Below, in pieces: positions 1 through 23,480 of a DNA stretch of 23,480 nt. Source of the stretch: a virus; IMG/VR virus record IMGVR_UViG_3300025286_000145, positions 1-23,480 of that record; one strand, written 5' to 3'. The notes beneath the pieces were generated by a model. The model was given only the letters and a program-made list of their open reading frames with translations. It had not been told where the DNA came from and did not search any database. Position numbers and translations under genes: made by a program. Each line of letters opens with the position of its first letter. Within the stretch, counting starts at the first letter, position 1.

Positions 1-1
1 G

Positions 2-295
2 ATCGGCAGCGGATTCAATCGACTGGACGTGCTGGGGGTGACATCACGGCGTTATAGCAGCAAGGCGGTGGGGCGCGGTTTTCGGCCTGGCGACGGGTTC
101 TTGCACTACAGCACGGGCGAGGGGTTAGTGATAGCGCGCGGACGCAATGGGCACGGGGAAAAGGTGTATCACCTGCGCGAGATGCGCCCAGCAGAGCGCG
201 CAATTTTAAAGGCTGGCATCTGCACCGCCGAGCGCGAGCTGCGCTGGCGGCACAATTCATACTGTGAAGACGCACGCCGGGCGGCGATGCGATGA
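2..295 (+). CDS. 3' end of an unrecognised phage gene (partial)
   Basis: This reading frame is open from the left edge of the window to a stop at 293-295, so the gene begins upstream. A GTG at 29 is possible but has no convincing ribosome binding site, and the frame is open before it. The visible 97 residues are basic and soluble, with a glycine-rich stretch (GFRPGDGFLHY) and an Arg/Glu-rich helical end. There is no membrane segment and no motif I recognise. The codon pattern resembles the downstream genes, and the next gene's leader begins inside its last codons, which suggests one operon. I do not know its function. Confidence 0.5.
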   Translation: MGSGFNRLDVLGVTSRRYSSKAVGRGFRPGDGFLHYSTGEGLVIARGRNGHGEKVYHLREMRPAERAILKAGICTAERELRWRHNSYCEDARRAAMR

Positions 296-318
296 TGAAA
301 TACGAAAGGGAGACAACC

Positions 319-921
319 ATGCGAAGAGACTACTTGACGATCGTGTTGGGAATGGCGTTTATGGGTGGCGCAGTTACGAGCATCGTGATATACGTAGGGG
401 GCCTATTCATGCCGCAGCCGGTGATTGCGGCAGCAGCGCCAACGGACACGCTACCGGCGCCGAAGGTGGTTACAGTGATCGCGCCCACGGCGACGATAGT
501 GCCCACGGCAGCACCCACGCCGACAGCTGAACCAGTGCTGCGCGCTCGCCTCAGCCATTACTGGCCGCCGTATGGGCCGCCGAATTGCCATTCTGAAAAT
601 TGGACTGGTACAGAATGCACCACATACTTGACCGATGGGCGCATCTGGGAACATTGGAGCTATTGGGAGAATATCGGCGTGGCCTGTCCGGTGCGGTTTG
701 CGCTTGGCACGAAGTTCAAGATCGACGGCTTCGGCTCTGGTATCTGGACGTGCGTCGACCGCGGCGGGGCTATATCCGTTCTCAACGACGAGGAACAGAC
801 GTTCTTTCTTGATCTGTTGACGCGAGAGCAGCCCTATATCCCACCGAGCGAGGCTGAGGTAATATATGACCAACACAGCCCCCACGGTTCGCTGGTGGTG
901 ACGGTCACGATAATGGATTAG
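319..921 (+). CDS. Membrane-anchored double-psi-beta-barrel / 3D-domain-like protein
   Basis: The protein has 200 residues. I chose ATG 319 over ATG 292 because AAAGGGAGAC lies just before it and the hydrophobic segment then starts at residue 6. Residues 6-30 form a membrane anchor or uncleaved signal. Residues 41-74 are a Pro/Thr/Ala-rich linker. Residues 75 to the end form a compact cysteine-bearing domain. Its SHYWPP, NC..., GTKF and CVDRGG elements resemble the 3D/RlpA-like double-psi beta-barrel family, whose members act on or bind peptidoglycan (family knowledge). The aspartate of CVDRGG is the expected conserved acid. It probably sits outside the membrane and helps in lysis or wall remodelling (inference). 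Small membrane-protein genes follow. The linker style is common, from memory, in Chloroflexota secreted proteins. Confidence 0.6.
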   Translation: MRRDYLTIVLGMAFMGGAVTSIVIYVGGLFMPQPVIAAAAPTDTLPAPKVVTVIAPTATIVPTAAPTPTAEPVLRARLSHYWPPYGPPNCHSENWTGTECTTYLTDGRIWEHWSYWENIGVACPVRFALGTKFKIDGFGSGIWTCVDRGGAISVLNDEEQTFFLDLLTREQPYIPPSEAEVIYDQHSPHGSLVVTVTIMD

Positions 922-924
922 GAA

Positions 925-1074
925 TTGACAACAGAAGAGAAATCTGGTACAACGGACAAGAATATCAACGTGCTCATGCAAGCCATTCGGCGCGCGTTGC
1001 TGCTGGCGGTGTCTGCGATAGACACATTTCTAGCGGCAAGCCCCCCGGCTGAGGAGCAGAGCACCACAGAATAA
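925..1074 (+). CDS. Small conserved-type phage protein, 49 aa, with a hydrophobic helix
   Basis: A short frame opens at TTG 925, three bases after the previous stop, with TAGGA just upstream, and ends at TAA 1072-1074. The product has a polar Thr/Glu-rich start, then a basic patch (AIRRALLLA) running into an amphipathic or hydrophobic helix of about residues 20-40, then an acidic tail. I recall short phage proteins of this shape next to holin genes, but I cannot name the family. It could be a peripheral membrane lysis helper. The start codon is uncertain because TTG is unusual and the binding site is weak. Confidence 0.5.
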   Translation: MTTEEKSGTTDKNINVLMQAIRRALLLAVSAIDTFLAASPPAEEQSTTE

Positions 1075-1100
1075 ACACTAAAAGCCCCCCTGGGCTGACC

Positions 1101-1139
1101 AGCGCGGCAACCGTATAAGCGGCTATCGCGCTTTTTATT
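1101..1139 (+). terminator. Intrinsic terminator
   Basis: AGCGCG (1101-1106) pairs with CGCGCT (1127-1132), with an inner CCG/CGG pairing at about 1111-1122. The stem runs straight into TTTTTATTT. A smaller hairpin (AGCCC/GGGCT, 1083-1096) precedes it. It lies between the 49-aa gene and the holin-like gene, so it may cut down readthrough into the packaging genes or mark the end of a lysis transcript. Confidence 0.65.
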
Positions 1140-1156
1140 TAAGGAGATCACATCCT

Positions 1157-1342
1157 ATGAAACTGAAAACGATAATTAGAAGCAGGAAGTTCTGGGTTTT
1201 GGTGGCATCGCTGGTGGCTGTGGCCGCTGGCTATTTTCAAGGGCAGATCGATATGTGGCAGGCCATTCAGAGTGCGGTGGGCGCAGGCGCTGCGTATTCC
1301 GTGGCGACGGGAATAGAGAGTGGGTTGCACCAGATTGGCTGA
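1157..1342 (+). CDS. Small holin-like membrane protein, 61 aa
   Basis: The start ATG follows a strong AAGGAG site at 1140-1145. The product has a basic N-terminus (KLKTIIRSRKFW), one clear membrane helix at about residues 12-30 and a second weakly hydrophobic, Ala/Gly-rich stretch at about 38-55. A short charged start before one or two helices is typical of small phage holins, which open the inner membrane for the endolysin (family knowledge). A second candidate holin lies beside the endolysin at 19124, so this one may have another role, such as an anti-holin or minor membrane protein. Confidence 0.5.
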   Translation: MKLKTIIRSRKFWVLVASLVAVAAGYFQGQIDMWQAIQSAVGAGAAYSVATGIESGLHQIG

Positions 1343-1375
1343 CTGACAATGGACGCATGAAAACAATCAGCTTAA

Positions 1376-1498
1376 ATGCTGACTATCGACACGGTGGCGG
1401 CACTGTTGTGCGGTGTGGTTATCGTGTACACATTCTATCTGGGCGCGCGCGTGGATGCGCTACTTCGTGACATCCACGAACGGAACAAACGGCGCTAA
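1376..1498 (+). CDS. Single-pass membrane miniprotein, 40 aa
   Basis: This short frame starts at ATG 1376. Residues 5-22 are hydrophobic (VAALLCGVVIVYTFYLG), followed by a charged, basic tail ending in KRR. That gives an outside N-terminus and a cytoplasmic C-terminus if the positive-inside rule holds. No strong binding site is visible. Its last 32 bases overlap the start of the ParB-like gene in another frame, so the two may be translationally coupled. The function is unknown. The clean membrane-then-basic-tail layout is the main reason to believe it is a gene. Confidence 0.45.
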   Translation: MLTIDTVAALLCGVVIVYTFYLGARVDALLRDIHERNKRR

Positions 1499-2267
1499 AC
1501 GCATTGGCAAGATTGCTGACCTGAAGCCGGACAGTAAGAACGCCAACATGGGAACGCAGCGCGGGCGCGGCTTGCTGGAGAAGTCCCTGCGGCAATACGG
1601 CGCGGGGCGTTCTGTGTTGGCAGATCGTGAGGGCAACCTAATCGCTGGAAACAAGACTGTAGACGTGGCGGCTGAGATCGACCTGCCTGTGCGCGTGGTT
1701 CAGACTGACGGGAACGAACTGGTGGTGGTTCAGCGCACCGACCTTGACCTGGACAGCAGCGAAGGGCGCGGTCTGGCGATAGCAGATAACCGAACCGGCG
1801 AGACGGGGCTGGAGTGGAACACCGAGGCGCTGCTTGACCTGTCGGCCAGCGGTATCGTCGATCTTGAGGAGTTCTGGAAGCCGGGAGAGTTGGAGGAATT
1901 GTTAGGGCATGAGGAAGATTACTACACCAAGAAGGTCACGCCCATAGTTTATGAGCCAAATGGTGAAAAGCCTGATGTGTCTGAGTTGTGTGACCTCTCC
2001 AAAACAGAGGCGCTGATTGAGAATATCGAGAATAGCCAAGAGCTGGACGAGGAAGAAAAGAGGTTTTTGATACACGCAGCACACAGGCACACTGTTTTTA
2101 ATTATGCAAAGGTGGCTGACTTTTATGCACACAGCAGCCCAACTGTGCAGGAGCTGATGCAGCAGTCAGTGCTGGTGCTGATTGATGTTGACAGGGCAAT
2201 AGAGCTGGGGTACATGAAGTTGACTGATGCCCTTATTGATGTGATGGGGGAAGACTATGCAGAGTGA
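1467..2267 (+). CDS. ParB/Srx-like N-terminal domain protein with a second C-terminal module
   Basis: I chose GTG 1467, giving 266 residues, because earlier codons only read through the overlapping miniprotein. Residues 10-120 match the ParB-like nucleotide-binding/nuclease fold of phage proteins: KIADLKPD, GxRGRGLLEKSLRQYGAGRSVLAD and LIAGNKT are the usual signature blocks. Residues from about 132 on form an acidic, helical module rich in Glu, Tyr and Phe. From memory, such proteins are often found just before the TET-associated-type glycosyltransferase found next here. The stop overlaps that gene by 11 bases. By hand count, bases 1561-1860 are about 64% GC and 1861-2100 about 46%, so the second module seems to have a different origin. 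The exact activity is unknown. Confidence 0.7.
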   Translation: MTSTNGTNGAKRIGKIADLKPDSKNANMGTQRGRGLLEKSLRQYGAGRSVLADREGNLIAGNKTVDVAAEIDLPVRVVQTDGNELVVVQRTDLDLDSSEGRGLAIADNRTGETGLEWNTEALLDLSASGIVDLEEFWKPGELEELLGHEEDYYTKKVTPIVYEPNGEKPDVSELCDLSKTEALIENIENSQELDEEEKRFLIHAAHRHTVFNYAKVADFYAHSSPTVQELMQQSVLVLIDVDRAIELGYMKLTDALIDVMGEDYAE

Positions 2268-3117
2268 TTTTGCTGTGTTCATTATGGTGCATGGCCGACC
2301 CAAAAAGATGTGGACTTATCGCAGTCTTAGAAGGCATGGATACACTGGCAAAATCTTTTTAGTGGCAGATGATCTAGATGCAACTGTTGAGGAATATAAA
2401 CACAGGTGGGGTGACGAGTTGTTGGTGTTTGATAAGAGGAGAGCTGCGTTGGGTGTTGATGCAGGGGACAACACAGGGGACTTGCGGAGCACTTTGTTTG
2501 CGGCGAATACTATTGACGACTTGGCTGGGGCTAATGGTATAAAGCACTACATGACCATGTGCGATGACTACACCAGCTTTTTATACAAATTCGATGAAAG
2601 GCTGAAATATAAAGAGCGACCAATTAAGAATCTAGACGGTGTGGTGACTGCCCTGCTTAAATTCTACCAGGGCACCAACGCCTTGACGGTGGCAATGGCG
2701 CAGAACGGAGATTATATTGGCGGCAAGAAGAGTAAATGGGCGATGGATATTAAGTTACACCGGAAGGCTATGAATACGTTTTTGTGTAGTACGGAGCGGC
2801 CATTTCAATTTGTGGGCAGGCTGAACGAGGATGTTAATACGTACGTGAATTTAGGGGGCAAGGGTGGCTTATTCTTGACTGTTCCTAATGTGGCCATTAT
2901 TCAGCAGCGCTCGCAAAAGATGGAGGGAGGCTTGACTGATGTTTATAAAGACTTCGGAACCTATGTCAAGTCGCTTTTTTCTGTGATGTATAACCCTTCG
3001 TGCGTGAGGGTTGCGGAAATGGGACACAAGCACAGAAGACTTCACCACAGGGTAACTTGGGAGAATGCCGTGCCAAAGGTGCTGCGCCCTCAGTGTTGCG
3101 TGCCTGTGCCTGCCTGA
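2257..3117 (+). CDS. TET-associated-type glycosyltransferase (putative DNA base glycosylation)
   Basis: This 286-residue protein resembles the TAGT group of phage glycosyltransferases described near TET/JBP oxygenases and thought to add sugars to modified DNA bases. Recognisable blocks are the start FIMVHGRPKKMWTYRSLRR, GYTGKIFLVADD, the DD pair at 103-104 (YMTMCDDYTSF; the likely metal/nucleotide-sugar site), QNGDYIGG, RPFQFVGRLNEDVNTY, GGLF and a final LHHRVTWENAVPK. No oxygenase or hydroxymethylase lies in this window, so the acceptor base is unknown. The gene overlaps the ParB-like gene and is much poorer in GC than the terminase genes after it, a sign of transfer. Other glycosyltransferase roles cannot be excluded. 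Confidence 0.7.
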   Translation: MQSDFAVFIMVHGRPKKMWTYRSLRRHGYTGKIFLVADDLDATVEEYKHRWGDELLVFDKRRAALGVDAGDNTGDLRSTLFAANTIDDLAGANGIKHYMTMCDDYTSFLYKFDERLKYKERPIKNLDGVVTALLKFYQGTNALTVAMAQNGDYIGGKKSKWAMDIKLHRKAMNTFLCSTERPFQFVGRLNEDVNTYVNLGGKGGLFLTVPNVAIIQQRSQKMEGGLTDVYKDFGTYVKSLFSVMYNPSCVRVAEMGHKHRRLHHRVTWENAVPKVLRPQCCVPVPA

Positions 3118-3142
3118 TCTGCTTTGACACATTTGACATAAA

Positions 3143-3493
3143 ATGGCGCGATTGAATGGCTGGAAACCGACGTTCATTGAGGCACTCCGCAAGAGTGGAA
3201 ATGTGCGCGCATCATGTCAGGCGGCAGGCATAACCAGGCAGGCGGCGTATCATGCGCGGGGCAAGTTGCCGACATTCCGCGAGGCCTGGGATCACGCGCT
3301 GGCCGACGCGGTGGACGTTCTGGAGATGACCGCCTGGAAACGGGCGCAGGAGTATTCGGACGGGTTGATCAAGTTCCTGCTGAAGGCGCACCGTCGCGAG
3401 CTTTACGGCGACCACATGCGCCAGGAGATAAGCGGCAGGGATGGGGCGGCAATCGAGCTGGTTGTGAACTGGGACGGCGACGATGACAGTTAG
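3143..3493 (+). CDS. terS: Terminase small subunit
   Basis: This 116-residue protein sits directly before the large terminase and overlaps it by 11 bases. The N-terminal part (GNVRASCQAAGITRQAAYHARGK, about residues 19-41) is a helix-turn-helix of the kind that recognises phage DNA for packaging. The middle is helical, with an SDGLIKFLLKAHRRELYGD block typical of small terminase subunits. The acidic C-terminus ends in DGDDDS. In the family, a ring of these subunits marks the packaging site and feeds DNA to TerL. GC content returns here to the level of the head genes. Confidence 0.8.
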   Translation: MARLNGWKPTFIEALRKSGNVRASCQAAGITRQAAYHARGKLPTFREAWDHALADAVDVLEMTAWKRAQEYSDGLIKFLLKAHRRELYGDHMRQEISGRDGAAIELVVNWDGDDDS

Positions 3494-4670
3494 GCTGGAC
3501 GCTAAACCGCACGCAGGCCAACAGAAGGTACACGGGCATCCGGCCCGCTTTCGCGTTCTGGCAGGTGGCCGCCGCTGGGGAAAAACACGACTGGGTGTAT
3601 ACGAATCGATGGAGACAGCGTTCGATGGTGGCCGCGCGTGGTGGGTTGCACCGAGCTACAAGATGGGCGCAGTGGGCTGGCGCCCTATATCGCGCATCGG
3701 CGCATCCATTCCGGGCGCAGAGGTGAAACACACGGAGCGACTGGTGACTGTGCCGAACGGCGGCTCAGTGCAGGTGCGATCCGCAGATGAGCCCGACAGC
3801 TTACGCGGAGAAGGACTAGATTATTGCGTAATGGATGAGTGTGCATTTATGAGTGAGCGCGCGTGGTCAGAGAGCATCCGGCCCAGCCTGAGCGATAGGA
3901 GCGGCACCGCGTTGTTCATCAGTACGCCGAAAGGTCGTAACTGGTTCTGGCGCTTGCACCAGCGCGGGCAGGAGGATGGCGGCAGCTGGAAGTCGTTCAG
4001 TTTTCCCACCAGCGATAACCCGCACATCCCAGCAGACGAGATCGAGGCGGCGCGGCATGATTTGCCGGAGCGCATATTCGCCCAAGAGTACGGGGCGCAG
4101 TTCTTGGAGGATGGCGGCGGAGTGTTCCGGCGTGTTCTAGATGCGGTGAACGGCGACAGCGTGCCGGATAGCGGTCAGTATGTTGTCGGCTGTGACTGGG
4201 GAAGGGTTTCCGATGCGACCGTATTCTGCGTGGTGGAGATCAACAGCGGATGCGTGGTGGAGTTAGACCGCATGGTGAAGACAGATTACCAGACGCAGGT
4301 GAGCCGCCTGCACGCGCTCTGGGGGCGCTATCCGGGCGCGGAGATCATTGCTGAAACTAACGCTATGGGTGGCCCCATTGTCGAGGCGTTGCAGAATGCC
4401 GGACTGCCGGTTACGCCATTCAATACCACCAACCAGAGCAAGGGGCAGATCATTGACGGGCTGGCGCTGGGGTTCGAGCGCGGCGACATCCACATCCCAC
4501 GCGACCCCACGCTGATCGGCGAGCTGCAGGCGTATGAGAGCAAGAGACTAACGAGCGGCGCGATGCGGTACAGTGCGCCGGAGGGCATGCATGACGACAC
4601 AGTGATGGCGCTGGCGTTGGCCTGGAGTGCGCGTGAGGATGCCGGGCCGCTGGTTCTGATGCAGGTGTGA
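3483..4670 (+). CDS. terL: Terminase large subunit
   Basis: The packaging motor ATPase-nuclease has 395 residues. The Walker A motif is GGRRWGKT at 28-35. Walker B is DYCVMDE, with D118 and E119. An FISTPKG coupling motif follows. The RNase H-like nuclease domain shows the expected acids: D238 in VGCDWGR, E291 in IIAETNA and D371/D372 in MHDD. Together these mark a complete, active two-domain enzyme that threads DNA through the portal and cuts it at the end of packaging. It is somewhat short compared with many TerL proteins, mainly because the N-terminus starts close to Walker A. Its start codon overlaps terS. Confidence 0.95.
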   Translation: MTVRLDAKPHAGQQKVHGHPARFRVLAGGRRWGKTRLGVYESMETAFDGGRAWWVAPSYKMGAVGWRPISRIGASIPGAEVKHTERLVTVPNGGSVQVRSADEPDSLRGEGLDYCVMDECAFMSERAWSESIRPSLSDRSGTALFISTPKGRNWFWRLHQRGQEDGGSWKSFSFPTSDNPHIPADEIEAARHDLPERIFAQEYGAQFLEDGGGVFRRVLDAVNGDSVPDSGQYVVGCDWGRVSDATVFCVVEINSGCVVELDRMVKTDYQTQVSRLHALWGRYPGAEIIAETNAMGGPIVEALQNAGLPVTPFNTTNQSKGQIIDGLALGFERGDIHIPRDPTLIGELQAYESKRLTSGAMRYSAPEGMHDDTVMALALAWSAREDAGPLVLMQV

Positions 4671-4680
4671 GGAACGACTA

Positions 4681-6021
4681 ATGGCGGGACTACGCACTAA
4701 AACAATATTGGAAGAAGGGGCACTCAAGGCGATCGTCGGCATTCCGGGATGGGCCGAGGACTTCAACGAGACGGCCGCAGGCAGCGCCAACGACCCCGTG
4801 AGCGCGTGGGCCACTGTGCCGTTGCTGTACCGGGCGGTGAGCCTGCGGGCCAGCAGTTTGAGCAGCGTTCCGTTCGTGGTATTCAAGGGCGAGCAGGAAG
4901 TCGAGTGGCCGCTAGAGCCAGACTTGCAGACCATCATTTACGCGCTGGAGTTGGGGTTGTTATTGACCGGCGCGGCCTATGGCCTGAAGCAGTACGTGGG
5001 GCGCGTGATGACTGGGGTGCAGGTGCTGAACCCGACGACAGTGAAATGGTCGCACAAGCGCGGCGAGGATCACTTCACCCAGCGGGTGGGCAGTCAGACG
5101 TATGGCCCGTGGGGGCCTGACATAGTTATGGCACTCCGCGAACCATCGATGACCGCTGATACAGGCGCGGGGCTTGCTCCGGCGCAGGTGGCTCTGCAGG
5201 CTTCCAAGCTGCGTTTCAATATGGACGAGTTCGCGAGCCAGTTCTTCGCTAATGGCGCCCAACCCGCTACTCTCATTACTACAACTTCGAATCCTGGCCA
5301 AGTGGAAATGGAGCGGGCGCAGAACTTCTTCCGGCGCAGAATGTCGGGCGTGAGCAATGCCTGGCGCGCCCTCCTGATGCGCGGTGATCTGAAGGTCACC
5401 ACACTCACACCAGAGCTAAAGAGTATGGGCATGAAAGAGCTGGCCGCCCATGTCGCCTTGGACATCGGTGCGGCGCTTGGGGTTCCGAGATCCGTTTTAG
5501 AATCGGACGCCGCCAATTACGCCACGAGCCAGACGGACATGCAATCGTTCTGGCACATGACAATACGCCCGCGTCTGCCGATGTACGAGAACGCCATCAA
5601 TATACAGCTCTTGGCTGGAACAGACTATACGCTCCAGTTCGCACCAGAACAGCTTGACGTATTCCAGGAAGACGAAACCATCCGCGCCGCATCGCTGCTC
5701 CAACTGGTGCAGGCGGGCGTGCCGCTGGATGATGCGATGCTGATGCTGGGATATGACCCCATCGAGAACAGGCCAGAGCCAGAGGCCGAGCAGGTGGTGG
5801 AAGAGGAACCAGAAGATGCACTGGTGGAGAGCGAGCTGGCGACGTGGCAGCGGTACGCGCTGCGCAACCTGAGCAAGAACGGCAAGAGCCGCCCATTTCA
5901 GGTGCAGCACATTCGCGGCGCGGTTGCCGGCGCGATTGAAGGGGCGTTGCAGGGCGCGGAGAACGCGGACGAGGTGCGCGATATCTTCGGTGGCGCGTGG
6001 GCGTGGCATGGCTGGCCCTGA
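4681..6021 (+). CDS. Portal protein (HK97-type)
   Basis: A 446-residue protein ten bases after terL, with a GAGGAA site before ATG 4681. Its layout fits the phage portal family: an N-terminal ATVPLLYRAVSLRASSLSSVPF helix block, a central beta-rich wing with LLLTGAAYGL and YGPWGPDIVMALREP, a long helical stem region with NFFRRRMSGVSNAWRALLM, then DIGAALGVPRSVLE and the FAPEQLDVFQEDE end typical of the family. The C-terminal 90 residues are acidic, then basic. Twelve copies form the ring through which DNA enters (family knowledge). Its stop overlaps the next start as TGATG. Confidence 0.92.
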   Translation: MAGLRTKTILEEGALKAIVGIPGWAEDFNETAAGSANDPVSAWATVPLLYRAVSLRASSLSSVPFVVFKGEQEVEWPLEPDLQTIIYALELGLLLTGAAYGLKQYVGRVMTGVQVLNPTTVKWSHKRGEDHFTQRVGSQTYGPWGPDIVMALREPSMTADTGAGLAPAQVALQASKLRFNMDEFASQFFANGAQPATLITTTSNPGQVEMERAQNFFRRRMSGVSNAWRALLMRGDLKVTTLTPELKSMGMKELAAHVALDIGAALGVPRSVLESDAANYATSQTDMQSFWHMTIRPRLPMYENAINIQLLAGTDYTLQFAPEQLDVFQEDETIRAASLLQLVQAGVPLDDAMLMLGYDPIENRPEPEAEQVVEEEPEDALVESELATWQRYALRNLSKNGKSRPFQVQHIRGAVAGAIEGALQGAENADEVRDIFGGAWAWHGWP

Positions 6022-6704
6022 TGTTATCAGACCGCAAGCGGGCGCAGCTGGAGCGCGAGCTGGCGAAAACCATCAGCTCGCTGGAAGGCAGGCAGGCCCG
6101 CCAGCTGCTCAAGATATTGGGCGACCCGCCGAAACTGGATGACATTACGCTGGAGTTATGGGAAACAATGGGAAAGGAAATGCTGGGAGTGCTTACACCC
6201 GCCACTATTAATACGTCGCTGCTGGCCGCCGAGAACGTGGTAAACAGTATCCCTATCGGCGTAAACTGGGACATGGTGAACCAGCGCGCTGCAAGCTGGG
6301 CGAGCACGCATAACAGCCGTGTGGTGCGCGAGATGTATGGCAACACCAGCCAAGCCGCCCGCGATATGGTGGCGGACTTTTACGAGCAGGGATTATCGGT
6401 GGGCGACCTGCGCCGCCGACTACAACAGCGGTTTGGCCCGATGCACAGCGAGATGGTGGCGGTGACAGAAGTGACCGCCGCTGCGGTGGAGGGCGGGAGA
6501 ATTGTGGCCGACGAGTTAGCAGCCGAGGGCGTCACGATGATCGAGAGCTGGGTAACACAGCGTGATGAGCGCGTCTGCCCTATCTGTTATCCGCGTGACG
6601 GGAAAGTGCTGGGTGATGGCTGGACGAGGATAGACGGGCCGCCCGCGCATATTCGGTGCAGATGTGACACCGCATACAAGCTGCCACCTATGGAGACAGA
6701 ATGA
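6021..6704 (+). CDS. Minor head / head morphogenesis protein (Mu gpF / SPP1 gp7-like)
   Basis: I chose ATG 6021, which overlaps the portal stop by one base, giving 227 residues. GTG 5997 is possible but has no advantage. The N-terminal half is helical. The C-terminal half carries the family signature: VTEVTAAAVEGGR, then VTQRDERVCPIC, and the end PPAHIRCRCDTAY. The four cysteines and histidine of CPIC...HxRCRC look able to bind a metal. Family members are found inside the capsid near the portal and can enter the cell with the DNA. The position between portal and capsid is usual. Confidence 0.82.
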   Translation: MLSDRKRAQLERELAKTISSLEGRQARQLLKILGDPPKLDDITLELWETMGKEMLGVLTPATINTSLLAAENVVNSIPIGVNWDMVNQRAASWASTHNSRVVREMYGNTSQAARDMVADFYEQGLSVGDLRRRLQQRFGPMHSEMVAVTEVTAAAVEGGRIVADELAAEGVTMIESWVTQRDERVCPICYPRDGKVLGDGWTRIDGPPAHIRCRCDTAYKLPPMETE

Positions 6705-7174
6705 CAAGCCTCCGGCTAGAGGGTGCAGAGAGACTGAAGCGGAAATTGGCTGCCGTAGAAAAAGGTGCGCGCGTGGGATTAAAGGCTGCCGCATTGCATG
6801 TGCAAGGGGAGCTTAAAAACACCAAGCCGCCAGCGTCAAGCGCGCACCGGCCACAGCCATTCAAGACGAACAAGCAACGGCGCGGGTTCTTCGCCAAGCT
6901 ACGCAGCGGACAGATTCAGGTTCCGTACCGCCGCCGCATTTCGCCGGGGAGCCAAGACATAACCCACAGCTGGACGCAGAAAGCCGAGCGGCGTGGACTG
7001 CGGCAGGTAGTTGGAACGAACGTTAGCTACGCCAGTTTTGTACAGGGGCCACACCAGACCAGCTATCATCGCAAGACGGGCTGGAAAACAGAAGCCCAAA
7101 TTTTACAAGCGGAGCGCTCCCTTATTGAACGGCATATCATGCAATCAATCGAACGCGAGATGAGGAAAACATAA
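6701..7174 (+). CDS. HK97 gp10-like protein (tail completion / head-tail joining type)
   Basis: This 157-residue basic protein starts on an ATGA overlap with the minor head gene and ends on an ATG overlap with the protease-capsid gene. The start (MTSLRLEGAERLKRKLAAVEKGAR followed by a long helix LKAAALHVQGELK) and the late block VGTNVSYASFVQGPHQTSYH resemble gp10-like proteins, which join heads to tails. The middle (RRGFFAKLRSGQIQ) is unusually basic. Its place before the capsid gene rather than among the connectors is uncommon. The family match is from motif pattern only. Confidence 0.6.
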   Translation: MTSLRLEGAERLKRKLAAVEKGARVGLKAAALHVQGELKNTKPPASSAHRPQPFKTNKQRRGFFAKLRSGQIQVPYRRRISPGSQDITHSWTQKAERRGLRQVVGTNVSYASFVQGPHQTSYHRKTGWKTEAQILQAERSLIERHIMQSIEREMRKT

Positions 7175-9252
7175 TGCCATACGAAATACGCCAGGACGAT
7201 GACGATCAGTACTGCGTTTGGAAGCTAGAGCCGGACGAGCTGCTGAAATGCTACGCGGAGCCGGACCAGGCCGGAGCGTACCTGGCGGCACTCAACGAGG
7301 CCACAGAGGACGAGCAGAAGGCGCGCGTAGGCGTGGATAAGTACAGCACCGAAGAGGAAGCTGTGGCGCGTGCGGAGGTTATCGGGTGCGCTGGTTATCA
7401 CACGCTGACCGAGGGCGGCGAGACAGTCTACATGCCATGTGAATCCCATGCGGCCTGGCAAGAGCACACCGGCAGCGATGAGGCCGAAGGAGAGTATGCA
7501 GCGACAGACACAGAACAGGGGCCGAAGCACGCGGTGCAAGTCAAGGCCATAACGGACGATCACTTCACCATCGCTGGTTATGGGGTCGTGTACGGGGGCC
7601 GAGACTTGGAGGGCGATACCTTCGCGGTGGACACCGACTACATGCTGGACACGGTGCCGGAGCCGGTGGTTTTATTCGACCACGCGCAGGAAATCAAGAG
7701 CGTGCTGGGGCGCGTGACCAAGATAAGCCAACAGGAAGCCGGGCTATGGATGGAGGCGCAAATCAGCCGCGCGAAGGACTACGCCGAGCAGGTGCTTGAG
7801 CTGGTGAAGAACGGCAAACTCGGCTATAGCACCGGATCGGTGGCGCACCTGGTCGAGCGCCTGAAAGGAAATATCAAGCGGTGGCCGATATATGAGCTGT
7901 CGCTAACACCCACACCCGCAGAGCCCCGCACGCTGGGCGTGGAGTATCTGAAGGGCTTGGGAGTGGTAATTCCTGCGGAGGCAGACGCAGACGCACCGAC
8001 AGAGGGCGCGACGCTAAAGGGCGAACAGCCAGAGAGCGCAGCCAGAGCGGATGCAGATGCAGAAGCCGATGCGGTTACAAAATCTAATACAGGAGACAAG
8101 ACAATGAGCGACGAAAACAAGGTCACCGAAGAGGTGGCCGCAGAAGCACAGCCGGAAGCGCCAACCGTTGACATGGACGCGCTGAAGGCCGAGATGAACC
8201 TGGCGGCGCAGGATGCTGTCAAGAATGCGTGGGAAGCCGAAGCCGCAGAGCGCGGCGGCATTCTCACCGAAGCACCCGCCACCAAGAAGGAAACCAAGAT
8301 GGGCGGAGATCATGACGGCGGCGACGCGTTCATGCACTGGGTGAAGACAGGTTCCAGTAACTACTACACCAAGAGCAACCTTAAAGCTGCGCTTCAAGAA
8401 GGAACGGCCACCGAGGGCGGCGTACTTGTCCCTCAGGGATTGCACGAGACAATCATAGCCAAGCGCGATGACCTCAGTGTAGCCCGCGCAGCTGGAGCAA
8501 TGGTAGTGCAGACCACCGTGGACAGCGTGCAGATACCATCCGAGAACGCAACGGGCGGCTTCGCACTCACGGCCGAGGAAGGTGCAGCTAATCAGGATGA
8601 GCCGACCTTCACCAGCAACGCCATTCAGGTGTACAAGTTCACGAACCTCACCAAGGTTTCTGACGAACTACTCGCTGATGAGAAGACTAACCTCGAAGGG
8701 TTCCTCGGTGATATGTGGGCGCGCTCAGCTGCGGACGTTGAAAATGAGTACTTCCTTAAGGGAACGGGTTCATCGCAGCCTAAAGGTGTGCTTGTTGGCG
8801 GAACAGCTGCACTCACGCTGGACAGCGCTACGACCATCGCCGCCTCGGAAATCCCAGAGTTGTTTTTCCTGCTCGGAGGGGCTTATGCTAACGAAGGCGA
8901 TGCAGTTGCCTGGGCAACGAACCAGTCCACCCTAGCGGTGATCCGTGGTTTGACTGGTGATAACTTTATGTTTATGCCGACCCCAATGGGTGAGGGAACG
9001 CGTGGAGCTGGCCAATCGCTTTACGGCGCACCAATGTACACGAGCAGCCAGATCCTCGCGATGGCTAGCGGGCGCAGCGTGATAGTTATCGGCAACTGGA
9101 ACTACTATGGCATTGTCGAGCGGAACGAGATCGTAATCTCTCGGAACCCTTATCTCTATCAGGGTAATGGACAAGTAGGCTTCTTCGTCAATATACGTTT
9201 TGGCGGAGACGTCTTGCAGGCTGAGGCATTTCAATACGCACAGAACGCTTGA
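7174..9252 (+). CDS. Fused prohead protease and HK97-type major capsid protein
   Basis: A single 692-residue frame. Residues 1-110 form an N-terminal domain with a PYEIRQ start and two TEEEA-type repeats. Residues 120-265 are the prohead protease of the herpesvirus-assemblin fold. The likely catalytic residues are H170 in VLFDHAQ, S219 in GYSTGS and E241 in YELSLTPTPAEP. Residues 266-350 are an acidic, Ala-rich, coiled-coil-prone region like a scaffold (delta) domain. From about 370 on is the capsid: GTATEGGVLVPQGLHETI, FTNLTKVSDELLADE, FLKGTGSSQPKG, VISRNPYLYQG. The protease would be expected to cut itself free during assembly. An internal start (8104) could supply capsid alone. A terminator follows the gene. 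Confidence 0.9.
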   Translation: MPYEIRQDDDDQYCVWKLEPDELLKCYAEPDQAGAYLAALNEATEDEQKARVGVDKYSTEEEAVARAEVIGCAGYHTLTEGGETVYMPCESHAAWQEHTGSDEAEGEYAATDTEQGPKHAVQVKAITDDHFTIAGYGVVYGGRDLEGDTFAVDTDYMLDTVPEPVVLFDHAQEIKSVLGRVTKISQQEAGLWMEAQISRAKDYAEQVLELVKNGKLGYSTGSVAHLVERLKGNIKRWPIYELSLTPTPAEPRTLGVEYLKGLGVVIPAEADADAPTEGATLKGEQPESAARADADAEADAVTKSNTGDKTMSDENKVTEEVAAEAQPEAPTVDMDALKAEMNLAAQDAVKNAWEAEAAERGGILTEAPATKKETKMGGDHDGGDAFMHWVKTGSSNYYTKSNLKAALQEGTATEGGVLVPQGLHETIIAKRDDLSVARAAGAMVVQTTVDSVQIPSENATGGFALTAEEGAANQDEPTFTSNAIQVYKFTNLTKVSDELLADEKTNLEGFLGDMWARSAADVENEYFLKGTGSSQPKGVLVGGTAALTLDSATTIAASEIPELFFLLGGAYANEGDAVAWATNQSTLAVIRGLTGDNFMFMPTPMGEGTRGAGQSLYGAPMYTSSQILAMASGRSVIVIGNWNYYGIVERNEIVISRNPYLYQGNGQVGFFVNIRFGGDVLQAEAFQYAQNA
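8091..8106 (+). promoter_or_regulatory. Internal ribosome binding site and start codon for separate capsid translation
   Basis: AGGAGA at 8091-8096 lies seven bases before ATG 8104, which is in frame with the protease-capsid gene (codon 311). Initiation here would give a 382-residue product starting MSDENKVTEE that contains the scaffold-like region and the whole capsid domain but no protease. This would let the phage make many capsid subunits per protease from one gene. The same site reads as ordinary codons, so chance is possible, but both strength and spacing are good. Confidence 0.55.
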
Positions 9253-9257
9253 TAGTA

Positions 9258-9306
9258 TCTAATCGCCCTGAAAAACGCGTAGAGGGCTGTTTTTAGGCGA
9301 ATTAGA
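9258..9306 (+). terminator. Terminator after capsid, with two competing folds
   Basis: GCCCT (9265-9269) pairs with AGGGC (9283-9287), followed by TGTTTTTAG: a normal intrinsic terminator. The same bases can instead form a longer imperfect stem, 9258-9276 against 9289-9306 (TCTAAT/ATTAGA, CGCC/GGCG, AAAAAC/GTTTTT with small bulges), which would bury the T-run. The two folds exclude each other, so termination could be partial or adjustable. Confidence 0.65.
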
Positions 9307-9312
9307 TGGCAT

Positions 9313-9340
9313 GTGGGTGGGGTGTAAAAGCCCCACCCAC
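9313..9340 (+). other. Perfect 10-bp hairpin in the leader of the next gene
   Basis: GTGGGTGGGG (9313-9322) and CCCCACCCAC (9331-9340) are exact inverted repeats around the loop TGTAAAAG. The strong GGAGGT binding site and ATG of the next gene follow at 9344-9356. There is no T-run, so it is not a classical terminator. It may protect the 5' end of a processed mRNA or serve as a binding site. Confidence 0.7.
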
Positions 9341-9353
9341 TAACGGAGGTAAT

Positions 9354-9554
9354 ATGAAAACAATAAAAGCGCTGACAACGTTCGGCGGCCACGATGCAGG
9401 CAGAAATGGCAAGCTGGTTTCCATGCAGAAGGGCGCTGTTCAGGAGGTCAGCGACGAGTTCGCCAAAGAGGTGATCCGGGCCGGGCAGGCGCAGGCGGCG
9501 GACTCAAAGAAAAAAGCGAAGGCGGTATCCGGTGGCGCTAGTAACGAGAGCTGA
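9354..9554 (+). CDS. Small hypothetical protein, 66 aa, after the capsid
   Basis: The start ATG 9354 has a strong GGAGGT site at 9345-9350. The product begins MKTIKALTTFGG, has a short beta-like stretch (GKLVSMQKGAVQEVSDEFAKEVIRAGQA) and ends in a Lys/Ala/Ser-rich tail. Small proteins of this form sit between capsid and first connector in many siphovirus genomes, but I do not recognise a named family. The end overlaps the connector gene by 23 bases. It could be a minor decoration or joining protein. Confidence 0.7.
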   Translation: MKTIKALTTFGGHDAGRNGKLVSMQKGAVQEVSDEFAKEVIRAGQAQAADSKKKAKAVSGGASNES

Positions 9555-10122
9555 CGTAAAGACGTACCTGGGCATCGCGTCAACCGACGACGATGACCTG
9601 CTTGACGACTTGATCGCCAGCGCCGAAAGCATCGTGGCAGAGTTCACCCACCGAACCTTCGACGCGAGTAGCAGCACGAAGAAGTTCGACGCCGAGGGCG
9701 ATGTGGAAGGTGCGACCCTGTACTTTTCCAGTGGCTTCGAGTTGGCCGGTGAGCCGTCCGCTGTTAGCAATGGCGACGGTACGGCGCTGGTGGCTGACAC
9801 AGACTACGTAATGGTTCCGCTGAATCGGTTCCCTGCGTATGGTCTGCAGATGTTGCCCAGCTCTAGCAGTTACTGGCAAGGCAAGTCGAACGGCGACCAT
9901 GTGAACGCCATAAGCGTGACCGGGTCGTGGGGCTATTCGACCAGCGCACCGAACGACGTAGTGCAGGCCGCCAAGAGGTTGAGCGCCTTTCTTTATAGAC
10001 AGCGAGATACGAACGCGGACGCAGACAGGCCGCTGATCGTGGAGGGCGTGACAATCCTGCCCTCATCGCTGCCGCGAGATGTGGAGCGGATGCTGTCGCC
10101 GTATGTACTGAGGAGTTTCTAA
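9532..10122 (+). CDS. Head-tail connector (HK97 gp6-like)
   Basis: This 196-residue protein starts at GTG 9532 inside the previous gene. The N-terminal block (VTRADVKTYLGI, DDDDLLDDLIASAESIVAEFTHRTF) is characteristic of gp6-like connector proteins, which form a ring beneath the portal. The middle is beta-rich with an insert (residues about 55-130) carrying TDYVMVPLNRFPAYG. The end has QAAKRLSAFLYRQR and a final PRDVERMLSPY helix. Its position right after the capsid region supports the assignment. Confidence 0.8.
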   Translation: MALVTRADVKTYLGIASTDDDDLLDDLIASAESIVAEFTHRTFDASSSTKKFDAEGDVEGATLYFSSGFELAGEPSAVSNGDGTALVADTDYVMVPLNRFPAYGLQMLPSSSSYWQGKSNGDHVNAISVTGSWGYSTSAPNDVVQAAKRLSAFLYRQRDTNADADRPLIVEGVTILPSSLPRDVERMLSPYVLRSF

Positions 10123-10590
10123 GTGGCCAGTAATCTGCGCGCTATCACCGACGCCATAACCAACCTCTCCGTGAGCTACACGAATGAGGCCGGGGCAACC
10201 GTCACGCCGACAGCGAAGGACATAAACCAGATTCCTACTTCGGTTCCGTCGGCAGATGTTCCCATCCGGCTCACTGGTGTAACCACTGAGGGCGGCAACA
10301 CTGACAGCATGGTGTTCGATGCGGTAGATACGAATGTGAACTACACCCACACGGTTACGGAGCTGGCGCTGATCGAGAATGTGGGCTTGTCCAGACTATC
10401 GGATGAGCTGCCAGATCAACAGCGGTACAGCGACGCCATCCTGGGGACACTGGTGAGCAATCGCGGCATATACACGAACAGCGACATCACCAGCGCCACA
10501 GCCACCAGAACGGTGACAGAGTTTCCACCCGGAAGCGGCGAGGTCTGGTACGCGGTGATTACAGAAGTAATGGTCAGAGAATTGGCCTAA
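10123..10590 (+). CDS. Unrecognised structural-module protein, 155 aa
   Basis: GTG 10123 follows the connector stop directly, with GAGGAG 15 to 10 bases upstream. The protein has a short N-terminal helix (LRAITDAITNLSVSY) and then a mainly beta, Thr/Val-rich body (TVTELALIENVGLSRLSDE, GEVWYAVITEVMVREL). It has no cysteines and no membrane segment. Its place between connector and tail-tube genes suggests a stopper or tail-terminator role (inference from gene order). I cannot name a family. Confidence 0.65.
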   Translation: MASNLRAITDAITNLSVSYTNEAGATVTPTAKDINQIPTSVPSADVPIRLTGVTTEGGNTDSMVFDAVDTNVNYTHTVTELALIENVGLSRLSDELPDQQRYSDAILGTLVSNRGIYTNSDITSATATRTVTEFPPGSGEVWYAVITEVMVRELA

Positions 10591-10602
10591 CGGAGAACAT
10601 AT

Positions 10603-10788
10603 ATGAGCGACTACATAATGATGCGCAACCTGATACGAGATGACGGGAGCGTAGTACCAGCGGGGCAACCGGTGCCGGACGATGTTGACGATGAGGCGCT
10701 GGAGCAGATGCTGGCGAAGGGCACAGTGCGGAAGAAGCGGGCGTACACCAAGCCCGCACCAAAATCAGACGAGACAACAGGAGAGTAA
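10603..10788 (+). CDS. Small hypothetical protein, 61 aa, in the connector module
   Basis: ATG 10603 is preceded by ACGGAGA. The product has a short N-terminal region (MSDYIMMRNLIRDDGSVVPAG), an acidic middle (PDDVDDEALEQMLAKG) that looks like one helix, and a basic, Lys/Pro-rich disordered tail. Such mini-proteins with an LIRDDG-like start and a DEALEQML helix occur near head-tail joining genes in phages, from memory. No function can be given. It lies three bases before the tail-tube gene and is surely in the same operon. Confidence 0.65.
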   Translation: MSDYIMMRNLIRDDGSVVPAGQPVPDDVDDEALEQMLAKGTVRKKRAYTKPAPKSDETTGE

Positions 10789-10791
10789 CAG

Positions 10792-11181
10792 ATGGCCGTT
10801 TACACAGGCAAGGAATTAGTAGTGCAACTGTTTGGGGACACCATGACTCACGTGAGGAGTGCTACAGTCAATTCAACAATGGACACCGTAGAGAACACGA
10901 CTGCCGCAGCGACGGAAAAGACGTATAGCACCACTACCAAAGATTGGAGCGCCACGATTGAAATGCTCGGGGATAATACGACAGAGCTTTTCGACGCGGA
11001 GATACTGCCAGGTTCGACTGGAACTGCAGACATACGCCCAGAGGGCACCGGCTCAGGCAATGTCAAATGGTCGGGAAACTGCATAGTATCATCCATAGAC
11101 TTCGGGGCCCCTTACGCGGATCTCGTAACCGTCTCGATTGCTCTCCAGGGATCGGGCGCGCTGACAATCGGAACTCAGTAG
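10792..11181 (+). CDS. Major tail tube protein
   Basis: A 129-residue beta-rich protein. It starts MAVYTGKELVVQLFGD, contains TVENTTAAATEKTYSTTTKDWSAT and ends with FGAPYADLVTVSIALQGSGAL. This is the usual pattern of the small tail-tube proteins whose hexamers stack around the tape measure (family knowledge). The GSTGTADIRPEGTGSG loop could be the inter-ring or surface loop. A binding site GGAG lies before ATG 10792. Two chaperone-position genes and the tape measure follow in the expected order. Confidence 0.78.
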   Translation: MAVYTGKELVVQLFGDTMTHVRSATVNSTMDTVENTTAAATEKTYSTTTKDWSATIEMLGDNTTELFDAEILPGSTGTADIRPEGTGSGNVKWSGNCIVSSIDFGAPYADLVTVSIALQGSGALTIGTQ

Positions 11182-11182
11182 T

Positions 11183-11464
11183 ATGCCGACCTTTACGAAT
11201 GACGAGCTTGGCGTTGACGTCGAAATTGTAGAACTGACGCAACGCCAAGCGGTTCCATATTGGGAGGCCGTCCAATCCACGAATGGCGCGAGCGCCACAG
11301 GCCCGGCGCAGTGGCATTCGATTCTGGAGGCTGCTGTGAAGGGCAAGTGGTTCGCTGGCAAGAAGAAGGTCGACCCGCTGGACTACACACCAGCGCAGGC
11401 GCGGTGGCTGGCTGAGGAGTTGGCCCTGCACCTGTTGGAGCAATCTAAAATCCCGGAAGCATAG
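11183..11464 (+). CDS. Tail assembly chaperone-position protein (gpG-like)
   Basis: A 93-residue protein between tail tube and tape measure. It opens with a beta stretch (FTNDELGVDVEIVELTQRQAVPYWEAVQS) and continues with helices (WHSILEAAVKGKWF, PAQARWLAEELALHLLEQSK). The slot and size match the first tail assembly chaperone, which holds the tape measure during tail growth. Its TAG stop shares bases with the GTG of the next frame (TAGTG), and that frame is at -1 relative to this one. I see no classical slippery heptamer in the short overlap, so separate initiation is as likely as frameshifting. Confidence 0.65.
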   Translation: MPTFTNDELGVDVEIVELTQRQAVPYWEAVQSTNGASATGPAQWHSILEAAVKGKWFAGKKKVDPLDYTPAQARWLAEELALHLLEQSKIPEA

Positions 11465-11748
11465 TGCTGGCTGCCGCCGCTGCTGCAGAGGGTGTCGGCG
11501 GCATGCCAGCCGAGTTAGAGCTGGGGCTACAGTGTGAGAGATGGAACGCATTACCGGAGCCGGGCGGGTTATTGGATCAGCCGCTTGGCTTGCTTGCGCG
11601 CATGGGTGCGGCGGTGAACGTCTATAAGGCGTTCGTGAGCGAGCGGCAACGCGGCAGTGTCACACTGACGGAATGGAGCAGGCGCGAGCCGGGCGCATGG
11701 AGAACATTGGCATCGGTTGAGAAAATGAGGCGAAAACAAGATGGCTAG
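11464..11748 (+). CDS. Second tail assembly chaperone-position protein
   Basis: GTG 11464 overlaps the stop of the preceding gene, giving a 94-residue product. It starts with an Ala-rich stretch and has a helical core (ERWNALPEPGGLLDQPLGLLARMGAAVNVYKAFVSERQ) and a basic C-terminus (WRTLASVEKMRRKQDG). In many siphoviruses the second chaperone is made as a -1 frameshift extension. Here the -1 frame carries a TAA at 11446, so any shift would have to occur in the last 14 bases. It overlaps the tape measure start by 8 bases. Confidence 0.6.
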   Translation: MLAAAAAAEGVGGMPAELELGLQCERWNALPEPGGLLDQPLGLLARMGAAVNVYKAFVSERQRGSVTLTEWSRREPGAWRTLASVEKMRRKQDG

Positions 11749-14098
11749 GAATGTTCTAGAGATTGTCCTGCAGGCTATTGACAAGGCCAGCGGGCCGCTG
11801 GGGAAGGTGAGCAAGGCCACGGACGATCTAGGCAAGAGCAGCAAGAAATCCGGCACGGACATGAAGGCGCTGGGCGCAACCGCGCTCAAAGTGACCGGCA
11901 CGATTGCCGCGTTCGGTTTTGCTGCCAAGAAGGCATTCGATCTTGGGAAAGAAGGAGCTGCAATAAAGCAAACCGGCCAATCGTTCGAATTTCTACTCAA
12001 GAAAGTGGGAGCGAGCGCTGACCTTCTCGGAGAGCTGCGCGCAGCATCCAAAGGCACGATCAGCGACATGGATCTAATGAGCAGCACCGCCACGCTGCTT
12101 GCAGGCGCTCAGGGCGCACTGGCGACACAACTGGCATCCTCGACCCCGCGACTTCTTGAAATTGCAAAGGCAGCACAGAAGCTCAACCCGGCATTGGGAG
12201 ATACCACGTTTTTGTACAACAGTTTAGCGACTGGCGTAAAAAGAGCATCACCTATGATCCTTGACAATCTGGGATTAACTATACGTCTAGGCGCAGCCAA
12301 CTCTGCGTATGCCAAAGCACTAGGCAAGACGGTGGAGGCATTGACGGCAGACGAGCAGAAGCAGGCGCTCCTGAATGAAACCCTGCGCGCGGGTGCGGTG
12401 CTTATAGCTCAGGCTGGTGGCACGACTGACAGCGCCACCGACGCATACGCAGAGCTATCCGCAACAACCGAAAATCTAACCAATATACTTAAGATATTAG
12501 TACACGACGGCCTGGAGCCGCTAGTACAGACAATGGCTGACCAGGCGGGGGTGATTCTTTCTAATGTTACCGCCTTGTCGGAGCTAGACAGAGCAGTAGC
12601 AGCGGGAATAATCACAGAGAAAGAGGCACGTTTTACGGCATTTGCACTAAAGACAGAGCGCATTGAAGGGGCTGAGGTACTAGAAACGCTAAAGCAAAAA
12701 ACCGACGCGGTAGCCTCTGCTGACAGAGCCATGATTGGCGCGCTACAAATGCACACATCCGCAACCGCAGACGCGGCTGATAAAACCTACGACCTTTCCG
12801 CGGCGCTGCTTGAGGAATCGGGCTACGCAGACAAGGCACTGTTAGCGCATGACCGGCTAAATTCCGCCATTGTGACTACGGGGACTGTCAGCAGGGATGC
12901 CGCTTATGATGTAGGAATACTAGCCGAGGCCGTTGTTTTGTTAGGGGGTGACTTCACGACCCTCACGGGCGTAGCCGCCGAGTGGCTGGGCTGGGCGACA
13001 CGAAATAAAGATTTACAGCAAGACTCCAATAAAGTGACACGCGACGCGACCAAGATGGAGAGGCTTTATACCGAAGCGAAAGAAGCCGGTCTGGAGGAGG
13101 ACGAAATCCGTTTTGCTATGGGATCTGATTTGCAGGCGTTGTCGGAGGATGGGATTGCTCAGGCGGGGCGCCAAGCGGATGCCCAGGAAATGCAAACAGA
13201 GTGGTCTATCAGACAAGCGAATGCGCAGGAATTTCTTGCTAATTTGACTGGTGATAGCTCAGACGCTGCTGCTAGAAATACGCAAGTATTAGCAGCGAAC
13301 ACAGCTATGCAGAATTCGCTAGACTTGGCTATTGGGGACACCACCCAGGAAATACTTGACCAAGAGTTCAAGGTTGACGCGTTAGCACAGGCGTATCGCG
13401 CGATGCCCACAGCGCGAAATCTGGCGCTATGGACAGCTGAGGCGACGGTGTTGGATGGATTGCAAGGGGCGCATCGAAGGCTTCAGAGCGAACTGAATGC
13501 TACATCTCGCGCCGAGAGGAACCTTGCGGCATCGGTACGAGATCGGCTGGCCGCGCAGGGGGAATCCGTTGCGCCGGGCCAGGGCATCGTCACACCGGGC
13601 GGCGGCCTACGTGCCCCGCGCACTCCCGCAGAACACGAAGAGGTACATGGCGAGGCATTCAGTGGCGCGGGTGGCCGTGAGGGGTGGGAGCACATCAGAG
13701 ACTTAGCGAAGGACATGAAAGCGCGCCATGCCGGGGCCGATCAGGGCGGCAAGATGGCAGACTGGGGTGGCGCCTTTTTACGCACGCAGGTACAGGCGGG
13801 CGGTTACGGCAACTATGACGAGGCCACAATACAGGCGGGGCTGGAGGCGGCAGGTTTCAGCGGTATCGTTGGCGGCGCTCACGGTCTTTCTGGTGTCGTT
13901 CCGGGCGGGTTTCCAAATGACTCGTTCTTAATAGGTGCGACCAGCGGCGAGCATGTGCAGGTTACACCTCGCGGACAGGGCGGCGGCATGGTTATAAATA
14001 ACGTCAACGTTTACGGCGTGCAGACGGATTCGCAACTATTCGATGCGGTCACGAAAGTGGCCCGCCAGCGCGGACGCGCCTTCGCTAAGGTTATGTGA
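11741..14098 (+). CDS. Tape measure protein
   Basis: The longest gene of the tail module, 785 residues, Ala-rich and largely helical. The N-terminus (IVLQAIDKASGPLGKVSKATDDLGKS) and the hydrophobic stretch at about 45-62 (ATALKVTGTIAAFGFAAKKA) are typical. Residues about 70-260 contain the repeated STATLLAGAQ / LLEIAKAAQKLN blocks seen in tape measures. The C-terminal 200 residues are Gly-rich, with a final GGMVINNVNVYGVQTDSQLFDAVTKVARQRGRA element. With about 0.15 nm per residue (family rule), the tail would be near 120 nm. The stretch at about 12480-13020 is visibly richer in A/T than the ends. Confidence 0.9.
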   Translation: MARNVLEIVLQAIDKASGPLGKVSKATDDLGKSSKKSGTDMKALGATALKVTGTIAAFGFAAKKAFDLGKEGAAIKQTGQSFEFLLKKVGASADLLGELRAASKGTISDMDLMSSTATLLAGAQGALATQLASSTPRLLEIAKAAQKLNPALGDTTFLYNSLATGVKRASPMILDNLGLTIRLGAANSAYAKALGKTVEALTADEQKQALLNETLRAGAVLIAQAGGTTDSATDAYAELSATTENLTNILKILVHDGLEPLVQTMADQAGVILSNVTALSELDRAVAAGIITEKEARFTAFALKTERIEGAEVLETLKQKTDAVASADRAMIGALQMHTSATADAADKTYDLSAALLEESGYADKALLAHDRLNSAIVTTGTVSRDAAYDVGILAEAVVLLGGDFTTLTGVAAEWLGWATRNKDLQQDSNKVTRDATKMERLYTEAKEAGLEEDEIRFAMGSDLQALSEDGIAQAGRQADAQEMQTEWSIRQANAQEFLANLTGDSSDAAARNTQVLAANTAMQNSLDLAIGDTTQEILDQEFKVDALAQAYRAMPTARNLALWTAEATVLDGLQGAHRRLQSELNATSRAERNLAASVRDRLAAQGESVAPGQGIVTPGGGLRAPRTPAEHEEVHGEAFSGAGGREGWEHIRDLAKDMKARHAGADQGGKMADWGGAFLRTQVQAGGYGNYDEATIQAGLEAAGFSGIVGGAHGLSGVVPGGFPNDSFLIGATSGEHVQVTPRGQGGGMVINNVNVYGVQTDSQLFDAVTKVARQRGRAFAKVM

Positions 14099-15660
14099 TG
14101 CCAACACCAACGTGGACGCTCTCAATATCCGGCATTGTTACCGCTGGAACGTACACCGACATATCGGCGTACATGCTCAGTGCTGCGTGGTCGCTGGGGT
14201 TCAGCGCCCCATACGAACCCATCGCCAGGGAGAGCACCCTGTCGGTAGTGCTCAATAATTCAGATCAGCGGTTTTCGCCAGAATATAGCAGTGGGGCGTA
14301 CTATGGCAAGCTCGAACCGGGGCTGGTCATCCGGCTCCAGTCCACAGACCCAGCCGACAGCACCGTAAGAACTAATTTTATCGGCTGGATCGGCAGCATA
14401 CAACCCACGGCTGGCGTGTCGCCTGACGAATGCACAATACAAGCCCAGGCGTGGATGAGCCGCGCGCAATTGTCGGAGGTGTCTATTCCGGTGCAGGAAA
14501 GCGTAACCTACGATGCGGTACTGGACAAGATTCTGGAAACAGCGCGCGTCTATCCTCCCGGTACTAGCGCGTGGTTTCTTGGAGTTACGGGCCAATCGGA
14601 ACTGGGGCAGAATACAGAGCTGGGTGACACATCCACGTTTAGCAACTTCGAGGCCGGTATCAGCACGTTTCTATTTGCGGGCGATAACTGGAGCGAAAGT
14701 ACCTCCATTTTCGGATCCTTTCAAGACTCCGTGGGGAGGGAGTATGGGCGCTGCTGGCAGGCGCGTGATGGGAGCTTACACGCCATTAACAGACACAACC
14801 TAATTAGCGACAAGACCACCGACGTGACTGTTTCTAATACAATGTCAGACATGGCCTATGAGTACGGCGACCCAGAGGACATGGCTAACGTGGTTTCGAT
14901 CAAGGCGCGCACGCGGCGCGAGACAGCCGCCCAGGTTGTGGCGGGCCTGCAGAACCCCGTTTCCATTGCTGGCGGTGGCGGTACGGTTGACTTGACCTAC
15001 GTCGTAAAAAATCAAAACAATGGCGTGAGTCTCGCCGTCAAGTCGCCCATCACACCCGTGCAGACCACTGACTTTCTATGCAATACGGACAGCGCAGGCA
15101 CCGGGACCAATATCACCGGAGACTGCACCGGCGCAATAATAGCTGATGAGTCATTCGCCACCCGTGTCGGCGTCCGCTACACGAATAACAACGCATCAGC
15201 GGGGTACATCACCTTCGGGCAGCTGCGTGGCGTGAAACTGGATGAATTCGCCGTGGTGGAACAGACACAATCAGACGACACCAGCATCGCCGCCTATGGC
15301 AAGCGGCAGCTGACGTGGGAGTATGCCGCCGACAGCACGACCACAGCGGATTCTATCGGTGAGTTTATTTTACTGGAGCGCAAAGACCCCAGGGGCCGTG
15401 TGAAGGCTATCTCGTTTAAGCCGCAGACTAGCGCGGCATTGTTGACCGCAGCACTCACCCACAGCATATTCGCGCGGGTGGTGGTGACGGAAACCCAGAC
15501 CGGGATCAGCAGCGTTCCGTATTTCCTGCTATCAGAATCCCACGCCATAGAAGCCAGTGATTACAGCGTGATCTGGGGGCTGGAGTCGGCCAGCGCGACG
15601 GATTATTGGGTACTTGGCACGAACACGCTGGGCAACAACACCAATCTAGGGCCGCTCTAG
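14098..15660 (+). CDS. Tail-tip protein after the tape measure (distal tail / hub candidate)
   Basis: I chose ATG 14098, which overlaps the tape measure stop as TGATG, giving 520 residues. The protein is beta-rich. Its start (TWTLSISGIVTAGTYTDISAYMLSAAWSLGF, then ESTLSVVLNNSDQRFSPEYSSGAYYGKLEPGLVIRLQS) fits proteins that sit at the end of the tail tube. A repeated motif, WFLGVTG..ELGQNTELGD at about 160-178 and YWVLGTNTLGNNTNLGPL at the very end, suggests an internal duplication. Position and fold style support a distal tail or baseplate-hub role. No enzymatic motif is visible. Confidence 0.7.
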   Translation: MPTPTWTLSISGIVTAGTYTDISAYMLSAAWSLGFSAPYEPIARESTLSVVLNNSDQRFSPEYSSGAYYGKLEPGLVIRLQSTDPADSTVRTNFIGWIGSIQPTAGVSPDECTIQAQAWMSRAQLSEVSIPVQESVTYDAVLDKILETARVYPPGTSAWFLGVTGQSELGQNTELGDTSTFSNFEAGISTFLFAGDNWSESTSIFGSFQDSVGREYGRCWQARDGSLHAINRHNLISDKTTDVTVSNTMSDMAYEYGDPEDMANVVSIKARTRRETAAQVVAGLQNPVSIAGGGGTVDLTYVVKNQNNGVSLAVKSPITPVQTTDFLCNTDSAGTGTNITGDCTGAIIADESFATRVGVRYTNNNASAGYITFGQLRGVKLDEFAVVEQTQSDDTSIAAYGKRQLTWEYAADSTTTADSIGEFILLERKDPRGRVKAISFKPQTSAALLTAALTHSIFARVVVTETQTGISSVPYFLLSESHAIEASDYSVIWGLESASATDYWVLGTNTLGNNTNLGPL

Positions 15661-15671
15661 GAGGGCGATAT

Positions 15672-16112
15672 ATGCGGATCATTCCAGCACATCAGCAGGC
15701 AGCAGTTCTGAACGGGGGCGGTTATCGCGCATGGCTGCAGAGTATAATAACGGCGCGGTGGGCGCATGACATAGAATGGGAAGTGGACGAGGACGCGCCG
15801 CCGATTGTGGCGCATGTCAGCCGGGGCGATTGGGTGGCGAAGTGTGATCTAAACACCGAGCCGCCGTGTGGCGGCAGCATGGTCGTGACATACGAAGCGC
15901 CGGACAACTTCTTTCTGTGTGACGAGTGCGTGAATTTCAGCGCGGGGCATAAGCTCCGCAGGGTGAAGTTTCCGAGCCAGAAAAACAGGCTTATCATTGA
16001 GGAACTACTAACAGCGAGGCCGCACCCCGGCCTGCGCAATTACAGACCACAGGATGGCGACACGGTGACTACCCTGAAGGCTGAGAACGTGAATAAACCG
16101 TGGATAAAATAG
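15672..16112 (+). CDS. Zinc-ribbon-like protein of the tail module, 146 aa
   Basis: ATG 15672 is preceded by GGAGGG at 15660-15665, which decides against earlier starts. Four cysteines (C58, C66, C83, C86; the last two as CDEC) are spaced like a small zinc ribbon. A basic end block (LRRVKFPSQ, then IIEELLTARPHPGLRNYRP, then LKAENVNKP) follows. I recall similar proteins with the ARP(H/N)P..RNW end at this place in phage tail operons, but no known function. It could be a small tip component or an assembly factor. Confidence 0.65.
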   Translation: MRIIPAHQQAAVLNGGGYRAWLQSIITARWAHDIEWEVDEDAPPIVAHVSRGDWVAKCDLNTEPPCGGSMVVTYEAPDNFFLCDECVNFSAGHKLRRVKFPSQKNRLIIEELLTARPHPGLRNYRPQDGDTVTTLKAENVNKPWIK

Positions 16113-16142
16113 AACGCATGTTCTAGGAGGTCAATAGACGAA

Positions 16143-17336
16143 ATGGCATGGACAGACGGAGTTGACTATAGTACGGGCCAGCTTATCTCGGCAACTATCT
16201 GGAACAATTATTTAGGGGCTGCCGGAAATATCGACCTGACAGCGCCGGGGGTGGTGACGACTGGCGGCGATACGGTGTACGCAACCGGAGACAATACGTT
16301 GGCACGTCTGGCCAAAGGCACTGCGCGCCAGAACTTGACGATGAACAGCGGGGCAACAGCACCAGAGTGGACAAACAGCCCAGCCAGCCTAATGACTGGC
16401 GGCGGCGACATACTGCAAGCAAGCGGCGCGAACACGCCGGCGCGACTGGCTATTGGCAGTGGCGGTATGGTATTGTCTAGCACTGGTTCGGCGGCACAGT
16501 GGGGCCTAACGCTGACCAATTCTATTACTGCCGGCAGCACCCAATCGCAAGCAGGCGCGACTGCGCTGACCACGATGATGAACAGGGTCACGGTGGTCGG
16601 AACTAACGGGGATGGAGTCAAGCTGCCCACCGCTATTGCTGGGCTAGAGATTGAGATAATAAACGACGACAGTGCGCAAACCATCAAGGTATGGCCCAAC
16701 ACCGACGACGCCATAGACGGAGGCTCAGCCAATGCGGTGGACGCCAACCAGATAGACGCAGGCAGCTCTCGTCGCTACATTGCCATTGATGCCACCAATT
16801 GGTATACGGCCTCCCCGGGCGGCGGCGGTATCTCTGGATGGGCCGCGAACGGGGCGAACAACGACCTGCTACCGGACAGCGCATCCGCGGGCATATATCT
16901 CGGCGTCAATTCCGCGACAGCCGCCAATTTGCTGGACGATTATGAAGAGGGCACATGGACGCCTCTTATGAAAGACACGTCGGGCAACGCCATGACCAGC
17001 GACACTGTTGAGGGCCACTACACTAAAGTGGGACGGGAAGTTTATATCCACGTCTACGTACAGACATCGTCGCTTGGGTCGGCAAGCGGAGGAATCAGGT
17101 TGTATACGTTGCCGTTTGCAGCATCGGCAGCATACAATTATGGGGGGTGCGTGTGCCACTATGGAGACGGCCTGGCTATCACCGCCGGCGAAGCCATCAA
17201 TTGCCGTACAAACGGGAATGTGTCGTATTTGCGGCTGCAGGTCTGGGACGCATCGGGCGGGACTACCGATATGCAGGCATCGGAGTGGACAGCCGATGGG
17301 CAAGCGCAGTTCACAGGAAGTTATATAGCAGCATAG
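16143..17336 (+). CDS. Tail fibre / receptor-binding protein
   Basis: A 397-residue protein with a GGAGGT site upstream. It starts MAWTDGVDYSTGQLISATIWNNYLG and has repeats around TTGGDTVYATGDNTLARLAKGTARQNL and MTGGGDILQASGANTPARLAIG, then a Gly/Ser/Thr-rich shaft. The LLDDYEEGTWTP motif at about residues 264-275, followed by GHYTKVGREVYIHVYVQ, is a well known block of phage fibre C-termini. It probably binds the host surface as a trimer. Low-charge, repeat-rich composition fits a fibre. Confidence 0.85.
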   Translation: MAWTDGVDYSTGQLISATIWNNYLGAAGNIDLTAPGVVTTGGDTVYATGDNTLARLAKGTARQNLTMNSGATAPEWTNSPASLMTGGGDILQASGANTPARLAIGSGGMVLSSTGSAAQWGLTLTNSITAGSTQSQAGATALTTMMNRVTVVGTNGDGVKLPTAIAGLEIEIINDDSAQTIKVWPNTDDAIDGGSANAVDANQIDAGSSRRYIAIDATNWYTASPGGGGISGWAANGANNDLLPDSASAGIYLGVNSATAANLLDDYEEGTWTPLMKDTSGNAMTSDTVEGHYTKVGREVYIHVYVQTSSLGSASGGIRLYTLPFAASAAYNYGGCVCHYGDGLAITAGEAINCRTNGNVSYLRLQVWDASGGTTDMQASEWTADGQAQFTGSYIAA

Positions 17337-17345
17337 GAGATAACT

Positions 17346-17594
17346 ATGGCACTGAAAAAAGAAGTCTATTATGACAAAATCGAAGTGGTGGGCGAATACA
17401 AGGCAGTACATCTCAGACGCGCAACCGTTATAAAGGAGGGTGGTAAAGAATTGACGCGAACCTTCCACCGGCACGTCATCCACCCTGATGACGATATATC
17501 CGCCGAGCCGCAAGAGGTGCAAGACATCTGCGGTGTGGTCTGGACTGCAGCGGTAACGAGTGCTTGGGATGCGTACCAAAAGACCCTAGACTAG
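17346..17594 (+). CDS. Small conserved-type protein after the fibre, 82 aa
   Basis: ATG 17346 has TAGGAGAT just upstream. The product starts MALKKEVYYDKIEVVGEY, has a basic beta stretch with EGGKELTRTFHRHVIHP, and ends with a helix VWTAAVTSAWDAYQKTLD. Proteins with the same DKIEVV...FHRHVI layout follow fibre genes in many phages, from memory, and may be fibre-associated. No catalytic motif is visible. The function is unknown. Confidence 0.7.
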   Translation: MALKKEVYYDKIEVVGEYKAVHLRRATVIKEGGKELTRTFHRHVIHPDDDISAEPQEVQDICGVVWTAAVTSAWDAYQKTLD

Positions 17595-17612
17595 AGTGAC
17601 CCAGTAATCCGA

Positions 17613-19124
17613 GTGAATGTTAGCGGCGACACTCTGGCGTTCATCAAGAGATGGGAAACCAATGGGCCGCCCATCCTGGCGGCATATTACGACTACCACC
17701 AATGGAGCATCGGGTATGGAACGCGGAGCCGAGAAGGTGAACAGATCACCGAGGCAGAAGCCGAGCACAGGCTCCGCTTGGCTGTGGGTCACTACGCGGA
17801 AGCCCTCGCCAGCCGCCTCACGGTGGCTACAACACCATCACAAGACACGGCGTTATTATCGGCGGCCTTCAACCTGGGCGTGGGTGGTATCGGCCTTGTG
17901 CTTGACTTGTGCAATGAGCGCCGCTGGGCTGATGCTGCGGCGGCGCTGCGGGAATATTGTCACGCGGGCGGCAAGAAACTTGATGCGCTGGTTCGGCGCA
18001 GGAATGCCGAGGCCGCCCTTCTGGAGACTGATCCGGTGACGCGTGGAGCGCCGCGCGTGGAATACGCCAGGACGTACCGCCTGGTGGATGCCGCCGCCAA
18101 CATGCAGACCTGGCTGGATGCGGCTGAGGCCGTGTTCGCGCTGCGCCAGACTTGCGGCTTCAGCGCCGACGATGCTGGCATCGGTGACTTACCGGATCGC
18201 CGCGTTATCCTGCACGGCCACCACCCGCCCGGAATGCAAGAATGGTTCGCAGAGCACTATCCAGGCGTCGACGTGATGGGTGACATAGCCCCAGCGCCTC
18301 CCGTTGCACCAGAGCCGCCTGTGAGCGATATAAAGGCACTCGTAGGCCTGCACGGTTCGGCGGATGGCTCATGGGGAAATGCAATCCTGCCCGAAGCGCA
18401 GGGGTTAGTTTCCACGGCCCGCATTGAGGCATACAAGGCGCTCAGTAACGAGAGCGCCCAGACCGTCGGCGTATTGCGGAAGATCAATCCCGACATGTTT
18501 TTCTGCGTCCGGATGATGGGCAAAGTAACAACCGACCACCCCACCCCCAGCGAGTTCGTAGATCAGTGTGGCCAGGACGTGCGCCGGTGGTATCGGGAAG
18601 GCGTGCGTTATTTCGAAATTCACAATGAGCCGAACCTGCAAGCCGAGGGGATGTGGTTGGCGTGGCAGGACGGCGCGCAATTCTCGCGCTGGTGGCTGTC
18701 GGTTCGCGATGCGCTGAGGGGCGACTGTCCTGACGCGCTGTGGGGCTATCCCGGTTTGTCGCCCGGTGTCGGTATCGACAACGTGCGCGCACCAGCACAG
18801 CGGTTTATGTCAGAGAGCCACGAGGCGATGCAGGCCGCTGATTGGATCGGGGTGCATTGCTATTGGCAGACAGAGGCGGCCATGTGGACGGACGGCCAAT
18901 ATTATAAGCAAGTGCCGCATCAGGGAAAAGAGATATTAATAACAGAGTTCAGCAACCCCAGCGCAGACGTGCCGAAAGAGGAGAAGGCGGCGCAATATGT
19001 GAAATACTGGGATACGCTGGACGGCGTAAGGGCGGCGTTCTGTTTTATAGCCACGGCCAGCTCCGGATTCGATGACGAAACCTGGACGCAGGACATGGCG
19101 CGAATCGTGGGGGCGCGTGGATAA
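17613..19124 (+). CDS. Endolysin with GH24 lysozyme and clan GH-A glycosidase-like domains
   Basis: A 503-residue protein from GTG 17613; its binding site is weak. Residues 1-135 look like a T4-type GH24 lysozyme: E15 in FIKRWE, D27 in YYDYHQW, then IGYGT, with a Ser (S32) where T4 lysozyme has its catalytic Thr26. Residues about 145-225 form a middle domain (YRLVDAAANMQTWLDA, GFSADDAGIGDLPDRRVIL, WFAEHYPGVDV). A Pro-rich linker (APAPPVAPEPP) leads to residues 245-503, a TIM-barrel-like domain with IHNEPN (E339, likely acid/base) and ILITEF (E445, likely nucleophile), the two carboxylates of clan GH-A. It probably cuts host wall sugars at two types of bond (inference). There is no signal peptide; the holin-like gene follows at once. 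Confidence 0.82.
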   Translation: MNVSGDTLAFIKRWETNGPPILAAYYDYHQWSIGYGTRSREGEQITEAEAEHRLRLAVGHYAEALASRLTVATTPSQDTALLSAAFNLGVGGIGLVLDLCNERRWADAAAALREYCHAGGKKLDALVRRRNAEAALLETDPVTRGAPRVEYARTYRLVDAAANMQTWLDAAEAVFALRQTCGFSADDAGIGDLPDRRVILHGHHPPGMQEWFAEHYPGVDVMGDIAPAPPVAPEPPVSDIKALVGLHGSADGSWGNAILPEAQGLVSTARIEAYKALSNESAQTVGVLRKINPDMFFCVRMMGKVTTDHPTPSEFVDQCGQDVRRWYREGVRYFEIHNEPNLQAEGMWLAWQDGAQFSRWWLSVRDALRGDCPDALWGYPGLSPGVGIDNVRAPAQRFMSESHEAMQAADWIGVHCYWQTEAAMWTDGQYYKQVPHQGKEILITEFSNPSADVPKEEKAAQYVKYWDTLDGVRAAFCFIATASSGFDDETWTQDMARIVGARG

Positions 19125-19321
19125 TGTCAGACCGCGCACTCGCATCAATTCGAGCGTCCATTAAAGTGCTCAATGATGATTACACCGAGCTGTCGCGGTC
19201 ATACCACCTGCTCCGAACATCGGTGGCGGAATTGCGGACGGAGATCAGTTGGATCAAGAAGTTATTGATGCCCATAGCCCTTGCGAGTGTCGCCAGTATT
19301 ATCAAGATGATGCAGGGCTAA
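19124..19321 (+). CDS. XhlA-like coiled-coil membrane protein (holin or holin partner)
   Basis: ATG 19124 overlaps the endolysin stop by one base. The 65-residue product has a coiled-coil-like N-terminal part (residues about 5-45, with regular Leu/Val spacing: LNDDYTELSRSYHLLRTSVAELRTEISWIKK) and one C-terminal membrane helix (LLMPIALASVASIIKMM). This layout is that of XhlA-type hemolysin/holin proteins, which act with the endolysin at the membrane. Coupling to the endolysin supports a lysis role. Confidence 0.7.
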   Translation: MSDRALASIRASIKVLNDDYTELSRSYHLLRTSVAELRTEISWIKKLLMPIALASVASIIKMMQG

Positions 19322-19324
19322 CGT

Positions 19325-20203
19325 ATGAAAAAGGAATTGGCGAAACTGGAGAACGGGTACTCACCTGGCTGTTATAAATTACGAATGAAATACAACACCA
19401 ATTGGGAGCAGCGTTTTTTGTTGGTGTCTGACATTCATTTCGATGCCCTGCATTCGAACCACAAGTTGCTCAAAAAGCATCTAGAGCAGGCGCTAGAATA
19501 CAATGCGCCCATTTTCATCTTCGGGGATTTGCTCGATTTAATGCAGGGGAAACAAGACCCACGCGCCAGTAAATCTGAAATTAATCCCAAGTACGCCGTC
19601 GATGACGATTATTTAGGCAACGTATGCGCCGACGCAGCAGCGTTTCTAGCGCCTTACGCGTCCCACATCTTGCTTATGGCTATGGGAAATCACGAGTACG
19701 AATATCGGCGACGGCACGAGGTCGACCCCCTGACTATGGTGTCAACGATGCTCAAAGCCGCGACAGGTTTTATGCCTGCCGTAGCGCCGTATAGTGGTTG
19801 GTTGCAATTAAAATACCAACACGCAAACGGCGGCAATCGTTCAGGCCATAATTTGAAATGGCACCACGGCACTGGCTCTAATTCGCCTGTTACAAGGGGG
19901 GCAATATCTACCAACAGGTTTTCCGTAATGTATCCCAACGCCGACATACAGGTGCGTGGTCATATTAATCAGAGATTTCAAATGTTCATACCACGGGAGA
20001 CTGTCACAACGCAAGGCAGAATCGTGACCGACAACGACGCGCTACATTTACAGCTCGGCTGTTATGTGCAAGACAACTTAGACGGCAACAGCTGGTCGCA
20101 ACGGAGGGGAATGGGAACAGCCGCCATTGGGGGGTTTTGGCTACGCTTATATTGCGATGGAACAAAGAAAGCGATCCGGTTCCAGGCTACTGCAACTGAT
20201 TGA
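19325..20203 (+). CDS. Calcineurin-like metallophosphoesterase
   Basis: A 292-residue protein three bases after the holin-like gene. The metal-binding set is complete enough to recognise: D36 and H38 in SDIHFD, D68 in FGDLLD, N122 and H123 in MGNHEYEY, H180/H181 in WHHGTG and H213 in VRGHINQ. The usual GHxH ending is changed to GHIN, as also seen, from memory, in other phage members. Such enzymes cut phosphate esters or phosphodiesters; the substrate is unknown. The gene is poorer in GC at its start than its neighbours (19381-19440 about 38% by hand count). It is the last gene before the terminator cluster. Confidence 0.8.
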   Translation: MKKELAKLENGYSPGCYKLRMKYNTNWEQRFLLVSDIHFDALHSNHKLLKKHLEQALEYNAPIFIFGDLLDLMQGKQDPRASKSEINPKYAVDDDYLGNVCADAAAFLAPYASHILLMAMGNHEYEYRRRHEVDPLTMVSTMLKAATGFMPAVAPYSGWLQLKYQHANGGNRSGHNLKWHHGTGSNSPVTRGAISTNRFSVMYPNADIQVRGHINQRFQMFIPRETVTTQGRIVTDNDALHLQLGCYVQDNLDGNSWSQRRGMGTAAIGGFWLRLYCDGTKKAIRFQATATD

Positions 20204-20204
20204 T

Positions 20205-20236
20205 GTGGTAAAATGACCACGGCGCATCCTTGCGCC
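20205..20236 (+). repeat. Two adjacent short hairpins after the metallophosphoesterase gene
   Basis: GTGGT (20205-20209) pairs with ACCAC (20216-20220), and immediately next GGCGCA (20221-20226) pairs with TGCGCC (20231-20236). Both stems are perfect. Together with the terminator at 20250 they form three hairpins in a row at the end of the late genes, probably protecting or processing the 3' end of the late transcript. Confidence 0.6.
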
Positions 20237-20249
20237 ACCCCCTTTTCGT

Positions 20250-20283
20250 GAGCGCCTGGCTTCTAGCTGGGCGCTCTGTTTTT
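20250..20283 (+). terminator. Intrinsic terminator at the end of the late operon
   Basis: GAGCGCC (20250-20256) pairs with GGCGCTC (20270-20276). Five further inner pairs, including two G-T pairs, leave a TCT loop. The stem is followed by TGTTTTTA. The tail matches that of the post-capsid terminator. It ends the late genes just before the next promoter. Confidence 0.85.
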
Positions 20284-20290
20284 ATGCCAC

Positions 20291-20319
20291 TTGCACATTC
20301 TGTTATATTGTGTTATAAT
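20291..20319 (+). promoter_or_regulatory. Sigma-70-type promoter of the second operon
   Basis: TTGCAC (20291-20296) and TATAAT (20314-20319) are separated by 17 bases, close to the consensus -35 and perfect -10 with ideal spacing. The area around it is A/T-rich. Transcription would start near 20326, about 30 bases before ATG 20356. It is the clearest promoter in the window and would make this operon readable by unmodified host polymerase. Confidence 0.8.
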
Positions 20320-20355
20320 TCGTATATAGGAAACACACACACAAGGGAGATTACG

Positions 20356-20538
20356 ATGAAACCGTTCAAAAGCTACGAGATCAAGCGGGACGAGTGGGAC
20401 GCAGGGCGGCGGTGGGCAGTATGTACCACGCCCAAGGACAGCAATACCGTCCATGAGTATGACGACTATCTCTTTTTCTGGACACGCGCAGAGGCGCGAG
20501 AGTGGATAGCGGCGCGAAAACTAAAGGGGACGACATGA
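20356..20538 (+). CDS. Small early-operon protein, 60 aa
   Basis: The first gene after the promoter, with GGGAGA before ATG 20356. The product is small, charged and aromatic-rich (KPFKSYEIKRDEWDAGRRWAV, then YDDYLFFWTRAEAREWIAARK). The FFWTRAEAREWI block looks like a beta strand followed by a helix. It has no cysteines or membrane segment. Its place at the head of the operon suggests an early host- or DNA-directed role, but no family is recognised. Confidence 0.7.
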   Translation: MKPFKSYEIKRDEWDAGRRWAVCTTPKDSNTVHEYDDYLFFWTRAEAREWIAARKLKGTT

Positions 20539-20855
20539 CCACCACAGTAAAGACGGGCGACATATTTTCGAGCAGTTGGGGATACGATCAGACCAACGTG
20601 GTTTTTTATCAAGTGGTCGACCTGACCCCCAGCGGCAAGAGCGCGCGGGTATGCCGGGTGGCGCAGGACGTGGTTGAAGAGGGCGACGGCTGGGAAATGG
20701 TCGCCCCACTGATAGACGAGTTCACTAGCGCCCCGTTCACTAAGCGCATCGGAGACGCGGGAGGCACGCCATGCCTGCGCATCTGCTCGTTCGAGTATGC
20801 GTTCCCGTGGAGCGGTCAGCCGAAGCACCAGACAGGGCCATATGCAGGCCACTAA
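20535..20855 (+). CDS. Small conserved-type phage protein, 106 aa
   Basis: ATG 20535 overlaps the previous stop as ATGA and has AGGGGA upstream. The product begins with a beta-rich part: VKTGDIFSSSWGYDQTNVVFYQVVDLTPSGKSARV. I recall this GDIFxSSWGYDQTNVxFYQV block from other phage and bacterial mini-proteins, but with no known function. The C-terminal third is Pro/Gly-rich and may be flexible. It is soluble and acidic in the middle. Confidence 0.7.
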   Translation: MTTTVKTGDIFSSSWGYDQTNVVFYQVVDLTPSGKSARVCRVAQDVVEEGDGWEMVAPLIDEFTSAPFTKRIGDAGGTPCLRICSFEYAFPWSGQPKHQTGPYAGH

Positions 20856-20868
20856 AACGGAGGCGAAA

Positions 20869-21057
20869 ATGAAACGAGACAAGTTGAGATTGGTGGGCGC
20901 GCAGGTGGAGCCGGACTTATATGCACGGCTCCAAGAACAGGCGCGGCGGGAGGATCGCAGCACCGCCGCCCTGCTCCGGCGGGCGCTAAAGCAGTACCTC
21001 GCACTCGCGAATGCGAATGGCGGGGACATCACAAAGGAGCCAGAAAATGTTCATTGA
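20869..21057 (+). CDS. Ribbon-helix-helix DNA-binding protein, 62 aa
   Basis: ATG 20869 has ACGGAGG just upstream. The product matches a minimal Arc/CopG fold: the strand LRLVGAQVEPDLYARL, the helix LQEQARREDRS, then TAALLRRALKQYLALA. Such proteins act as dimers that place the beta ribbon in the DNA major groove, mostly as repressors (family knowledge). It may control the promoter at 20291 or other phage promoters (inference). The C-terminal tail is short, and the last codons overlap the next gene. Confidence 0.75.
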   Translation: MKRDKLRLVGAQVEPDLYARLQEQARREDRSTAALLRRALKQYLALANANGGDITKEPENVH

Positions 21058-21250
21058 AGTAGGTGACGAGTTCATAAATCTGGATAACGTCACGCGCATC
21101 AGCTACCACGAGCGGCACGGAAAACTCTACATGGAAGTGCGGTTCGTTGGTGGCACTTCCACGGTAATTCGCGGCCCAGCCATCGAAGAGATGGAAGAGG
21201 CGCTGGGGGACACGACGTTTCTCAGCAACAGGCGGCAGGTTGCGTCGTAG
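21047..21250 (+). CDS. Small hypothetical protein, 67 aa
   Basis: ATG 21047 has AAAGGAG upstream at 21032-21038 and lies inside the last codons of the ribbon-helix-helix gene. The product is beta-rich with a regular pattern: FIEVGDEFINLDNVTRISYHER, then KLYMEVRFVGGTSTVIRGPAIEEMEEAL. Proteins of this form resemble small PH-like or barrel domains found near regulators. It has no catalytic motif. Coupling with the regulator suggests a shared task. Confidence 0.65.
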   Translation: MFIEVGDEFINLDNVTRISYHERHGKLYMEVRFVGGTSTVIRGPAIEEMEEALGDTTFLSNRRQVAS

Positions 21251-21296
21251 GCGTTCGCGTTCTGCATGGAAGCGAGGGGCGGCTTCTGTGCAGAGC

Positions 21297-21361
21297 GCGG
21301 TGGGCTACCACCGCACCTTCCTTTGTGTGGGGGCGTGCTCCACTTGAGAGAGTGCGCCCCC
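21297..21361 (+). promoter_or_regulatory. Two-hairpin leader before the ERF gene
   Basis: GCGGTGG (21297-21303) pairs with CCACCGC (21308-21314) around the loop GCTA. GGGGGCGTGCTC (21329-21340) pairs over 12 positions, with two G-T pairs, with GAGTGCGCCCCC (21350-21361). No T-run follows. This is the only sizeable gap in the operon (21251-21392), 30 bases before the ERF start. It may act in RNA processing or translational control. Confidence 0.55.
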
Positions 21362-21392
21362 TGGGGAGGCATAGACGAAAAGGGGAAATACC

Positions 21393-22031
21393 ATGCAGCA
21401 ACAATCAGAGAGTGTCGCGGCATTGGCGAAGGCGCTGGTGGCGACGCAGGGAAAGTTACAGGGCGTAGCCAAGAGCAGCCAAGGCTACAACTATCAGTAC
21501 GTGGACCTGGCGGCGGTATGGGACGCGATTCGGAAGCCGTTGACCGCGAACGGCCTGGCGGTGGCGCAGACCACCACATACACGGCCAGCGGGGAGCCGG
21601 TGATCGTCACCACACTGCTGCACACCAGTGGCGAATGGATGAGGGGCGAATTACTAGTGCGGCCCGCGAAGGCGGGTCCTCAATCATTGGGATCGGCTAT
21701 AACCTACGGGCGACGTTATGCGCTGATGGGTGTGGTGGGCGTTGCGCCGGCAGACGATGATGGCGCAGCCGCCAGCGCTGACGGCAACACGAAAAGCGCA
21801 GCGAAGCCGAAGGGGAAGGCAACACCACGAGTGCGGCCACCAGCCCATGAGCCGGACGAGAAGGCGCGCGACCACTTTCGGGAGCTGTTCCGCGAGTGTG
21901 TGGAGAAGGGCGTTCTCGTGAGGGAACTGGCGACCCTCAACGACGATGATAGCGTTGAGGACATCCGGGCCGCGTACAAGAAGAACAAGGCGTTGCTAGA
22001 TGCGAAGCTCAAGCAGCCGGAGCTGGAATGA
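21393..22031 (+). CDS. erf: ERF-family single-strand DNA annealing protein
   Basis: A 212-residue protein with AGGGGAA before ATG 21393. Residues 1-125 match the ERF core: SVAALAKALVATQGKLQGVAKSS, GYNYQYVDLAAVWDAIRKPLTANGLAV, then LGSAITYGRRYALMGVVGVAPADDD, the most characteristic block. A Lys/Pro-rich linker at about 128-155 follows, then a helical charged C-terminus (DHFRELFRECVEKGVLVRELATLNDDDSVEDIRAAYKKNK). ERF proteins anneal single strands in phage recombination and genome circularisation. No exonuclease partner or SSB gene is seen inside the window. Confidence 0.9.
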   Translation: MQQQSESVAALAKALVATQGKLQGVAKSSQGYNYQYVDLAAVWDAIRKPLTANGLAVAQTTTYTASGEPVIVTTLLHTSGEWMRGELLVRPAKAGPQSLGSAITYGRRYALMGVVGVAPADDDGAAASADGNTKSAAKPKGKATPRVRPPAHEPDEKARDHFRELFRECVEKGVLVRELATLNDDDSVEDIRAAYKKNKALLDAKLKQPELE

Positions 22032-22198
22032 ATACGGCTCAGTTGCGCGGAATGCGAGAATACTGGAACCACATCACCCACGAAGGCGAGGCAGAATGCA
22101 AGGCGGCGCGGTGCGAAAATTGCGACCACCACTTCGCCCTGCACCTGCTGACGGATGGGTTGTGTGATGACTGCGGGGCGGTGTGCGATGAAGAATAG
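22028..22198 (+). CDS. Zinc-finger-like miniprotein, 56 aa
   Basis: ATG 22028 overlaps the ERF stop as ATGA. The 56-residue product has cysteines at C27, C32 and C35 (RCENC), and later LCDDCGAVC near the end. The spacing CxxC-x15-CxxC, with His residues between, suits a small zinc ribbon. It could bind DNA or a protein partner of the recombination step. No named family is recognised. Confidence 0.6.
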   Translation: MNTAQLRGMREYWNHITHEGEAECKAARCENCDHHFALHLLTDGLCDDCGAVCDEE

Positions 22199-22400
22199 GC
22201 GCACCTTCCATATTGCGCGGCGCGCTTATGGCCGCCACCCCGCGCTACAGGATCAATACTTGCTGGTGCAGGCTGGCCCCAACTGGGAGCGCGGAATTGC
22301 GCCCGGATATGCCGACACCGGAGACACGCTAGAAACAGACGCAACCGCAGACGCGCAGTTATATGCGGAGCTGCGGACACGATTGGAGGCTACGATATGA
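22188..22400 (+). CDS. Small hypothetical protein, 70 aa
   Basis: I chose ATG 22188, inside the end of the zinc-finger-like gene, because the upstream alternative only extends through that gene. The product starts basic (MKNRRTFHIARRAYGRHP), has an LVQAGPNWERGIAPGYADTGD middle and an acidic helical end (DAQLYAELRTRLEATI). It has no recognised motif. Overlaps on both sides show it is translationally linked to its neighbours. Confidence 0.55.
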   Translation: MKNRRTFHIARRAYGRHPALQDQYLLVQAGPNWERGIAPGYADTGDTLETDATADAQLYAELRTRLEATI

Positions 22401-22510
22401 TCACCGAACTGTCACCCTGGGAGATCGCGTTATTTCTTGAGGCGGTGATTGGGTTGACCGTCTTGCATTTCTGGATGATAGTGCGATCAAACAAAGGGAG
22501 CGGAGGTTGA
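22397..22510 (+). CDS. Single-pass membrane miniprotein, 37 aa
   Basis: The frame from ATG 22397 overlaps the previous stop as ATGA and ends at TGA 22508-22510. Residues 9-29 form one clear membrane helix (IALFLEAVIGLTVLHFWMIV), and a short basic tail (RSNKGSGG) follows. The product resembles other phage miniproteins that insert in the inner membrane. The function is unknown. The last bases also supply the GGAGG binding site for the next gene. Confidence 0.5.
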   Translation: MITELSPWEIALFLEAVIGLTVLHFWMIVRSNKGSGG

Positions 22511-22511
22511 C

Positions 22512-23045
22512 ATGATCACTAAGTTTAAGATTGCGCTGGAGCAGAAAGAGTTCGAAGCATTGCAGGAAACCGCCGATGATGAGGTGCGCAGCGCCGCGGG
22601 TCAGGCGCGGCACTGGATTCGTACTGCCCTGCGAAAAGCCGGGAAGTTGAACGACAAGACCAGCGAGCAGAATGTTATTAACCTGTTGTTGTTGGGGAAC
22701 AACCAGCGTAGAGCCGCTGAAGAAGCAGGGGTTGCTCCGGCAACTGTCTCCGCTGCAATATCAGCCACGTCCACCAAGCGACTGAGGTTATCCACGAGGG
22801 CATTTAATGGTTTGTGCCGCAACAAGATAACCACGCTTGGCGGGGTGTTGGGGCTGGTGAAGGACTGCCGTGGAGGTTCGCGATGGCGATCTCTGGGCGC
22901 GCTCCGTAACGTTGGCGAAACATCATACATGGAGATACTAGAGGCCACAATAGTGACGATGTATGAGTGGTTGGTGCATGGTGGATTGGTGAATCCGCCC
23001 ACCGGGGAACTGGGTGCGCACCCACCAAAAGACAACGAACGATGA
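22512..23045 (+). CDS. DNA-binding protein with helix-turn-helix and RNA polymerase alpha-CTD-like domain
   Basis: A 177-residue protein; GGAGG is at 22502-22506. Residues 1-44 are a strand-helix-helix start (KFKIALEQKEFEALQETADDE...). Residues 62-84 hold a helix-turn-helix (NNQRRAAEEAGVAPATVSAAIS). Residues 93-148 resemble the C-terminal domain of RNA polymerase alpha: LSTRAFNGLCRNKITTLGGVL and later LRNVGETSYMEI. By this alignment R96, N99, G135 and S138 sit at the places of E. coli alpha R265, N268, G296 and S299, which contact DNA; Lys298 is replaced. The C-terminal tail is disordered. It is probably a transcription regulator or polymerase-directed factor (inference). The RNA at 23047 starts two bases after its stop. 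Confidence 0.65.
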   Translation: MITKFKIALEQKEFEALQETADDEVRSAAGQARHWIRTALRKAGKLNDKTSEQNVINLLLLGNNQRRAAEEAGVAPATVSAAISATSTKRLRLSTRAFNGLCRNKITTLGGVLGLVKDCRGGSRWRSLGALRNVGETSYMEILEATIVTMYEWLVHGGLVNPPTGELGAHPPKDNER

Positions 23046-23046
23046 T

Positions 23047-23120
23047 GGGCGTGACGGGTATCGACGGGCGGGGGCGTAAAACCTCCCGCCTGTACGCCGG
23101 TTCGACTCCGGCCACGTCCA
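23047..23120 (+). ncRNA. Message-less tmRNA-like (tRNA-like domain only) RNA
   Basis: GGGCGTG (23047-23053) pairs over 7 bp with CACGTCC (23113-23119), with a G-T wobble at pair 3 (23049/23117), the G3:U70 alanine identity element of all tmRNAs. The discriminator is A 23120. GGTATCGACGGG at 23057-23068 matches the conserved tmRNA segment GGxTTCGACGGG that replaces the D arm, three bases after the acceptor, as in some tmRNAs. The T arm at 23096-23112 is perfect: GCCGG, loop TTCGACT, CCGGC. Between them is an 11-bp stem (23064-23074/23083-23093, two G-T pairs) in the place of tmRNA helix P2, closed by the loop CGTAAAAC. There is no anticodon arm, no pseudoknot, no tag frame and no encoded CCA. 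Confidence 0.6.
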
Positions 23121-23124
23121 CTGA

Positions 23125-23246
23125 GAGCGGATGCTGGTGTAAACGGAAACTGCGTGGGGGGCGTTTCGTCCTCCTTATCTCTTTTATCGGTGGGGCTGCT
23201 GCGCGGTGCTGAAGGCCCCCACGGGGTTCGATTCCCCAACCGCTCA
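23125..23246 (+). ncRNA. Second tRNA-like element, long form
   Basis: GAGCGG (23125-23130) pairs with CCGCTC (23240-23245), followed by discriminator A 23246. A T arm is clear: GGGG, loop TTCGATT, CCCC at 23223-23237. T8 and G9, then a D-arm-like stretch with GG in the loop (23134-23153), resemble type II tRNAs. The middle is odd: GGGGGGCG/CGTCCTCC (23156-23163/23167-23174) makes an 8-bp hairpin with loop TTT, and GTGGGGG (23154-23160) could instead pair with CCCCCAC (23216-23222). A 7-base anticodon loop CGTTTCG would lack T33. No encoded CCA. It may be a degenerate tRNA or a relative of the first element. Confidence 0.45.
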
Positions 23247-23275
23247 CTGCGGGGTACAACCACAGAGGAGGTGTT

Positions 23276-23480
23276 ATGAAAACACAACGGCCTGACCCGC
23301 GCTTGACGATGGCAGTTGTTTCGGTGCTGTTAGAGCATCGCGGCATTGAGCGGCGCATCCGGCGCGACAGTCTGCGCGAAGAGTTAGGCTGGCGCTACAG
23401 GTTGCGCGTTTCAGACCGCGAGATGAGAGCGGCTATTGAGGCGGCGCGCGCAACGCCGAAGGGGGCGCTAGTCTGCAGCA
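23276..23480 (+). CDS. Winged-helix-like small protein, 5' part (runs off the window)
   Basis: ATG 23276 has a strong AGAGGAGG site at 23263-23270, 30 bases after the second tRNA-like element. The 68 visible codons are basic and helical (LTMAVVSVLLEHRGIERRIRRDSLREELGW) followed by a second helix pair (SDREMRAAIEAARATPKGALVCS). The helix spacing and the ...GALVCS end resemble small phage winged-helix proteins placed near replication genes, from memory. The end is beyond the window. Confidence 0.6.
   Translation, partial: MKTQRPDPRLTMAVVSVLLEHRGIERRIRRDSLREELGWRYRLRVSDREMRAAIEAARATPKGALVCS

Follow-up and report, generated by a model that had tools for sequence, protein, structure and literature searches.

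A message-less tmRNA reduced to the tRNA-like domain is widespread in phages, with practically invariant alanine determinants

INTRODUCTION

The tRNA-like domain (TLD) of tmRNA is described in PMC8012679 as being alanylated by AlaRS and bound by EF-Tu as a tRNA would be, with SmpB standing in for the anticodon arm that it lacks. On a non-stop ribosome the peptide is passed to the alanine of the tmRNA, and the tag is then read from the mRNA-like part of the molecule (PMC8012679). Full-length tmRNAs are also encoded by phages, as in the mycobacteriophages Bxz1 and Wildcat, the Streptomyces BE phages and Melnitz, in which the tmRNA is in two pieces (PMC4131195, PMC9004378). In addition, message-less tmRNAs occur in some mitochondria and plastids, and these organellar forms retain SmpB as their partner (PMC11915505). 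Among phages, a ‘TLD only’ tmRNA was listed in 2014 for mycobacteriophage DS6A by Hudson, Lau and Williams (PMC4131195; restated in PMC11915505), and DS6A is the sole phage named in the passage of PMC11915505 that deals with tag-less forms. According to PMC4131195, which cites Mao et al. 2009, a TLD-only molecule strongly inhibits the E. coli tmRNA whether it can be charged or not, perhaps by titration of SmpB.

In this work, we have analysed a linear IMG/VR fragment of 23,480 bases from a tailed phage (the window) that carries an RNA of this sort, together with the family of related RNAs in virus contigs and cultured phages. The original prediction for this DNA held that no phage RNA of this kind had been described, a claim that the DS6A TLD-only tmRNA of 2014 contradicts (PMC4131195). 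The kind is thus already known, and what is new here is the breadth of the family and the uniform selection for alanine charging to which its sequences point. The window RNA and that of DS6A, likened by description, are of the same TLD-only kind and come from different phages, and the family described here comprises at least 104 non-redundant IMG/VR sequences. In open-access full texts, with subscription journals and preprints covered in part, we found no report on the breadth of a TLD-only phage family.

RESULTS

The window RNA is the tRNA-like domain of tmRNA

A tmRNA-like RNA without a message had been predicted at 23047-23120, and both the position and the identity hold: the element spans 23047-23119 with A73 at 23120, and a cmscan search with Rfam returned a match to the tmRNA model RF00023 that extends to 23123 and contains the TLD only (E 3.1e-16; 47.8 bits, where the gathering score is 47). 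The model is aligned from end to end (1-374) with 306 of its positions deleted, which correspond to the whole mRNA-like and pseudoknot part, and the score passes only narrowly since the greater part of the model has no counterpart in the RNA. A covariance model made from 16 other phage RNAs, with the window RNA and its relative in contig L062 left out, recovered the window RNA with 55.2 bits (E 1.2e-11).

The RNA is 77 nt long with an interior of 30 nt, and combines the two TLD halves of tmRNA within a single short molecule (Table 1). The acceptor of 7 bp with G3:U70, the T arm and the capped stem of 11 bp were all found as predicted, with 7 of 7 and 5 of 5 pairs in the two former; the latter, as read from the sequence, is made up of nine pairs between 23066-23074 and 23083-23091 and of two more between 23064-23065 and 23092-23093. 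Like canonical tmRNA (RF00023), the RNA has the acceptor with G3:U70, A73, the GGNNTCGAC segment, the P2 stem, a GGAC-type junction and the T arm, so that both alanine identity elements, G3:U70 and A73, are present. Unlike canonical tmRNA, which measures about 360 nt, it lacks a reading frame for a tag, a resume codon and the pseudoknots. Since A73 is followed by CTG, the gene does not encode the CCA end.

Table 1. Features of the window, with positions counted from its first base
Feature	Position	Strand	Basis or remark
Beta-glucosyl-HMC-alpha-glucosyltransferase family match beside a ParB-like/methyltransferase match	2257-3117 and 1413-2267	+	7e-62 for the glucosyltransferase family
ORF of 177 aa just upstream of the mini RNA	22512-23045	+	no PHROGs match
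TLD-only tmRNA-like RNA, whole	23047-23123	+	RF00023, 47.8 bits; model from other phage RNAs, 55.2 bits
Acceptor 5' strand GGGCGTG, contains G3 of G3:U70	23047-23053	+	7/7 pairs with 23113-23119
GGTATCGAC, tmRNA-type segment replacing the D arm	23057-23065	+	aligned to GGaUUCGAC of RF00023
P2-like stem with short closing loop	23066-23091	+	9 bp; tmRNA continues here into pseudoknots and tag
GTAC, counterpart of the tmRNA GGAC junction before the T arm	23092-23095	+	family comparison
T arm GCCGG-TTCGACT-CCGGC	23096-23112	+	5/5 pairs
Acceptor 3' strand CACGTCC, contains U70	23113-23119	+	stem pairing
A73 (23120), then CTG	23120-23123	+	read from sequence
Second tRNA-like RNA	23125-23245	+	acceptor GAGCGG/CCGCTC
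Short frame within the second RNA	23180-23216	+	alignment read by eye

Several other identities were considered and rejected. A canonical tRNA with a real anticodon arm was sought, and ARAGORN with default settings found none; GGTATCGAC stands in the place of the D arm and the 11-bp stem in that of the anticodon arm. At the same settings no tmRNA was called at the window RNA either, and with introns allowed the program returned only a contrived tRNA-Asp. A permuted tmRNA reached 13.8 bits, where the cut-off is 47, and a chance fold is rejected by the covariation of the family and by a control scan of bacterial and archaeal genomes, both presented below. A complete tmRNA whose 5' half lies far away was considered too, as ARAGORN calls tmRNAs at several loci of the family; these calls were discounted because at L066, where one such 5' end was read, it lacks a TLD 5' half. 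We conclude that the window RNA is a tmRNA TLD without a message, homologous to the TLD of tmRNA.

Among the known forms, the jakobid mitochondrial tmRNA (RF02544) and the ~65-bp plastid tmRNAs of the Mallomonadaceae (PMC11915505) are likewise message-less and reduced to the TLD. These are, however, organellar, they stand beside a nuclear SmpB and the mitochondrial genes are usually permuted, whereas the window RNA is viral and unpermuted. The full-length phage tmRNAs share with the mini RNA that they are phage-encoded and, as may be supposed for the mini RNA by analogy, that they use the SmpB of the host; in contrast to it they have the tag, and complete trans-translation is possible.

The RNA belongs to a large family present in virus contigs

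IMG/VR was searched with a pattern in which GGTATCGAC, GGATTCGAC or GGTTTCGAC is followed after 20-50 bases by GGTTCGANTCC, the acceptor stem, P2 and the discriminator base being left free, and a script accepted as valid those RNAs in which no more than one of 7 acceptor pairs and no more than one of 5 T-stem pairs were missing. In three scans, 49 of 64, 17 of 30 and, among the matches listed, 113 of 120 contigs passed; one pass of the third scan (L145) is a tRNA-like false positive, and valid TLD-only RNAs are present in at least 178 virus contigs. At a mutual identity below 85%, 106 hits were left, which include at least 104 family members after a tRNA and the genome match L279 are dropped, and the segment occurs in the family as GGTTTCGAC, GGTATCGAC and GGATTCGAC.

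When bacterial and archaeal genomes (257 Gb) were scanned with the TAT pattern, at most one of 87 raw hits (L279) was a valid RNA, compared with the 49 of 64 obtained for the same DNA pattern in virus contigs, which indicates that the RNA is a feature of phages and not of cellular chromosomes. The one match with a complete TLD-only structure in a bacterial genome, L279 (4627-4699), comes from a Candidatus Eremiobacterota MAG, and may represent a prophage, or else a contig of viral origin that was assigned to that MAG in binning.

Unannotated family members were also found in cultured phages. Two of the carriers are Streptomyces phages: LuckySocke (OR725497), in which the RNA lies at 17977-18057 within a cluster of tRNAs, and BRock (KX925554, 97140-97220). 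Further carriers are Pontimonas phage phiPsal1 (MG835450), in which the RNA at 5569-5650 is directly followed by the major capsid gene, and Stenotrophomonas virus Jojan60 (ON045087, 37722-37804). BLAST matches in phages GMA2, SM1, Rb1 and QDWS595 were incomplete as family members by the script test. The Microbacterium phages Skylord and Gack contain weaker, longer and divergent TLD-like candidates (L309, 2438-2530; L312, 2448-2539), which have G3:U70, carry GGCATCGCC or GGAAGGCC where GGNNTCGAC is expected, and adjoin tRNA genes.

The fold and the alanine determinants are conserved in different ways

As the original prediction had anticipated, the stems of the homologues covary, with compensatory changes in both the acceptor and P2, and G3:U70 is kept. 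Over the 104 family members listed, in which pairs were counted with a custom script, acceptor pairs 4-7 are formed in 99.5% of cases against 59% with shuffled partners, and the first seven pairs of P2 in 86% against 42% when shuffled and ~40% when slid by one base, with all six standard pair types seen at each of these 7 positions. Pairs were also counted in an ungapped 16-sequence subset of a MAFFT alignment, where 97.2% of the cells pair against 72.4% in shuffles, none of 500 shuffles attained the observed values, and both sides had changed in 16 of the 22 pairs.

By comparison, the determinants of alanine charging hardly change. G3:U70 was found in 105 of the 106 non-redundant hits listed, the sole exception being an unrelated tRNA, and A73 also in 105, neither of them being part of the search pattern; in the same set, pairs 1:72 and 2:71 are G-C with few exceptions and CCA is encoded in 27. 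The junction, which lies outside the pattern too, is exactly GGAC in 73 of the 104 family members listed and GTAC in 6, and the GTAC of the window is thus unlike the form of most members. The fact that P2 and most acceptor pairs vary while the alanine determinants stay fixed argues that charging matters, and alanine charging appears to be under uniform selection across the family, its determinants being practically invariant.

The family, like the window RNA, shows no message: the interiors of its members are short, stop codons are only slightly commoner in them than in shuffles, and Ala-Ala-stop occurs in 2 of the 104 listed.

Genomic context of the mini RNA

No constant partner gene emerged when the flanking ORFs were compared all against all; the neighbours differ among loci, and a function shared with one neighbouring gene was rejected on this ground. 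Subsets of the loci lie near DnaB-like or terminase-like genes (names read from sequence starts). A tRNA is located within 200 bases in 33 of the 176 IMG/VR members listed, and 127 of the 176 have no tRNA in the stretch examined.

We also examined 41 virus records with family members, mostly fragments. In 38 of them RF00023 detects above its gathering cut-off the mini RNA alone, and in the other three the minis fall just below it, so that no full-length standard tmRNA was seen in these records, in which the model could miss permuted or divergent tmRNAs. A search for SmpB in the same 41, mostly fragmentary, records gave 0 matches, which speaks for dependence of the mini RNA on host factors. A tyrosine integrase was matched in 9, and 2 of the records encode a small GGQ release-factor-like protein. 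The latter two (L316 and L317, the records behind L019 and L054) combine the mini RNA with this ArfB-type or PrfH-type protein of ~120-130 aa, which might serve as a substitute in ribosome rescue.

The window itself codes for a terminase, a portal, a head protein, an endolysin and an Erf-type recombinase, every one on the + strand, and no integrase was seen in its scanned ORFs. The terminases closest to its own are those of Thermus and Halorubrum phages, at ~33-34% identity. The glucosyltransferase match and the adjoining ParB-like/methyltransferase match (Table 1) suggest that this phage has modified DNA. No relatives of the 177-aa protein encoded just upstream of the mini RNA were found in an IMG/VR search. 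Its ORF is missing from the same place in the nearest relative, the 13.5-kb contig L062, which has an identical mini RNA and ~76-89% identity to the window elsewhere, and it would seem that the ORF was recently gained or lost next to the RNA.

Immediately 3' of the mini RNA there is a second tRNA-like RNA, with a D-arm-like GGTGTAAACGGAAACT, a T arm GGGGTTCGATTCCCC preceded by a further hairpin, and an 8-bp hairpin that replaces the anticodon arm, its loop having 3 nt in the window and 8 nt in relatives. It has no Rfam match beyond the T arm and no INPHARED match. L062 shows 93% identity over the mini RNA and the second RNA together, and in L315, otherwise without DNA similarity to the window, the second RNA is 85% identical with compensatory changes in both hairpins. 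With G3:C70 in its acceptor, this RNA would not be expected to be charged with alanine. The three copies have in common a short frame that ends in IGGAAARC-stop in the window, IGGAAA-stop in L062 and IGGAAAQC-stop in L315; the shared IGGAAA is faintly like an SsrA-type tag and may be due to chance.

DISCUSSION

We propose, with only a little more confidence than doubt, that the mini RNA is a competitor charged with alanine, which takes up the SmpB of the host and either blocks trans-translation or shortcuts it, by competition or by poisoning. The host would charge the free tRNA-like domain with alanine, and the charged RNA would bind host SmpB (and EF-Tu). Because it has neither resume codon nor tag, the Ala-RNA-SmpB complex would then compete with host tmRNA for SmpB and for stalled ribosomes; it may enter the ribosome but could not supply a resume codon. 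The net effect would be a dampened trans-translation during infection, and unfinished phage proteins may in this way escape tagging for proteolysis. We infer transcription, charging, SmpB binding, competition and the benefit to the phage alike from sequence comparison.

That G3:U70 is so strictly kept would be explained just as well if the RNA entered ribosomes productively. Charged RNA and SmpB might enter a stalled ribosome and take over the nascent chain. The peptidyl-RNA would then be released untagged, for instance through the action of peptidyl-tRNA hydrolase or the splitting of the ribosome, so that ribosomes are freed and the protein is spared. We regard this as possible and consider it doubtful. 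Near-invariant G3:U70 and A73 imply that charging matters, as peptidyl transfer needs, and message-less organellar tmRNAs have kept SmpB as partner (PMC11915505), yet the only effect that PMC4131195 reports for such a molecule is inhibition of tmRNA. The sequence is compatible with this route and with the charged competitor, and cannot separate the two. To our knowledge, there is no known step by which a peptide is released from a message-less TLD. If true, such a rescue, with one alanine added, would constitute a third outcome, alongside trans-translation and release by ArfA/ArfB.

It is rather unlikely that the RNA acts as a passive sponge for SmpB, for which the SmpB-binding surface would suffice and charging would be irrelevant. 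A similar molecule is reported to inhibit tmRNA whether chargeable or not (PMC4131195), and for that same reason SmpB titration alone does not explain why G3:U70 is so strictly conserved. A sponge would be free to lose this pair, and every family member keeps it while neighbouring acceptor pairs vary.

tmRNA genes are common attachment sites of phages, and some matches in Mycobacterium phages (Validus, L313) are indeed 3'-half pieces of tmRNA that adjoin an integrase. That the family derives from such pieces, host tmRNA remnants serving as the attP of temperate phages, is nevertheless very improbable, and a tmRNA-type attachment site is rejected as a general explanation: both TLD halves are present and covary where attachment pieces have the 3' half only, 32 of the 41 family records have no tyrosine integrase match, and Validus reaches only 13.7 bits with the family model. 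We give equally little credence to a tRNA-like processing signal between phage genes, cut by RNase P or RNase Z, as might be suggested by the phiPsal1 RNA directly before the major capsid gene, since processing needs neither G3:U70, A73 nor the GGAC junction and the neighbouring genes differ among loci.

Whether or not it acts as the alanyl-charged competitor that we propose, a message-less phage tmRNA, formerly regarded as an oddity of a single mycobacteriophage, is now seen to recur: at least 178 virus contigs carry an RNA of this kind, as do cultured phages that infect Streptomyces, Stenotrophomonas and Pontimonas. Its fixed alanine determinants predict more than the titration of SmpB, and the cultured carriers make it testable whether phages suppress or bypass trans-translation, and by what route.
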